A DNA stretch of 64,000 nt from Myxococcales bacterium. Lineage in GTDB: Bacteria > Myxococcota_A > UBA9160 > UBA4427. Position numbers and translations under genes: made by a program. Location: positions 1 through 64,000 of the forward strand of contig JADFNE010000011.1 in NCBI GenBank assembly GCA_022563535.1. The letters are read 5' to 3'. The notes under the pieces were generated by a model. That model was not told the DNA's origin and searched no databases. It saw nothing but the letters and a program-made list of their open reading frames with translations. Of the stretch, positions 1-64,000 are shown in pieces (position 1 is the first letter of the stretch; each line of letters opens with the position of its first letter).

Positions 1-627
1 GAAGAAGTCCGCCAGCACCCCTTCCTCCTCGCTTGCGTTTTGATCCATTAAGAGCGCGACGTAGCGCCCACGGGCCAGCGCACGGAATAGTCCGAGCGAA
101 GCACCCCCCATGCTGATCGTTTCGAGCCCGGCCCGTTGACGCCAATCCGTGACGATCTTGTCGAGATGCGGGTTTTTGAATCCATGTTGCACCGCGCTCA
201 CGGGAAGCCCTTGATGCGCGAGTGCCGCGGCGCAGAACTCCCACGAGCCAAAATGGGCCGTGACGATCAAGGCGCCGGGCTGGCCCGAGCGCTCTTGTGC
301 CAGCGCGAGATTCTTGCGGCCCTCGATCGAAACCAGGTCGAACAACGCGCCGGTCTTGTCTGCGTGCATCAGGCAAACTTCGGCGAAGCTACGCCCGAGG
401 TTTGCGAAGCTCTCGAGCAAGATCCGATCGCGGGTCTCGCCGCTCTTGTCCGGAAAGGCAAGCGCCAGGTTGATCCGCGCGATCGCAATCCTCGGGCCGC
501 CAAGGCGCGCATAGAAAGAAGCCAGGGCGGCGCACGACTCGCGCGCGACTCTCGGCGGCAGGTTGCCGATTCCGATCAAGAGTGCGCGAAGCGCGACCCC
601 GAGCGCACGATCGAAAAACTCGCGCAT
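1..627 (-). CDS. LpxL/HtrB-like lysophospholipid acyltransferase (C-terminus beyond window)
   Basis: The reading frame is open to the left edge; 209 codons are visible and the C-terminus is missing. The N-terminus has a hydrophobic stretch (ALRALLIGIG) and the body has the family signature AHFGSWE, whose His-x4-Glu is the catalytic pair of LpxL/LpxM/HtrB acyltransferases. A later MDQNA segment fits the family's DQ region. Such enzymes transfer an acyl chain from acyl-ACP to a lipid A precursor or a related lipid at the inner membrane. The start is the ATG at 627, with AGGGAG about 8 bases upstream. It is the last visible gene of the acyl-synthesis operon, 58 bases after folB. The acceptor (lipid A or another lipid) cannot be told from sequence. 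Confidence 0.85.
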   Translation of the reverse strand, partial: MREFFDRALGVALRALLIGIGNLPPRVARESCAALASFYARLGGPRIAIARINLALAFPDKSGETRDRILLESFANLGRSFAEVCLMHADKTGALFDLVSIEGRKNLALAQERSGQPGALIVTAHFGSWEFCAAALAHQGLPVSAVQHGFKNPHLDKIVTDWRQRAGLETISMGGASLGLFRALARGRYVALLMDQNASEEEGVLADFF

Positions 628-685
628 GAACCGCGCTCCCTGCTGGTACCGAGGGGAATGGACGGAACTACGGCACCCAGTATGG

Positions 686-1081
686 TCAACGTTCTTGGGG
701 ATTGCGAAGTCGGGTGATCCGAATTCCCCCCCAGTCGAGCACACCGGCGATCGGCTTCGACTTTCTCACTGTCAATCGCACGCTGTCGATCGGAAAGCTT
801 TCAAACAGCGCATCCGCGATTCGCTCGCCCAGTGCTTCGACGAGCTGATGATCTGGACCGCCCACGACCTTGGCCACCACTTCGTAAATTTCTCCGTAGT
901 CGATGGTTTTTGTGAGATCGTCCGTGCGGCCGGCGCCGCTGAGATCGAAGCCGAGTTCGAGATCCAGTCGTACCGGCCGGCGCATCTTCCGTTCTGCCTC
1001 GGTCACGCCGAGCGAGCATGGAATCTCGATGCCCTCGAGGAGAATGATGTCGCCTGCGCGACCGGTCTGGTGTGCGGACAT
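686..1081 (-). CDS. folB: Dihydroneopterin aldolase
   Basis: A 131-residue protein of the FolB tunnelling fold, which converts 7,8-dihydroneopterin to 6-hydroxymethyl-dihydropterin and glycolaldehyde in folate synthesis. Family features seen are an N-terminal ILLEGIEIPCSLGV, a central TIDYGEIYEVV and a C-terminal VRLTVRKSKPI. An ATG 24 bases further upstream (1105) is possible. I prefer 1081 because GAGG lies 9 bases before it and the upstream ATG has no ribosome binding site. It follows the giant carboxylase by 32 bases in the same direction, so it is probably cotranscribed with the fatty acid genes although folate synthesis is unrelated. Confidence 0.87.
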   Translation of the reverse strand: MSAHQTGRAGDIILLEGIEIPCSLGVTEAERKMRRPVRLDLELGFDLSGAGRTDDLTKTIDYGEIYEVVAKVVGGPDHQLVEALGERIADALFESFPIDSVRLTVRKSKPIAGVLDWGGIRITRLRNPQER

Positions 1082-1113
1082 GGTTTCGATCCTCAAGAAG
1101 ATCATCGAGCGTG

Positions 1114-4100
1114 CTAGTCGAGCATGCTCTGTAGTTCGCGAATCAGTGTTTCTCGCATCGCGCTCGGTTCGATGATGCGTTCGAGCGAACCCACATCTCG
1201 GGCGCGCTCAACGCTGTGGATTTCGTCAAATTCGGCGGCGATCGCGGCTTGCTTCTCCAGGGTGACGTCCGCAATCATCGCATTGAGCGCCTCGCGGGCC
1301 TGCTGGGTCCCATCGCGCCGCAGCACACGCTCGCAACGCACGACGCGCTCGTCCGCGAGGGTACGCACTCGAACATCGCGCGCGAACACCACCTTGGCCG
1401 CGGGTCCCCCGCCGATCACCGACGCATAGGATCCAGAGAGTGCGAACGCGCGCAGCGAATCGTTGAGCTCCTGAGAGAAAACCACGTAGGCGCCACCGTG
1501 GTAGCGCGAGATGACCTGGAAGAGGATTGGGCCCTCGAAATTGACGACCGCGCTCGCGATTTCGGCGCCGTATTCGAGTTGTAGTTTGCGCAGCGATTCG
1601 GGAGAGCCATCGAAACCCGACAAATTGGCGAGCATCACCACAGGCCGCCGGCCGCTCGCGGCTCTGATGGCCCGGGCGACTTTCTTGGAGGACAAGGGGA
1701 ACAGGGTTCCACCGGTCCAGGCTTCGGGTCCGTCAAACGGTCGGTAGCCATCCCGGGGAATGCTGTGGCTTTCAATTCCGATCATCGTGATCGAAATGCC
1801 GCCCAGATGGGCATCCCAGACGATTGCGGTCTCCGCCCCGACCATCTGGCGCCAACGTTCGAGATGACCTCCGTCCTGGTCGATCACCGACGCCATGACC
1901 GAGCGCATATCGAAGGGCCGCTTGCGACCGGGATTGGTCTTGTCGTCGAAGATTTCGCCGACCGTCTTGAAGTCGAACCCTTCTTCGGGTGTCAACGGGA
2001 ACTCGCAGACTGATCGCTCTGTTGGATCGTTGGTGGGGAATGGGCGAACGCGCGTTTCTCCCGGCGCGATGTAGCTATAGCGGTAGTACTCGAACAACGT
2101 CAGGTATGCGTCGGCGAGGTTGCGCGCGTAGTACTGCGCCTGACCATTGGGGCCCATGATGCGTTCGAAGCCCCCGATCGCTTCTTCGTCTTCCGCCGAA
2201 ACCGAGCCCGCCGCCTCGAGGGCCGCGCGACCGGTCAACACCATCGCCGATCTCGGCGTCATGATGAGCGCGCCGCGCGTATTCATCAACATGGTTGCCA
2301 GCGCATCGAAATAGCTCTGGGCTCCGATGTTTATCCCCTGGACGATGAGGTTGATCTCACCGCCACCCTGGGTGAACTGGACAATGCGACGGACCACCCG
2401 GGCAGTGGCGTCGAGGTTCTCGGTTCCACTGTCCATCGCGATCTTGGCCCCGCTCGAAACCGGCACCCATTCGAGCGGAACATTCAGATCATTGGCGAGG
2501 TCGAGGGCGGCAACGAGTCGGTCACACTCGCCGACCGCAAGTGCTCCCATGCCGCGGGTTGGATCCGAAAGCACAAGGACTCGCTTCATCCCCTCTGGCA
2601 TCTTGTCGGTGGGGGTCGAGATCACCCCAAACACCACCGCGGAGACGTTCTGACCCGGAGGGCGCACGACCGCCACGGCCTTGGGTGCCTCCGACCGTGG
2701 GTCGAGCTCGTACTCTTCAAAGCTGCCCCGGGAAGTGCTCGAGATTGTTTTATTTCGACGGCGGGGATGAGGGACATCCTCAGGGACTTCGTCCGAGACG
2801 CCTCGCACATCCGAAGTCAGCATGCTGATGATTTCATACGGGAAAATTTGTCGACGCCGGCGCGCGCTCACCACTTTGCGTTCGTAGTCACCGGCGGGCA
2901 GCAATGGCTCGTCGTGGGGTTCGCGCCAGGAAATTTCCATCTGCGGCCCCGTGTCGGTGAATACGATCTCGATCGGTATCGCGTCCCTGTCGGGGGTGTC
3001 GCGATCGAGCACACTCAAACGGACCGTGACCTTCTCGAGGCCGAGATGCCGGGTCGCGGGCAGCAGACGTCGAGCCAGACGCGCCGCGGTCTCGCGATCG
3101 AGGAAGATCGCGGGTGTCACGGAAACCGCAATGCGATTCCACTGCAGACGGCGCCGGGGATCGCGAGTCTGTAGCACCGTGCGCAAGCTGCGGGCGGCCC
3201 GATGAAAGACCCGGACGAAGGCGGGGATGCGATCTTCAACGTCGGGCGTGACCCCGGGAGCGCGATCCCGTGCGTCGGCGAGCACGAAGATCCGCTCGTC
3301 TCCTTCTTCGTCTCGAGCTCGGCCATAGAAGGTGTAGATCCCCTCCTCGCTGTGTAGACGGTCGAGATCAAAGTTTTTCAGGCGATCGAGGTTGATGCGG
3401 ATCGCCGTTTCCGGATGCAGATCGAGATAGCGGGGATTCAACACGTAACCCGCTCCGTTACTGGACTCAAAAGTTTTGAAGATGTCGTGCCCTGTGTCGT
3501 GGATCAATCCCAAAGTCAACCGACAGGGCATCTCGACCTTGTCCACGTATGCAACCACGCGCTTGACCAGGTTTTCGATTTCGTTTTTGTCCGAAAGCGA
3601 AGCCATGAATTCGATCGAATACGCCATGGACTTCTTGGATTTTGCAAGCACTCGCCGGGTTGCGGCCTGCAGCGCCTCGATGACCGCGATCGGATCGTCG
3701 TCATCGACGGACGAACCCGCGAACACCAAACCGATGTCCGGGTATTCGAAGCACAAGACGCGAAAACCGTCGGACTTCAGAAAGCTGCGATTGATTGGAA
3801 CCGCCGGCGAGTAGACCCGCTGCACGTGGGCCGCCAGGGCGATCTCACGTAAGCTCGGATCCGCTGCCGTGATCCAGTTCCCCACCCGATCGAATACACG
3901 TTTGGCCGCCGCCGCGACTTCGAGCATGACATTGGCCGAGGGCTCGACGGGCCCGGTTTCACTCTTGCGCAAAAACGCTTCGAGATCTTTCGAACGCTGG
4001 TCGGCCTGGCGCTCGACCTCGCGCTTGTCGAACAACACGTAGTTGGCTTCGAGAGCGGCGTCAGAAAGCGTATCGGAGAGGCGACCCCGCATGCGGGTAA

Positions 4101-6756
4101 TTCGAATGAGTGCCCCCGAGAGCTGGGGATCCTTTTCGAAGTCGATGCCCGCTTCCGACAACGCGATCAATTGTCGGATCACCGCCAGAACCAGTCGCAG
4201 GCGCAGCTCGGTCTCGACTTGAGAGGCAAACAGACGCAACACCGCGCGTTCGAGTGCGTCACTGGGGTCGAGTTGATGGACTCCGTAGTGTTCGAGAGCG
4301 CGGCGCAGAAGATCGAGGAACTCCTCGGCGATACCCGCTCCAGACGCCCGCAATCTGCGGATGAACATGCGGAAGCGCGCCGCGTTCGAAGGCCCGAAAT
4401 CCCCGGACAGTGATGCCCGTGGCGCGGTGATGAACATTTCTTCGGTATCGACGAAGGTCGCCAACGCGTAGCGGATCTTCGACATCTGCTCGAGGAATCC
4501 CTTCGAAACTCCCTCTGGGATTGGCGCCTCGAGCAACGCGACCAGGCTTTCGCTGCGCGCGGGGTTCGCGTCAAATCCGAGCACGACACGCCGGACCTCT
4601 TCGAGCACCGCCTGGATCGCGGCCTTGCGCGAGGTACGGTCGGCGTGATCGGCGGTGATCAAATCCGGTTCACCCAGAGGCTTTTCGTCTAGCCGCCTGA
4701 AGAGCAGGGCGAGCGGGTCGATCTGCTCGGGCAGGGTGGCGCGTCGGCTCTTTGTTTCCGTTTCGCCATCGCCATTCGTGGGATCGATTACCAGCAGGAC
4801 ATCGCCAGCGCTCACCTGCTGGCCGGGGCGAACTCTGACTTCGGTTACCACACCCGAGACCGGTGCCTGGAAACCGATCTCCATCTTCATGGCTTCGACC
4901 AGTCCCAGCGCGTCACCCGCCTTGACCTCATCGCCTTCGACCACCTGGATGGAGACCACCATGGCCGGCGTTCCCGCGAGCACTTGTCCGGCGGTCTGCC
5001 AGTCGTAGCGAAAGGGGTGACCGTCGATCTCGATTCGCAGTCTCAGATCCGAAGCGTCGTAGAGAATACGACGCACGCGATCGTCGATCTCGAGTCGCGC
5101 GCGGTTGTCTCCCTCTTCGCGCATGTAGGCACCGACCACACGTCCATCGAGGTGGACCCGATAGCGCCAGGCGCCGGTGGCATAGACCATGGCGCGATAA
5201 CTCTCACCGTCACAACTCACGTCGATCTGTTGACCCCGGGATGCCGGAATTCGCTCGGGGGAAATGCGCGATACGTCTGAATAGAAGTTGAGTCGAGCGG
5301 CGGCGCGGCGGCGCTGGTAGGCCAGGATTGCGGCCACGACCAGTGAATCCTGAGCCAGGGGATCCTGGTCACCCTCGAATGTTTCCTCTGCCTCTTGGCC
5401 GCGGCGGTCGAGCCAGCCGGTATCGACCGCACCGGCGCGATACGCCTTGCTGTCCAGGAGTTCCAGCAGGTAACCCCGATTGGTCGCGCCCCCCTGGATC
5501 ACCAACTCCATGTCCAACAGCGCGCAGACGAGGCGCGCGCGGGCATCGTCGCGATCTTTCCCGACCGCGATCACCTTGGTCACCAGCGAATCAAAGTCGG
5601 GTGGAACCGTACTGCCGGCAACCACGCCGGAATCGATCCGCAGCCCCGAACCCATCGGAGGCTCGAAGCGAACGATCTTTCCCGGTGACGGCAGGAAACC
5701 CTGGTCTGGATCTTCCGCGCACAAGCGGGCTTCGATCGCGACGCCGCGCTCGGCAATCACGAGCGACTTGATCGATTCTCCCCGAGCGATCTTGATCTGA
5801 AGCTGCACCAGATCAATGCCGGTGATCTCTTCGGTGATCCCGTGTTCGACCTGCAAGCGAGGGTTCACCTCGAGAAAGAAAAACTTATCTCCCGCGAGCA
5901 AGAACTCTACGGTTCCGACCCCCGAATAGGAAACATGCGTGACGAGATGCACCGCAGCCCGCTCGATTTCCTTGCGAACCTTTGCGGAGAGATCCGGGGG
6001 CGGTGCTTCTTCGAGCACTTTCTGATGGCGCCGCTGGACCGAGCAGTCGCGAGACCCCACCGCAATGACGTTGCGGTGAAGATCTGCGACGATCTGCACT
6101 TCGATATGGCGACCGTCCTCGATCTTCTTCTCCAAGAAGAGCCGGTCGTCACCAAACGCACCTTTGGCCTCAGAGGCCGCGGAACGGAAGGCTTCGGCGA
6201 TGTCTTCTTCGCGATCTACCATGCGAATGCCACGCCCACCGCCACCCGCAGTCGCCTTGATCACGACTGGGAAGCCGATTCGCTTCGCATGTTCGAGGGC
6301 ATCGTTTTCGTCGCTGAGCACACCGCCGCTCCAGGGCGAGACGGGGACCCCCGCTTCTTCGGCGAGACGCTTTGAAGTGATCTTGTCTCCCAACTCTCGC
6401 ATCGCCAGAGATGTCGGGCCGAGAAAAACCATGCCCGCTTCGGTGACGCGATCAACGAATTCCGGAGATTCGGCGACGAAACCCCAACCGGGCCATACCG
6501 CGTCGGCTTCGACACGTTTGAGCGCCGCAATCAGGCCGTCGTGGTCCAGATAGGCCGCCACAGCCCCCGCGTTGTTCGACAACGCGTAGGCGCGATCGGC
6601 CTGTCGCACAAAGGGTGCATCTCGATCGGGCTCGGTATAGAGGGCGATGACCTCTAGTTCGATTCCCTCTTGCAGGCGCAGACTCTTCACGGCGCGAATG
6701 CACCGGAGCGCAGCTTCTCCGCGATTGACGATGGCGAGTCTTCGGAATTCAGGCAC
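1114..6756 (-). CDS. Single-chain multidomain acyl-CoA carboxylase (BC-BCCP-central-CT)
   Basis: About 1880 residues. An N-terminal biotin carboxylase (about 5-450) shows IVNRGEAALRC, a glycine-rich ATP loop (GGGGRGIRMV), RRHQKVLEEAP and EVNPRLQVEH. A biotinyl domain follows with EAMKMEI and the modified Lys near residue 624. Residues about 690-1370 have no motif I recognise. The carboxyltransferase has an N-half (about 1385-1580, SSGAKIAMDSG) and a C-half (about 1590-1800, LANLSGFDGSP, then GGGPAAKVVF). It should carboxylate acetyl-CoA or another acyl-CoA to give malonyl-type extender units. Most bacteria split these domains among AccA, AccB, AccC and AccD; this order matches eukaryotic ACC. 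I place the start at GTG 6756 (GGAG 9 bases upstream), which overlaps the PPTase gene by 8 bases; a TTG at 6789 is the alternative. Substrate specificity is not determined. Confidence 0.9.
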   Translation of the reverse strand: MPEFRRLAIVNRGEAALRCIRAVKSLRLQEGIELEVIALYTEPDRDAPFVRQADRAYALSNNAGAVAAYLDHDGLIAALKRVEADAVWPGWGFVAESPEFVDRVTEAGMVFLGPTSLAMRELGDKITSKRLAEEAGVPVSPWSGGVLSDENDALEHAKRIGFPVVIKATAGGGGRGIRMVDREEDIAEAFRSAASEAKGAFGDDRLFLEKKIEDGRHIEVQIVADLHRNVIAVGSRDCSVQRRHQKVLEEAPPPDLSAKVRKEIERAAVHLVTHVSYSGVGTVEFLLAGDKFFFLEVNPRLQVEHGITEEITGIDLVQLQIKIARGESIKSLVIAERGVAIEARLCAEDPDQGFLPSPGKIVRFEPPMGSGLRIDSGVVAGSTVPPDFDSLVTKVIAVGKDRDDARARLVCALLDMELVIQGGATNRGYLLELLDSKAYRAGAVDTGWLDRRGQEAEETFEGDQDPLAQDSLVVAAILAYQRRRAAARLNFYSDVSRISPERIPASRGQQIDVSCDGESYRAMVYATGAWRYRVHLDGRVVGAYMREEGDNRARLEIDDRVRRILYDASDLRLRIEIDGHPFRYDWQTAGQVLAGTPAMVVSIQVVEGDEVKAGDALGLVEAMKMEIGFQAPVSGVVTEVRVRPGQQVSAGDVLLVIDPTNGDGETETKSRRATLPEQIDPLALLFRRLDEKPLGEPDLITADHADRTSRKAAIQAVLEEVRRVVLGFDANPARSESLVALLEAPIPEGVSKGFLEQMSKIRYALATFVDTEEMFITAPRASLSGDFGPSNAARFRMFIRRLRASGAGIAEEFLDLLRRALEHYGVHQLDPSDALERAVLRLFASQVETELRLRLVLAVIRQLIALSEAGIDFEKDPQLSGALIRITRMRGRLSDTLSDAALEANYVLFDKREVERQADQRSKDLEAFLRKSETGPVEPSANVMLEVAAAAKRVFDRVGNWITAADPSLREIALAAHVQRVYSPAVPINRSFLKSDGFRVLCFEYPDIGLVFAGSSVDDDDPIAVIEALQAATRRVLAKSKKSMAYSIEFMASLSDKNEIENLVKRVVAYVDKVEMPCRLTLGLIHDTGHDIFKTFESSNGAGYVLNPRYLDLHPETAIRINLDRLKNFDLDRLHSEEGIYTFYGRARDEEGDERIFVLADARDRAPGVTPDVEDRIPAFVRVFHRAARSLRTVLQTRDPRRRLQWNRIAVSVTPAIFLDRETAARLARRLLPATRHLGLEKVTVRLSVLDRDTPDRDAIPIEIVFTDTGPQMEISWREPHDEPLLPAGDYERKVVSARRRRQIFPYEIISMLTSDVRGVSDEVPEDVPHPRRRNKTISSTSRGSFEEYELDPRSEAPKAVAVVRPPGQNVSAVVFGVISTPTDKMPEGMKRVLVLSDPTRGMGALAVGECDRLVAALDLANDLNVPLEWVPVSSGAKIAMDSGTENLDATARVVRRIVQFTQGGGEINLIVQGINIGAQSYFDALATMLMNTRGALIMTPRSAMVLTGRAALEAAGSVSAEDEEAIGGFERIMGPNGQAQYYARNLADAYLTLFEYYRYSYIAPGETRVRPFPTNDPTERSVCEFPLTPEEGFDFKTVGEIFDDKTNPGRKRPFDMRSVMASVIDQDGGHLERWRQMVGAETAIVWDAHLGGISITMIGIESHSIPRDGYRPFDGPEAWTGGTLFPLSSKKVARAIRAASGRRPVVMLANLSGFDGSPESLRKLQLEYGAEIASAVVNFEGPILFQVISRYHGGAYVVFSQELNDSLRAFALSGSYASVIGGGPAAKVVFARDVRVRTLADERVVRCERVLRRDGTQQAREALNAMIADVTLEKQAAIAAEFDEIHSVERARDVGSLERIIEPSAMRETLIRELQSMLD

Positions 6757-7375
6757 CGCGACCTTCTCCTGTGCAACACGCAAAGGCAAGCCAGCTGCCG
6801 TGGTGAGAAAGCGAGACGCTGAGATCTAGCTGCCCCTGGCGATAATAGAGCCTCGGTATCCGATGCGCAGTTTTGCGAATTTCGAGCTGATCCCGCGAGT
6901 AATCGAAACGTCGAGAGATCGCGTCGCAGGCCAGATCGCGTACCGCCCTGCTTTCGCAGTCGGACGTCGCCGCCGAGTCGATTGTATCAATGCCCCAGAG
7001 CACAAGGGCGAAGTCGTTGGGCGCCGGCACCGCGATGGCGTGAATGCGCTCTGGTGTCTCATCAAACTCGACAAAGCAGGTCAGCTTGTCGTGTTGTACC
7101 TGGGTTGGTACCTGGGCGGGGTTCGTCGTGTTGTCTTCATCGCAGTCCACCGCAAATGCTCGCGGCGAGAATACGGTCGAGCTGTCGTACTTGCGCACGA
7201 GCTTGTAGCTCGCTTCCTTGGCGGCCCATAAGCGCCACCGTTGGTGTTCGGACGAGGGTGCGCGGTCGATCGACCGACGTTCGCTCGGACTGAACACCCG
7301 CTCGTCGAACCGGCTCCGATAGCTGGTTGCATCTGAATCGGGGTCGCGAAGATCTACGATGTCATTTCCGACCAT
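6749..7375 (-). CDS. AcpS-like 4'-phosphopantetheinyl transferase
   Basis: A 208-residue protein that should attach the phosphopantetheine arm of CoA to the serine of an acyl carrier protein. It opens with VGNDIVDL (the metal-binding Asp of the family), then has RLWAAKEASYKL (the WAAKEA catalytic segment) and, near the C-terminus, VSLSHHGSWLAFA, which matches the SLSH motif of AcpS-type enzymes. It is longer than AcpS (about 125 residues), with an insertion between the two halves. Its ATG overlaps the end of the acyltransferase gene by 14 bases and its end overlaps the carboxylase start, so it is translationally embedded in the operon. The likely client is the ACP encoded at 8153-8401. Confidence 0.87.
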   Translation of the reverse strand: MVGNDIVDLRDPDSDATSYRSRFDERVFSPSERRSIDRAPSSEHQRWRLWAAKEASYKLVRKYDSSTVFSPRAFAVDCDEDNTTNPAQVPTQVQHDKLTCFVEFDETPERIHAIAVPAPNDFALVLWGIDTIDSAATSDCESRAVRDLACDAISRRFDYSRDQLEIRKTAHRIPRLYYRQGQLDLSVSLSHHGSWLAFACCTGEGRGA

Positions 7376-8126
7376 CGAAATAGGCCTCTTCCATTTTTGA
7401 AAGCCGGGTCACTACCTGGGAAGCAAGATCTCGCGAACGCCGGGCACCCTTGCTGTCGGACTTCGGTTCGAAACATTCCATGCTGATGGAAATACGATCT
7501 CCCATGTTGGGGACGCTGCCCCATGACTCCTGGGTGTCTCCCCGCATGTAAATACAAAGCACTCGGCAACCCGGAGCCGCGGCGATGATGCGCCCCACAC
7601 CCCAGGCGATCGAATCGGAAGTGACTCGACCACTGCGACTTCTTCCGCCTTCCGGAAACAACATCGCGACCTCGCCGCGGTTGAGTAGATGGATCACGCG
7701 AGCGAGCACGATCGCGACTGCTGACCGCTCGCCGCCGCGAGAAATCGGAATACACTTCGCGATGAAGACCAGAATCCGTGTGAGGCCCGTCCGGGCAAAG
7801 TTCTTTCGCTCCGGGGTGTTCCAGGGAAGTTCGTCAAAATGCACCGCATAGCGCCACCACGGCACGATCGCCCAGGAGATGATCATCGAATCAATCAACG
7901 TCAAATGATTGGGGCAGATCAAAAGAGGAGCGTCGGACTCCTCCCTCAGTCTCCGGTATTCAGCCCGCAGAGCGCTGACGTCGGCGATCCGATAGCCCAT
8001 CACGAACCGCAGCATGAATACAAACGGCGGAATCCAAAGCGGACCGATCAGTCGCCCGATTTCTCGTTGGACCGCGTGTCGAATGCGAATTTGGCGAGGA
8101 ACGCTTGGTGGCGTCGAGTTACTCAC
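7362..8126 (-). CDS. PlsC-like 1-acylglycerol-3-phosphate acyltransferase
   Basis: A 254-residue protein of the PlsC/LPLAT family. It has the catalytic NHLTLID (NHx4D) motif near residue 74 and the FPEGGRSRSG motif near residue 155, both standard for acyl transfer to lysophosphatidate or another alcohol. A hydrophobic segment at about 28-45 (LIGPLWIPPFVFMLRFVMGY) suggests membrane association. The start is GTG at 8126. The gene lies 26 bases after the ACP gene and overlaps the PPTase gene, so it probably takes its acyl chain from that ACP. Whether it makes phosphatidate or esterifies a special lipid is unknown. Confidence 0.87.
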   Translation of the reverse strand: MSNSTPPSVPRQIRIRHAVQREIGRLIGPLWIPPFVFMLRFVMGYRIADVSALRAEYRRLREESDAPLLICPNHLTLIDSMIISWAIVPWWRYAVHFDELPWNTPERKNFARTGLTRILVFIAKCIPISRGGERSAVAIVLARVIHLLNRGEVAMLFPEGGRSRSGRVTSDSIAWGVGRIIAAAPGCRVLCIYMRGDTQESWGSVPNMGDRISISMECFEPKSDSKGARRSRDLASQVVTRLSKMEEAYFDGRK

Positions 8127-8152
8127 TCGGTACCCCCCTGGCCGAGAATATT

Positions 8153-8401
8153 TCAGTTCAGCTTGGAGACGATCAGGTTTACCGCGTCGCCGACCGTATT
8201 CACGGTATCGACGTCTTCGTCGTCGATTTCGATGTTGAACTCGTCCTCAAACGCGATCACGACATCCACCAGCCTTGCAGAGTTCACCTTCAGGTCTTCG
8301 AGGATGTTCGTATCCATCGAGACTGCGGCAAGCGCATCCTGGTTCTTCACCCACGGCGTCAGGATTTTCACCACGCCTTCAAGTACTTCCGACTGCTCCA
8401 T
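8153..8401 (-). CDS. Acyl carrier protein with an N-S modification site
   Basis: An 82-residue acidic helical protein with the length and pattern of a type II acyl carrier protein. The phosphopantetheine site reads LKVNSARLVD: the serine is present, but the usual Asp before it (the D of DSL) is Asn and the usual Leu after it is Ala. Helix II and the acidic IDDEDVDTV segment match the family. A good ribosome binding site (AAAGGGGG) lies 5 bases before the ATG. It sits between the FabF-like and acyltransferase genes and 1.1 kb from an AcpS-like gene, so it is likely the operon's own carrier. It is distinct enough from standard AcpP to suggest a dedicated carrier. Confidence 0.88.
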   Translation of the reverse strand: MEQSEVLEGVVKILTPWVKNQDALAAVSMDTNILEDLKVNSARLVDVVIAFEDEFNIEIDDEDVDTVNTVGDAVNLIVSKLN

Positions 8402-8421
8402 GATTTCCCCCTTTGAAACTG

Positions 8422-8466
8422 CTTGTCATCATGCTTGTAACATTACTTGTAAACAACAATTACTTG
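8422..8466 (-). repeat. Four CAAG direct repeats upstream of the ACP gene
   Basis: In the 99-base gap between the FabF-like and ACP genes the minus strand carries four copies of CAAG, in contexts TCAAGTAAT, ACAAGTAAT, ACAAGCATG and ACAAGCAGT. Their spacing is 17, 12 and 12 bases. The stretch is A+T-rich and lies just before the ACP ribosome binding site. It could be a protein or RNA regulatory element, or simply an unstructured leader favouring high ACP translation. Confidence 0.4.
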
Positions 8467-8500
8467 AAAAGGAACAACACTCCAGACCCTGTGCCGGATT

Positions 8501-9772
8501 TCAGTCGTGCCATTTCTTGAGAATCAGACATGCATTGACGTCTCCGAACCCGAAGCCCGCTTTGACCAAGATTTCGAGATTGGACATTTCACCGCCCTGG
8601 TGCGGAATGGACGCTGCGAAGGGCTGAATTTCTGGGTGCACGTCTTCGCAGTTGATCGCCGGCTGCAGAAAACCGCCTTTCAACATCAAAATCGAGGCGA
8701 CGGATTCGATGCCTCCAGCGGCTCCGAGCGCGTGACCTATCAGGGACTTGGTCGCGGTGATCATCGGAAAGTCGTCAGGTGCTCGCGAGAGTCCCCGAGA
8801 CCAGGACGCCATCTCCTTCGGATCTGCCCCGGTTGCGGTGAGGTGACCGTTGATCGCGTCCACCTGACTGCCGTCGATCTTCGAATCGGCGAGTGCGGCT
8901 CGAATGCAGCGCCGGACGCTTTCGGGGTTGGGCGCCGTCATACTGCCGCCACCACGGTGGCCCCCGCAATTGACTGCAGAACCGAGTATCTCGGCGAAGA
9001 CCTCGGCGCCCCGCGCTTCCGCACTTTCGAGGCTCTCGAGCAACACGACCCCGGCTCCCGAGCCGGGTACGAAACCCGCGGCACTTGCACTCATGGGCCG
9101 AGACGCCTTTTCGGGCTCGTCGTTGTACTTGCGAGACAAGACCCGCATCGAGTCGAAGCCCGCCCAGATATAGTGACTTGCGGCTTCGGCTCCGCCGCAG
9201 AGCATGCGTTCGGCGAGTCCCAGGCGAATGCGTTCGTAGCCCATCGAGATGGCCTCGGTTCCGGTACTGCAGGCGCTCGAGTTCGTCGTCACTTGATTGC
9301 CGAGAGCGAGTTGCCCCGAAACCCGGGCTGAAATCCCGCTCGCCATCACCTGCTCTACCGCGGTCGACCCCAGGCGACGCACCTTCTTCTGATTGGTCAG
9401 GGGCACGACCTTTTCTGCCGTCGTGTCCATACCGCCGATGCCCGTGCCCAAGATGGCGCCAGAATCCCAATCAGTATCACTGTCTGGACCGGGAACCTCG
9501 AGGCCCGCACTCGTCCAGGCTTCGATCGACGCCAGGCTCGCATAGCGATGGCTCATGTTCATCGCCATCAGCTCGTCTTCGCCAAAGGTCGCAGCTGCGA
9601 GTTCGTCCACACCGACAGGCGTGCCCGCCACGTGACAGCCAAACTTCGCGTCAGCCATGACTTGCTGAAAGCGAATTCCAGAACGTCCTTTACGCAGGGC
9701 CATTTCGAATTCGCGGACGCCATTGCCGTTCGGGGCAATCACACCGAGTCCTGTGACTACTACTCTCCTCAT
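8501..9772 (-). CDS. Beta-ketoacyl-ACP synthase, FabF/FabB-like
   Basis: A 423-residue thiolase-fold condensing enzyme that extends acyl-ACP with malonyl-ACP. The nucleophilic Cys is in NSSACSTGTEA, the first His in NGHLTATGADP and the second in KSLIGHALGAAG, giving a complete Cys-His-His triad. The first His context differs from the usual HGTGT. The N-terminus RRVVVTGLGVIAPNG is typical. The ATG at 9772 forms an ATGA overlap with the stop of the FabZ-like gene, which fixes the start; an in-frame ATG at 9808 is less likely. With KASIII and the dehydratases it forms the elongation part of the operon. Confidence 0.92.
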   Translation of the reverse strand: MRRVVVTGLGVIAPNGNGVREFEMALRKGRSGIRFQQVMADAKFGCHVAGTPVGVDELAAATFGEDELMAMNMSHRYASLASIEAWTSAGLEVPGPDSDTDWDSGAILGTGIGGMDTTAEKVVPLTNQKKVRRLGSTAVEQVMASGISARVSGQLALGNQVTTNSSACSTGTEAISMGYERIRLGLAERMLCGGAEAASHYIWAGFDSMRVLSRKYNDEPEKASRPMSASAAGFVPGSGAGVVLLESLESAEARGAEVFAEILGSAVNCGGHRGGGSMTAPNPESVRRCIRAALADSKIDGSQVDAINGHLTATGADPKEMASWSRGLSRAPDDFPMITATKSLIGHALGAAGGIESVASILMLKGGFLQPAINCEDVHPEIQPFAASIPHQGGEMSNLEILVKAGFGFGDVNACLILKKWHD

Positions 9773-10242
9773 CTTGGAATTCCCATCCCGGACAGCACAC
9801 CCGAACACACCAGGGTGCCGTCGTCGAGTCTCATTTCGGCTTCGCTGCGGAGCTTCTTGCGACGGAAAAACATCTTGCGTGCCGTTGTCGTCACGCGATC
9901 CCCTGGCTTGACGATTCCCGAAAAATCCACGTTGGCATCCGTGAAAATGGTGAGGAGGTCCTTGACCTCTTCCGCAGAAAATTCAGCGGCGTACAGATAG
10001 ATACCAAATGCCACCACCGCGGCCTGGACCATGGATTCCACCAGGATCACACCGGGGGTTATGGGGTTGCCGGGGAAATGCCCGCGGTAGAAGTCAGCGT
10101 CTTCGCGAAAGGTGTACCGCGCGATGATGTGTTCGCTGTCGATTTCAATGATCTCGTCGATGAAGCGAAACGGTTCTCTTTGGGGAACTCTGGCGAGCAC
10201 CTCTTCATGGGTCAACAGATCAACCACCGTACATGCCCCCAT
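9769..10242 (-). CDS. FabZ-like 3-hydroxyacyl-ACP dehydratase
   Basis: A 157-residue hot-dog-fold protein. The motif YRGHFPGNPITPGVILVES contains the catalytic His and the downstream Glu of FabZ, which removes water from 3-hydroxyacyl-ACP. The C-terminus (MFFRRKKLRSEAEM) resembles FabZ strands. The ATG at 10242 overlaps fabG by 23 bases; a GTG at 10227, after a run of Gs, is an alternative that would shorten the overlap to 8. The operon also carries a FabA-type dehydratase, so two dehydratases with different chain-length or isomerisation roles may work together. Confidence 0.87.
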   Translation of the reverse strand: MGACTVVDLLTHEEVLARVPQREPFRFIDEIIEIDSEHIIARYTFREDADFYRGHFPGNPITPGVILVESMVQAAVVAFGIYLYAAEFSAEEVKDLLTIFTDANVDFSGIVKPGDRVTTTARKMFFRRKKLRSEAEMRLDDGTLVCSGVLSGMGIPR

Positions 10243-10948
10243 TTACATGCACTACGGTGCCGTTGATATAACTTGCCCGGGTCGCGAGAAAGGCAACCAC
10301 GTCCGCAACTTCCGCGGCCGTCCCCATTCGTCCCTGCGGAATCCGCGCGAGAATGCTCTGCTTGACCTCGTCGGGCAAATCATCGGTCATCTCTGTTTCG
10401 ATGAAACCCGGTGCCACTGAATTGACGAGGATGTCACGTCCCGCGAGTTCCTGGGCGAGGGACTTGGTAAACGCGTCGAGACCCGCCTTTACCATCGTAT
10501 ACGGGACCTGTCCGGGATTCCCGGTGTGGCCGACCACGCTCGAAATGTTCACGATGCGGCCCGACCCCTGGCGCAGCATGAAGCGCCGCAAGATCAACTT
10601 CGAGAGATACCAGGTACTCCGAGCCAACGCGGTCACCGAATCGTACTGCTCGAGATTCATCGCGAGTATCGGCGCGTTGACGTTGAAACCGGCGTTGTTC
10701 ACCAGCACATCGACCCGGCCCGCCGTCTGTTTGAGTTCCTTGATCATCCCGTCGATGGCGGTTGAATCGGACAAGTCGGCACGCAGACAAAAACTATCCG
10801 GTAGTTCGGCCAGCAGCTTCTGTGCCTTCTCCTCGCTCGAGCGATAGTGGATACCGACTCGAAAGCCCTCGGCAGCCAACTTCCTGCAACACGCCGCCCC
10901 AATGCCGGTGGCTCCACCGGTCACGAGCGCTACCAGGGCTTCACTCAT
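10220..10948 (-). CDS. fabG: 3-oxoacyl-ACP reductase, FabG-type SDR
   Basis: A 242-residue classical short-chain dehydrogenase. The NADP-binding TGGATGIG, the NNAG motif, the catalytic Ser in NISSVVG and YTMVK (Tyr-x3-Lys) are all present, and the ending NGTVVHVNGGMYGG is typical of FabG. It reduces 3-oxoacyl-ACP to 3-hydroxyacyl-ACP between the condensing and dehydrating steps. Its ATG overlaps the stop of the FabA-like gene by 4 bases (ATGA). Membership of this operon supports a fatty acid role rather than one of the many other SDR functions. Confidence 0.9.
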   Translation of the reverse strand: MSEALVALVTGGATGIGAACCRKLAAEGFRVGIHYRSSEEKAQKLLAELPDSFCLRADLSDSTAIDGMIKELKQTAGRVDVLVNNAGFNVNAPILAMNLEQYDSVTALARSTWYLSKLILRRFMLRQGSGRIVNISSVVGHTGNPGQVPYTMVKAGLDAFTKSLAQELAGRDILVNSVAPGFIETEMTDDLPDEVKQSILARIPQGRMGTAAEVADVVAFLATRASYINGTVVHVNGGMYGG

Positions 10949-11547
10949 CGGTCGTTCCTTCCGCCGTGTGCATTCTCAGAGGAGAGTGGATAGTCGGTAT
11001 AGGCGATGCCGGTAAACGTGCCGACCCGAGCTTTCTTGATCACGTAAATCTCTTCTCCGTCGACCAACACTCGAGCATCGCCCACCACCAGTGATGCTCC
11101 TTGCTTGCTGAGCAGGGTGTAGCGGCGAACGTCGACCTCGTAGCGCACCAACTTGTCGTGGGGGCGAATCTGTCCCAGGAATTCGACTTCCCCCACTCCG
11201 AGGGCGCGACCCGATCCGGGTCCTCCGCGCCAGGCGCAGTAGAAGCCGAGCAACTGCCACACCGCGTCGAGCCCGAGACAGCCGGGCTGAACCGGGTCGC
11301 CGTCGAAATGGCAGTGAAAAAACCAGTCGTCGAGTTTCACATCGCACTCGGCCACGATGCGGCCGCGCGCCTTGTCGGCTTCGATCAAGGTAATTCGCTC
11401 GAACATCATCATCGGCGGAGCTGGCAGCCGGGTTCGCAGAGTTTCGGGTGGATCCTTCACCAGACGACCGTATGCAAAGGCGAGTAACTCGTCCTTTGAA
11501 AAATGATCGCGGCCCATGAAGGCCTCGTAGGTCAGTTGGCCATTCAC
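10945..11547 (-). CDS. FabA-like 3-hydroxydecanoyl-ACP dehydratase/isomerase
   Basis: About 200 residues. The FabA signature is nearly intact: WFFHCHFDGDPVQPGCLGLDAVWQL, with the catalytic His in CHF and the Asp in GLDAVWQL, plus ALGVGEVEFLGQI. FabA dehydrates 3-hydroxyacyl-ACP and isomerises the trans-2 bond to cis-3, the entry to unsaturated fatty acids in anaerobic synthesis. I place the start at GTG 11547, which overlaps the KASIII stop (GTGA) and has AGGGG 8 bases upstream; an internal ATG at residue 11 would align with the E. coli start. Isomerase activity is inferred from resemblance to FabA rather than FabZ. Confidence 0.9.
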   Translation of the reverse strand: MNGQLTYEAFMGRDHFSKDELLAFAYGRLVKDPPETLRTRLPAPPMMMFERITLIEADKARGRIVAECDVKLDDWFFHCHFDGDPVQPGCLGLDAVWQLLGFYCAWRGGPGSGRALGVGEVEFLGQIRPHDKLVRYEVDVRRYTLLSKQGASLVVGDARVLVDGEEIYVIKKARVGTFTGIAYTDYPLSSENAHGGRNDR

Positions 11548-12548
11548 GCGTTCGTCCCCTCGGACATGCGTACCAGATAGCGTCCCCAGGTCAGGCCCGA
11601 GCCAACACCGACAAGTGCAATGTCGTCTTTGGGAAGCCACTTGTCCCAATTCATGGAAACCACCGAAACTCCACTGGCGGCACCGGTGTTGCCGTACCAG
11701 TCCACGTTGAAGTGATGAAACTCTTCCTTAATGTCGCACTTGCGACAGACGTTTTCGAGCATCCGCAGATTCGCTTGATGGCCGACAAAGTGGAAGTTGC
11801 GGTCATTTGCGACAAATTCGCTCTGGAGCTGTTGCAAGCCGGAGATCGTCCTCTTGATGGCAAACAGCTGAACCGAGCGACCTTCTTGATCGAAGAATCC
11901 GAGACGCGGGATGACGACCTTGCCGTGCCCCGAAGGATTTGATTCGAGGTTGCTTCCCGTGATCGTCGCGCGCCCGGGAACCCGCGCCGAGATCACCGCG
12001 GCAGCCGCAGCGTCTCCCCACAAAACGGCGCTGTTTCGATCGCTGTAGTCGACCGTGCGCGTCATCACCTCACTCGCCACGACGAGAACAAACTCCGGAA
12101 GCTTCTGCGGATCCATCATCGAAATCACCTGGATCGCAGCAAAGAAGCTCGTACAAGCGGATGCGATGTCCAGACATGGGGCTTCGATGCCCAGCAGATT
12201 TGCCATGCGCGCGGATTCGGCGGGGATCGCAAAATCTGGTGCGCAGCCACCCGCAATCACCATCCCAATCTGGTCGGCGCCAACCCCTGCCCGTTCCATC
12301 GCCATCGCGGCGGCGCGCCGCCCCATTTCGGCGTTCGAATACTCGGCGGCCTCCATCCCGACCCTGGGGTCCCGGTTGAGGGTGTCACGGAGATAGTCCA
12401 GCGGGAGCGAGGTCCGGCGGGAGCGAATTCCCACTCTATCCATGATCCAATCCTCGTTGGTCCCAATGTCCAGGGATTCGAGAAATTGATTGGTGATTTC
12501 GTTTTCTGGATGGAAATGACCCAATCCATGTAGATAGAGACTCAACAA
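11544..12548 (-). CDS. 3-oxoacyl-ACP synthase III-like (KASIII/FabH family)
   Basis: A 334-residue thiolase-fold enzyme with the KASIII triad: Cys in DIASACTSFF, His in FVGHQANLRML and Asn in WYGNTGAASG. KASIII enzymes start chains by condensing an acyl-CoA with malonyl-ACP. The N-terminal half has an extended insert (residues about 45-70), so the primer may differ from acetyl-CoA. The start is TTG at 12548 or 12545, with GGAG 4 or 7 bases upstream. It is the first gene of the operon running left to the window edge. It could prime ordinary fatty acids or a dedicated chain. Confidence 0.88.
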   Translation of the reverse strand: MLSLYLHGLGHFHPENEITNQFLESLDIGTNEDWIMDRVGIRSRRTSLPLDYLRDTLNRDPRVGMEAAEYSNAEMGRRAAAMAMERAGVGADQIGMVIAGGCAPDFAIPAESARMANLLGIEAPCLDIASACTSFFAAIQVISMMDPQKLPEFVLVVASEVMTRTVDYSDRNSAVLWGDAAAAAVISARVPGRATITGSNLESNPSGHGKVVIPRLGFFDQEGRSVQLFAIKRTISGLQQLQSEFVANDRNFHFVGHQANLRMLENVCRKCDIKEEFHHFNVDWYGNTGAASGVSVVSMNWDKWLPKDDIALVGVGSGLTWGRYLVRMSEGTNA

Positions 12549-12874
12549 CTTACTCCAGCGACCCCCTAGAGGGCTCGCTACGACTTTGGTCCGTAGGTGG
12601 ACTCAGAGTCACGGTTTTTCAACTACGGGGAGTATCCACGCCATGTTTCAGTGGCTCAGCGAACTCAGAAGCTAGCCAGATAATTAGACAGGGCTTCGCC
12701 ATTCACGTGCAAAACCCTGGGGCAACAAACCGTTTGTATAGTGGGCGATGCGGAACGAACCCCTCCGCCGACCCGCTCGTCGCGGGTGTTCGGGGGAGCC
12801 TACCACCACCGACCGGAAATTTCCTGTGTCCCCGGGGGATAATTGATCAGCGGGGCGAAGAGCAAGGGAAATCC
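12549..12874. other. Intergenic region upstream of the acyl-synthesis operon
   Basis: These 326 bases separate the DinG-like gene from KASIII and should hold the promoter of the acyl-synthesis operon. I see no convincing -35/-10 pair; TTGAAA on the minus strand near 12617 lacks a good partner. There are two short inverted repeats: GACTC-A-GAGTC near 12600-12610, and ACCCGC-tcgtc-GCGGGT near 12774-12790, which could be a weak terminator hairpin for the DinG-like gene but has no T-run. No gene is recognisable. Confidence 0.5.
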
Positions 12875-15688
12875 TCAAAGGGGCGAGCCTTGGCCCAATT
12901 TGATCTCCGCCAGCACCGACGGGAGCTGGTGGCGCCGAATCGCCCGGATTTTTGTGCCCCTGGGGAAAGCGTCTTTCAGGCGCCGAAAGTAGGCTCGGTC
13001 GGTTCGCGCATCCACGATCACCGTGATCCCGCGGTCAGTTTCGCTGCGGATCAAACGGCCGGACATTTGCTTGAGGTGCAGCAGCATTTTCCCCAGCGAC
13101 GCCCGACTGAACGGGTCCCCGCCCGATTCTCGAATCCGAAGCTCCCGCCGCTTGCGCAGTTCAGTCGGGACCTCGAACGGCAGCTTTTCGATCACGACCG
13201 CTTGCAACACGTCACCGGGGAGGTCGAGTCCCTGCCAGAAGGTTCGAGCCCCGAGCAGCACGGCCCCACTCCGGGACTTGGCAAAGCGCTCCACCAGCGC
13301 CGCCGGGTCGTCGACTGCGTAACGCGGCGTGAGGATTTCGATGCCCGTTCCTTCGAGAGCCGTATCGAGCAACGCCGCGACCTCGTGCATACGCTTCAGG
13401 CTGGTGAACAAACCCAAGGTCCGCCCGGTGAGTTCTTTGGCCAGGACCGCGAGCACCGCGGCAGTTTCGGAGGTCGTATCCTCGACCGGCTTGAGTGCCA
13501 CGACGCGCATGTTCTCGCCATAGGGAAACGGGCTTTCGACCGCGACTCGCTGGATCTTTTCACCTCCGCGTTCATCGATTTCGAGTTCTCCGAGGGACGC
13601 GAAAGCATCTCCAGCGATGAAGAGGCTGGCGGATACCGCTGCGAACGAATCGAGTGGATCCATGAAGCTCGCATGATATGAATCCGCTGGCGAGACGGGG
13701 CGGATCAGCAGGCGAAAGCGTTGTTGCGAACGTCCGAGCGACTCGAAAGACGAAACGTAATCCGGTGATCCCGCAAAGGCGGTGCGCAGCCCGTCGGCGG
13801 CGTCGCGAAGCTCGCCGATTGCGCGCTTGACCGGATCGTCGTCGTCGTCGCCACGATCTTCGTTTTTCGCGGGAGAGTGAAAGGCGTAGTCCGCAGCGTC
13901 GCGTTGCACCGCGAGGAGATCGGCTTGCCGGGCGATGCCGTCGATGTGCTGCGCCGCGAGCCGGGCAAACTCCGCGGCCTCCGGGTAGATGCGGTCGGGA
14001 TCTAGCGGCAGCTGCAACTCTCCATACTCGCTTGCGAGTCCCGTCACGGATTTTCCCAGGCCAATGAAATCGAGATCGATCTCGCGACGCCAGGCCACGA
14101 CATCGACCGCGACTTGCTTTCGCAAGCGAAGCGGCAGAAGCGGCTCTTCGCCCCGATCTGAGGGGCGCCCGAAAATTTCGTCAATGCGTTCCAGCACTTC
14201 GTCGGGGCTGATCAGTTGGGCGTATACGTCGTCCGCAACTCCCGCGACTTCGTGGGCTTCGTCCGCGACTACATGCGAAAATGTCGGGTAGTCGTTGGGC
14301 CAGCGAAGCAGGAGATCGTGATTTGCGACCACCAGATCCGCGCGGGACAGCGCAGCGCGCCGGGCGCCGAAGGGACATCCCGGCGTCTTGCCACACTCCT
14401 CGCGGCTGCAGTGTTCGGACCGCCTCGCCACCGACCGCGACTTCAGTTCGCGCAAGTTGGGATAGCGATGCAACAGGGCCGCGGGGAGATCGCCAATCTC
14501 GGCGTAGGGTCGCGTGCGCGCGCAAGCCAACAGGACCGCATAGGCGTAACGCTCTTCCGGGAATGAACCCATCTCGCGCCCTTCGTCCAATACGTCGGTC
14601 AGCCGACGTTCGCACGCATAGTTCCCGCGGCCCTTGATTGAAAGCGCGCGCAACTCCGGATAGCCGAAAAATCGCGCGGCCGCCGCAATGTCCTTGCGCA
14701 ACAACTGGTCCTGGAGGAGTTTCGTGCGCGTCGAGATCACCACCGGCCCGCGCTCTCCAGTCCTGCGCCGCGAAAGCGCAAAGGGAATTGCCGCGGCGAG
14801 GTAAGCGAGTGACTTCCCGACACCGGTTCCGCCTTCCAGGAGCAGCGTGCCGCAGCTTTCGAAGTTGCGAACGAAGTGGCGCGCGAGTTCGATCTGTTCC
14901 TTGCGAACCCGGTAGCCCGGGAAGTACTCCCGCCCCCGCGCTTCGTCCGCCAGCACACTGGCGATCGCGTCTTCGTCGAAAGGAACGGGTTCGTGGTTCG
15001 ACGGCGCGATCTGGATGAACTGATCGGGTGGGAGGTCTGGATCCGTGATCAAGGGACCACGCAACAAACGCAACCAGGGCGAGTCGGGTGCGTACCGATC
15101 CAGGGCGCGGCGCGCTACCAGGTAACGTTCCTCTCCCCGCTCTGCGCCGGACGCAATCGCGGCCAGCACTCGCCCGGTGTCGAGGGCGTCGGCGAGGGCG
15201 CGATGACGTTCTTCGCGCTCGAGCAACAAGCGAGTAAAGGAAGCCAAGCGCAGATCGGGCGCGTCTGGATGGGTCAGCGCAAGCAGGTCCTGGGTGTCGA
15301 GGAAGACAGCGTTCTTGAACTCTTTCGAGACGTAGCGCGTGAGGAAGCTGCGCTCGAACTCCGCGTTGTGTGCGATCAACACCCTGCCTTCGAGGGCGGC
15401 GGCTACGCGATAGCGAACTTCATTGAGACGCTTTGCTGCTTCGACGTCGCGATCTCGCAAACCCGTGAGACGTCGAATTTCGCTCGGCAGGGGCAGTCGC
15501 GGGCGAATTAGTCCGTCGAGCGCACGAACCTCGACTCTCGCCAGCGGAGCGGCCTCGGAGATCCCTCCGAACAGGTTCTGCGGATCGCTACCCGAGCCGG
15601 CAAGATCGAAAGTGAGGACACCGAACTCGAGAATCTCCGCCGACGAATCCGCGGGCAGGCCCGTGGTTTCGAGATCGACGATCGCCAT
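12875..15688 (-). CDS. DnaQ-like exonuclease fused to DinG/XPD-type helicase
   Basis: A 937-residue two-domain protein. Residues 1-180 are a DEDDh exonuclease (VDLETTGL, AHNAEFE, HRALADALD). The rest is a superfamily 2 DinG helicase with Walker A EGGTGVGKSLAY, the DEAH box (VVADEAHEVA) and a cysteine set (CERRL, then SEHCSREECGKTPGCPFG) that should bind a 4Fe-4S cluster. Near the end, ARTFWQGLDLPG and QMSGRLIRSETDRG match helicase motifs V and VI. Such fusions unwind and trim DNA intermediates in repair. The start MAIVDLETTG is abrupt; the frame stays open about 50 codons upstream without an ATG, GTG or TTG, so the start is slightly uncertain. It lies 124 bases after the ThDP enzyme gene. Confidence 0.92.
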   Translation of the reverse strand: MAIVDLETTGLPADSSAEILEFGVLTFDLAGSGSDPQNLFGGISEAAPLARVEVRALDGLIRPRLPLPSEIRRLTGLRDRDVEAAKRLNEVRYRVAAALEGRVLIAHNAEFERSFLTRYVSKEFKNAVFLDTQDLLALTHPDAPDLRLASFTRLLLEREERHRALADALDTGRVLAAIASGAERGEERYLVARRALDRYAPDSPWLRLLRGPLITDPDLPPDQFIQIAPSNHEPVPFDEDAIASVLADEARGREYFPGYRVRKEQIELARHFVRNFESCGTLLLEGGTGVGKSLAYLAAAIPFALSRRRTGERGPVVISTRTKLLQDQLLRKDIAAAARFFGYPELRALSIKGRGNYACERRLTDVLDEGREMGSFPEERYAYAVLLACARTRPYAEIGDLPAALLHRYPNLRELKSRSVARRSEHCSREECGKTPGCPFGARRAALSRADLVVANHDLLLRWPNDYPTFSHVVADEAHEVAGVADDVYAQLISPDEVLERIDEIFGRPSDRGEEPLLPLRLRKQVAVDVVAWRREIDLDFIGLGKSVTGLASEYGELQLPLDPDRIYPEAAEFARLAAQHIDGIARQADLLAVQRDAADYAFHSPAKNEDRGDDDDDPVKRAIGELRDAADGLRTAFAGSPDYVSSFESLGRSQQRFRLLIRPVSPADSYHASFMDPLDSFAAVSASLFIAGDAFASLGELEIDERGGEKIQRVAVESPFPYGENMRVVALKPVEDTTSETAAVLAVLAKELTGRTLGLFTSLKRMHEVAALLDTALEGTGIEILTPRYAVDDPAALVERFAKSRSGAVLLGARTFWQGLDLPGDVLQAVVIEKLPFEVPTELRKRRELRIRESGGDPFSRASLGKMLLHLKQMSGRLIRSETDRGITVIVDARTDRAYFRRLKDAFPRGTKIRAIRRHQLPSVLAEIKLGQGSPL

Positions 15689-15812
15689 CGCGCCGCAGTG
15701 TTCGAGCAGCGGCGCGAAACAATCCGCGTCAAATTCGAGTTCGTCGACGCCACACGGGCGTAAATCGAAACTGTCGTTCGATCCAGATTTGGCTTCGTTT
15801 TCTGCCCGGGAG

Positions 15813-17459
15813 TTAGACGTAGATTCCGCCCTTGAACTCTCGATCCTGTCGGATCATCACGTTGACGAGGGCGGGCTTTCCGGAAGCAGCGGCGCGCTCG
15901 AGAGCCGGCCGCAGCTCTTCGGGGCTTTCCACCAACTCACCGTGGCCGCCGAGCGCTTCGACGACCTTGTCGTAGCGAGTGCGGTTCAGGAGCGATCCGT
16001 CGAGCCGATCCCAACCCATCATCGCGCCCTGGGGTCGCATCATCTGCCCCCAGGCCCCATCGTTTCCGATTACGCCAATGATCGGCAGATCGAAACGCAC
16101 GGCTGTATCGAACTCAAAGCCATTGAGGCCGAACGATCCATCTCCGTAGATGATCACTACGCGCTTGTCGGGATGCGCGAGTTGTGCAGCCAGCGCAAAG
16201 GGCATGCCGACACCCAGGGTGCCGAGCGGTCCCGGATCCATCCACGCACCGCGCCCCTTCACGGGGATGATCTTCGCAGCAGTCGCGACGATGTCGCCAC
16301 CGTCGCCAATCACGATCGGTGCATCGAACGTGTCGAGCCAGTCCCGCACCTCGCGACACATTCGCTGGGGATCGACGGGCGACTCGTCGCTATTGAGTGC
16401 CGACTGGATCTTTGCTTCGGCGGCGTTCTCGAGTTCCCGCAGTTCATCACGGAAGGGAGAGAAGTCGAGCTTCAGGCCGCTGTTCTTCATCTCCTCGAGC
16501 AGTAGTTCGAAACTGCAGCCAAGATTGCCGACCAGCGGCACATCCGTCGCCCGGTTCTGCCCCATCAAGATGTTGTCCATGTCGAGCTGGATCACCTTGG
16601 CATCTTTGGGAATGCTCTTGCCAAAGCGCATGCGAAAGTCCAACAACGTGCCGGCCAACAAGATGCAGTCGGTCCTGGTGAGGGCTTCGCGGCGCGATCG
16701 GTTGAGGAACTCGGGCGAGTCATGGGGAACGCTTCCGCGTCCCATGCCGTTGCAGAAGGTCGGCATATGGATCTCGCTGATGAATGTGTTGAGCGAGTCT
16801 TCGGCCTGGGACCACTTGACGCTGGTTCCTGCCATCATCATCGGGCGCTCGGCCTTTGAGAGGAGCGCGAGGGCGTTTCGGATTTCTTCGCGGTCGGGCG
16901 AGATGCGCGGTGCCGTGGTGCGGATCCTCGGCACGATCACATTGTCATCGGCCACCTGGCCCATGAAGATGTCCATCGGAATTTCGAGGAATGCCGGGCC
17001 CGGGATTCCGGAAACCGCGTGGCGGATCGCCAGTTCGATGTATTCCGGAATCCGATACGACTCGTAGCACGCGTCTGCGTACTTGGTGATCGGACGCATT
17101 ACGCCGATGTGATCCATCTCCTGGAGGGAACCACGTCGCATGTTGTTGAACGGGCCCTGTCCACCAAATACCAGAATTGGCGAGTTGGCCCGCCAGGCGT
17201 TCGCAACGCCCGTTACGCCATCCGTGACGCCGGGTCCCGCTGTGATCGCCGCGACGCCTATCTTGCCAGGATTGCAACGCGCCCAGGCATCAGCGGCGTG
17301 AACGGCGGCCTGTTCATGGCGCACGTCTATGATTCGAATCCCCTCGTCGAGGCAACCCTCGTAGAGAGGCATGATGTGTCCACCTGAAAGGGTGAAGATG
17401 ACTTCCACGCCGGCCTGTTTTAAAGCCTTGGCGGCGAGCTGACCTCCGGAAAGCGGCAT
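15813..17459 (-). CDS. Thiamine-diphosphate enzyme, acetolactate synthase/2-hydroxyacyl-CoA lyase-like
   Basis: A 548-residue protein with the three-domain layout of the acetolactate synthase superfamily. The catalytic Glu is in VRHEQAAVHAAD near residue 48, the central domain has a Rossmann-like segment, and the ThDP motif GDGSFGLNGFEFD lies near 445. ThDP enzymes of this family join or cleave 2-keto or 2-hydroxyacyl substrates. No small regulatory subunit gene is adjacent, and the sequence looks nearer to oxalyl-CoA decarboxylase/hydroxyacyl-CoA lyase-type members than to IlvB, so a role in branched-chain amino acid synthesis is not assured. AGGAG 8 bases before the ATG supports the start. 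The substrate cannot be assigned. Confidence 0.85.
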   Translation of the reverse strand: MPLSGGQLAAKALKQAGVEVIFTLSGGHIMPLYEGCLDEGIRIIDVRHEQAAVHAADAWARCNPGKIGVAAITAGPGVTDGVTGVANAWRANSPILVFGGQGPFNNMRRGSLQEMDHIGVMRPITKYADACYESYRIPEYIELAIRHAVSGIPGPAFLEIPMDIFMGQVADDNVIVPRIRTTAPRISPDREEIRNALALLSKAERPMMMAGTSVKWSQAEDSLNTFISEIHMPTFCNGMGRGSVPHDSPEFLNRSRREALTRTDCILLAGTLLDFRMRFGKSIPKDAKVIQLDMDNILMGQNRATDVPLVGNLGCSFELLLEEMKNSGLKLDFSPFRDELRELENAAEAKIQSALNSDESPVDPQRMCREVRDWLDTFDAPIVIGDGGDIVATAAKIIPVKGRGAWMDPGPLGTLGVGMPFALAAQLAHPDKRVVIIYGDGSFGLNGFEFDTAVRFDLPIIGVIGNDGAWGQMMRPQGAMMGWDRLDGSLLNRTRYDKVVEALGGHGELVESPEELRPALERAAASGKPALVNVMIRQDREFKGGIYV

Positions 17460-17703
17460 TTGGGGGACTCCTCTCGTCTCTCTATCTATTCGTTTCCAGT
17501 TCAGTCCAGGGCTTGTTCGACTCCGGCATGGAACGCGATCTTGAGCACGGGGTCGGCGCGATACGCGCGCCGCACCTCGCAGCCGATCGAGCGATTGGGC
17601 GCGATGCGCGCTAAATCACGGTATCACCCCGGCGTCCCGAGCGTCAACGCCAACAACGCCAAGACGCCAATGAGTGGCCAACGAGGTCAACGAACTCGGG
17701 GCG

Positions 17704-18207
17704 CTAGCGGGTGTGGAATTCCGCGCGGCGATTGAGTTTCCACGACGCTTCGTCATGACCCGTGCCCGCAGGCCTGGCTTCGCCATAGCTGATGATGTGC
17801 AGCTTGGATCCGGAAACCCCCAGCGCCTTGAGGTAATTGCGGACCGACTCGGCCCGGCGCTCCCCGAGAGCGAGGTTGTATTCTTCGGAGCCGCGCTCAT
17901 CCGCATGGCCCTCGATTGTCGCAGACGCTTTCGTGCGCTGCAGAATTTCGGCGTTGGCCTTCAGCACGTCGCGCACCATGCCGCGAATCTCGGCGCTGTC
18001 GTAGTCAAAATAAGCTGTTCCGAGTGTGGCGGAGGACTCAGCTACGACATTGGCTACAGGAGTCTCGCCCTGGCTGAACTCACTTCCTGTTTCCGGGGAA
18101 GTTTCCGCACCGGACATGTCGTCGGTCGTATCGGAGGTTGTCGTGCATCCCGCCAGTATCAGTAGCCCGATTGCAGCGATGACGAGCGCAGTGGATCGTG
18201 TCTTCAT
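17704..18207 (-). CDS. pal: Peptidoglycan-associated lipoprotein Pal (OmpA C-terminal domain)
   Basis: A 167-residue outer membrane lipoprotein with a signal peptide and lipobox (LLILAGC), a short Thr/Ser/Glu-rich linker, then an OmpA-like peptidoglycan-binding domain (YFDYDSAEI, EGHADERGSEEYN, LGERRAESVRNYL). Pal ties the outer membrane to the cell wall with the Tol system. The ATG at 18207 has GAGGGA just upstream; another ATG 15 bases earlier is less likely. No tolB or tolQRA is nearby, but a TPR lipoprotein gene lies just upstream, an arrangement that recalls the pal-cpoB pairing. Confidence 0.93.
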   Translation of the reverse strand: MKTRSTALVIAAIGLLILAGCTTTSDTTDDMSGAETSPETGSEFSQGETPVANVVAESSATLGTAYFDYDSAEIRGMVRDVLKANAEILQRTKASATIEGHADERGSEEYNLALGERRAESVRNYLKALGVSGSKLHIISYGEARPAGTGHDEASWKLNRRAEFHTR

Positions 18208-18393
18208 TATTCCCTCATTCATTCATTCGGTGTAATTGAAAATTTCTTCGAATATGTCGTTGTACGCACACTACTTACCCGGGCCTCAGATGATGGACGT
18301 TTCGCCCACGACCCGCAAGCCGAACGCAGGTTTCGACCCATTCCTTTGTCACCGAGGCACGGTGTTCCGTGCACATTTATTGTAAAGGTCGTT

Positions 18394-19194
18394 TCACTCG
18401 GGCGCCGCCACCCGAGATTCTTCGGGGGGCTTCGCACGCGGAAACACCACCGAAGATCCATCGGCGAGAACCGTCAACATTCGGTGCACCAGGTCACGGT
18501 TGTCGGGAAGTTTGTCCAATCCACTGGACAGCAGCGCCAGGGCTTCCTCCCGGCGTTCCTTTGTCATGAGAATCTCGACGGCGCCGAGGTAGGCCCGGGC
18601 GACGGCGGATTCCTCCACCCCGGGGTCGGTGCCGCTCTCTCGATCGGAATATGGGGCGCCCGACGCGAGCGAGAGATAGATCTCGAGGGCGTGGGCGTCG
18701 TCGCCCTGCTCCAGGGCTCGTTCTGCGACTTCTAGTCCACTGCGGAGAATCAAGTCCCGGGTGCGGGGTTCTGCGCAATTTTCGGCTTCGAGGCGCTGGG
18801 CCAGCTCCAGGGCCCGACCCGCGCGTTCCCCAGACTCGATCGCCTGTTCGACCCCCACCGCGATGGCCGCGCAGTACTCCCTGTGCACGACCTCTCTCCA
18901 GGCATCGATCTGATCGCGGTAGGCGTCATAACGGGCCAGGGATGCCTCACCGCGACCCGCAATGAGATTTGCCCGGGCACTGCCGAGCAATGATCGCTGG
19001 TGTTGCGGGTTTCGTTCGAGGACCTGGTCGAAGGAGCGGACCGCCCGTTCGAATTCTCCTCGTGCCAGCGCCAGCTCCGCGAATTCCAGGGTCGCCTCGT
19101 CCCGAGCGGAAATCGAGGAACCGACAGGCAGGCTGCAGCCAAGGCACAGCGATAGCCCTGCCAGCGTGCCCCGCAATGAAACGGAGATCTGCAA
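18394..19194 (-). CDS. TPR-repeat lipoprotein of unknown function
   Basis: About 266 residues. A hydrophobic signal segment ends in LCLGCSLP, a plausible but non-canonical lipobox, and is followed by helical repeats with a TPR pattern (ELALARGEFERAVRSFDQVLERNP; later EALALLSSGLDKLPDNRDLV). I place the start at TTG 19194 because GGAGG lies 9 bases upstream; the frame continues further without a better start. It is upstream of and parallel to pal, so it may help organise the cell envelope in the way CpoB/YbgF does, but it lacks a recognisable CpoB signature. Confidence 0.7.
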   Translation of the reverse strand: MQISVSLRGTLAGLSLCLGCSLPVGSSISARDEATLEFAELALARGEFERAVRSFDQVLERNPQHQRSLLGSARANLIAGRGEASLARYDAYRDQIDAWREVVHREYCAAIAVGVEQAIESGERAGRALELAQRLEAENCAEPRTRDLILRSGLEVAERALEQGDDAHALEIYLSLASGAPYSDRESGTDPGVEESAVARAYLGAVEILMTKERREEALALLSSGLDKLPDNRDLVHRMLTVLADGSSVVFPRAKPPEESRVAAPE

Positions 19195-19383
19195 CTTCGA
19201 CTGCCTCCGACACGTCGTCAAGCTTCGATGCCCTCGATAAATACCTGGAATCGCTCCTGAACGCGACCTCGGGCTTGGGGGGCGCCAAACCATTCGGTAG
19301 GGTCCGGCAAACCCGAACAACCCCCAGAATCCATGCCCCGATCCGAAGAACACAACTCAGCCAATTCTGCCGGAGAGCCGTCT

Positions 19384-20895
19384 GTGCCGAACCGTGCGCA
19401 GCAACAGCACGCCGACGAGCGCATGGTCCTGCTGCGTTTTGGCGGCGAGATCACCCTCAAGGCTCCCGCGACTCGCAGGCGCTTTACCAAGCGTCTGGTC
19501 AAGAACCTCAAAGACGCGATCAAGAGCGCGGGCATCGAGGCGACGATTGAGCGCGATCACGACCGAGTGTACGTCACGGCGCACAGCTCCGGTGATCTCT
19601 CGAATCTGGCCCGCTGTTTTGGGGTGCAGTCCATTTCGATGGTCGAACGCAGGGAATGGAAGTCGCTCGAAGATCTCGTTGAGCTTGCGACCTCACTCTA
19701 CTGCGACGCGGTTCGCGGCCGACGCTTTGCAGTGCGGGTGCGTCGAGTCGGAGAGCGGCGCGATATCTGCGTTCGCTCACAGGAAGTCGCGCGCGCCGTA
19801 GGTGCGGCGCTGGACAAATTCGCCGACCGAGTGGATCTCGAAAATCCCGATGTCGAAGTTCAGCTCGAGATCATGCCCGGGTGGGTCTATTTCTTTTCGA
19901 GACGCATCCCGGGTCCAGGCGGCCTGCCGGGAGGAGTCGAGGGTCGGGCGGTGTCCCTGGTATCGGGTGGTTTCGATTCGGCAGTCGCGTCGTGGTTGAT
20001 GCTCAAACGCGGCGTTTCGCTGGACTACGTGTTTTGCAACATGGGAGGACGCGCCCACCAGATCGGCGTGCTGCAAGTCATGAAGCAGATCACAGATCAA
20101 TGGTCGTATGGAATGCGCCCACATCTACACAGCATCGACTTCGATCTGGTGACGCGAAATCTGCGCGAACGCAGCGAAACCCGCTATTGGCAGATCCTCC
20201 TCAAGCGGTTGATGTTGCGCGCGGGGACGATGATTGCCGCAGAGCGCGATGCCAGCGCAATCGTGACCGGCGATGTGGTGGGGCAGGTTTCGTCCCAGAC
20301 CCTGCAGAACATCGCCGTCATCTCGCAAGCTACCTCGACCCCGATCTTGCGACCGCTGGTGGGATTCAACAAAGACGAGATCATCGCGATCGCGCGCAAG
20401 ATCGGCACCGAGTCGCTCTCGAAGGGCGTCGAAGAATTTTGTGCGATGGTGCCCAGCAAGCCCGCAACTCACGCGTCTCTCGACGTAATCCTTCGCGAAG
20501 AAGCGCGACTCGACGGGGAGTTACTCGAGCGCGCGGTCGAAGAGCGAAGCGTGATCGACCTGCGGGCCCTCGACATCACCGCTTCCAAACGTTCGCGTCT
20601 TGCGACCGACTCGATCAAGGCGGGATCCGTGGTAATCGATCTTCGCTCGAGTGCGGCGTACCGAGGTTGGCACTACCCCGATGCGCTCCATCTGGATTTC
20701 AACGAGGCCCTGCGGGCGTACTCACACTTCGACAAGGATCAGGACTACGTGCTCTACTGCGAGTTCGGGCTCAAGAGTGCTCATCTCGCGGAACTGATGT
20801 GCAACGGCAAACTTCGCGCGTGCCATTTTGACACCGGGCTCAAGAAGTTGATCCAGTACGCGCGCGGGCAGGGGTTGTCGACTCCGGAGATCTAG
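19384..20895 (+). CDS. thiI: tRNA 4-thiouridine synthase ThiI with rhodanese domain
   Basis: About 503 residues. A THUMP domain comes first, then the PP-loop ATPase motif SGGFDSAVAS (adenylation of tRNA U8), and a C-terminal rhodanese domain with the sulfur-carrying Cys in LYCEFGLKSAHLA. The full-length form should make s4U8 in tRNA and may also supply sulfur for thiamine thiazole synthesis. GTG at 19384 has GGAG 8 bases upstream; an ATG at 19333 would add 17 poorly conserved residues. It is transcribed away from the TPR lipoprotein gene and ends 4 bases from the convergent DUF3106-like gene. Confidence 0.93.
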   Translation: MPNRAQQQHADERMVLLRFGGEITLKAPATRRRFTKRLVKNLKDAIKSAGIEATIERDHDRVYVTAHSSGDLSNLARCFGVQSISMVERREWKSLEDLVELATSLYCDAVRGRRFAVRVRRVGERRDICVRSQEVARAVGAALDKFADRVDLENPDVEVQLEIMPGWVYFFSRRIPGPGGLPGGVEGRAVSLVSGGFDSAVASWLMLKRGVSLDYVFCNMGGRAHQIGVLQVMKQITDQWSYGMRPHLHSIDFDLVTRNLRERSETRYWQILLKRLMLRAGTMIAAERDASAIVTGDVVGQVSSQTLQNIAVISQATSTPILRPLVGFNKDEIIAIARKIGTESLSKGVEEFCAMVPSKPATHASLDVILREEARLDGELLERAVEERSVIDLRALDITASKRSRLATDSIKAGSVVIDLRSSAAYRGWHYPDALHLDFNEALRAYSHFDKDQDYVLYCEFGLKSAHLAELMCNGKLRACHFDTGLKKLIQYARGQGLSTPEI

Positions 20896-20899
20896 CAGT

Positions 20900-21538
20900 C
20901 TATTGCTCGCTGGACTCATCGGGCTCGCGCTGTGACTCATCGAGCAGGCGTTCGAGCAGCGCGAGTCGTTCATCGGCCGGTAGCGCCCTGAGTCGCCGCA
21001 TCTGAAGCCGTAGCTTTTCGCGCCTTTCATCGGGCATCTCAGCCCATCGCCCGGCATTCTTGCGAAACGCGCGCTGTTCATCTTTGGAGAGGGACATCAT
21101 GTCGTGCAGGCGCTCGCGCAGCAGCTTTCGCTCGGCTTCGGGAAGCTCGCGCATGTTTCGGATTTTTTTGCGCAGTTCCTTTCGCTCTTCGGCGGGGAGC
21201 TGGTGAAGTCGGGCGCGCAGGTCGCGACGCTCTTTCGGTGAAAACTCGAATTGTCGAAGGGAATTTCGGGCTCCGTGGTCGTAAACGTAAGGAGAATTGC
21301 GATTAGACTCGATGCCGTTTCGTCTCCAGAACTTTCGATGTTCGTGTCGAATGGCCCGGCGCTCGGCTTCGGACAGAAAGCGCATCATGCGACGCTCGGA
21401 TTGCGGAAAATCTGCGATCGCCGCATCGTCCATCGCAAACGAATCTTCGGCTGAGGCGCCGCCGACCCAGCTCACCCAGACGAGCGTTCCCAGCAAGGCA
21501 GTGGTCAATCGCGAGAGCTGTTTTGCGCGCGCGAACAT
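20900..21538 (-). CDS. DUF3106-like exported charged-repeat protein
   Basis: A 212-residue protein with a signal peptide (ALLGTLVWVSWVGGASA), then a mature part of Arg/Glu/Leu-rich amphipathic repeats (PAEERKELRKKIRNM, PDERREKLRLQMRRL, PADERLALLERLL), the pattern of DUF3106 proteins and of periplasmic CpxP/Spy-like helical proteins. A ribosome binding site AAGGGG lies 7 bases before the ATG. It is third in an ECF sigma/anti-sigma operon, so it may be a periplasmic effector or sensor of that switch. The molecular function is unknown. Confidence 0.72.
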   Translation of the reverse strand: MFARAKQLSRLTTALLGTLVWVSWVGGASAEDSFAMDDAAIADFPQSERRMMRFLSEAERRAIRHEHRKFWRRNGIESNRNSPYVYDHGARNSLRQFEFSPKERRDLRARLHQLPAEERKELRKKIRNMRELPEAERKLLRERLHDMMSLSKDEQRAFRKNAGRWAEMPDERREKLRLQMRRLRALPADERLALLERLLDESQREPDESSEQ

Positions 21539-21541
21539 CGA

Positions 21542-22120
21542 TCAGCCCCTTCCTTCTTCCATTGGAACGACTTTCATCGGATCTGCCGCTGTGGGTTTTC
21601 CGGTGGTATCCAGGTCGTCCATCGCCAACAGGGCTTCGAGAAGATCGAGTTCCAAAATCATGTCGAGTTCGCGCAGGGTTTCGAACTCGAAGGCGATCGC
21701 GAGTTCTTCGTCCGAAGCGTCCTGGATTGCCGAATCACCGGTCGGACGTGTCAACCAAATCGCCATCAGGCCCACGGCAAGCGCCGCCACCAGCGGTGCG
21801 CCCCACCGGGCGATGGATCGTTTCGCACGCGGGGAATCGAATGAACCAACAGTGGAGACACTTTCGAGACGGTCGATTCGCTCCTGCAGTCGGGCGCGCA
21901 GATCGCTTTGTAGTTCTTGGTGTAGTTCTTGGTGTAGTTCTTGGTTTTGTTCAGGCTGCGGAATTGATTGCAAGAGCTGATCGATGGACTCGAACGCGGC
22001 AAGTCGATCGCGCAGCTCAGGCTCGGCCTCGATTTTTTGTCTGAGTTCGCGGGCTCGCTCCGGTGACAACTCGCCGTCGAGCAGCGCCGAGAGTTCGCGA
22101 TCCAGTTCTCGCTCCCTCAT
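21542..22120 (-). CDS. Transmembrane anti-sigma factor-like protein
   Basis: A 192-residue protein. The N-terminal 45 residues (LSALLDGELSPERARELRQKI) resemble the zinc-less anti-sigma domain of RseA/DUF3619-type proteins; then come a Gln/Glu/His-rich linker, one transmembrane helix (about 108-126, WGAPLVAALAVGLMAIWL) and an acidic periplasmic tail. Its ATG overlaps the sigma factor stop (ATGA), the usual layout for a cognate pair, so it probably sequesters that sigma factor at the membrane. The linker contains an exact repeat, described separately. No CxxC zinc motif is present. Confidence 0.75.
   Translation of the reverse strand: MRERELDRELSALLDGELSPERARELRQKIEAEPELRDRLAAFESIDQLLQSIPQPEQNQELHQELHQELQSDLRARLQERIDRLESVSTVGSFDSPRAKRSIARWGAPLVAALAVGLMAIWLTRPTGDSAIQDASDEELAIAFEFETLRELDMILELDLLEALLAMDDLDTTGKPTAADPMKVVPMEEGRG
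21909..21944 (-). repeat. Three perfect 12-base tandem repeats in the anti-sigma gene
   Basis: TGTAGTTCTTGG (plus strand) occurs three times head to tail. On the coding strand it encodes HQEL units in the cytoplasmic linker between the sigma-binding domain and the membrane helix. The unit is a multiple of three, so copy changes would lengthen or shorten the linker without a frameshift. Confidence 0.9.
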
Positions 22121-22770
22121 GATCGAGTTTCCTTTCTCGTTTCCATCTTTTGTTCTTGCTGATGTTCTTGCATTCTTTCACTTTCACTTTCACTTTCGAG
22201 TTCAGTCTCCACCAAAGCAACTCGTGCCCGGTGGATCAGGGCCTTGACCGACTTTTGCGTTGTATCGAGTGACAGCGCAATCTCCGCGTACGACATCCCT
22301 TCGACTGCGCACAGCCACAGCGCCATCCGCTGTCTCTCGGGCAACAGGGCGAGGGCTTGCTCGACCCGCCCGGTGCGGCGGCGCACATCGAGTTGCTCGT
22401 CTGCAGCCGGCTCGCTCGAAACCAACTGCGAAACCAACTTCAATGGCGCCCTGGCAAGCTCGGTCGTTGTGTCGCTGCTCGTGTGTGGACGCGATCGCTG
22501 CGGCCGACGCAGTTCGTTGAGCGCGAGATTCGTCGCGATGCGGTACAGCCAGGTGGAAAACTTGGCGTCCGGTCGATAGCGCTCCCGGGCGCGATAAACC
22601 CTCAAAAAGGTCTCTTGCACGAGTTCCTCTGCGATGGCCGAATCGGCGACCATGCGCTCCAGATAGCGGAGCAGCGGCCGCCCCCAGCGATCGAACAACG
22701 GTTCAAAGGCCGAATCGTCGCCCGCGCAAAATGCGAGCATCAGCTCTAGGTCTGGGTCCGCGTCGCGCAA
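22117..22770 (-). CDS. ECF-family RNA polymerase sigma factor
   Basis: A 217-residue sigma-70 family protein with region 2 (LVQETFLRVYRARERY, FSTWLYRIATNLALNELRR) and region 4 (LALLPERQRMALWLCAVEGMSYAEIALSL) and no region 3, as in ECF sigma factors. The C-terminus ends in a Ser/Glu and Gln/Glu-rich tail beyond region 4. The start is TTG at 22770 with GGAGG 5 bases upstream. It heads an operon with a membrane anti-sigma factor and an exported DUF3106-like protein, so it likely answers an envelope signal and may autoregulate. I could not identify its promoter motif. Confidence 0.9.
   Translation of the reverse strand: MRDADPDLELMLAFCAGDDSAFEPLFDRWGRPLLRYLERMVADSAIAEELVQETFLRVYRARERYRPDAKFSTWLYRIATNLALNELRRPQRSRPHTSSDTTTELARAPLKLVSQLVSSEPAADEQLDVRRRTGRVEQALALLPERQRMALWLCAVEGMSYAEIALSLDTTQKSVKALIHRARVALVETELESESESERMQEHQQEQKMETRKETRS
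22175..22198 (-). repeat. Hexanucleotide repeat in the sigma factor tail
   Basis: CTTTCA occurs three times in a row and is followed by CTTTCG on the plus strand. On the coding strand this encodes a Glu-Ser repeat in the C-terminal tail, just before the overlap with the anti-sigma gene. Unit changes would stay in frame. Confidence 0.85.
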
Positions 22771-22848
22771 TTCTGCCTCCGGATAAAAGTGAAACCCGCA
22801 AACTTCGAGAAGGTTGCGCGAGAACCCGGAAAAAAGTCCGCCGTCCGC

Positions 22849-23697
22849 TTAAAGAGTATCGAGAAACGCGATTACCCGGGCGTTGAACGCCTCTGGGTCC
22901 TCCAGGTTCGCCACATGTCCGATGCCTGGGAGAATTTCACACTCAGTCCTGCCGCCGAGTTTTGCCTGCATGACCTCAGCCGCACGCAAGAAGGTTTTGT
23001 CCTCCCCACCGACCAGGATCAGGGCCGGGCACTCGATCCCCGCCAGCGCATCGATGGCGTGTAGGGCGGGCCCCGCCACATAGCGCGCAAAAAACGCAAG
23101 GCCGCTCACACTCTGCTTGGCGATCGCGGCGGCCGCGGCTTGCGCGGCGGGGAGTTCTCGCCGACGCCCGACGCAAGTTTCCCCCGCGCGGCCAGCGAGA
23201 AAGGCATCGAGCCCGCGAGTTTCGAGATAGCGCGCGGTCCGCTCGTATTGCTCGGCCCACTTCTGGGCGGTTTCGGGATTCTTGAACCCGGGTCCCGTCG
23301 AGAGCAGCACCAGAGCTCGCACGAGTTCTGGACGGCGGGCGGCGAAATGAAGTGACGACAGTCCGCCGAACGAATGGCCCGCCAGGACGACGGGCTCATC
23401 GGGTGCACCCCAGCCGATCACCCGCGCAAGATCATCGACCACCTGGTCCATCGAATAGGCGCTCTTCTCTCCGGGAGCATCGGACGACCCGTGGCCGCGA
23501 AGATCGTGGAGAATCACCCGGGCCCCGGCAGCGACCAACGGTTCGACCTGGGGGCGCCAGTTTTCGTGAGTGGTGCAGTAGCCGCAAGAAAAGACTACTG
23601 GAATTCCTTCGCCGTGGGCCTCTACATAGAGCGCAGCGCCGTCGCTCGCCTCGATTGTTTCGATCCGGCTCTCGATCCGTTTCGGCGCATCCTGCAC
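22849..23697 (-). CDS. Alpha/beta-hydrolase fold protein
   Basis: A 282-residue protein with the nucleophile elbow GHSFGG, an oxyanion-region segment VVFSCGYCTTHENW, a late Asp (GGEDKTFL) and the catalytic His in GIGHVANLEDPEAF: a complete Ser-Asp-His triad. Family members include esterases, C-C hydrolases, haloperoxidase-like enzymes and lactonases; no pathway context narrows the substrate. The sigma operon follows 78 bases downstream in the same direction, but a shared function is not evident. Confidence 0.87.
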   Translation of the reverse strand: MQDAPKRIESRIETIEASDGAALYVEAHGEGIPVVFSCGYCTTHENWRPQVEPLVAAGARVILHDLRGHGSSDAPGEKSAYSMDQVVDDLARVIGWGAPDEPVVLAGHSFGGLSSLHFAARRPELVRALVLLSTGPGFKNPETAQKWAEQYERTARYLETRGLDAFLAGRAGETCVGRRRELPAAQAAAAAIAKQSVSGLAFFARYVAGPALHAIDALAGIECPALILVGGEDKTFLRAAEVMQAKLGGRTECEILPGIGHVANLEDPEAFNARVIAFLDTL

Positions 23698-23771
23698 AGC
23701 GTACCTCCAGTCCAGTCAGCTACGAATCGTGCGTGATTGCGATGGGGCCGGCGAACTCGGAACCGCCGAGT

Positions 23772-24179
23772 TTACAGCAGCGCCCTGAGGGCCTCGGACA
23801 TCTGAAGCAGTTGGTCCTCCATCGGACCCTTGATCGCAAACTCCGGCACCATGGGCTTGGTGCGCCCCTCCAAGGACATCCACACCCGGGTCTCGCGGCC
23901 TTCTTCTACCCGCACCTCTCCCCGGAGCTCTGCCCAGACCACGCCGTCGCATTCCTTTTCGAAGCGAATGCTGCCGTCGAGCAAAAAATCGAAATGGAAG
24001 ATGGCCGTCCCGGACCGGCCCAATGCGGTGAAACTCGTTGAGGTTGTCTTGCGATCTCCAGCTCGGTCTGTGATTTCGCTTCGTCCCGGTAATATCGCGA
24101 TCAGCGTCTCGTCGAGAAACAGGATATCGACGATTTCGTCTCTCGATCGATCTACTGCAAAGCTTGTCTCGAGCTGCAT
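23772..24179 (-). CDS. SRPBCC-like small protein, function unknown
   Basis: A 135-residue protein. The sequence FAVDRSRDEIVDILFLDETL at the start, a series of beta strands and a long C-terminal amphipathic helix (MEDQLLQMSEALRALL) are consistent with the START/SRPBCC ligand-binding fold, such as polyketide cyclase or CoxG-type proteins. No catalytic motif is evident. It lies between an alpha/beta-hydrolase gene and sppA, all on the minus strand. The fold call is by pattern only. Confidence 0.6.
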   Translation of the reverse strand: MQLETSFAVDRSRDEIVDILFLDETLIAILPGRSEITDRAGDRKTTSTSFTALGRSGTAIFHFDFLLDGSIRFEKECDGVVWAELRGEVRVEEGRETRVWMSLEGRTKPMVPEFAIKGPMEDQLLQMSEALRALL

Positions 24180-24230
24180 GGCTTCTCTCCAATGGGTCGT
24201 GGCCGGTTGCCAGGTGCCCCACCCGTGTGC

Positions 24231-26171
24231 TCAACGTATTTCGACGAGCACAGAGGGAATCAACAGGGGACTCCCCAAAGGCAGATCGACAATCCAATTG
24301 CGAAATACACTCAGCCCGTGCGGGAGGGGGATCAAACTCTCGACGGCATTGAGGGGCGAGACGGCTGCGTGCAGTCCCTGTAGTGTCCCGCTCTGAACGA
24401 GATCCGCAATCTCATTTACGAGAGAAGCGGGTTCTGGATACGAAATTAGTGCGACGTCCGTATCTTTCTTCAAACCTAAATCCGACAAAATCCATGAAAC
24501 AGCGTCTCGAAATCCACCGAGTTCGTCGACCAAACCCACCGCCAACGCCTGCTCGGCGCTCCAGACCCTACCCTGGCCCAAGGTGTTCACCTGATCGGTC
24601 CCCAGGTCGCGACCAATTGCGACACGGTTTACGAACAATTCGTAAATTTCGCGGGTGAGTAGCTGCATCCTGTCTCGCGATTCGTTTGAGAGCGGTCTGA
24701 AGCTGGAATTGAAATCTGCGTAGCGGCCCCGCTGCAGAGACTCGACTCTAATTCCGAGGGTTTCGAGCAACTCCTCGAAAATGGGTCGCAGGGAGAAGAC
24801 CCCGATTGAACCCGTCAGCGCCCCGGGAGAAATCACGATGGCGTCCGCAGCAGACGCAACGTAGTAGGCCCCTGACGCCGCGACATCCGAAATCGAAGCG
24901 ACAACCGGCATGCCGGATTCCTTCACCTTCTTGACCGCGTGCCAGATGGCTTCGGCGGCCATGGCCGAACCCCCGGGACTGTCGAGCCGGATTACAATTC
25001 CCTTGATCTCCGGATTGTTCGACGCATCGTGCAGTGCCCGCCTGAATTGATCCGCCGAGAAAACCGGGCCGCCCGATCTTGAACTTCGCGCATTGCCCGA
25101 CACCACGGCGCCACTGCCGTAGATCACCGCCAACTGAACCTTGGGATCGAAGCCAACACTGCGCGGATCGATGCTGCGATAGTCACGACCTTTGATGTTG
25201 TTGCCCCGGGCTTCGGGGATCTGTTCGAAATGGCGGATGCCGTCAATCAGCCCGCGCGACAACAGATCGCGGCTCCTTACCAGGCCTTCATCGATGATTG
25301 CCTGCACCGCATCGGGTTCGAGTCCGCGCCCCTCAGCGATCGCTGACACAAAGCGTTGATTGGCTCCGTCGAGCAGTGAGTTCAACATTTCCCGGGCGGC
25401 ATCGGACATTCCGCGACCGGCGATGGATTCAACCGCGCTCTTGTACTTCCCCACCTTGCTGACTTCGATATCGATGCCGATCTTTTCCCACATGTCGCCA
25501 AAGTAGAGATACTCGGCAGACAGGCCGACAAGGGGCATGATGGCCCCTGGAACCACGTAGATTTCGTCTGCGGCGGTCGCCACGTAGTAGGCACGGTTCA
25601 CCGCAAGGGAGTCGAGTTCGAGATAGGCGATGGTCTTGTGACCCGCTTTGCGCAACCTCTCGATCGCCCCGCGCAGCTCCGAAGCCTTGCCCCAGCCGAC
25701 CGCGGCATTGCGGATGTGGACGATCACGGTTTCGATTCGGTCGTCGCGCTCCGCCAGTGCGAATAGCGAGAGCAGCGACAGGAAGGTTTCGCTGGTATCC
25801 CCGAAAACTCGGGCGAGCAACGTCGGACTGGTAGCCTCCACGTACGGACCAGAAATTTCGACGATCAGTGTGCTCCCGGGAGTGACATCTACCGCGCGAC
25901 CTCTACCCAGGCTCCAGAAAAACCAAACAACCACCGCCAGCACGAGCAAGAACCAGAACCTTCTGTGACGGACTCCGCCCGATTGATTTCGTGAACTCAA
26001 TGCACTTGCTCCATTTTGTTTTGCACTCCCGGCCGTAGGGTAGAACCTTGACAACGAATTATAGAAGGTGCGCGCAAGTTGCGGCTCCCGATCAGTGGGC
26101 GTTTCTCGCTGCTTAAGCTGCGGCTCCCTCTCGTCCGATAGTCCCCCATACGAGTAATCCAACCAACTCAC
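24231..26171 (-). CDS. sppA: Signal peptide peptidase SppA, 67K-type
   Basis: A 646-residue membrane protease of family S49. A cytoplasmic N-terminal stretch of about 70 residues, a membrane helix (FWFLLVLAVVVWFFW) and two tandem S49 domains are visible. The catalytic Lys is in SKVGKYKSAVE in the N-terminal repeat and the Ser in ISDVAASGAYYVA in the C-terminal repeat, as in E. coli SppA. It degrades remnant signal peptides in the inner membrane. The N-terminal extension before the membrane helix is longer than usual and rich in charged residues, so the true start could be downstream; GTG 26171 is the frame's first plausible one. Confidence 0.92.
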   Translation of the reverse strand: MSWLDYSYGGLSDEREPQLKQRETPTDREPQLARTFYNSLSRFYPTAGSAKQNGASALSSRNQSGGVRHRRFWFLLVLAVVVWFFWSLGRGRAVDVTPGSTLIVEISGPYVEATSPTLLARVFGDTSETFLSLLSLFALAERDDRIETVIVHIRNAAVGWGKASELRGAIERLRKAGHKTIAYLELDSLAVNRAYYVATAADEIYVVPGAIMPLVGLSAEYLYFGDMWEKIGIDIEVSKVGKYKSAVESIAGRGMSDAAREMLNSLLDGANQRFVSAIAEGRGLEPDAVQAIIDEGLVRSRDLLSRGLIDGIRHFEQIPEARGNNIKGRDYRSIDPRSVGFDPKVQLAVIYGSGAVVSGNARSSRSGGPVFSADQFRRALHDASNNPEIKGIVIRLDSPGGSAMAAEAIWHAVKKVKESGMPVVASISDVAASGAYYVASAADAIVISPGALTGSIGVFSLRPIFEELLETLGIRVESLQRGRYADFNSSFRPLSNESRDRMQLLTREIYELFVNRVAIGRDLGTDQVNTLGQGRVWSAEQALAVGLVDELGGFRDAVSWILSDLGLKKDTDVALISYPEPASLVNEIADLVQSGTLQGLHAAVSPLNAVESLIPLPHGLSVFRNWIVDLPLGSPLLIPSVLVEIR

Positions 26172-26260
26172 ACTAGATCGCCTTCAGGGGCACCACCGGG
26201 TGCGTGAATTCCGCATTTGTGGGTGGATCGAAGAAACGCGAATGGAGCCCAAATCCCTGT

Positions 26261-27148
26261 ATGACCGGTTTTTTGCAGCGACTCCTGGCCCACAAGGTTG
26301 ATCCGACACAACCCTCAGCCGGGACTGCGGATACCGCCCAGTTGCAGTTCGATCTCAAAGCCGCACGCGAACGGATCTCCGCCCTCGAAGGCGACCTCGA
26401 GGGCATGGAAGCGGAACTCGCAAAGGCTGAAGTCGAACGAGATCAGATCGAGAATCTCACCAACGACATGGCGGCCTCCCAGGTGCGCGCGGCCGCGACG
26501 GTGGGCGAACTCAATCGCGCCAAATCCGAACTCGAAGGAATGAATGAATCGCTCGCGGACCACGATCGCAACACCAAGCGGGCGCTCGCCGAGGCCAATT
26601 CGTCGAACGAAGCCAAGGATCAGATGTTTGCCGCCGTCACCAAGGCCATCGAAGAGATCAACGAATGCTTGAGCATCGCGTCGACAAGCTGTGAGGAGAA
26701 CGCCAGGGCGTCTCGAGCGGCCGGGAGCGCAGCCGATAGCGCGTTGACTGAAGCGACCCAGATGGCTCAGCGCGCGACCGAGATCATCGATGTCTCGTCG
26801 GCGATTCGCACCGTCGCGGACCGAACACGCCTGCTCTCTCTCAATGCAAAAATTGAAGCCAGCAAGGCGAAGGAGTTTGGTCGCGGGTTCAGCGTCGTGG
26901 CCGACGAAGTAAAGAAGCTCTCCCAGGAGGCCTCGGAGGCGAGCGAGCGAATCGCGCATGTGGCCGGAGCAATCGAAGACAGCACAGGGAAGATTCGCAA
27001 ATTGATCAGCGAAGTTCGGGAGACCACCGACGAAGTGAACACCAGCTCGGGCCGCATCGTCACGACTGCGAAGCGTCAAGAAATCGCGATCAACGAGCTA
27101 CTCGCGGAGATCGGGGAGAAGCACGGCGGCAACGTCGATCTCTTCTGA
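26261..27148 (+). CDS. Soluble methyl-accepting chemotaxis-like signalling protein
   Basis: About 295 residues, almost entirely coiled coil. The C-terminal half has the MCP signalling hairpin (AIRTVADRTRLLSLNAKIEASKA, then FSVVADEVKKLS), the tip that contacts CheA and CheW. There is no membrane helix and no recognisable sensor domain; the N-terminal half is a long heptad-repeat coil. It could be a cytoplasmic chemoreceptor of a Frz- or Dif-like array or an accessory array protein. The start is ATG 26261 or GTG 26204; no ribosome binding site decides. It is divergent from sppA with no che genes in the window. Confidence 0.83.
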   Translation: MTGFLQRLLAHKVDPTQPSAGTADTAQLQFDLKAARERISALEGDLEGMEAELAKAEVERDQIENLTNDMAASQVRAAATVGELNRAKSELEGMNESLADHDRNTKRALAEANSSNEAKDQMFAAVTKAIEEINECLSIASTSCEENARASRAAGSAADSALTEATQMAQRATEIIDVSSAIRTVADRTRLLSLNAKIEASKAKEFGRGFSVVADEVKKLSQEASEASERIAHVAGAIEDSTGKIRKLISEVRETTDEVNTSSGRIVTTAKRQEIAINELLAEIGEKHGGNVDLF

Positions 27149-27198
27149 TCGCCGACCCGCGATCGGCGCAAGCCAATGCGCGAGTTCTCAACAGACTG

Positions 27199-27681
27199 TC
27201 AGTCCCCAGATGCCGCCGCGCGGAACGCCGAGATCACGTCGTCGGGTGCCTGCACGAGTTCGACCAACACGCCTTCGGCGCCGATCGGCGATTCTTCATT
27301 GCCTTTGGGGTGAATGAAACAAACGTCATACCCCGACGCACCCTTGCGTATGCCCCCCGGCGTAAAGCGGACCCCTTGTTCCCCAAGCCAGCGATACGCG
27401 ACCGCCAGATCATCCACCCACAGTCCTACGTGATTGAGCGCGGGTTCGTGAACCTTGGGTTTTTTGTCCGGGTCGATGGGTTGCATCAAATCGACTTCGA
27501 CCTTGAACAACCCTGCGCCCGCCACCGCAATGTCTTCGTCGACGTTTTCGCCTTCGCTGCGATACGTCCCTGCCGGCGTCAATCCGAGGGTGTCGATCCA
27601 AAATCGGCGCAGCGCTGACTTGTCCAGACCCCCAACTGCAATCTGTTGAAGCCCAAGCACACGAAACGGCCGATCCGACAT
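27199..27681 (-). CDS. VOC-family (glyoxalase/methylmalonyl-CoA epimerase-like) protein
   Basis: A 160-residue protein with two beta-alpha-beta3 repeats of the vicinal oxygen chelate fold. [11 protein letters not shown] carries a metal-ligand His and [10 protein letters not shown] a metal-ligand Glu. The first repeat has LQQIAVGGL, with Gln where the family usually has His, so the metal site may be altered. Methylmalonyl-CoA epimerase and glyoxalase I are the best known relatives; assignment is not possible. The ATG at 27681 has GGAG 9 bases upstream and is preferred to an ATG 15 bases earlier. It is divergent from the RegB-like gene. Confidence 0.78.
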
Positions 27682-27816
27682 CTCAAAATTCTCCACAGGT
27701 TGCCCTCTCGGGGCGCCAGTTGATTTGCGCCAATGACTCTAGCCGACACCCACCCCGCACCGAAACCAGTCGGGCTGCTACTCTCCTGCCTTCTCATTCA
27801 TGCGAAAGCCAGCCTA

Positions 27817-29121
27817 ATGCTCGACACCCTGCGATCATTCTTCGATCCGCCGATTTCATCCGATCCCAGCCAGATCAAGGCAAGACTTGCTTGGGTCGTG
27901 CGGCTGCGTTGGTTGGCTCTCGGCGCCCAGTTGTTGTCCATCATTCCGGCCCTCGAGTTCGAGGTGCTCCAGCGACACTTGCTGCCGGCCTTCATCGCCG
28001 TGGTCGCCGCCCTGGCTCTGCTCAACATCGTTTCCTGGGCGGCCCTGCGGAGACAAACCGACGCCCATCTCGGACACGTGTTCTTCCAGCTCGCCGCCGA
28101 CATTGTCGCCTTGACCGCGCTGCTCGCGCTGACCGGTGGAGCCTGGAACCCGCTGATGCCGATCCTCTTTGTCCACATGGGTCTCGGCGCACTGCTGCTC
28201 GAAGGGCGACTGAGTTTCTTCCTCTTCGTCTTGCTGCTCGGGTGCATCGGATTCAATCAGGTTTACGCACAAATTGCGCCGGGCCTCGAGGCCAACCTGC
28301 TGCCCGCCTACTTGTTGTTTCCCGCACAGTTCATTGTTGCCGGTGTGTTCTGGATCCTGACAGCGTGGCTGTCGCGAACCTTGATGGCACTGCAGGCCCA
28401 CTACTCATTCTTGAGCGAGCGCAAGACTCGCATCGATCGCCTGCGCGCCGTCGGTGCTCTGGCCGCGGGACTTTCCCATGAGTTTGCGACTCCCCTCAAC
28501 ACTGCAAAGCTGAAACTCGAACGTCTTGCACGCACCAATGATTTAAAGGACGACAGCGATTGGGCAACGGCTTCCGAAGCCCTCGAGCGCTGCGAAGAAA
28601 TTTTGCGGCGCATGTCTGGTTCCCAGCTCGAACCCGAAGGATTGAAGCTCGAAGCCGTCGACGTAGCGATGATCGTCGAGCGCATGTGCGACAGTGCGTC
28701 GGAAGCTGACCGCGCGCCTGGAACATCAAAGATCCGATTCACTGATAACGGCCGCAGCCATCGCCGCGCGCTGCTTCCCGCAGTTGCCTTTTCCCATGCG
28801 ATCTTGAACCTGCTCGACAACGCTCGAGAATCGACCCACGGCACCGGACAGATCGACGTCGATGTGAGCTCCCGGGGCGGACGGATCCAGGTGCGGATCA
28901 TGGATCGCGGTCCAGGTTGGCCCGACGTCGTGCGCAAGCACTTTGGCGAACCGTTCATCACCACCAAGCCCGATGGAGTTGGACTCGGACTTTACTATGT
29001 TCATAATCTGACCGAGGCCGTCGGCGCCGAGTTCACCCTGGAGGATCGCGAGCAGGGCGGAGCCGTAGCGCGGATCTCGTTGCCCGCCCTGAGCCCGGTT
29101 GGAGAAACAACGCTGAGTTGA
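27817..29121 (+). CDS. RegB/PrrB-like redox-sensing histidine kinase
   Basis: About 434 residues. The N-terminal part has six hydrophobic segments typical of RegB, with TGGAWNPLMP in a loop matching the GGxxNP quinone-binding motif. The H-box is GLSHEFATPLNTAKL. The ATPase domain has LNLLDNARES (N-box), RIMDRGPGW (G1) and GVGLGLYYV (G2). RegB/PrrB kinases adjust respiration and carbon metabolism to redox state. An upstream ATG at 27733 is in frame, but RegB proteins usually begin close to the first helix, so 27817 is preferred. It is followed after 38 bases by its regulator gene. Confidence 0.87.
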   Translation: MLDTLRSFFDPPISSDPSQIKARLAWVVRLRWLALGAQLLSIIPALEFEVLQRHLLPAFIAVVAALALLNIVSWAALRRQTDAHLGHVFFQLAADIVALTALLALTGGAWNPLMPILFVHMGLGALLLEGRLSFFLFVLLLGCIGFNQVYAQIAPGLEANLLPAYLLFPAQFIVAGVFWILTAWLSRTLMALQAHYSFLSERKTRIDRLRAVGALAAGLSHEFATPLNTAKLKLERLARTNDLKDDSDWATASEALERCEEILRRMSGSQLEPEGLKLEAVDVAMIVERMCDSASEADRAPGTSKIRFTDNGRSHRRALLPAVAFSHAILNLLDNARESTHGTGQIDVDVSSRGGRIQVRIMDRGPGWPDVVRKHFGEPFITTKPDGVGLGLYYVHNLTEAVGAEFTLEDREQGGAVARISLPALSPVGETTLS

Positions 29122-29159
29122 ACTAACCTGTTCTAAACGATCGACACGAGCGAGTTGAG

Positions 29160-29717
29160 ATGCACGATTCGAACGACACACAGTCCGAGCAGGAAGAAAA
29201 GACGCTCTTGATCGTCGAGGACGACGAGCGCTTTGCCGAAACCCTTGCCACCGAGTTTCGCGATCGAGGCTACACGGTGGCGCATGTCGCGGACATCGCT
29301 GCACTCGAAGTCACGGATCCGAGTGAGTTCAGTTACGCCGTGGTCGACCTGCGATTGCGCCGGGATAGTGGCCTGGACGCGATCTCCTCGATCAAGTCCC
29401 GCTCGCCGGGCACGCGGGTCGTCGTGCTCACGGGCTATGGAAGCATCGCTACCGCGGTACAGGCCACCAAGAATGGCGCGACGAACTATCTCACCAAGCC
29501 AGTCGACATGGATGAACTCGAGCACACCCTGGTCACTGGCGGTGCGGGGGACGAAACGCCGATTCCAGACGAGTTCCAGAGCCTCGATCGCCACGAGCGC
29601 GAGTACATTGAATACGTGCTCAACGAATGCGGTGGAAACATCAGCCAGGCTGCCCGTCGGCTTGGACTTCATCGCCAAAGCCTGCAACGAAAGTTGCGCA
29701 AGTTCACGCCGCGCTGA
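29160..29717 (+). CDS. RegA/PrrA/ActR-like response regulator
   Basis: A 185-residue regulator with a receiver domain (VEDDERF; phospho-accepting Asp in VVDLRLRRDSG; Lys in LTKPVD) joined by a linker to a Fis-type helix-turn-helix (ISQAARRLGLHRQSLQRKLRKF), the arrangement and recognition helix typical of RegA/PrrA/ActR. It should bind DNA when phosphorylated by the upstream RegB-like kinase. It is shorter than NtrC-type proteins because there is no AAA+ domain. Targets are not visible here. Confidence 0.91.
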   Translation: MHDSNDTQSEQEEKTLLIVEDDERFAETLATEFRDRGYTVAHVADIAALEVTDPSEFSYAVVDLRLRRDSGLDAISSIKSRSPGTRVVVLTGYGSIATAVQATKNGATNYLTKPVDMDELEHTLVTGGAGDETPIPDEFQSLDRHEREYIEYVLNECGGNISQAARRLGLHRQSLQRKLRKFTPR

Positions 29718-29752
29718 TCTGAGTCGAGTTCGCAACGAAAGGAAGAATCCGT

Positions 29753-30502
29753 ATGGGCCGTTTCAACGACCTGATCGTTCTGGTCACCGGCGCCGCGTCT
29801 GGCATTGGCAAGTCGAGTGTTCTGCGCATGGCCGAAGAAGGAGCCGCGGTCGTGTGCGCGGATATTCAATCCGAGGCGGCGGAAGCCACTGCGAAGGAAG
29901 CACGGGAACTCGGTGCTCGAGCGATCGCGCTCAGCCTGGATGTCTCGGACCCTGACTCAGTAAAGAGCGCAGTCGCGGCGAGCGTTTCGGAATTTGGACG
30001 CATTGACTCACTGTGCAACATCGCGGGCATCCTGCACTTCGACAACACCCACGATCTCACCCTCGACCGTTGGAACCAGATCATCGCCGTCAACCTCACC
30101 GGAACGTTTCTGATGACCCAGGCCGCCCTGCCGCATCTGCTCGAAAGCAAGGGCGCGCTGGTCAACATGGCCTCGATCGCCGGGCTCGCCGGTCAGCCCT
30201 GGAGCGCGGCCTATGCTGCTTCGAAGGGAGGCGTGATTTCGTTCACCCGATCGATCGCCGTCGAGTATGGCAAGCAGGGCATGCGCGCGAATTCGGTTTC
30301 GCCCGGCGGGATCCTGACACCGATGCTGGAGGAATTTCGGCTGCCCGACGGTGCCGATGCAGCGTTGCTCCAGCGCATCATGCCGCTGGACAAGATGCGG
30401 GAGGCGAGTACCGCTGCCGCCGTGGTGGCGTTTCTAGCGTCGCCCGATTCGATCCATATCAACGGCGAATCGATTCGAGTAGACGGCGGGACGCTGGCGT
30501 AG
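29753..30502 (+). CDS. Short-chain dehydrogenase/reductase
   Basis: A 249-residue classical SDR: VTGAASGIGKSS for cofactor binding, CNIAG in the NNAG position, the catalytic Ser in NMASIAGLAG and YAASKGG with the Tyr-x3-Lys pair, ending SIRVDGGTLA. A ribosome binding site AAAGGAAG precedes the ATG. It may oxidise or reduce any of many alcohols or ketones; it could be cotranscribed with the RegBA genes (35 bases away), but no pathway is indicated. It ends 11 bases from the convergent rpoD gene. Confidence 0.85.
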   Translation: MGRFNDLIVLVTGAASGIGKSSVLRMAEEGAAVVCADIQSEAAEATAKEARELGARAIALSLDVSDPDSVKSAVAASVSEFGRIDSLCNIAGILHFDNTHDLTLDRWNQIIAVNLTGTFLMTQAALPHLLESKGALVNMASIAGLAGQPWSAAYAASKGGVISFTRSIAVEYGKQGMRANSVSPGGILTPMLEEFRLPDGADAALLQRIMPLDKMREASTAAAVVAFLASPDSIHINGESIRVDGGTLA

Positions 30503-30513
30503 GTTTCGAGAGC

Positions 30514-32385
30514 CTATTCGAGAAAGCTTCGCAGGACCGAGCTGCGACTCGGATGTCGCAGCTTGCGCAGTGCCTTGGCTTCGATCTGGCGAATGCGCTC
30601 CCGGGTCACGTCGAAGTCGTTTCCGACCTCTTCGAGGGTTCGCTTCGAACGCTCGTCGATGCCAAAGCGCATCTTGAGGACTCGCGCCTCCCGCGCCGGC
30701 AAGCTCGAGAGTGCGTCGCGGGTGTGATTTGCCAAGCTCGCGCGGATCGCAGCTTCTTGCGGGCATTCGGCGTTTTCATCTTCGATGAAGTCCCCGAGAT
30801 GGCTTTCTTCATCGCCGACCGCGGCCTCGAGACTCACCGGCTCACGGGCGATCTTGAAGACCATCTGAACCTTGTCGAGGGGCAGATTCAGTTCCTGGGC
30901 GAGTTCCTCGGGAGAAGGCTCGCGACCGAATCGCTGCACGAGATGGCGCGTTGCCCGCACCAGCTTGTTGATGGTGTCGATCATATGGACCGGAATTCGA
31001 ATGGTTCGGGCCTGGTCGGCAATCGCCCGGGTAATGGCCTGGCGGATCCACCAAGTTGCATAGGTCGAAAACTTGTATCCGCGTTGGTACTCGAACTTTT
31101 CCACGGCCTTCATCAGGCCGAGGTTTCCCTCCTGGATCAGGTCGGAGAACTGTAGACCGCGGTTGTTGTACTTCTTGGCGATGGATACCACGAGGCGAAG
31201 ATTTGCCTCGATCAGCTCTTCCTTGGCGAGATGAGCGCGGTCCGCGGATTCTGTATAACAATTGAGGGCGAGTCGCACTTCGTCGCCAGTCATCCTGCAG
31301 TCGGCTTCGAGGGCCTGGATGTCTTCGATGATCTCGCCCAGCAGCTCTTGCGCCTGGGCAATGCGGGCTGCATCGCCGCCCAATTTGGTCAACGCATCCT
31401 TTGCTTTGACACCTCGACCTCCGGTTGCCGCAGCGAAACTGCAGAATTGTTCGACGCTGACCATGAACGGGCGCACCACCATCTGTGCGCGACCGTCGAG
31501 CAGGCTGAAGGCTTCGCCGAGATCGCGAAAACAGTCGACCAGATCGGTGAAGCGCGGCCGTGAGAACCGCACCTTGCGAAGCCGGGTGAGCATCTTGCGA
31601 TAGTCGGTGTCGTTCTTGGCCCGCAACTGAGATTGGATCTCGACGCTGGCGCCAGATTCTGCGATCTCGGCGTGCCGCTTGACGGTTTGGGTCTTGAGCT
31701 TCGCGATGTAGTTCACTGCCTGGAGGAACTGCTTGCGACGTTGTTCCTGCGGCGGTCCGTTCGCGTCGTCCAGTCCATCGACAACCCGGCGAAGACTGAG
31801 CTCTTCCGACTTGAAAAGTTCGCTCAATTCCATCACCGCCTCGATCCCCCAGGCGTTCCCCAACACGGCAAACTGGGCGTCGTGGGTCGCGGATTCGATT
31901 CGCTTTGCGATCTCGACCTCGCCCTCGCGAGTCAACAGCGAAACGCGTCCCATCTCGCGCAGGTATACCCGCACCGGGTCGCGCATTGCCGTGGCATCCG
32001 CGGCGGTGCGGGTCCTCGGCGCAACCTTGCGCACTCGGGTCGGCTTGTCGGGAAGTTTGGCGGTCGCGTTTCCGGCCTGAGAATCTGTCGGGAGTGCAGC
32101 GACGGTTTTCGTCGAGCGAGTGCGCTTGCTTCGAGTAGCGGCTTTGCTGGTGGCTTTACGGGTAGAGGCCACGCGAGCGGCGTTCTTCTTTTTCCTGTTG
32201 CTGGCGCTCTGCTTGTTGCGAGATTTCGTCGCCGGTTGTTGGCGCCTGGAGGCGGGCGTCACAGCGACGTCTTCGCTTTCGCTGCTCTGGGCTGCGCGCT
32301 GGGTTTGGTCCTTGGCATCACCACGTTCAGTGGGAGACTCGGTACGATTCAAGTCCGCGGACATTGTTGACGCGTTCGAGGCCAT
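30514..32385 (-). CDS. rpoD: Primary sigma factor RpoD with a basic N-terminal region
   Basis: A 623-residue sigma-70. Region 1.2 ([11 protein letters not shown]) begins near residue 136, a long non-conserved insert follows, then region 2 ([35 protein letters not shown]), region 3 and region 4 ([30 protein letters not shown]). The usual acidic region 1.1 is not recognisable: residues 47-130 hold about 25 Lys/Arg, three Asp and no Glu, in an Ala/Ser/Thr-rich tract. AGGAG lies 8 bases before the ATG. It is the last gene of the rpsU-dnaG-rpoD operon and directs housekeeping transcription. Confidence 0.97.
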
Positions 32386-32554
32386 GGGGGGGGCTCCTTG
32401 CGATCAGCTGAGCCAAATTGAATCACACGCTTATACATGAATCAGTTGGCGAAACTCTGCTGCTATTTAGTCTCTACTACTCTGTCTAGTCCTGCTCGGT
32501 TCAGTCGTTCCAGGTTATCAAAATTTCGTGCATACGACGCGTCCCTTCATTCAT

Positions 32555-34444
32555 TCATTGCGTCGTGTGATTAGAAACTCCCATTGCAGCACGCCGTGCC
32601 TCGAGCTGCTTCTGTTTCTTTGCCAGCAACTTGTCTACATCCGCGTTCGGATCGCGAAGTTGACGAGTCACCGAGCCTTCTGCCTCGGTTCGCTGTCGTC
32701 GGGCAAACCAACCCAGGACATCCTCGAGCATGCGTCCTGGGGAAGTTTCGCTGTCTTCGACGACGTCGTCTACTGCTACCCGGCGCAAACATGCCGCAGC
32801 CTCACTATCAAGCAAAGGTTCCAGGATTTCGAGATCGATCGCACCCGAATCGTCGAGTTTTCCGTCCTGCGCCGCGTCAATCAGCAGCGTCAAGATGGAC
32901 TTCCATTTCCCCGCTGGAACCAGCCCGTCGACCTGTGTGCGCACGCGCTCGGTCAGCAGGGTCGGATGCAGGAAGGCCAACTGAGTCAACAAGTGAAGAT
33001 GCTGCTCTTCGCGCCCTGCCAGGCGGTTTTCCACCAACCGCGGCGCGGGAGCTGCGGCAGCGCCGCGTTCCCCGGGCGCGCTCATACGATTCTCGCGCGC
33101 TCTCGCCTTGCTCAGCGCGCCTCGCACTACCTCTGAAACCGCGGCCGGGTCCGTGCCCGTCACCATGGCGAGACGTCTTGCGTACTCCGTGCGTTCAACC
33201 GGATCCGGGTAGAGTGCGATCAAGGGAGCCAGGTGTGCGACGACCGCCGCCTTTTCGGCTGGCGTCGTGCAACCGCGCTTGAGCGCGTTCTGGATCACGA
33301 TCTCGATGGCGTCAGGCGACTCTTCGACCAATTTACGCAGCGCGTCAGGGCCCTGCTCGTTCAGGAAACTGTCCGGGTCCTGGCCTTGGGGCAAGAGCGC
33401 GGCACGCACCCGCAAACCACCGGGTAGCAATACGGGCAGCGCCTTTTCGACCGCGTTCTGCCCGGCGAGGTCCCCGTCGAAGAGCAGTACGATCTCCGAA
33501 GTGCGGCGCGCAAGTTGGCGTGCGTGTCCTTCGGTGAGTGCAGTGCCACAGGTTGCCAGCGATCCCGTGAGGCCCGCCCGGGCCAGGGCGATGCGATCGA
33601 AGTAGCCCTCACAAACGATTGCGCGGCCCGCTTTGCGAGTGCCCTCGAGCGCTTCGGGAAACCCGTAAAGCGCGTCGCGCTTGTGAAAGATGGGGGTCTC
33701 TGGCGTATTGAGATACTTGGGCTCCTGATCGGCGAAGATCGCTCGCCCGCCGAAGCCCACGATGCGGTCGCGCACGTCGCGGATGGGAAACACGATGCGA
33801 CCTCGGAGCCGGGCGTAGCTGCCGCCCTTTGCCGCTCTGCGATTGGCGTCGCCTGCCTTCGCCTCGCGTTCAATCAAGAGCCCGGCCAGGATTGCATCGG
33901 CTTCGCTCACCTCGCCCCGGACAAGATCGGCGCCGAGTTCATCCCAGCTGTTGGGCGCGTAGCCGATTCCGAAGCGCTCGCTGGCTGCTGCATCAAAACC
34001 GCGCTCGGCGAGGTACTCGATCGCCCGCTCTCCGCCCGCGCCCGCGAGACTGCGGCGGTAGAACAGCTGCGCGCGCGCGTTGGCGGCGAACAGCAACTCT
34101 GTTGTACTGGGACCAGAACCGGGACCCGTACTGGAATCACCCCGATCGTTCTCTGGAACTTCGACGCCGCATTCGCGACCAAGAGTTCGAACCGCCTCGG
34201 GGAAGGAAAGGTTCTCGTACTCCATCAGAAATTTCATCACGCTGCCGCCCACCTGGCAGCCAAAACAATGAAAGATCTGTCGTTCGGGATTGACGTTGAA
34301 AGAGGGAGTCTTCTCTTCGTGAAAGGGACAACGGCCCTTGTAGTTTCGGCCGGCCTTTTTCAGATCAACGTATCGACCAATCAGGCTGACGATGTCAATT
34401 CGATCTCGAATCGTCGCGATGGTCTCTTCAGGAATCCGACCCAC
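32555..34444 (-). CDS. dnaG: DNA primase DnaG
   Basis: A 629-residue primase that makes RNA primers for replication. The CHC2 zinc domain (CPFHEEKTPSF, then HCFGCQVGG) is at the N-terminus, the TOPRIM catalytic core (CEGYFDRIALARAG; LLFDGDLAGQNA) lies in the middle, and a helicase-binding region follows. The start is GTG 34444, preceded by GGGG. It lies 35 bases after rpsU and 169 bases before rpoD. The rpoD-proximal gap contains four tandem TGAA units near the dnaG end but no promoter I can defend. Confidence 0.97.
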   Translation of the reverse strand: MGRIPEETIATIRDRIDIVSLIGRYVDLKKAGRNYKGRCPFHEEKTPSFNVNPERQIFHCFGCQVGGSVMKFLMEYENLSFPEAVRTLGRECGVEVPENDRGDSSTGPGSGPSTTELLFAANARAQLFYRRSLAGAGGERAIEYLAERGFDAAASERFGIGYAPNSWDELGADLVRGEVSEADAILAGLLIEREAKAGDANRRAAKGGSYARLRGRIVFPIRDVRDRIVGFGGRAIFADQEPKYLNTPETPIFHKRDALYGFPEALEGTRKAGRAIVCEGYFDRIALARAGLTGSLATCGTALTEGHARQLARRTSEIVLLFDGDLAGQNAVEKALPVLLPGGLRVRAALLPQGQDPDSFLNEQGPDALRKLVEESPDAIEIVIQNALKRGCTTPAEKAAVVAHLAPLIALYPDPVERTEYARRLAMVTGTDPAAVSEVVRGALSKARARENRMSAPGERGAAAAPAPRLVENRLAGREEQHLHLLTQLAFLHPTLLTERVRTQVDGLVPAGKWKSILTLLIDAAQDGKLDDSGAIDLEILEPLLDSEAAACLRRVAVDDVVEDSETSPGRMLEDVLGWFARRQRTEAEGSVTRQLRDPNADVDKLLAKKQKQLEARRAAMGVSNHTTQ

Positions 34445-34479
34445 TTGTGCCCCAATCAGGGCGACGAACCCATCATCAA

Positions 34480-34677
34480 TTAATGGGTCATTCGCCTTAT
34501 CTTTTTCAGCGCCCGCTTGCGAGCAGCGGCAGCTTTCTTCTTCTTACTGATGCTCGGCTTGTCGTAATACTCACGTCGTCGCAGCTCAGTGAGAATTCCG
34601 GCTTTTTCACAGGTCTTCTTGAATCGCTTCATTGCCTGTTCGAAAGATTCGTTGTCCTTGACTTTGATCACGGGCAT
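34480..34677 (-). CDS. rpsU: 30S ribosomal protein S21
   Basis: A 65-residue basic protein matching bacterial S21 ([20 protein letters not shown] at the start, then RREYYDKPS and a Lys/Arg-rich tail). It sits on the 30S subunit near the anti-Shine-Dalgarno end of 16S rRNA. The start is ATG 34677, with AGGAG 12 bases upstream; the frame extends 15 codons further but S21 proteins begin with this methionine. It is the first gene of the rpsU-dnaG-rpoD operon. Confidence 0.97.
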
Positions 34678-35137
34678 GCGTGCTTCTTGCTCCTGGCTTT
34701 CGCTAGTTGGGGACGTGTCCACCGGTTCACGAAATACCTGTTGGTGAGTGGTTTTCGATGGCGTCTCGTGACGAAATTACATCGAAAGAAATCGCTTTTT
34801 GAGGCCCTCTTTGTCCTCGTAGCGCCCTGTTTGATTACAGCCCACGATATGCCCTGTATCCTTATTTTTCGGCATATCGGAGGTAAAACACTACAGTGAA
34901 TCGACTAGAGTGTTGCATTATTCCCCCTACTACTTGATTATTGTTCCAGAGCAGAAGGTTCTTCGATTTATTGCACATTCCCGAATGTCGCCTGCGCGTC
35001 AGCTGCTTGTTCCTGCCTCTCAGGCCCGCTCTTCGGGGTCCGGGGCGACTGGCTTCAGCCTAAAAATACCCGTCAAATCAACTGGCTTCACTCTAATCGG
35101 CACAAGCGCGTCACCCTAGCGCAGGGCGCTTGCCAGC
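34678..35137. other. Intergenic region upstream of rpsU and downstream of hisA
   Basis: These 460 bases separate hisA from rpsU, both on the minus strand, and should carry the hisA terminator and the rpsU operon promoter. I see a short hairpin AGCGC-agg-GCGCT at 35118-35130 just after hisA with no T-run, two copies of ACTGGCTTCA near 35049 and 35080, and an inverted repeat at 34846-34878. No promoter box pair is convincing and no gene is recognisable. Confidence 0.5.
34846..34878. promoter_or_regulatory. Inverted repeat upstream of rpsU operon
   Basis: GATATGCC at 34846-34853 and GGCATATC at 34871-34878 form a perfect 8-base inverted repeat around a 17-base, T-rich spacer. It lies about 170 bases upstream of the rpsU start. 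The arms could be an operator for a dimeric regulator or a hairpin in the leader RNA. The A+T-rich arms make a terminator unlikely. Confidence 0.5.
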
Positions 35138-35878
35138 TCAAGAAGTCTCGATTGCGGCGAGCGCCGACGCGAGGTTCACAGCACCGGTGTAGATCGCTTT
35201 GCCGACGATGATTCCTGCGATCCCGCTGTCCATCTGCTGTGAGGCGGCCACGATGTCATCCTCGCTCGACACCCCCCCGGATACGATTACCGGAATCGAC
35301 ACCGAACGCGCCAGCAAAACGGTCCCCTCGAGATTGGGCCCACTGAGCATTCCGTCCCGGGAGATGTCGGTGTAGACAATTGCCGCAACGCCCACGTCTT
35401 CAAAACTTCGCGCCAGATCGCTGGCATGGGCTTCAGTCGTGTCGAGCCATCCCTCGACCGCCACCCGGCCCTCCCGCGCGTCGATCCCGACGACGATCTG
35501 ATTGGGAAAACTCCGCGCAGCTTCGCGCACCAACTCGGGCTCGCGCAGCGCCACGGTCCCCAGAATCACCCGCGAGACTCCAGACTCGAGGGTCTTCGCC
35601 ACGGTTTTGATGTCGCGAATGCCACCGCCCAGCTGTACCGGGATGTCCGGACCGACGGCAGCCAGGATCGCCGCGATGGCAGCGCCATTCACCGGGCGAC
35701 CCGCCTTGGCACCGTCGAGATCGACCACATGCAAGCGGCGGATCTGATGTTCGGCGAATCCCTTGGCAACCTGCGCGGGATCCTCGTCGTAGACGGTCTT
35801 GTCCTCGTAGCGTCCCTGGGCGAGGCGCACGCAGGATCCGCTCATGAGATCGATCGCGGGGATGAGTTCGAAAGGCAT
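35138..35878 (-). CDS. hisA: Phosphoribosylformimino-5-aminoimidazole carboxamide ribotide isomerase
   Basis: A 246-residue TIM-barrel enzyme of histidine synthesis (ProFAR isomerase). The N-terminus FELIPAIDLMSGSCVRLAQG holds the catalytic Asp, and LGGGIRD and VIVSGGVSS are the two phosphate-binding motifs. The second acid is in AIVYTDISRDG. The ATG at 35878 is preferred over TTG 35884. It follows hisB by 16 bases and ends the histidine group. hisH, usually between hisB and hisA, is absent here. Confidence 0.95.
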   Translation of the reverse strand: MPFELIPAIDLMSGSCVRLAQGRYEDKTVYDEDPAQVAKGFAEHQIRRLHVVDLDGAKAGRPVNGAAIAAILAAVGPDIPVQLGGGIRDIKTVAKTLESGVSRVILGTVALREPELVREAARSFPNQIVVGIDAREGRVAVEGWLDTTEAHASDLARSFEDVGVAAIVYTDISRDGMLSGPNLEGTVLLARSVSIPVIVSGGVSSEDDIVAASQQMDSGIAGIIVGKAIYTGAVNLASALAAIETS

Positions 35879-35894
35879 TGGCAACAGCTAGCCG

Positions 35895-36551
35895 CTAGAG
35901 CGCGCCCTTCACGGTGGGCAGACCCTGCTGTCGCGGGTCGATTTCCATCGCAATACGCAGCGCTCGCGCCAGGCCCTTGAAGATGGCTTCGACGACGTGA
36001 TGTGGGCTCTCGCCGTAACTTCGATTGACGTGCAGGTCCAAGCCGGCGTGTTGCGCAAACGCCCGCACGAAGTCCTCGACCAGCGAGACATCGAACTCGC
36101 GGATCATGCGGTTGGAGAGTTCAACCTGATATACGACATAGGGACGATTCGAGACATCGAGCGCCACCTCGACCTTGGCCTCCGCCATTGGCAGCACAAA
36201 GCTTCCAAAGCGTCGAATGCCCGAGGCATCGCCCAATGCTTCCCGGAAGGCCTGCCCGAGGGCAATACCGACGTCCTCGATCGTGTGATGAAAATCCACC
36301 GCGACATCGCCCTTGGCCGACAGGTCGAGGTCGAAGAGACCGTGCTTGGCAAACGATTCGAGCATGTGGTCAAAGAACGGAATCCCGGTCGAAATCTGGT
36401 ACAGACCCGTGCCATCCAGCACCAGCTCGACGTGAATGTCGGTCTCTTTGGTCTTGCGTACGACTGCTGCCCGGCGCTCGGCGCCGACCGCAGCCGTGTC
36501 CGTCTTTTGCTTCGCGTCGGTCTTTTTGTCGGTGTTCATCATCGCTGTCAT
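35895..36551 (-). CDS. hisB: Imidazoleglycerol-phosphate dehydratase
   Basis: About 218 residues of the monofunctional HisB family. The manganese-binding segments are FFDHMLESFAKHG, DFHHTIEDVGIALGQA and ESPHHVVEAIFKGLARAL. It forms imidazole acetol phosphate in histidine synthesis. The first 25-30 residues are Lys/Asp/Thr-rich and not conserved, so the start among ATGs at 36551, 36542 and 36539 is undecided. It lies between hisD and hisA, with a 148-base gap from hisD that carries a candidate promoter and direct repeats. Confidence 0.95.
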   Translation of the reverse strand: MTAMMNTDKKTDAKQKTDTAAVGAERRAAVVRKTKETDIHVELVLDGTGLYQISTGIPFFDHMLESFAKHGLFDLDLSAKGDVAVDFHHTIEDVGIALGQAFREALGDASGIRRFGSFVLPMAEAKVEVALDVSNRPYVVYQVELSNRMIREFDVSLVEDFVRAFAQHAGLDLHVNRSYGESPHHVVEAIFKGLARALRIAMEIDPRQQGLPTVKGAL

Positions 36552-36626
36552 CGCTGAAGTCGGGTCTCGTCCCAATGTGGCTCTACGGGAGATTCCCCGC
36601 AGGCAAAGCCGCATATCACAGGACTC

Positions 36627-36661
36627 TATATAGCGTCTTCAGCGATTTTCGTCTTCAGCGA
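36627..36661 (-). promoter_or_regulatory. TATATA box with an upstream 12-base direct repeat, before hisB
   Basis: In the hisD-hisB gap the plus strand has CGTCTTCAGCGA twice (36634-36645 and 36650-36661), separated by TTTT, giving a 16-base period. Directly on the hisB side lies TATATA at 36627-36632, which on the minus strand is a good -10 box. I see no -35 box at 17 bases, so the repeats may be activator or repressor sites replacing it. Confidence 0.45.
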
Positions 36662-36699
36662 AGATTGCTCGCGGGGGCCCGTCGATCAGACAGGGGCCG

Positions 36700-38061
36700 C
36701 TAGAGTTCGGCCTCGCGAGCCGCCTCGCGCTCGCGCCGGACCCGGCGAATCTTCTGCAGCCGCAGATCCACGGAACGACCCGGACCGGTCTGGCCTTCGA
36801 CGCCGGCTAGACGGATCACCTCGGCGCCCAGCTCTCGCAACTTCGGAGGTTCAAAGGACAGAAACGCAGTGCGCTTCAAGAAGTCTTCTACGCAGAGTGG
36901 CGACAGGAAACGCGCGCCGCCGCCGGTCGGCAGGGAGTGGTTCGGACCCGCCAGATAGTCTCCGACCGCGACAGGGGTGTAGTGGCCGAGGAAGACCGCG
37001 CCAGCGTTCTGCACCAGCTTGTGCACGACGTCGGGCTTCTTGACGGCGAGGGCGAGTCGTTCGGCCGCGTACTCGTTCGCCAGGTCGATCGAAGCCTCGA
37101 TGTTGGTTGTCACGACGATCGCGCCCCGGGCAGCCAAGGCCTTGCGCGCAATGTCGGCGCGTTCGAGGGTCTTGAGCTGGCGTGTCATTTGATCGTGCAC
37201 TCGAGTGGCCAAAGTCTTGCAGTGGGTAATCAAAATCTGTTGCGAGTCCGCCGAACGCTCCGCTTGAGAGATGAGATCCGCGGCAACCCACGCTGGAGTC
37301 GCGCTCGAATCCGCGACCACGCAGAACTCGTTGGGCCCAGCTTCGGGATCGACGCCGACGAGTCCAGACAGCAGGCGCTTGGCGGCTGCAACTTCGCGCT
37401 CGCCGGGACCGACAATCTTGTCCACCCGGGGAATCTGTTCGGTTCCCAATGCCATTGCGACGATCGCGGGCGCACCCCCGACCTTGAAGACGCGATGAAC
37501 ACCCGCCACCCGCGCGGCCATCAAAATTTCTGGAGACACTTTGCCGTATCGATCCGGTGCGGTGGCGAGAATGATCTCCGGCACCTCCACGACCGAGGCC
37601 GGAGTCACGTTCATGATCACACTGCTGGGGCGAACGGTTTCGCCGCGAAGATTGTAGATACCGACTGTGTTGAGGGGGCGAACGCGTTGGCCCATGTAGG
37701 CCCCACCCTCTTCGCGCATTTCCCAACTGGAGGGGATCCGCTTGCGATGGAATTCGCGGATACGCATTGCGGCCTTGCCGATCGCCGCGCGGTCGCTGGG
37801 GTCGACTGATTCGCACGCTTCGTCCCACTCGTCGCGCCTTACCTCGAGCGAACTGAGCTTGGCACCGGTGGCCTGCTTGACGAGCGCGAGCAGCCCCGCG
37901 TCTCCTTCTTCGCGCACTTGGGCGACGACTTCACGCACCTTGGCTTCGATGCCTTCATCTCGCACGAGATTTCGATCGCACAGCGTCGACCACTCTTCGG
38001 CAAACGAAGCGTCGCTGGTTTTTAGCACGCGGAGAAGCTTCGTAGTGGTGCGAGTCGCCAT
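36700..38061 (-). CDS. hisD: Histidinol dehydrogenase
   Basis: A 453-residue enzyme that oxidises histidinol to histidine in two NAD-dependent steps. The family signatures are VGIYNLRG, FKVGGAPAIVAMALGT, DKIVGPGEREVAAAKR and AGPNHSLPTGGGARF, which holds a zinc-site His. The ATG at 38061 has GGGAG 9 bases upstream and matches the family start; the frame continues 25 codons upstream. It follows prmC by 111 bases. murA and hisG, which often lie between prmC and hisD in related bacteria, are missing here. Confidence 0.95.
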   Translation of the reverse strand: MATRTTTKLLRVLKTSDASFAEEWSTLCDRNLVRDEGIEAKVREVVAQVREEGDAGLLALVKQATGAKLSSLEVRRDEWDEACESVDPSDRAAIGKAAMRIREFHRKRIPSSWEMREEGGAYMGQRVRPLNTVGIYNLRGETVRPSSVIMNVTPASVVEVPEIILATAPDRYGKVSPEILMAARVAGVHRVFKVGGAPAIVAMALGTEQIPRVDKIVGPGEREVAAAKRLLSGLVGVDPEAGPNEFCVVADSSATPAWVAADLISQAERSADSQQILITHCKTLATRVHDQMTRQLKTLERADIARKALAARGAIVVTTNIEASIDLANEYAAERLALAVKKPDVVHKLVQNAGAVFLGHYTPVAVGDYLAGPNHSLPTGGGARFLSPLCVEDFLKRTAFLSFEPPKLRELGAEVIRLAGVEGQTGPGRSVDLRLQKIRRVRREREAAREAEL

Positions 38062-38172
38062 AATTACAATCTCCCGGTAAACGCGGTGATCCGAAGATTC
38101 GAATCCACCCCGCTCGCTGCTCGAATTCATGTTCACCGGAAGAGTTCGCCGATGTCCATGAACAATTCGGCG

Positions 38173-39096
38173 TCAGCTTCCGGAAGTTGCCTTTGCTTGC
38201 GCTTGTCTCTCTTTCCCGATCCTCCCCTGGGCAGTCACGGCTCGCGCGCACCCGGCCAGATCGTGCAGAACCGAAACACCTGCGAGACCCGCCTCACGAC
38301 ACCAATCCATCACGGTGTCCGCCTGGCGAGGATCGAGTTCTACGAGAAACAATCCCCCTTCAATCAATGCCGTGCCGACCTGCGAAACCAATGGCCGGAT
38401 CACCGCGTATCCATCTTCACCACCAAACAGAGCGACCTCGGGTTCGTGAGAAAGCTCCGGCGGCAGCGCTGCTCGTTCCGATCTGGCGATATAGGGGGGG
38501 TTGGAAACAACCAGATCGAAGGTCTCCCCAGGCACCGCTTCGAAGAGGCTTCCCTCGACAAAGCGAACCCTGTCTTTCAGCTGCAATAGATCGGCATTTG
38601 CGCGCGCAACCTTAAGCGCCGAGATCGAAACATCGCTTGCAGTCACCTGGGAATTGGGACGCTCGCTCGCGAGCGCGAGGGCGATTGCACCCGAGCCGGT
38701 ACCGAGATCTAGCACGCGATACGCGCGATCCAGATCCGGCATGGCATCGAGCGCGGCACTGACGAGGACTTCGGTCTCGGGCCGGGGCGTCAGAACGTCT
38801 GAGTTGATCGAGAACCGCAGCGACCAGAATTCGCGCTCACCCAACAGTTGCGAAACCGGGACTCGCTGCTGGGCGCGCTTGCTCACCAGCTCGCGAAAGA
38901 CTGCACGCTCAGCTGGCAGTACGGGCTTCTCGTAGTTGAGATAGAGGTCGAGACGATTTGTCTCCATCGCGTGGGCGAGCAGAATTTCAGCGTCGAGACG
39001 GGCAGTGTCGATGCCCTGCTTTTTTAGATGCTCGGTCGTCCATTGCAGTAATTCGAGAACTGTCCACGTGCGGTCGCGGGATTGGGTGTCTGCCAT
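38173..39096 (-). CDS. prmC: Peptide chain release factor N5-glutamine methyltransferase
   Basis: A 307-residue SAM-dependent methyltransferase that modifies the Gln of the GGQ motif in release factors. The N-terminal helical domain (LEAEILLAHA-like: RLDAEILLAHAM) is followed by VLDLGTGSGAIALALA (SAM binding) and VVSNPPYIARSE (the NPPY catalytic motif). The ATG at 39096 is chosen because upstream in-frame sequence is an out-of-frame copy of prfA. It lies 20 bases after prfA, its substrate gene. The C-terminus ends in a Lys/Gln/Ala tail. Confidence 0.95.
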   Translation of the reverse strand: MADTQSRDRTWTVLELLQWTTEHLKKQGIDTARLDAEILLAHAMETNRLDLYLNYEKPVLPAERAVFRELVSKRAQQRVPVSQLLGEREFWSLRFSINSDVLTPRPETEVLVSAALDAMPDLDRAYRVLDLGTGSGAIALALASERPNSQVTASDVSISALKVARANADLLQLKDRVRFVEGSLFEAVPGETFDLVVSNPPYIARSERAALPPELSHEPEVALFGGEDGYAVIRPLVSQVGTALIEGGLFLVELDPRQADTVMDWCREAGLAGVSVLHDLAGCARAVTAQGRIGKERQAQAKATSGS

Positions 39097-39116
39097 GTCG
39101 TCGTCTCGAGCCTTCC

Positions 39117-40193
39117 TTAGCCTTCGACCTGGCCTTCGACTTTGGCGAGCATTGCGCTCCGCACACCGTCCAACAGCTCCTGGAGATCGCCTTCCAGAAT
39201 GTCGTCGAGTTTGTGGAGCGTGATCGATGCCCGGTGATCGGTGATCCGGTTCTGGGGAAAATTGTAGGTGCGGATCTTCTCGCTGCGTTCTCCGGTGCCC
39301 ACCTGCTCCTTTCGCTCGCTCGCTCGCTCGGCATTGACGCGCTCGGTTTCGAGATCGAGCAATCGCGAGCACAGGACCTTCATCGCCTTGGCCTTGTTCT
39401 TGTGTTGCGATTTTTCGTCCTGGCACTGGACGACGAGGCCGCTGGGCAGATGGGTGATCCGAACGGCGGAGTCGGTTGTGTTGACGCTCTGTCCGCCGGG
39501 ACCGCCGGCCCGCATCACGTCGATGCGAAGATCCTGGGGATCGATCTCGACGTCGACCTCTTCGGCTTCGGGCAGGACCGCAACCGTGACCGTCGAGGTG
39601 TGGATCCGGCCCTGTGATTCTGTTGCCGGAACCCGCTGCACCCGGTGGACTCCGCGCTCGTACTTAAAGCGACTGAAGACGTCTTTACCGTCGATCATCA
39701 CGATGACTTCCTTGAAGCCACCCCCATGGCTTTCGGAACTCGACAAGATTTCGACCTTCCACCCCAGCCCCTCGGCATAGCGGACATACATGCGAAACAG
39801 ATCGCCGGCAAAGAGCGCGGCTTCGTCGCCGCCGGTTCCCGCGCGGATTTCGAAGATGGCGTTCTTGGCGTCTCTCGGGTCTTTCGGAGTAAAATGCTCG
39901 AACAGCTTCTGATCGAGTTCCGCCAGTTCTGCGCCGAGACTTCCGAGTTCGCCGCGCGCCATCTCGGCGAGATCTGCGTCGGCGTCCTCGCTCATCTGCC
40001 CGGCTTCTTCCAATTCGCGAACGACTTCGCGATAGCGCTCACTGACTTCGACAACCGGGCGCAGGTTCGCCAGATCTTTGGCGAGGTCCTTGAAGCGACC
40101 CGGCTGGTTCGCGATATCGGGATCGGAAAGCTGGCCCTCGATTTCGCGACTGCGCTCAACGGCTTCGGCGATTCGTTCGAGGTACTTGGACAT
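39117..40193 (-). CDS. prfA: Peptide chain release factor 1
   Basis: A 358-residue class I release factor for UAA and UAG. It has GGPGGQSVNTTDSAVRITH with the GGQ motif, the PAT-type anticodon loop segment (RVPATESQGRIHTS) and the basic SQHKNKAKAM region typical of RF1. The ATG at 40193 gives the family N-terminus MSKYLERIAEAV; the frame's first possible start at 40253 is not conserved. It lies in the rho-prfA-prmC order common in deltaproteobacteria. Confidence 0.96.
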   Translation of the reverse strand: MSKYLERIAEAVERSREIEGQLSDPDIANQPGRFKDLAKDLANLRPVVEVSERYREVVRELEEAGQMSEDADADLAEMARGELGSLGAELAELDQKLFEHFTPKDPRDAKNAIFEIRAGTGGDEAALFAGDLFRMYVRYAEGLGWKVEILSSSESHGGGFKEVIVMIDGKDVFSRFKYERGVHRVQRVPATESQGRIHTSTVTVAVLPEAEEVDVEIDPQDLRIDVMRAGGPGGQSVNTTDSAVRITHLPSGLVVQCQDEKSQHKNKAKAMKVLCSRLLDLETERVNAERASERKEQVGTGERSEKIRTYNFPQNRITDHRASITLHKLDDILEGDLQELLDGVRSAMLAKVEGQVEG

Positions 40194-40343
40194 GATGAAT
40201 CTTTCGCATCTTTCGCAATGACGCGTCGCCTTGGGCGAACCAACGCCCGCCACTCGCGGTTTTAGACGCGGGCGAGGGTATCGAATCCGTCGGACGGCAG
40301 CAGCCCGAACGACGGGATCGAGAATTGAGCTGGCGGAACAGGG

Positions 40344-40373
40344 CTAGGAGTCTGCGCGGCAGAAGGCTCCTAG
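40344..40373 (-). terminator. Hairpin at the 3' end of rho
   Basis: CTAGGAG-TCTGC (40344-40355), a GCG loop, GCAGA (40359-40363), a three-base bulge and CTCCTAG (40367-40373) form a 12-pair bulged stem. It overlaps the rho stop codon (40370-40372). No T-run follows, so it is not a classical intrinsic terminator; it may slow RNase decay or partly terminate between rho and prfA. Confidence 0.45.
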
Positions 40374-41842
40374 GAGTTCATCGACTCCAGGAAGTCGTCA
40401 TTGGAGTCCGTGGCCTTGATCTTGCCAAGCAGAAACTCCATTGAATCGACCGGAGACAGCGGCGCCAACACCTTGCGCAGGATGTACATGCGGTTGAGTG
40501 TCTTCTCGTCCAGCAGGAGTTCTTCGCGCCGTGTAGCCGAGCGATTGATGTCGATCGCGGGGTAGGTGCGGCGGTCTGCGAGCTTGCGATCGAGCACCAG
40601 TTCACTGTTGCCCGTGCCCTTGAACTCCTCGAAGATCACTTCATCCATGCGCGACCCGGTATCGATCAGTGCGGTGCCCACGATTGTGAGACTCCCGCCC
40701 TCCTCCACGTTGCGTGCCGCGCCGAAGAAGCGCTTGGGCTTGTGGAGCGCGTTCGAATCCACACCACCTGAGAGAATCTTGCCCGAATGCGGAACCACGG
40801 TGTTGTGGGCGCGAGCCAGGCGTGTGATCGAATCCAGCAGGATGACCACATCGCGCTTGTGCTCGACCAGGCGCTTGGCCTTGGCGATCACCATGTCGGC
40901 AACCTGGACGTGTCGACTCGCCGGCTCGTCGAAGGTCGAAGAAATCACTTCGGCCTTTACCGTGCGCCGCATGTCGGTCACTTCCTCGGGGCGCTCGTCG
41001 ATCAACAACACGATGAGATACGCCTCGGGATGGTTTTCGGCGATTGCATTGGCGATGTCCTTGAGGATCATCGTCTTGCCTGCCTTGGGCGGCGAGGTGA
41101 TGAGCGCGCGCTGACCCTTTCCAATCGGAGCAATCAGATCGATGATGCGCGTGGTCAGGCTGCCGTTCTTGGTTTCGAGAACGAATTTTTCTTCCGGGTA
41201 GAGCGGCGTCAAGTTGTCGAACAGGATCTTGTGCTTGGCGTTCTCCCGCGGCTCGAAGTTGATCTCTTCGACCTTGAGCAGGGCAAAGTAGCGCTCGCCC
41301 TCCTTTGGCGGTCGGATTTGACCTGTGATCGTGTCGCCGGTCTTGAGATTGAAACGTCGGACCTGAGAAGGAGAAACGTAGATGTCGTCGGGGCCGGCCA
41401 GGTAGTTCTGGTCGGGCGCTCGCAAGAACCCGAAACCATCCTGCAGTATCTGCAACACGCCCTCAGCGAAGATTTGCCCGCGTTTGGCCGTCTGGGCCTG
41501 GAGAATTGCGAACAGCAGGTCGGCTTTTCGCATGCCCGCCGCGTTTTCGATTTCTCGCTCCTCGGCAAAGACCGTGAGCTCCTCCATCGACAACGACTTC
41601 AACTCCTGGACGTAGATCTTCTCCTGACCATTGTCCTCGGCTGCTGCCTCTTCTTCCGCCAGCTCATCGTCAGACGGGAAATAGTCGCGCTTGGCGTTCT
41701 GCTGCGGCTTGTTCCCCGAGTTGCGATTGCCACCACCCCCTCCGCCCCGTGAGCGTCGACCGCGGCTCCGGCGCCGAGAATTCGACGAGTTGCTGGAAGG
41801 GGAATTCGAGTTGTTCGATTCGCTGGCTCGCTCAGTGCTCAC
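40370..41842 (-). CDS. rho: Transcription termination factor Rho
   Basis: A 490-residue hexameric RNA helicase that ends transcription at rut sites. After an N-terminal Ser/Asn/Arg/Gly-rich extension of about 50 residues (including [16 protein letters not shown]), the Rho N-terminal helical and cold-shock-like RNA-binding domains appear ([22 protein letters not shown]), then Walker [12 protein letters not shown], Walker [17 protein letters not shown] and the Q-loop region. The start is GTG 41842, with GAGAGAG 8 bases upstream. It overlaps the stop of a small upstream frame (GTGA). It leads into prfA and prmC. Confidence 0.96.
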
Positions 41843-42460
41843 AGATTCATCTCTCTCTTGGTTGATTCAGTGAAGTTGGATTTCATCAGATTGGTTTTCG
41901 TCTTGGTTTTTTGTGTTCGGTCGTTGTGTTGAATTGTCGAGCTGGATTGAAACCGCGTACGGGGAAAGTCTGGACCGCGGTGCGAAGGATGTTGGCGCGG
42001 TGGCGCCAGAAAGGTCGGAGTTCGTTCTGCTGGGCTCGGGATCAATCTCGTCCCGGCTGATGATACGCCTATGGGTTCTTCTCTTGGTGGTTCGGACATC
42101 TCTGCCCGAAAGTTGAACATCAAATTTTAAAAATCTGTTTTGGTATACGAATCTGATCTTCGACTTGCTCAGGGAATTGCTTACAGATCTTCGGAAGATT
42201 TCTTGAGGATCAGGGTGTTTCTGAACTGGAGCCTGACCAATCGATCTGCGACTTGCCGCTTTTGGTCGAACGGGGCGCTGGGCGGGTTGATCAGCGGCTC
42301 CGTTGTTTGCTTGGCCCCTACAGTAGACGCTACGCGCGATAACGCAATTCGTGCTCAATTTAAAATGCTGATTGGGGAGGAGCGAAGACCCCCAACTTAG
42401 ACCCGGAGCCGCCGGCTGTCAACCCCTGAGAATGCACGAGAATTCAACTTAAACCCTTTA
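41843..42460 (-). promoter_or_regulatory. Long rho leader region
   Basis: The 618 bases between pgeF and rho contain no recognised gene. If the candidate promoter at 42394-42422 is used, rho mRNA has a leader of about 545 bases. The last part, about 41859-41955, is C-rich and G-poor on the transcribed strand: in 41881-41950 I count 20 C and 8 G, and it looks unstructured, as expected for Rho loading. A small frame reading [15 protein letters not shown] stops with TGA overlapping the rho GTG, so translational coupling is possible. Autoregulation by Rho is known in E. coli; here it is inferred. Confidence 0.5.
42394..42422 (-). promoter_or_regulatory. Candidate sigma-70 promoter for rho
   Basis: On the minus strand a perfect TTGACA (plus 42417-42422) is followed after exactly 17 bases by TAAGTT (plus 42394-42399). 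The -35 match is full; the -10 match is weak. It lies between pgeF and rho and points towards rho. Confidence 0.5.
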
Positions 42461-43141
42461 TTATCCACTAGTTACGATAAAGTGAAGCATGCGGCCAGCG
42501 CCCTCGCCCTGGCGTCGAAACGAATGAAAGCGATCGGTTTCGCACGCCGTACAACTGTCTGCAAGCCGCTCGTAGCACCCGGCTCCAACACCCGCCCGAT
42601 GCAGAGAGGCTTCTGCGAGAGCGGCCAACGACAAGCGTGCGTGACCCGGTCGGGTCGCGCTGGAAGCACGCGAAACGACGTCGGCACCAAATCTCGCGGC
42701 CATCGCGTCGAGCACGGGTTCGTCGACCTCGTAGCAGCAGCGACCAATGTGCGGCCCAATCACCGCGTAAATTCGCTCCCCCGTTGCTGCATTCCCCCGC
42801 AGCGCTTCGATTCCGGCCTCGACGACTCCCTTTGCAAGACCGCGCCAGCCGGCGTGAATGGCCGCGACCCCACCGCCGGATTCGCCGCACGCCAAAATCG
42901 GAATGCAGTCGGCAGTAACGACCGCGACCGAAGTCGCGGGCCGACTGCAGACGATCACATCGGCTTCGGACTCGACGAAGCGAGATTCTGTATCGACCTG
43001 GATTACATCTGCGCCGTGTACCTGGATCGGACGCAGGGTACCGACCGGTGCCACGCTGTCTCGGGTTCCAAATCCGTGGGCCACGCCAATGCTTTCGAGC
43101 AGCGGGTGCCGGATAAAACCATCGGGTTTGAAAGGCTTCAT
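42461..43141 (-). CDS. pgeF: YfiH/PgeF family copper-type purine nucleoside enzyme (laccase-domain)
   Basis: A 226-residue protein of the DUF152/YfiH family, earlier called polyphenol oxidase. Signatures are IQVHGADV, VVTADCIPI, IHAGWRGLA and VIGPHIGRCCYEV, with the conserved His and Cys that form the zinc/copper site. Relatives are linked to purine nucleoside cleavage and to clearing wrongly built peptidoglycan precursors. Its ATG overlaps the stop of rluD (ATGA), and the pairing of yfiH with rluD is common in bacteria. It precedes the long rho leader. Confidence 0.9.
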   Translation of the reverse strand: MKPFKPDGFIRHPLLESIGVAHGFGTRDSVAPVGTLRPIQVHGADVIQVDTESRFVESEADVIVCSRPATSVAVVTADCIPILACGESGGGVAAIHAGWRGLAKGVVEAGIEALRGNAATGERIYAVIGPHIGRCCYEVDEPVLDAMAARFGADVVSRASSATRPGHARLSLAALAEASLHRAGVGAGCYERLADSCTACETDRFHSFRRQGEGAGRMLHFIVTSG

Positions 43142-44088
43142 GTCGTTTCGCTTCCGGACCCGAAGTCTGCCAATGCGCGCTCGAACGCCGCGAGATCCTC
43201 GGGCAGCGGTGCTGTGAAGTCGAGCCGCTCCCCCGTGCGGGGATGCGAAAAAGCGAGCCGGGCAGCGTGCAATGCGGGCCGCTCGAGCTCGATGCGAAAC
43301 CCGTGGCCGCGATGCTTGTCGCGTGACCGACCGTAGACCGGATCGCCGGCGATCGGCATGCCGGCCGAAGAAAGGTGAACGCGAATCTGATGCGTCCGTC
43401 CGGTCTCGGGCCGGATTTCGAGCTGACTGAGCCCCGCAGCGGGATAACGCGTGAGGACCCGCCAGTGGGTGAGCGCCCTTCGCCCCGACTCCGTGCGAAT
43501 CGACATGCGTTTGCGATCCTTGGGGTGGCGTCCGATCGGCGCGTCGAGCGAGCCGTGTGCAGCACTCGGAAGCGAGCGAACAAATGCCCAGTACACACGG
43601 TCGATCGTATGGTCGTGAAACTGTTCCGAGAGGTGGCGGTGGGCATCGTCGTTCTTCGCCACGACCATCACTCCCGAGGTTCCCCGATCGAGACGATGAA
43701 CAATTCCGGGACGCAACACGCCTCCGACGCCGGCCAGGTCATCGCAGTGGTGCAGCAGTGCATTGACGAGTGTTCCGCGCGCGTGTCCCGGCGCGGGATG
43801 GACAACCATCCCCGCTGCCTTGTCTACGACAATGAGGTCTGGGTCTGAGTACAAAATCTCGAGAGGGATGTTCTCGGCCTGCACCTCCATGGGTTCGGGC
43901 TCCGGAATCTCGCCAACCGCAACGTCGCCGATCGAAACCTTGCGGCTCGGGCGCACCACGTTCCCATTCAGCAGAACCTTTCCTTCCAGGATCCAGCGGC
44001 GTACCTGGGACCGGGGAACGTCGGCCCACTCGCTAAAGCAAACGTCTAGGCGCTGTCCTTCGTGCTCTGCATCGGCTTCGAAGCGCAT
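43138..44088 (-). CDS. rluD: Ribosomal large subunit pseudouridine synthase D-like
   Basis: A 316-residue RluA-family enzyme. The N-terminal S4 RNA-binding domain (RLDVCFSEWADVPRSQVRRWI; KVLLNGNVV) is followed by the catalytic domain with HRLDRGTSGVMVVAKN, whose Asp attacks uridine, and a C-terminal RTHQIRVHLSSAGMPIAGDPVYG. RluD modifies helix 69 of 23S rRNA. RluA and RluC are alternatives; the coupled yfiH gene favours RluD. It is 78 bases from the J-domain gene. Confidence 0.9.
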   Translation of the reverse strand: MRFEADAEHEGQRLDVCFSEWADVPRSQVRRWILEGKVLLNGNVVRPSRKVSIGDVAVGEIPEPEPMEVQAENIPLEILYSDPDLIVVDKAAGMVVHPAPGHARGTLVNALLHHCDDLAGVGGVLRPGIVHRLDRGTSGVMVVAKNDDAHRHLSEQFHDHTIDRVYWAFVRSLPSAAHGSLDAPIGRHPKDRKRMSIRTESGRRALTHWRVLTRYPAAGLSQLEIRPETGRTHQIRVHLSSAGMPIAGDPVYGRSRDKHRGHGFRIELERPALHAARLAFSHPRTGERLDFTAPLPEDLAAFERALADFGSGSETT

Positions 44089-44166
44089 ACTTGTCTCGCT
44101 CGATTCGAAATTCAGGATAGCGTCGCTTCGTGTTGAACGACAAAAAACGGGGCTGGCCGAGGGAGG

Positions 44167-44847
44167 CTAAGGAGATGACGGTCGCAGCAGGCGCCTGGGC
44201 GGATTGCGCACGGCCTCGACCCGCACCATGTAGTTGGTAGCAACTCGATCTGCATCGAGACCGATCGCCCGGGCGTAGGCATGAACGAAGCCGCGGATGT
44301 AGACCGAGGCCGGGAGTCGTTCAAAGTCCTCGTCTTCGATGAAGCTTAAGTAACTCGCGCTGACCTTGGTGACGTCGGAGATCTGATCGAGTTCGACGCC
44401 CCTGCGCAGGCGAGCGCGACGCAATGCAGCGCCATTCAGATCATGGCTTTCCTCCTCGATCTCTGCGCCCAGATCGTCGATCACCTCGATCGCCGAGGAC
44501 AACTCTGCGGGTGCTGCGCTCCCGCGTCCCGCACCCCCGGACCTCGAGTCCGCTGCGGGAGTATCGACTGCCGGGTCCGGAGACTGCGCATCGCCGGGCT
44601 GTGACGAAATACCCGCCTCGGCGTCGTACTTCGCGCGAACTTTCGGGTCTGCCAGGATGCGATAAGCCTCGTCGATGCGATTTCGGATGACCACTGCATC
44701 GTCGTGGTTGAAGATGGAGTACAGGGCCATCGAGTCGTCGGTATAGGCCTCGCGCGTCATTCGATAGGCGCGCTCGATCTCTTCAAAGCCAGCGCCGGGT
44801 GGGATTTCGAGAACTTCGTAGTGGTCGAGTTCGTCTAGTGGCTTCAT
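44167..44847 (-). CDS. J-domain-like plus RodZ-type helix-turn-helix protein
   Basis: A 226-residue protein. Residues 5-75 resemble a DnaJ J-domain (YEVLEIPPGAGFEEIERAYR; IDEAYRILADPKVRAKYD), but the His-Pro-Asp that activates DnaK is replaced around EAYTDDS. After a Pro/Ala/Ser/Gly linker, residues about 140-215 match a RodZ/HTH_25 module (LRRARLRRGVELDQISDVTKV; SYLSFIEDEDFERLP; YIRGFVHAYARAIGL). No membrane segment follows. The ATG at 44847 overlaps the stop of the MinD-like gene (ATGA), so the two proteins are made together and may work together, perhaps in positioning envelope or motility components. The function is unknown. Confidence 0.82.
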   Translation of the reverse strand: MKPLDELDHYEVLEIPPGAGFEEIERAYRMTREAYTDDSMALYSIFNHDDAVVIRNRIDEAYRILADPKVRAKYDAEAGISSQPGDAQSPDPAVDTPAADSRSGGAGRGSAAPAELSSAIEVIDDLGAEIEEESHDLNGAALRRARLRRGVELDQISDVTKVSASYLSFIEDEDFERLPASVYIRGFVHAYARAIGLDADRVATNYMVRVEAVRNPPRRLLRPSSP

Positions 44848-45908
44848 TTTGGTGTCGTTCCCGGCAGCGTTCCGAACACTGTTCCCGAAAGCGAACCCAA
44901 AAAGGTTTCCGGAGCTGGCACCGCGTCTACGCGAGTGGTCGCGGCTGCCGGCCCGCCAGTCATCGAGAGCTTTCGGGCAATCCGCTCGAGATAGATGGAC
45001 GCATCGGACTTTGGTCGATACTCGACCAGAGGAGTGCGGTTGGCAACCGATAGCCGCACATCGTCGTCTTGATTCACGTAGCCCAGGTATTCCGCATCGA
45101 TCCCAAAGTACTTCCGACACACGCTCGACACCGCAAAGCCGAGCTTGATGTCCTCGGCGGTGCGAACGTTGTTGACCACGATGCGCGGTCGAAACTCACG
45201 CATGGTCTGCACGAACCGGGCACCGTCGGAGCTGTCGATCGCTTCGATCTCGCGCAACAGATCGAGCGGCGTACGAAGTCCCCGTTCATTGTGCTGATCC
45301 ATTGCGATGGTGACGAGCTTTCGCACGCCGTGGCCGACCATCGCGAGTTGCATGCGGCGATAGAAGGCAGCACGCAAAAACGAATAAGCGTTCTCGACAC
45401 TGGTCGGCTCCGGGGACAGGACGACCAGGCCTTCGTCTGCAACGAGAAAATAGTCGAGCACCGCAGAGTGGACTCCGGCACCCAGGTCGATCACCACGAA
45501 GTCGGCTTCCAGGCGTCGCATGGCTCGCATCAATCGGACCCGGCGAAGATGAGTAGGCTGGGCATCGCTGAGATGCGCGTGAGTTCCCGCAATCATCCGG
45601 AGCCCCGAGATTGGGGTGTCGACAATCAACTTGCCGAGATCATCTACCCGTTGAGCGACAAAGTCGGCGAGGCTTTCAGCCGGGGCCGGGACACCGAGAC
45701 AGGTGTGGAGATTGGCACCTTCGAGATCGGAATCGACCGCAATGACGCGATGACCCGCACGCGCGAGACAGGTCGCGATGTTGGCGACGAAGAAGGACTT
45801 GCCGACGCCCCCCTTGCCGCCTCCCACCGATACGACCCGAGCACTGCCACCAGCTACACTCCGCTTCGCTCGGGCAGTGCCGTCAATTTCGTCAGGCGAG
45901 TCGCTCAT
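44844..45908 (-). CDS. MinD/FlhG-like P-loop ATPase
   Basis: A 354-residue ParA-superfamily ATPase. It has the deviant Walker A GGKGGVGKSFF (Lys in the signature position), VIAVDSDLEGANLH as Walker A' and FVVIDLGAGVHSAVLDYF as Walker B. The closest families are FlhG/YlxH and MinD, which switch between membrane-bound dimer and monomer to place flagella, division sites or other cargo. No flagellar or min genes are nearby and no clear C-terminal amphipathic helix is seen. It is coupled to the downstream J-domain/RodZ-like gene. Confidence 0.87.
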   Translation of the reverse strand: MSDSPDEIDGTARAKRSVAGGSARVVSVGGGKGGVGKSFFVANIATCLARAGHRVIAVDSDLEGANLHTCLGVPAPAESLADFVAQRVDDLGKLIVDTPISGLRMIAGTHAHLSDAQPTHLRRVRLMRAMRRLEADFVVIDLGAGVHSAVLDYFLVADEGLVVLSPEPTSVENAYSFLRAAFYRRMQLAMVGHGVRKLVTIAMDQHNERGLRTPLDLLREIEAIDSSDGARFVQTMREFRPRIVVNNVRTAEDIKLGFAVSSVCRKYFGIDAEYLGYVNQDDDVRLSVANRTPLVEYRPKSDASIYLERIARKLSMTGGPAAATTRVDAVPAPETFLGSLSGTVFGTLPGTTPK

Positions 45909-45979
45909 TCACAGACCTGTCGCATTTGCAAACCCCTCACCGAACGCACTCCCCCCGAACGCCTGCCACTCATATCTTG

Positions 45980-46579
45980 TCACGCCGATCGAGAAATCTC
46001 GACCGTTTTTTCATATTCTCCCAAGAAGGGCCTCCACTCTTGATAGCGGACTCCGTGGGGCACCACGCTCATCAACGGCGACCAACGCGGTCGGCGCGGA
46101 GTGCGACGCAGTTTTACCCCGGCCTGCTCGGGGGTGCGGCCACCCTTGCGTCGGTTGCAGGGGATGCAGCAGCAAACGACGTTCTCCCAGGTCGTCTTTC
46201 CGCCCTGGGCTCGCGGGACGACGTGGTCGAGATTGAGCTGGGAGCGAGGCGGCATGCTGTCACAATATTGGCAGGTATTCGTATCGCGGGAGAAAATGTT
46301 CGCGCGGCTGAAGCGAACGTGTTTGCGCGGAACCCGGTTGTAGTAGCGCAGCACGATGACCCGGGGAATCGGAATCTTTCCGGTCAGTGTTCGGATGAAA
46401 TCCCCGCCTCCGGCCACCGGACCGCCTCGCAGGCACCAGCGATCAAAGTCGAACATTTCGTAGTTTTCATTGACTGCGTTCGCGCCGCCCCGGTAGATCA
46501 GAGAGAAGGCTCGGCGGACCGATGTCACGTGAATCGGTAAAAATGAACGATTGAGGACAAGTACGCTCGAGTTCAACAT
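45980..46579 (-). CDS. HNH endonuclease-domain protein
   Basis: A 199-residue protein with the HNH/ICEA motif: CQYC and CIPCNRRKGGRTP form the zinc knuckles and NLDHVVPRAQGGKTTWENVV holds the catalytic His and Asn. The N-terminus (VLVLNRSFLPIHVTSVRRAFSLIYRG) matches a widespread chromosomal HNH family with no known role in restriction or mobility. It lies between selA and the MinD-like gene with no other nuclease or defence gene near. Its target is not known. Confidence 0.88.
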   Translation of the reverse strand: MLNSSVLVLNRSFLPIHVTSVRRAFSLIYRGGANAVNENYEMFDFDRWCLRGGPVAGGGDFIRTLTGKIPIPRVIVLRYYNRVPRKHVRFSRANIFSRDTNTCQYCDSMPPRSQLNLDHVVPRAQGGKTTWENVVCCCIPCNRRKGGRTPEQAGVKLRRTPRRPRWSPLMSVVPHGVRYQEWRPFLGEYEKTVEISRSA

Positions 46580-46617
46580 CTCTTGCTAACGAAACCTACC
46601 CAAAGGGCCCGTGTCGT

Positions 46618-48045
46618 TCAACGGACCGCGAATTTGATAGCACTGGCGACAGCTTCCAAGTCTTCTTCGGCAAGTGTTCGCAGATCGATGCAGACAGCAC
46701 CTTCACGCACACGAGCCAGAACCGGCGTTTCTGCTTCTCGCATCCTTCTCACAATACGATCCGTCGACAGTCCTTGCTGCGAACTCCGAATCGTCACCAC
46801 CCAGCTTTCGAACTCCAGTCCGGGGAGTGAGCCACCCCCGACCAGAACCCGATCCTTGACAACGGCAAACTGAATCTGGTCGGTCGCGATGGACTTGATT
46901 CGGTCGATGAGCCGTCCGGCGCGAGTTTCAATTTGCTCACTGGATTCGAACATCATTTTAAGAATGGGGATGTCTTGCTCCGCCCGGCCTTCGAGCATCG
47001 CGTTGAGCGTCCAATCGAGGGCCGCGATCGTCATTTTGTCCACCCGCAGGGCGCGGGCGAGGGGGTTTTTGCGGAGCGCAGCGATCGTCGACTCGTTGCC
47101 GAGGATGATCCCCGCCTGGGGACCACCGATCAGCTTGTCTCCCGAAAAACAAACCAGGTCAACACCCAAGCGGACACGAGCTGGCGCGTAGGCGTCTCGC
47201 GGCAGCCCGCGATCGGTTAGATCAACCAGCGTGCCCGCTCCCAGATCTTCGACCACCGGGAGACCGTGGCTGTGGCCAATCTCTACCAGCGCTTCAAGGT
47301 CGACTTCGGCAACGTATCCCCGTTGCTCAAAATTGCTGCGATGAACCTTGAGAAGCAGCGCTGTGTCGGGCCCGATCGCCTGTTCGTAGTCCCGCGCATG
47401 GGTTCGGTTGGTGGTCCCGACCTCGACCAGTCGCACACCGGCGCGTTCCATGATCGCGGGAACCCGAAATGAGCCCCCTATTTCGACCAATTCACCTCGC
47501 GAGACTACGACTTCCCTGCCACTCGCGAGGGTATTGAGTGCCAACAAGACTGCGGCGGCGTTGTTGTTCACCACCGTGGCCGCCTCGGCCCCCGAAAGCA
47601 GGCAGATCTTGGCCGAGATCTCCGCCAGGCGATTCCCGCGGCGACCGGTCTCGAGGTCTAGTTCGAGATCCGAATACCCCACTGAGGCTTCGGCAGCCGC
47701 TTCGGCTGCACCCCGGGCCAGGGGCGAGCGACCGAGATTGGTATGGAGCACGACACCGGTTCCGTTGATGACCGGGCGAGGGTGGGGGCTCATGACTCTG
47801 GCAGCCTCGGCCGCCACCCGCACCGCCCACTGGGTCTCTGCGATCTGCTTCAATTCACTGGCATCTGCCCCGCGGGAAAGCATCGACTCAATTTCTTCGC
47901 GAGCAGACCGAAGAATTAAGCGAGAGGCAGCGAGGACCGCCCACTCGGACAGTTCGGGACAAGACCGAACTACTTCCCGGCACAGTTTGTCTACCGAGGG
48001 AAGGTGTCGTCGGGTGTCTGGGTTGACGCCGCCGCTCAGATCCAT
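46618..48045 (-). CDS. selA: L-seryl-tRNA(Sec) selenium transferase
   Basis: A 475-residue PLP enzyme that converts Ser-tRNA(Sec) to Sec-tRNA(Sec) with selenophosphate. Motifs seen are the N-terminal LPSVDKLCREV, VINGTGVVLHTNLGRSPL, VEIGGSFRVP and the PLP Lys in CFSGDKLIGGPQAG. The full length and intact lysine imply an active selenocysteine pathway in this organism. selB, selD and the Sec tRNA are not in the window. A GAAAG sequence 8 bases before the ATG is a modest ribosome binding site. Confidence 0.95.
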   Translation of the reverse strand: MDLSGGVNPDTRRHLPSVDKLCREVVRSCPELSEWAVLAASRLILRSAREEIESMLSRGADASELKQIAETQWAVRVAAEAARVMSPHPRPVINGTGVVLHTNLGRSPLARGAAEAAAEASVGYSDLELDLETGRRGNRLAEISAKICLLSGAEAATVVNNNAAAVLLALNTLASGREVVVSRGELVEIGGSFRVPAIMERAGVRLVEVGTTNRTHARDYEQAIGPDTALLLKVHRSNFEQRGYVAEVDLEALVEIGHSHGLPVVEDLGAGTLVDLTDRGLPRDAYAPARVRLGVDLVCFSGDKLIGGPQAGIILGNESTIAALRKNPLARALRVDKMTIAALDWTLNAMLEGRAEQDIPILKMMFESSEQIETRAGRLIDRIKSIATDQIQFAVVKDRVLVGGGSLPGLEFESWVVTIRSSQQGLSTDRIVRRMREAETPVLARVREGAVCIDLRTLAEEDLEAVASAIKFAVR

Positions 48046-49067
48046 GATTGTTCTTTCAAGATTTTTGTCGGCCCAGGCTGGGCCGGCTCTGGAAAAGCAA
48101 AACTAGGTGCGGCCAGCAGACAAGTTGTAGGCAAGCCGCAACCACTACAAGCAGGAACAGCGAGAGATCAAGACAAACAGTACGGAAAGCGAGGGATGCA
48201 CGCTCGGCCATCAGCCATCGACAACCAGATCGACTAGCAGATCCAGATTAAGAACAGGTTGATGGATGTCCGGAACCCCCCGCGGGATATGACACGCGCG
48301 TTCTGCCGAACGGAAGGTTCGAAGTCAGACGCGACGATTGCGAATTTGGACAAACATCCTTTAGCGGAGTACGGGATTCGCCCGGAGCAATAGAGCTAGA
48401 CCAGTGCAACAGATTGAGACGAGTTCGTATCAGGATCAGTCGAGATCAAGAGTCAAACGGTCAAGAATTAAGTCGGGCCAGGTCCAAGGACATTGATTGA
48501 AGGACACTGCTTGACTGACGACTCGATCCGAGTGAATGAACGAATGCTGCAATGGTCAGTCGAGCCGCAGGACTTTCAATTGAGCCTGCAGCACCGAGTC
48601 GCTCCGGTCACAGAATCTCTTCTTCCTCTATCAGTCCACTGATCGCATCCAAGCCCATATCCCAGCGTAGTTTGTTTTGCTTCCAGAGTGTTGGTCATCT
48701 GAGATGGTCGGCGGCGGGGATGCTGCTTACGCATGGGACTCGGAAGACCTTGGATCCAGCCAGTGCCGCTATTGAAGTGAGGTCCTGTGCGAGTCGTAGA
48801 TCAACAGTTTTTGTTCGGGATACAACCTGAGAGTGTCGTAGACCATTCGAGGTAACGAAGTCGCGCCTCGAATCCCAACTGATTCATCCCCGCCACGGCT
48901 GCCGATCGCAGCTGGACAAAAGACCCTCATGGTATCCCGATACGACTCGCCAGCGTCGAAGGGGATGGCTGTAGCTCTGTCAACGACCGTCGTTCTGCAA
49001 CTTGTTATTTTGCAAGAACAGGAACAGGTCGGACGCTGCGGTTGTCACCCTCATCAGCGGGTACGCG
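48046..49067. other. Gene-free kilobase between selA and rng
   Basis: About 1 kb between divergent selA and rng with no credible gene. It is less G+C-rich than its surroundings (about 47-48 percent in the two 60-base lines at 48421-48540, against about 60 percent). It should contain both promoters and a long rng leader; E. coli rne has a regulatory leader, but no similarity can be claimed. I looked for a tRNA (especially Sec) and found no cloverleaf. GCCCAGGCTGGGC near 48071 is a short inverted repeat. Two loosely similar tracts, GAGATCAAGACAAAC and GAGATCAAGAGTCAAAC, recur near 48164 and 48441. Confidence 0.55.
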
Positions 49068-51023
49068 ATGCAAAATGAAATTGTAATCAACTCGGAACCC
49101 GGCGAGACCCGGGTTGCGATCCTCGAACGATCGACCTTTACCGAGCTCTACATCGAACGCGACAATGAACGCAGCGTTGTGGGCAATGTGATCAAGGGAC
49201 GGGTCAGTCGAGTGCTGCCTGGTATGCAGGCGGCGTTCGTGGATATCGGCCTCGAAAAGGCCGGTTTCCTCTACGTGGGCGACTATTTCCCCGTACTCGA
49301 AGCCAATAAAGCCAACGGCAACGGCGACTCCGGCAACGGGCGTCGTCGTCGCGGTCGCACACGCACCCCGCCCAAGATCGAAACGGTCCTGCGCGAAGGC
49401 CAGGATGTCGTGGTCCAGATCGCCAAGGAGCCGATCGGCAGCAAGGGTGCGCGCATCACCTCGAACATCTCGATCCCGGGGCGCCACCTGGTGCTCACTC
49501 CCGGAGCAGGGCGTGTGGGCGTTTCGCGCCGCATCGAGTCCGACAAGGAACGTCGCCGCTTGCGGGAAATTGTCGAACGCCTCCGGGTAGACGACCTCGG
49601 CTTCATCATTCGCACTGCTGGACACGGAGTGCGGGAATCCGATTTCGAGGCGGACATTCGCTACCTCACGTCCGTCTGGAACGAGATCAAGTCAAAGATG
49701 GTAACCAGCGAGTCTCCATCGATTCTCTATACCGAGTTGGACTTGCCGCTCAAGATGATTCGCGACTATGCAAATTCAGAGACCTCCCAGATCTCCATCG
49801 ATTCCGAAACCGTCTACACCGAACTCAAGAGCTTTGTCGATCAGTTCGTGGCCGATCCCAAGCCGAACATTCTGCACTACACAGCGGCGACCCCGATCTT
49901 TGACGAGTTTTCCCTCGAGTCGAAGATTCACGACAACCTCGAACGCAAGGTGATGCTCAAATCCGGAGGCCACCTGGTATTCGACCAGGGCGAGGCCCTC
50001 ACCGCGATCGACGTCAACACGGGGCGCTTCACCGGCAAGCGCGACCTCGAAGAGACCATCCTCCGAACCAACCTCGAAGCGGTTCGCGAGATCGTGTACC
50101 AGCTGCGCTTCCGCAATATTGGCGGCTTGATCATCATCGACTTGATCGACATGGAGCCCGCGGATCACCGCGAAAAGGTATACCGGGCGCTGCAGGAGGC
50201 ACTGCGGAGCGACAAGGCCCGCACCAATATCTTGAAGATCTCCGAACTCGGCCTGGTCGAGATGACCCGCAAGCGAACTCGGGAGAATCTCCTCCAGACC
50301 TTGTGTGAGCCATGCGACTACTGCGAGGGCCGCGGTTTCGTGCTGTCGCGCTCGAGCGTCGCGTTCAAGGTACTGCGCGAAGTTCGCAACGATCTACCCC
50401 GCTTCAGCAGCCGCCGCATCGCGATCAGCGTGAATCCACATGTCGCCGAGCAACTGTTGCGAGACGGCAGTTCGGCGGTGGTCAAGCTGGGTGAAGATCT
50501 TGGACGCGAGATCGAGATTCGCGCCCGACCGGGTATCCATCAGGAGCAGTTCGAGGTCCTGGCGCTGGACACCGGGCCGCCGGTCTCGATCCCGCTGCGC
50601 TGGCTGGACGGACCCGGCGAAAAGAAAGAAAATGGGAAGGACAAAAACAAGCGGCGGCGATCGTCGGGAAGAAATCAGAAGAAAAATGGCGGCGAGAAGG
50701 TCGACGAGCTGGAGGCAAAGGACAAAACTGCCGACGACGAGTCCGACCCAAGCGCCGAACTCACCCCGAGCGAGCAGCCGAGTCCGGATTCCCCGGAGGG
50801 GGTGCAGTTGGATACGGTCGAGAGGATCGAGGGCGAGCAGGACCCACTCCTCGCCAAGGCACAGGATCCCGACGACAAAGACGATGACAGCGCTGCGGCG
50901 GCGGACGACAGAGCTGCGGCGGCCAAAGAGTTGGACTCGATGGACATGGATACGCCCGAAGTGCTTGACGATCAATCGGAATTGCGGATACTCCCCGCCT
51001 CTCGCCAGCCTGAGGAGCCATGA
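49068..51023 (+). CDS. rng: Ribonuclease E/G family endoribonuclease
   Basis: A 651-residue enzyme that cuts A+U-rich single-stranded RNA in rRNA maturation and mRNA decay. An S1 domain (NVIKGRVSRVLPGMQAAFVDIG) carries a low-complexity insert (NGNGDSGNGRRRRGRTR). The DNase I-like core has the two metal-binding Asp in TAIDVNTG and IIIDLIDM, and the zinc link is CEPCDYCEGRG. The C-terminal about 130 residues are acidic and disordered with a Lys/Arg patch, shorter than the RNase E degradosome scaffold, so the protein is between RNase G and E in length. The ATG at 49068 is preferred. It is coupled to rplU. Confidence 0.93.
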   Translation: MQNEIVINSEPGETRVAILERSTFTELYIERDNERSVVGNVIKGRVSRVLPGMQAAFVDIGLEKAGFLYVGDYFPVLEANKANGNGDSGNGRRRRGRTRTPPKIETVLREGQDVVVQIAKEPIGSKGARITSNISIPGRHLVLTPGAGRVGVSRRIESDKERRRLREIVERLRVDDLGFIIRTAGHGVRESDFEADIRYLTSVWNEIKSKMVTSESPSILYTELDLPLKMIRDYANSETSQISIDSETVYTELKSFVDQFVADPKPNILHYTAATPIFDEFSLESKIHDNLERKVMLKSGGHLVFDQGEALTAIDVNTGRFTGKRDLEETILRTNLEAVREIVYQLRFRNIGGLIIIDLIDMEPADHREKVYRALQEALRSDKARTNILKISELGLVEMTRKRTRENLLQTLCEPCDYCEGRGFVLSRSSVAFKVLREVRNDLPRFSSRRIAISVNPHVAEQLLRDGSSAVVKLGEDLGREIEIRARPGIHQEQFEVLALDTGPPVSIPLRWLDGPGEKKENGKDKNKRRRSSGRNQKKNGGEKVDELEAKDKTADDESDPSAELTPSEQPSPDSPEGVQLDTVERIEGEQDPLLAKAQDPDDKDDDSAAAADDRAAAAKELDSMDMDTPEVLDDQSELRILPASRQPEEP

Positions 51024-51334
51024 TGTACGCCGTTGTTAAAACTGGCGGAAAGCAAGTCCGGATGAACCCCGGAGATGCGGTCCGCATTGAAAAACTTGAT
51101 GGCGAAGTCGGAGATACCATCGAGTTCAACGACGTCCTGATGGTCGGTGGTGACGAGGGTGTGAGAATCGGCACGCCCCAGGTCGACGGTGCCAAGGTGG
51201 TGGGCACCATTCTCGCCCAGGACCGTCATCCAAAAATCCGGGTGTTCAAGATGAAGCGCCGAAAGCGCTATCGCCGCACCCAGGGCCACCGACAATCGTA
51301 TACGGAAGTTCAGATCGATCGCATCGAGGGCTGA
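51023..51334 (+). CDS. rplU: 50S ribosomal protein L21
   Basis: A 103-residue protein beginning [18 protein letters not shown] and ending with [24 protein letters not shown], both typical of L21. The ATG at 51023 shares a base with the rng stop (TGATG), with GAGGAG 5 bases upstream; an ATG three bases earlier is also possible. It is followed by rpmA in the usual L21-L27 order. Confidence 0.97.
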
Positions 51335-51404
51335 TCCAGCCGCTCGACTCGCGACGCGAGACAGACGACAGACGTATGACGTAAGACAAAGGGATCAAAG
51401 CACT

Positions 51405-51659
51405 ATGTCGCACAAAAAGGGACAGGGCAGCTCACGCAACGGCCGGGACAGTAACGGTCAGCGGCGAGGCATGAAGATTTTCGGTGGCCAGGTGGTACGC
51501 GCCGGCAACATTCTCATGCGCCAGTGCGGAACCAAGATCCACCCGGGCAAGGGCGTTGGCGTGGGTCGCGACTACACGCTGTTCGCGTTGATCGACGGCA
51601 CGGTTCGCTACGGCAAGTCTCGAGGCCGCACGGTCGCCTACGTAGACGTCCCTCAATAG
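51405..51659 (+). CDS. rpmA: 50S ribosomal protein L27
   Basis: An 84-residue protein: [20 protein letters not shown] matches the flexible N-terminus that reaches the peptidyl transferase centre, and [20 protein letters not shown] is the conserved core. There is no N-terminal cleavage extension as in Firmicutes L27. It is 70 bases after rplU. Confidence 0.97.
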
Positions 51660-51680
51660 TCAGCGCTGTAGTCAGCGCTG
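51657..51680 (+). repeat. Two tandem 12-base repeats starting at the rpmA stop codon
   Basis: TAGTCAGCGCTG occurs twice in a row, the first copy beginning with the rpmA stop codon. The AGCGCT core is palindromic. A small duplication; no T-run, so not an intrinsic terminator. The remaining gap to obgE holds nothing else I can identify. Confidence 0.8.
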
Positions 51681-51770
51681 TAAGTAGTTACGCATCAGCC
51701 GATCCGAGAGTAGTAGACAACGCTCGTTTCCCCGGATCAGCAATCCCCAACTCAGCAAGCCCGTTCCTGA

Positions 51771-54099
<2,329 letters not shown>

Positions 54100-54174
54100 A
54101 GGTCGTAAAGGTCGTGAGCATCGCGAGCGCCGGTAGGAACCGAAGAGATACGCGCAGAACAGGAAGTGCGAGTC

Positions 54175-55467
54175 ATGGAACAATCTCAAACGCTGGATCC
54201 GAATTTGAATCCCGAACTCCAAGAGCAAATTACGGGCCTGGCAACTCGAGCTGCGCGCGCTGCTCATGCGCTCGGTGATCTCGATACCGCGACAAAGAAC
54301 GCATGGCTTTTGCGCTGCGCAGAACTGCTCGAAGAGTCCAAGGATGAAATCCTCGAGGCCAACCGACTCGATCAAGAAGAAGCGCGAAACAAGAACATCG
54401 CGGCTCCTCTAATAAACCGACTGTCGATCGCCGACGGCAAGTGGGACGACATGATTGCGGGGCTCCGCGATGTCGCCGCCCTGCGCGATCCAGTGGGGGA
54501 AGTGGCGGACAGTCACCTGCGACCCAACGGGTTGCGGGTCGCGCGCATGCGCATTCCGTTGGGCGTCATCGCCATGATCTACGAGTCGCGACCCAATGTC
54601 ACAGTCGACGCCGCAGCACTCTGCATCAAGGCCGGCAACGCGGTCATCTTGCGCGGGGGATCGGAAGCCTTCCATTCCAATCAAGCGCTGGCCAAGGTCT
54701 TGCGCGCGGCCGCTCGCGAGACGGGAGTTCCCGAAGATGCCATCGCCGTGATGGGGACCACCGACCGCGCGGCGATCGACATCCTGCTCAAGCTCAACCG
54801 AGAGATCGACTTGATCATTCCCCGTGGTGGACCCGGGTTGATCCGCAAGGTGAGGGAAAACTCGACCATTCCGGTGATCTGTCACGACGAGGGCATTTGT
54901 CACATCTTTATCGATGCGAGTGCAGATGCGAAGATGGCCACTGAGATCGTTTTGGATTCGAAGCTGCGCCAACTCGCGGTTTGCAACGCCTTGGAGACGC
55001 TCCTGGTTCACCGGGATGCAAGCGAGACCGTGCTTCCCCAGGTGCTGAAGGCACTCCATGAAGAGGGCGTCGAAATTCGCGGCGACCAAACCGTCTGCGA
55101 CGTGTTCTCCGAGGCGCGACCGGCGAGCGAAAACGATTGGGCAACCGAGTATCTCGACAAGATCTTGTCGGTGAAGGTCGTGGACGATCTCGACTCGGCA
55201 ATCGACCACATCCGCGAGTTTGGCTCGAACCACACCGAAATCATCATCACCAACGATCAGGCAAATGGATCCGCGTGGCAGCGACGCGTCAATTCTTCCA
55301 CCGTCGGGATCAATTGTTCGACCGCATTTGCGGACGGCTTCAGACTCGGGTTGGGTGCTGAAATTGGCATTTCGACTTCGAAGCTCCACGCGTACGGCCC
55401 GATGGGACTCGAGGGTCTCACGACCCAAAAGTTCATCTTGACCGGAGAGGGTCAACTGCGCGAATGA
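54175..55467 (+). CDS. proA: Gamma-glutamyl phosphate reductase
   Basis: A 430-residue NADPH-dependent aldehyde dehydrogenase-fold enzyme that makes glutamate 5-semialdehyde. MIYESRPNVTVDAAALC, ILRGGSEAFHSN and the Cys segment LRQLAVCNALETLLVH are family signatures. ATG 54175 has AGGAAG 8 bases upstream; GTG 54166 is less likely. It lies 75 bases after proB, and its stop overlaps the nadD ATG (ATGA), coupling it to that gene. Confidence 0.95.
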   Translation: MEQSQTLDPNLNPELQEQITGLATRAARAAHALGDLDTATKNAWLLRCAELLEESKDEILEANRLDQEEARNKNIAAPLINRLSIADGKWDDMIAGLRDVAALRDPVGEVADSHLRPNGLRVARMRIPLGVIAMIYESRPNVTVDAAALCIKAGNAVILRGGSEAFHSNQALAKVLRAAARETGVPEDAIAVMGTTDRAAIDILLKLNREIDLIIPRGGPGLIRKVRENSTIPVICHDEGICHIFIDASADAKMATEIVLDSKLRQLAVCNALETLLVHRDASETVLPQVLKALHEEGVEIRGDQTVCDVFSEARPASENDWATEYLDKILSVKVVDDLDSAIDHIREFGSNHTEIIITNDQANGSAWQRRVNSSTVGINCSTAFADGFRLGLGAEIGISTSKLHAYGPMGLEGLTTQKFILTGEGQLRE

Positions 55468-56618
55468 GCGCGGACGGACGTCGCATAGGAATCTACGGGG
55501 GTACGTTCAACCCGATCCATCGCGGTCACCTGCAGGCCGCGCGCGAAGTCGCGGGCGCCCTCGATCTCGAGCGAGTGATCTTCGTCCCCAGCGCACAGCC
55601 GCCGCACAAGACCCACGATGATCAGGACCCGATTGCTCCGGCACGGGATCGCTTGCGCTGGGTAAAGGCTTCGATCGCAAGCGAACCCTTGTTCGAACTC
55701 AACGATCTCGAACTCGAACGCTCGGGAGCGTCGTACTCGATCGACACCTTGCGCACCCTGGTCGGCGAATTCGCTCCGGCGCGGCTCGTATTCATCCTGG
55801 GACACGACGCATTCATCGAGATGGGAAGCTGGAAAGATCCCTGTGGCATCCTTCAGTTGGTCGACCTTGTCGTCGTATCCCGACCCCCGGCAACCCTTGA
55901 CCACCTCGACCAGTGGCTTCCCGAATTCGCGCGCGAGTTGGTGGAGATCGCCGAGGACGGGCGCTCCGCGTTCTGCCGCAGGAGCGATACCCGCATCGAC
56001 GTGTTGGCCATCGACGCGCTGGATGTTTCGGCGTCCGAGGTCCGAAGCAGGCTGGCCAGAGGGGAATCAATCGCGAAACTGGTACCCGAACCCGTCTGCG
56101 AAGCGATTGTTTCGAGCGGCCACTACATTTCGAGCAGCCACTACATGAAGAACAGCATGCAGAACAACGCAGATGATAAAATCAAGAGTGAAACGAAAGG
56201 ACGTCCGGTGGAAATGATCGAAGACACGTTGCGCAAGAAGCTCTCCACAGTGATTGAAGCCGCGCTCGCGCGCAATGCCGATCGACCCGTGATTCTCGAC
56301 GTGCACGAACTCACTTCGTATGCCGATTGTCTGGTCATCATGAGCGGCAACTCGAATCGGCAGGTGCGATCAATCGTCGGTCAGGTGGTCAAGGCCCTCA
56401 AGGCAGATGGCGACATACCTCTCGGGGTCGAAGGCGGCGACAACGCGACCTGGATGTTGATCGACTCCAACGACGTCATCGTGCACGTATTTGACCCCGA
56501 TGCCCGCGAACTTTTCGATCTCGAAGCGCTGTGGGGCGACGCACCTCGAATCACCTTGGATATGCCCGAACTGACCCCCGTCAAAGCAGCGCAGCAGGCT
56601 ACTACCAGCGTCGCCTGA
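55464..56618 (+). CDS. nadD-rsfS: NadD-RsfS fusion: nicotinate-nucleotide adenylyltransferase and ribosomal silencing factor
   Basis: One 384-residue frame encodes two proteins that are usually separate. Residues 8-215 are NadD: GIYGGTFNPIHRGHL holds the GxFxPxHxGH nucleotide-binding motif and ALDVSASEVRSRL the second motif. NadD makes deamido-NAD from nicotinate mononucleotide. Residues about 250-375 are RsfS (YbeB/DUF143; ADCLVIMSGNSNRQVRSIV, EGGDNATWMLID, VIVHVFDPDARELFDLEALW), which blocks 50S-30S joining. The linker has a near-perfect 18-base duplication. An AAAGGA at 56196-56201 sits 6 bases before an in-frame GTG (56208), so a free RsfS might also be made. It overlaps proA by 4 bases. 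Confidence 0.9.
   Translation: MSADGRRIGIYGGTFNPIHRGHLQAAREVAGALDLERVIFVPSAQPPHKTHDDQDPIAPARDRLRWVKASIASEPLFELNDLELERSGASYSIDTLRTLVGEFAPARLVFILGHDAFIEMGSWKDPCGILQLVDLVVVSRPPATLDHLDQWLPEFARELVEIAEDGRSAFCRRSDTRIDVLAIDALDVSASEVRSRLARGESIAKLVPEPVCEAIVSSGHYISSSHYMKNSMQNNADDKIKSETKGRPVEMIEDTLRKKLSTVIEAALARNADRPVILDVHELTSYADCLVIMSGNSNRQVRSIVGQVVKALKADGDIPLGVEGGDNATWMLIDSNDVIVHVFDPDARELFDLEALWGDAPRITLDMPELTPVKAAQQATTSVA
56196..56216 (+). promoter_or_regulatory. Candidate internal ribosome binding site and start for free RsfS
   Basis: AAAGGA (56196-56201) is followed after 6 bases by GTG (56208-56210) and after 12 by ATG (56214-56216), both in the nadD frame and placed exactly at the start of the RsfS domain. 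This could allow translation of a separate RsfS. Confidence 0.5.
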
Positions 56619-56626
56619 GGGTTCGT

Positions 56627-57424
56627 TTGATCGCACGTCCGAAAGAGTTGGCGGGCTCCATGCTGCGAGGCTTGCTGGAATTTCTCTTGCCTCCGGTTTG
56701 TGCAGGGTGTGGCGCGCATCTACACGAGACCGACCACATTTCCGATCATGTTTTCGAGCGTGCTTGTGAGCGCGCGCCAGAAATTGAGTCTGTGCTGTGC
56801 GGCCCATGTTCGCGCGCACTGCAGTTCTTGAACCGTGAGGGCTGCCTGCTCTGTCAGCTGCCGACACCCAGCCGTCCCCATCGACTGTGCAGTCGTTGCA
56901 AGGGCGAGGGCTCTTCACTCGACGCTTGCACCGCCCGCGTTGCATTTGAAGGTCGAGCCGAGGGCTGGATCCGAGACTTCAAGTATCCCCGCAGTGGAAT
57001 TGCCGGACTCTTGCCCGGCCCCGAGTCGATCGTCGTCGCACTCGCGCGCGATGTCTCCCAGATGCTCGTCCACCGCAGCCCCGACCTCGTGGTTCCCGTG
57101 CCCCTTCATCCGAGTCGCCTGCGCGCACGCGGGTTCAACCCGGCCACCACCCTCGCGCGGGCGATCGCCAAGCAAGTCGGCGGACGACTGACAACGGATT
57201 TATTGATTCGGCTCCGCGACACCCCAAGCCAAACCCACCTGGGGCGCCGGCAGCGGCGCAGCAACATTCGCGACGCATTTGCCTGCACCGCAGTTTCGGC
57301 GCCAGACATCTGGCTGGTTGATGACGTGGTGACGACCCGAAGTACTCTCGAAGAAGCGGCGCGCTGCCTGCGACGGGCGGGGGCGAAGAACATTCAAGCG
57401 ATCTGCGCTGCGCGAACTCTCTAG
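56627..57424 (+). CDS. comF: ComF-family phosphoribosyltransferase-like protein
   Basis: About 265 residues. The N-terminus has four CxxC-type pairs (CAGC, CGPC, CLLC, CSRC) forming zinc knuckles, and the C-terminal type I phosphoribosyltransferase domain has the PRPP loop IWLVDDVVTTRSTLEEAA and PVPLHPSRLRARGFN. ComF proteins serve DNA uptake in transformable bacteria; the domain is widespread in others with unknown role. TTG 56627 has GAGGG 5 bases upstream; ATG 56660 is the alternative. The end overlaps the convergent kinase-like gene by 4 bases. Confidence 0.9.
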   Translation: MIARPKELAGSMLRGLLEFLLPPVCAGCGAHLHETDHISDHVFERACERAPEIESVLCGPCSRALQFLNREGCLLCQLPTPSRPHRLCSRCKGEGSSLDACTARVAFEGRAEGWIRDFKYPRSGIAGLLPGPESIVVALARDVSQMLVHRSPDLVVPVPLHPSRLRARGFNPATTLARAIAKQVGGRLTTDLLIRLRDTPSQTHLGRRQRRSNIRDAFACTAVSAPDIWLVDDVVTTRSTLEEAARCLRRAGAKNIQAICAARTL

Positions 57425-58494
57425 CGCCCGATCGTTTCGCAAATGATTTGCCGCAAACGCCCGGGATCGAGCGGCTTCTTGAAGATCACTCCTTCGAGCC
57501 CCTCCATGCGCGCGCGCTTGATGATGTGGTCTTTGTCGTAATGAAAGGCAGTCATCATCAAGACGGGAAGATCGGGGTGGCTTTCTTTCAAGGTGAGGTA
57601 GAGCTTGTGGCCGTCCATCCGGGGCATCACGACATCGGTGAGCAGCAGATCGAATGTATTGCCGGCGAGACGTTCAATCGCCTCCACTCCGTCGCCAGCA
57701 GTCTCGACACTGCACCCTGAGCTTTCGAGGATCTCCTTGATGGAATGACAGATTCCCGCATCGTCGTCCACCACGAGCAACCGCACCCCACCCAGGCGGG
57801 CACGCCACTGCTGCAACTCAGATTCGGGATCACGGTGATGCTTGAGATCAACCATGCGCGAGGGACCGATATAGTTGATCGTCTCGTAGGAATCGGTTGC
57901 GACCATTTCGCCGAGCCGCTCGAGAATCTGAGCGATGCGCCCCACTTCGCGCCGGATCGCGTCGAGACGTTCGGTTTCGACCGACGTGTCGCGCTCGGCC
58001 GCCAGGTCATAGATCTCTTTCTCTAACAGCTCGGCCTGGTTCAAGATCACAGCAAGGGGGTTGTTGATCTCGTGGGACAAGCCGATCGCTACTTCACCCA
58101 GGATCGCGAGCTGGTCGCGATGAAGGATGTCCCGGAGATCCTTCGCGTAGCCGATGGTGCCGTCTTCCTGGCCCGCGTCGTCGTAGAGAATCGTGCCCGA
58201 AATTGCGACGGGGATTTCTTCCTGGTCCTTGGAGAGAAAGCAGGTCTCGAAGGTTTCAACGATGCCCACGCCGCCGTGGTCGGGGCTGCGCATCGCCGCC
58301 ATGACCCGTTGGGCTTCTTCAATGTTTTTGTAAAGACGGGAGACGTGGTCGCCCATGATTTCTTCAGGGGTGTAACCTAGGCCACGCTCGGCGCCGTCGT
58401 TGTAGTAGGCAACCTTGCCGTCGCGCGTCGTCGCGATCACGATGTCGGTGGAGCGATCGGTAAGTGACTGGAGGCGATCTTTCGAAAGGGTCAT
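57421..58494 (-). CDS. PAS-DHp-REC signalling protein lacking an ATPase domain
   Basis: A 357-residue protein. An N-terminal PAS domain (DIVIATTRDGKVAYYNDGAERGLGYTPEEIMG) is followed by a histidine kinase dimerisation helix (EVAIGLSHEINNPLAVILNQAELL, phospho-accepting His). The usual HATPase_c domain with N, G1 and G2 boxes is missing, and a receiver domain (LLVVDDDAGICHSI; LLLTDVVMPRMDG; FKKPLD) ends the protein. It may be a phosphotransfer hub or a regulator of another kinase rather than a kinase itself. It is convergent with comF and upstream of no obvious target. Confidence 0.87.
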   Translation of the reverse strand: MTLSKDRLQSLTDRSTDIVIATTRDGKVAYYNDGAERGLGYTPEEIMGDHVSRLYKNIEEAQRVMAAMRSPDHGGVGIVETFETCFLSKDQEEIPVAISGTILYDDAGQEDGTIGYAKDLRDILHRDQLAILGEVAIGLSHEINNPLAVILNQAELLEKEIYDLAAERDTSVETERLDAIRREVGRIAQILERLGEMVATDSYETINYIGPSRMVDLKHHRDPESELQQWRARLGGVRLLVVDDDAGICHSIKEILESSGCSVETAGDGVEAIERLAGNTFDLLLTDVVMPRMDGHKLYLTLKESHPDLPVLMMTAFHYDKDHIIKRARMEGLEGVIFKKPLDPGRLRQIICETIGR

Positions 58495-58541
58495 TTCTCT
58501 ACATCACCACTGAGTTTTCACAGTATGTTGTTTCGCTGCAG

Positions 58542-59486
58542 TCATTCCACACCCTGTTCGGCCAACCAGCGCTCGGATTCAATCGCGGCCATGCAACCCG
58601 TTCCCGCCGCCGTCACCGCTTGACGATAGGTGGGATCCGATACATCCCCGCATGCGAACACCCCTTCGATCGACGTTTGGGTCGTGCCGGGTTTCACCTG
58701 GATGTAGCCGGCAGCGTCCATCTCGATTTGGCCGGTGAACAAACTTGTATTCGGCTGATGGCCGATCGCAATGAAGAGCGCCTCGACATCAATGTCGCGC
58801 AGCTTGCCGTTTTGCGTGTCAATCAGACGTACGCCGGTCACGTATTCATCTCCGAGGACTTCTTCCACCTGGCTGTTCCAGGCAAATTCGATCAGCTCGT
58901 GATTTTTTGCGCGGTCGGCCATGATCTTGGAGGCCCGCAACCCATCGCGCCGGTGGATGACCGTCACTTTGGTGGCAAAGCGGGTGAGAAATAGCGCTTC
59001 TTCCATCGCGGTATCGCCACCGCCTACCACCGCCATCGCCTTGTTGCGAAACAGTGCACCGTCGCAGGTTGCACAGGCCGACACGCCGTTGTTCATCAGG
59101 CGTTGTTCGGATTCGATGCCGATCCACTTCGCCGATGCGCCCGTCGCGATCAACACTGCATCGGCGGTAAATTGCCGATCCGCAGTCGAAATGCGAAACG
59201 GTCGCTGCGAGAAGTCGACCTCCGTCGCGTCTTCGAGCAAGAGCTTCGTGCCGAAACGCTCCGCCTGTTTTTGGAAGAGTTCCATCATCTCGGGGCCCGT
59301 GATGCCGTCGGGAAAGCCAGGGTAGTTTTCGACGTCGGTGGTCAACATCAATTGACCGCCGAATGCCATGCCGCCGATCATCACCGGTTCGAGCTGCGCG
59401 CGACTGGCGTAGATCGCTGCGGTGTAGCCCGCGGGTCCACTTCCGATGATTAATACTTTGGTGTGATTTTCGTTCTGGGTTGCCAT
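58542..59486 (-). CDS. trxB: Thioredoxin reductase
   Basis: A 314-residue flavoprotein. LIIGSGPAGYTAAIYASRA binds FAD, CATCDGALF holds the redox CxxC, AVVGGGDTAMEEALFL binds NADPH and GVFACGDVSDP is the C-terminal FAD motif. It reduces thioredoxin with NADPH. It lies 47 bases upstream of the PAS-DHp-REC gene, with no thioredoxin gene in the window. A gshA gene is nearby, so the cell probably uses both thiol systems. Confidence 0.94.
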   Translation of the reverse strand: MATQNENHTKVLIIGSGPAGYTAAIYASRAQLEPVMIGGMAFGGQLMLTTDVENYPGFPDGITGPEMMELFQKQAERFGTKLLLEDATEVDFSQRPFRISTADRQFTADAVLIATGASAKWIGIESEQRLMNNGVSACATCDGALFRNKAMAVVGGGDTAMEEALFLTRFATKVTVIHRRDGLRASKIMADRAKNHELIEFAWNSQVEEVLGDEYVTGVRLIDTQNGKLRDIDVEALFIAIGHQPNTSLFTGQIEMDAAGYIQVKPGTTQTSIEGVFACGDVSDPTYRQAVTAAGTGCMAAIESERWLAEQGVE

Positions 59487-59552
59487 GACTTACCTGCGTA
59501 GCGCCGTGCTCATGCCCAGCTGCCGGGGCAGAATGTAAGCCCGCCCCGAAGG

Positions 59553-59569
59553 CTCTGCCAGAGGCAGCT
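59553..59569 (-). terminator. Short hairpin after the unknown membrane protein gene
   Basis: CTGCC-AGA-GGCAG (59555-59567) lies directly after the stop codon at 59570-59572. It has a 5-base stem and no T-run, so it is at most a weak terminator or 3'-end stabiliser. Confidence 0.25.
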
Positions 59570-61222
59570 TCAGAGAGGTTCGGTAATCGGCAACTCTTCC
59601 CACATCAGTTGCAGGAAGACGCCGATGAAGAAGGAGAGAAAAGTCATCACCAGGAGCGCCGAAGGAAAGGCCATCATGGGCTCGATCCCGATGATCCGCG
59701 GCAGCTCGCCCACAAATTGCATAGTGCCCGCGTCCGCATAGGATCCCACCACCCCGGCCTTCTCCGAGCCCCAGTTGCGCAGGACCATGAATCGCCCGAC
59801 CAGATTGGTCATCACCACGCCGATTCCGAAGGCCTGCAGGAGCCCCAGAAGAAAAATTGCACGCGCGCGGGCAAAGGCTTCGTCGCGGTCGTGGATGCGC
59901 CGCTGTACCTCGACGTAGATGTAGAGCAGGGTGACGAGGCCCATAAACAGGGACACGGCCCCCAGGACCGCAATTGGCTGGTTGGCGAGGTCCCAGACCT
60001 CGTCGATCAGGAACACGGGCAGGTAGCCGACGATGATCCCGGCCGCGATCCGGGGCACGGATGCGTGAAAAAACGACAGGTCGCGCTTCCAGCAGAAGCG
60101 ATAGAGGAGGAACCAGATCGCTGCAGCGTTCACCAGCGCGACCTCAGCCGAGCACAGCAAATCCAGCAAGGCCGGGTAGCGATCATAGAGAAAGCCGGCT
60201 GCGACAAAGGGCGAGACGAGGCCCAGCAGCGCCAAGGCGTGGTTGCGGGGCGTGTGCCACGAAAGGCTCCTGTCGCTCGAGCCGCGTCCCTGTTCCAGGG
60301 AGGCTCCGTGGTAAATCAGCGCAGACGAGTGCCGCACGTCATAGCGGCGCAGAAACCACCGCTCGAGCTTGTCCAGGATCCGCTGACAATCTCGGCTCGG
60401 GCGCCTCAGATAGGGCACCAGATCGCGGCTGCGGTCGATGGTGAGTGAAGGAGACACGCAGATGGCGCGCAATACCTCGGTCTCGCGATCTGCGAAGGGC
60501 GAATCCTCTTTTTCGAAGGCTTCGTTGTCCTCGTCCAGACAGGCTCCCTCGACCCAGAGAAAAAACGAGCGCTCGGCCATGCGAATCACCATGCGGTTGA
60601 CCGCGTCCTGCGAGCCGCTCTCCATGGTGTAGAAGAACCCCCCCTCGCTGGAGTCATCTTCTGGATCCACGGGGTCGACTGCGCCCCGGATGTACTGCTC
60701 GAGATAGTCGGAGCTGACCCGGCCGTCCACCAACACCTGCAGCCCCCGGTAGACGAGCTTGCGCATCAACAATACCGCCACCCGAGCGCGGCGCTGTTCG
60801 GTGAGTTCCTTCGACGAAAGAAAGCGGCTCGCAATCTGACAGAAGAGCGCCACATCCTGATGGAGTCGTAGCTTCGGCTCGTCGGGCAGGCGTGTTCCGA
60901 CGTCGTCGAGCAGGGCTTCGAGATACTGGGGGGCCTGGGTGAGCAGGTGGATCACCAGATCATGGGCGTCTCGTCGGTTGGCATTGGGCGAGAGCAACTC
61001 GGGGCGGTTCAGCAGATCATCGAGCTGGAAGAAGAGTTCCGCGGGATCGTGCTGCTCGCTGTGAAAGGAAAACGTTTCGGGGAAAACCCTGGCGTAGCCC
61101 TCGCCGCGATCGCACTCGAAGCGAACCTCCCGGGCGTGAAAAGCGAAGGTAAACCGGAAGCTGAGCGCGAGGCGCTCCATCCGAAACTCGAGACGACGGA
61201 GTCCCCCGTCCTCTTCAGGCAC
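59570..61222 (-). CDS. Unknown protein with C-terminal membrane domain
   Basis: A 550-residue protein I do not recognise. About the first 330 residues are soluble and acidic, with no clear domain; residues about 335-545 contain some six hydrophobic segments (ALALLGLVSPFVAAGFLY, VALVNAAAIWFLLY, IAAGIIVGYLPVFL, VLGAVSLFMGLVTLLYIYV, LLQAFGIGVVMTN, ALLVMTFLSFFIGVFL). GTG 61222 lies one base after the stop of the REC-PAS gene, so the two are translationally coupled. This suggests a membrane partner for the REC-PAS protein. Confidence 0.75.
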   Translation of the reverse strand: MPEEDGGLRRLEFRMERLALSFRFTFAFHAREVRFECDRGEGYARVFPETFSFHSEQHDPAELFFQLDDLLNRPELLSPNANRRDAHDLVIHLLTQAPQYLEALLDDVGTRLPDEPKLRLHQDVALFCQIASRFLSSKELTEQRRARVAVLLMRKLVYRGLQVLVDGRVSSDYLEQYIRGAVDPVDPEDDSSEGGFFYTMESGSQDAVNRMVIRMAERSFFLWVEGACLDEDNEAFEKEDSPFADRETEVLRAICVSPSLTIDRSRDLVPYLRRPSRDCQRILDKLERWFLRRYDVRHSSALIYHGASLEQGRGSSDRSLSWHTPRNHALALLGLVSPFVAAGFLYDRYPALLDLLCSAEVALVNAAAIWFLLYRFCWKRDLSFFHASVPRIAAGIIVGYLPVFLIDEVWDLANQPIAVLGAVSLFMGLVTLLYIYVEVQRRIHDRDEAFARARAIFLLGLLQAFGIGVVMTNLVGRFMVLRNWGSEKAGVVGSYADAGTMQFVGELPRIIGIEPMMAFPSALLVMTFLSFFIGVFLQLMWEELPITEPL

Positions 61223-61223
61223 C

Positions 61224-62372
61224 TCAGAGGACTCGTTCTTTTGGGTTCACACCCGATTCGTAGTAGGACTCGACGAGTTTTCCGAGGCTGAGGACACGTA
61301 CGGGAACCTCGACAGACTGAGGCCAACGCTTGTTTGCGAGCCGCATCCGTTCGATCAAGAGCTTAGCATCGGGGTAGTCCTCGCGGCACATCAAGTCGTC
61401 GATCTCCAGCCAACTCGAAATTGCGGTCTGGGTGCGGGTCACGCGCTCACTGAGAAACGACATGCTGGGAGAGGTGACGCCCGAACTCGCGACCTGCTCG
61501 CCGAGCTTCGAAAGTTTGTCGAGGGATCGTTTGAACTCTTTGCGCAAACCATCCCCATGCTGCGAGAGCGCGACCAGCAATTCTTCGAAGTTGCGGCGCA
61601 GGGGTTCGTGGGAAATCTCCTTGAAGAGAATCACGCGTCCAAGGCGCTCGCCTCCCCGGCTCTCGAGGGAGCGGGAGCTGACCCGCAGCCTGTGCGTCGT
61701 GCTCGCAGTCATCACTTCCAGATCTTCGAAAGAACCGTCCATCTCTTCCGACACGCAGTCCACCGCCTCGGCGACGTGCTCCAGGCCCTGGCGTACCAGG
61801 ATCTCGCGGATCCCGACCCCCTTCGGATCGTCATCCAGCTTCAAGTATCTGCGTGCCGCCTGATTGATGGCCTGGATGATCCCGTCGGTATCGAGCGCCA
61901 TGGCGCCAATGTCGAAGCGATCCATCACCGCTTCCAAAAACTGGTTCCCGCGACCCAGGTTTTCGATCAGTCTGCGATTTTCTAGCGTAAGCGAATAGTG
62001 CTGGACCGCGTTCTTGACCGTCTGCTTGAGTTCGGCCGGTTCCCAGGGCTTGTCGAGGTAGGCATAGATGTGCCCATCGTTGATGGCCTGAATGGTTGCG
62101 TCCGAGTCCGCAAACCCCGTCAACATGATCCGGACCGTGTCGGGATGCTGCGCGTAGACTTCGCGCAGAAACTCGACTCCAGTCATGTGTGGCATCCGCT
62201 GATCGGTGAGCACGACGGCGATCGGCGCCTGCTCGACCAATATCTCGAGTCCCCGCCGCGCATCGTTGGTCGTGATGACTTCGTAGTCGTCCATGAACGT
62301 GAACGACATCGTTTCGAGGATCGCATCCTCGTCGTCGACGACCAACAATCGCGGTCGGTCTGGGCAATCCAT
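61224..62372 (-). CDS. Response regulator with REC and PAS domains
   Basis: A 382-residue protein. A receiver domain (LLVVDDEDAILETM; Asp in VVLTDQRMPHMTG; Lys in LDKPWEP) is followed by a PAS-like domain (FDIGAMALDTDGIIQAINQAARRYL) and an alpha-helical tail of about 130 residues without a kinase or output domain. The receiver resembles that of cyclic-di-GMP or Rpf-type regulators (LDKPW), but no GGDEF or HD-GYP module follows. The ATG at 62372 lies 23 bases after the DUF1232 gene; an earlier start would overlap it by 121 bases. It is coupled to the unknown membrane protein. Confidence 0.82.
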   Translation of the reverse strand: MDCPDRPRLLVVDDEDAILETMSFTFMDDYEVITTNDARRGLEILVEQAPIAVVLTDQRMPHMTGVEFLREVYAQHPDTVRIMLTGFADSDATIQAINDGHIYAYLDKPWEPAELKQTVKNAVQHYSLTLENRRLIENLGRGNQFLEAVMDRFDIGAMALDTDGIIQAINQAARRYLKLDDDPKGVGIREILVRQGLEHVAEAVDCVSEEMDGSFEDLEVMTASTTHRLRVSSRSLESRGGERLGRVILFKEISHEPLRRNFEELLVALSQHGDGLRKEFKRSLDKLSKLGEQVASSGVTSPSMSFLSERVTRTQTAISSWLEIDDLMCREDYPDAKLLIERMRLANKRWPQSVEVPVRVLSLGKLVESYYESGVNPKERVL

Positions 62373-62395
62373 CGTTGCTCGATCTGAATCGGAAC

Positions 62396-62956
62396 TCAAA
62401 AGCCCACCCTTCCCTTCGCTTCGTCCCGGGCTTTGCGCAGTGCCACCTCGGCCCGAAGCTTCTTGCGATAGGCATCCAGGCGCCCCGGGAGACGAGACGA
62501 TGCGATCTTGGTCCACGGGCGCTGTTCCGCGCCGTCACGATACTTGCGAAACTTTCGATACGCCCAGAGTTCGTGCCTGAACTCATCCTCGACGAACTTG
62601 ATCATGATGGCATCGTCGAGAAAGCCAAAGACCGGAATTTCGTCGGGAATCAGATCGTCTGGGTTTGCAAAATAAGCGAGTGCACCCAGGACCTGGTTTC
62701 GGATCGGCTTGGGTGCGTGGTAGTCCTCGTCGAGGATGATCTCGGTGAGGTCTTCAATCGCCGCAATCGCTTCGACGACAAACCGCGGCGTTCCCTTCTT
62801 GCTGCGGACAGTCTTTACCAACTCGGCCGCAGCGGTGATGATCTCGTCCGGGTCGCTCCCGGCCGCACTTTTGCGCGCATTGCGAAAGAGTCTGCGGAAG
62901 TAGTCGACATCTCCCTCGTCCAGCGTGAAGCTGACTTTGAACGATGTCACGCTCAT
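62396..62956 (-). CDS. YkvA/DUF1232-family protein
   Basis: A 186-residue protein with the DUF1232 core (ALAYFANPDDLIPDEIPVFGFLDDAIMIKFV), a helical segment of unknown role found in small membrane-associated proteins. Here it is part of a longer, mostly soluble chain with a charged C-terminal tail (ARLRAEVALRKARDEA-like). GGAGG lies 9 bases before the ATG. It is followed by the REC-PAS and membrane protein genes, a possible three-gene module. Confidence 0.8.
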   Translation of the reverse strand: MSVTSFKVSFTLDEGDVDYFRRLFRNARKSAAGSDPDEIITAAAELVKTVRSKKGTPRFVVEAIAAIEDLTEIILDEDYHAPKPIRNQVLGALAYFANPDDLIPDEIPVFGFLDDAIMIKFVEDEFRHELWAYRKFRKYRDGAEQRPWTKIASSRLPGRLDAYRKKLRAEVALRKARDEAKGRVGF

Positions 62957-62998
62957 TATGGACTGCCTCCGAGGCGCGCTAGAGCACGAGCGACTTTA

Positions 62999-64000
62999 TC
63001 AGTATTTGGCACGGTCGATCAAGCGGTCCATCGAGCCATCCCACTCGCTCGCCCAACTCTCGGCCAACTCCTCTCCCGGGCTGCGCCCTCGCTCGACCAC
63101 CTCGCCCAGTGGGTCGAGAAAGCCGTCCTCATCCGGGCCGGCGATGCCATGAGAAGCCATTGCCTTGAGGCCCGCCGCGGAGTATGCGACCAACTCTCGA
63201 GCCAGTTCAATGACCGGTCGCCCCGCAATTTCTGCCGCCAAACCTCGCCGGGCGACGTCGGCCAGACCCGCGTCTCGCTCGGCGGCACTGAACCCGCCGG
63301 CCAACGACCACGCGGCCTCTCGGGCATCTGCATCGTAGAGAATTCCCTTCCAAACTGCGGGCAAGGCACAGGTCAGTTCGCGCGAAACGGCGTCGGTGCC
63401 CCGCACCTCAATGATCCGTTTGAGGCGAATCTCGGGAAACAGCGTGGTGAGATGCGTGTCCCAATCCGCGTGGGTCGCCCGCTCGCCTGCGAGACCCGAC
63501 TTCATGAACTCGCGAAAGGTAAGGTGGCTGGCCGGGTGGTATTGGTCCCCGCGAACGACGAAGAACATCGGGATGTCGAGTGCCCAATCGATGTAGTGCC
63601 GATAGCCAAAGTCCGGAAGGAAGACGAACTCTAAAATTCCGCAGCGATCGGGGTCGGTTTCTCGCCAGATCTGAATCCGGCGCGAGGCGAAGCCGTTCGG
63701 CTTGCCTTCGGAAATGCTGGAGTTGGCGAACAGTGCCGAGATCACCGGGCTGATTGCCATGGCGGTGCGCATCTTTTCCGCCATGTCGGCTTCGTCTCGA
63801 TAGTCGAAGTTGGCTTGCACGGTTCCGGTCGCGTGCATCATGTGCATGGCGAGATCGCCTTTAGTCGGCAGATAACTGCGCATGATGTCGTAGCGCGCTT
63901 TCGGCATGCGCGGGATCTCTTCGATCTTGTGGATCGGATCGTGACCGAGCCCCAGCCACAGGATCCCCATGTCCTGGGAGATCCCCTTGAGCAACTCGAC
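62999..64000 (-). CDS. gshA: Glutamate-cysteine ligase, N-terminus beyond the window
   Basis: The C-terminal 333 residues of a type-3 (plant/proteobacterial) glutamate-cysteine ligase, the first step of glutathione synthesis. GLGHDP, MPKARYDIMRSYLPTKG, ATGTVQANFDYRDEADM and RLKRIIEVRGTD are family signatures around the substrate site. The frame is open to the right edge; the start lies outside. It points towards the DUF1232 gene, 42 bases away. Confidence 0.93.
   Translation of the reverse strand, partial: VELLKGISQDMGILWLGLGHDPIHKIEEIPRMPKARYDIMRSYLPTKGDLAMHMMHATGTVQANFDYRDEADMAEKMRTAMAISPVISALFANSSISEGKPNGFASRRIQIWRETDPDRCGILEFVFLPDFGYRHYIDWALDIPMFFVVRGDQYHPASHLTFREFMKSGLAGERATHADWDTHLTTLFPEIRLKRIIEVRGTDAVSRELTCALPAVWKGILYDADAREAAWSLAGGFSAAERDAGLADVARRGLAAEIAGRPVIELARELVAYSAAGLKAMASHGIAGPDEDGFLDPLGEVVERGRSPGEELAESWASEWDGSMDRLIDRAKY

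Follow-up and report, generated by a model that had tools for sequence, protein, structure and literature searches.

A probable eukaryote-style single-chain acetyl-CoA carboxylase at the end of a fatty acid synthesis operon in Myxococcota

The window studied here is a stretch of 64,000 nucleotides from a member of the Myxococcota. It contains a gene for one long protein chain that carries the parts of an acetyl-CoA carboxylase (ACC) in the order found in eukaryotes. We put the probability at roughly 85% that this single-chain ACC provides the malonyl-CoA used by the type II fatty acid synthase (FAS) encoded next to it, and that it does so in place of AccABCD.

In most bacteria ACC is AccABCD, made as four separate proteins. 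The reaction and the pathway role would be the same, whereas here there is a single chain instead of four subunits. Eukaryotic ACC is a rate-limiting enzyme, and a target of drugs and herbicides. To our knowledge, its only bacterial counterpart described so far is actinobacterial. This type of enzyme has been known in bacteria since 2019, and the window protein belongs to it. What is new is how far the family spreads beyond Actinobacteria, how it is wired into operons, that it and AccA largely exclude each other, and that the eukaryotes are its sister.

The original prediction, made from the DNA letters, had proposed a chain of 1880 residues. Its coordinates are right, and the strand is the minus strand (Table 1); the plus strand frame of the same stretch is broken by stops. 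Homologues align from end to end at 38-78% identity, which rules out a chance or mis-fused open reading frame. Pfam places Biotin_carb_N, CPSase_L_D2 and Biotin_carb_C at residues 4-450, Biotin_lipoyl at residues 600-657 (with the EAMKM motif) and Carboxyl_trans at residues 1389-1876. The order is biotin carboxylase (BC), biotinyl domain with Lys624, central region and carboxyltransferase (CT). The claimed domain order, length and division of the CT into two parts all hold. The original prediction had recognised no motif in the central region, but a curated one is there: ACC_central (PF08326) scores 31.5 bits, above the cut-off of 23.2. The BC catalytic residues K125, K167, H217, E219, E284, E296, N298, R300 and R344 are all present. 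Together with the biotin Lys624 they are conserved in 68-69 of 69 homologous rows.

Table 1. Features of the ACC gene and its neighbours. Positions refer to the window, except in the last three rows, which refer to locus L119.
Feature	Position	Strand	Basis or remark
Single-chain acetyl-CoA carboxylase, 1880 aa, 207.4 kDa	1114..6756	-	GTG start 6756, stop 1114
Biotin carboxylase domain, residues 4-455	5392..6747	-	Pfam and alignment
Linker / presumed BT-like region, residues 456-589	4990..5391	-	position only; no Pfam BT match
Biotinyl (BCCP) domain, residues 590-660, EAMKM, biotin Lys624 (codon 4885-4887)	4777..4989	-	Pfam and alignment
Central region, residues 686-1345, predicted ACC AC1-AC5 fold	2722..4701	-	Pfam, profile, model
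Carboxyltransferase N and C domains, residues 1346-1880	1117..2721	-	Pfam, profile, tree
4'-Phosphopantetheinyl transferase (PPTase)	6749..7375	-	overlaps ACC start by 8 bases
PlsC-type acyltransferase	7362..8126	-	domain match
Acyl carrier protein (ACP), 82 aa	8153..8401	-	PP-binding 28.9 bits
FabF/FabB-type beta-ketoacyl-ACP synthase	8501..9808	-	domain match
FabZ-like dehydratase	9769..10242	-	domain match
FabG-type ketoacyl-ACP reductase	10220..10948	-	domain match
FabA-type dehydratase/isomerase	10945..11649	-	domain match
FabH-type ketoacyl-ACP synthase III	11544..12548	-	sole strong FabH match in genome
FolB dihydroneopterin aldolase	686..1105	-	8 bases past ACC stop
PfaA-like megasynthase (L119)	3-7859
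Single-chain ACC (L119)	7907-13498
PPTase (L119)	13552-14322

Searched against the PDB, a profile of the central region built with 24 homologues picks out eukaryotic ACCs alone. Chaetomium matches at 1.1e-21, yeast at 1.4e-18 and human at 3.1e-16; the weakest eukaryotic ACC match is around 1e-11, and the lone other row has an E-value of 0.37. An AlphaFold2 model of the region, from 67 input sequences, has a mean pLDDT of 89.2 and a pTM of 0.87. Searching with this model in Foldseek gives 31 matches at E<0.001, every one of them eukaryotic ACC. The comparison with the AC1-AC5 domains of yeast ACC, which the original prediction had suggested, was made with VIA-align. Residues 793-1522 of the yeast holoenzyme (5csl) align with Z 30.2 over 518 residues, with an rmsd of 5.3 A that is large because the region is multi-domain and mobile, as is to be expected. 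Among unrelated folds the best is an importin-beta (HEAT-repeat) chain, with Z 11.2. The lack of an ACC-like fold, named as a refuting outcome, did not show up in Foldseek or VIA-align; by its model, the region is a genuine ACC central domain with the AC1-AC5 fold.

A profile built from the CT alone scores 20 eukaryotic ACC chains at 9e-32 to 9e-23, and only then comes the best PCC-type chain, at 5e-13. In a maximum likelihood tree of 53 CTs, eukaryotic ACC and the bacterial single-chain family form one clade with support 100/100, where the eukaryotic rows are fragments taken out of HMMER alignments and long branches connect the groups. Within it the bacterial family again forms a clade (100/100), and the eukaryotes (100/99; yeast, human and Chaetomium) are its sister. 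This means that the CT of the window protein does not lie inside the eukaryotic clade of this tree; the two are separate sister groups. Outside the joint clade lie the LCC-like CT, the CTs of MCC and PCC type and the two further CTs encoded in the window's genome. The tree leaves out L182, which is in the wrong frame, and two other very long rows; the topology is the same with them. Constraining the eukaryotes to group with Actinobacteria is rejected (p 0.017). The tree puts eukaryotic ACC as sister to the whole bacterial family, and not nested in Actinobacteria.

Aligned with VIA-align, the CT model cannot tell eukaryotic ACC apart from AccD6 or PCC (Z 36 to 30). The kinship of the CT is therefore based on Foldseek, the profile and the tree. 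The BC and CT phylogeny that had been proposed as a check groups the CT with eukaryotic ACC; the grouping of the window BC with eukaryotic BC has a low support of 40/43. The other outcome named as damaging, a grouping with bacterial LCC enzymes only, did not occur in the CT tree.

The bacterial and eukaryotic CTs do differ markedly at one position. Yeast Arg1954 (in NWRGFSGG) is an invariant Ser (in NLSGFDG) in 69 of 69 bacterial rows, corresponding to Ser1713 of the window protein, and Arg1731 of the eukaryotic CT is apparently not conserved in the alignment either. Both arginines have a role in the eukaryotic CT; the alignment positions were computed, and the numbering of Arg1954 agrees with the yeast residue range from the CT structure alignment. 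It may be that CT chemistry or substrate choice differs in detail from eukaryotic ACC. Yeast Acc1 and human ACC1/ACC2 share with the window protein the domain order, the AC1-AC5 fold (Z 28-30) and the sister position of the CT, but they have around 2200-2400 residues versus 1880, and form a separate clade.

The closest characterised relative in type is SACE_4237 of Saccharopolyspora, a single-chain multidomain ACC of around 200 kDa that is an essential homodimer (Livieri et al. 2019, PMC6491548). It complements E. coli accB(ts), and its kcat/Km is 0.85 for acetyl-CoA and 0.52 for propionyl-CoA, while it is inactive on palmitoyl-CoA (PMC6491548). The window protein has the same BC-BCCP-central-CT chain, a similar mass and a CT in the same clade. 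The link to SACE_4237 itself runs through homologues in its taxonomic family, the Pseudonocardiaceae, to which Saccharomonospora and Saccharopolyspora erythraea belong; 34 of 40 genomes of that family hold a single-chain ACC. Actinobacterial homologues (Pseudonocardiaceae, Micromonosporaceae, Rhodococcus) are 38-41% identical over central region and CT, but over the central region only around 22-25%. Unlike the myxococcotal gene, the actinobacterial genes examined have no fabH-A-G-Z-F-ACP-plsC-PPTase operon around them.

Bacterial long-chain acyl-CoA carboxylase (LCC) also has BC, BCCP and CT in a single chain, but it has a different domain order, no AC1-AC5 region and is a hexamer (PMC6491548). 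Domain order, central fold and CT tree, with one LCC-like sequence tested, rule out that the window protein is such an enzyme.

Scanning one genome per GTDB species found at least 541 confirmed relatives of the window protein. The best 80 of these at least 541 are mostly from Myxococcota, Acidobacteriota and Actinomycetota, and include Amycolatopsis, Saccharomonospora, Micromonospora and Rhodococcus. Literature searches for members in Myxococcota or Acidobacteriota found only Livieri et al. 2019, and the families named there for multidomain ACC are actinobacterial only (PMC6491548).

The window's genome is 97.9% complete. It has three Carboxyl_trans genes: the single-chain ACC, an MCC-type pair (on contig C36) and a divergent pair (on C6). 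Apart from the single-chain ACC, only the MCC-type alpha chain gives a strong BC match. The CT of the C36 pair falls among methylcrotonyl-type CTs, and an MCC BT domain is present in the alpha chain of that pair. The divergent carboxylase (L043:1602-7185, on G000:C6) consists of a CT of 552 aa and a BC-like chain of 919 aa with a disrupted BC and an EVMKM biotin motif, followed by a CaiB-type CoA-transferase. Targeted searches found no AccA/AccD-like gene in this genome; the AccA matches are weak cross-hits with an E-value of 1e-7, where a true AccA lies below 1e-17.

Across 284 draft genomes of the phylum, 101 have only the single-chain ACC, 90 have only AccA, 8 have both and 85 have neither (Fisher odds ratio 0.075, p 8e-16, with kinship ignored). 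From the window's own family 21 genomes were sampled; every one has the single-chain ACC, and none has AccA. The remainder of its order has it in 27 of 32 genomes, also with no AccA. Pfam PF08326 alone finds 41 genomes versus 109 by the family profile, and so underestimates the family. In the window's organism the single-chain ACC most likely replaces the usual AccABCD complex, as far as gene content can tell. Within the Myxococcota, it largely excludes AccA. This also serves as a warning for annotation, as genomes scored as lacking accABCD may still have an ACC.

The ACC gene closes a fabH-A-G-Z-F-ACP-plsC-PPTase operon, in which all genes share one strand and either overlap or lie a short distance apart. 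This order is kept in most Myxococcota loci of the window protein's clade, and the ACP is present in 20 of them. The operon includes neither FabD (malonyl-CoA:ACP transferase) nor an enoyl reductase. The FolB gene that follows would at most be co-transcribed. The ACP gene, which the original prediction had not listed in its finding, lies in the space that separates the FabF-like gene from the acyltransferase gene, and its product shows a conserved NSARL in place of the DSL of canonical ACPs.

Acidobacteriota and some other bins have a different layout. There, the single-chain ACC has a PfaA-like KS-AT-ACP-KR-DH megasynthase on one side and a PPTase on the other, with hardly any gaps, as in L119 (Table 1). 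The same layout is found at L114, L115, L117, L123-L127, L134, L137, L139, L146, L152 and L160. This is another type of lipid-synthase operon with a single-chain ACC at its core.

Architecture, fold, CT ancestry, intact residues, operon conservation and the missing AccA/AccD matches are all computed. Catalysis, dimer state, substrate and essentiality are carried over from SACE_4237. On that footing, the enzyme would be a homo-oligomer (by homology a homodimer) of the eukaryote/actinobacterial multidomain type. The BC domain would use ATP and bicarbonate to carboxylate the biotin on Lys624. The biotinyl domain would then swing across the AC1-AC5 scaffold and carry the carboxyl group to the CT dimer, which would transfer it to acetyl-CoA, and probably to propionyl-CoA too. 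The resulting malonyl-CoA would feed the type II FAS encoded directly upstream (ACP, PPTase, FabH, FabA, FabG, FabZ, FabF and the PlsC-type acyltransferase).

The original prediction had offered two functions, malonyl-CoA supply for the operon or carboxylation of a longer acyl-CoA. The first has gained more from the analysis, given the FAS II context and the lack of any AccABCD found. The second, in which a broad or longer-chain carboxylase prefers propionyl-CoA or longer and gives branched extender or starter units to the operon, seems unlikely. SACE_4237 does take propionyl-CoA nearly as well as acetyl-CoA, and the family-wide Ser at Arg1954 means a CT pocket unlike that of yeast and human ACC. 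However, SACE_4237 leaves palmitoyl-CoA alone, the LCC-like CT lies outside the clade of the window CT, and with no other recognised ACC in the genome, acetyl-CoA carboxylation is needed from somewhere. That somewhere might be the C36 or C6 pair, if the window protein were a pseudo-enzyme or regulatory scaffold. Such loss of function does occur in the family, in L160, where the BC site is decayed. We nevertheless think this very improbable: the window protein has its checked BC residues and biotin Lys intact, the C36 pair is methylcrotonyl-type by CT tree and BT domain, and the C6 pair has its divergent BC and EVMKM beside a CaiB-type CoA-transferase.

As to origin, the eukaryote-like architecture might bring to mind a recent horizontal acquisition from a eukaryote, or eukaryotic DNA contaminating the assembly, and one related metagenome-assembled genome (MAG) does have a true algal contaminant ACC contig. 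Yet the window gene has no introns, is part of a bacterial fab operon and matches its surroundings with 61% GC, and homologues of 40-78% identity in hundreds of bacteria form one clade without eukaryotes (100/100). This leaves hardly any chance for either version. Recent transfer is refuted; an ancient one, in either direction, may have taken place.

More tentatively, and with the odds against it, single-chain ACC could have been invented long ago in bacteria and be most diverse in Myxococcota and Acidobacteriota, not Actinobacteria. It would be a dedicated malonyl-CoA module of lipid synthase operons, be it type II FAS or, in Acidobacteriota, the PfaA-like megasynthase. Eukaryotic cytosolic ACC would then descend from this family, or share a direct bacterial ancestor with it. 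If true, the 'actinobacterial origin' of eukaryotic ACC proposed in 2019 would be wrong. The AC1-AC5 scaffold, once deemed eukaryotic, is common in Myxococcota and Acidobacteriota, in lipid-synthesis operons. Dating and placing the ACC fusion needs wider sampling, and the family offers smaller bacterial models of the eukaryotic holoenzyme.

Some unusual sequences also came up. The algal contaminant, L065 (G250:C182), has the strongest PF08326 match in the phylum, and was excluded because it is an intron-bearing algal-type ACC contig in a Myxococcota MAG. L160, from a genome that has kept AccA (G062), has CQVDVQ and DASVQRRQRR in its decayed BC active site; this is possibly a loss of BC function, or subfunctionalisation. 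Six genomes (G006, G017, G182, G187, G207 and G259) each have two single-chain ACC paralogues. Where both were read, one is around 55% and the other around 41% identical to the window protein. Finally, genomes of the same class (f11; G085, G099, G130, G139, G144, G154 and G255) have shorter members of around 1700 aa. Their profile match is interrupted midway through the central region, with positions around 222-406 missing, and they perhaps represent a natural minimal central domain.
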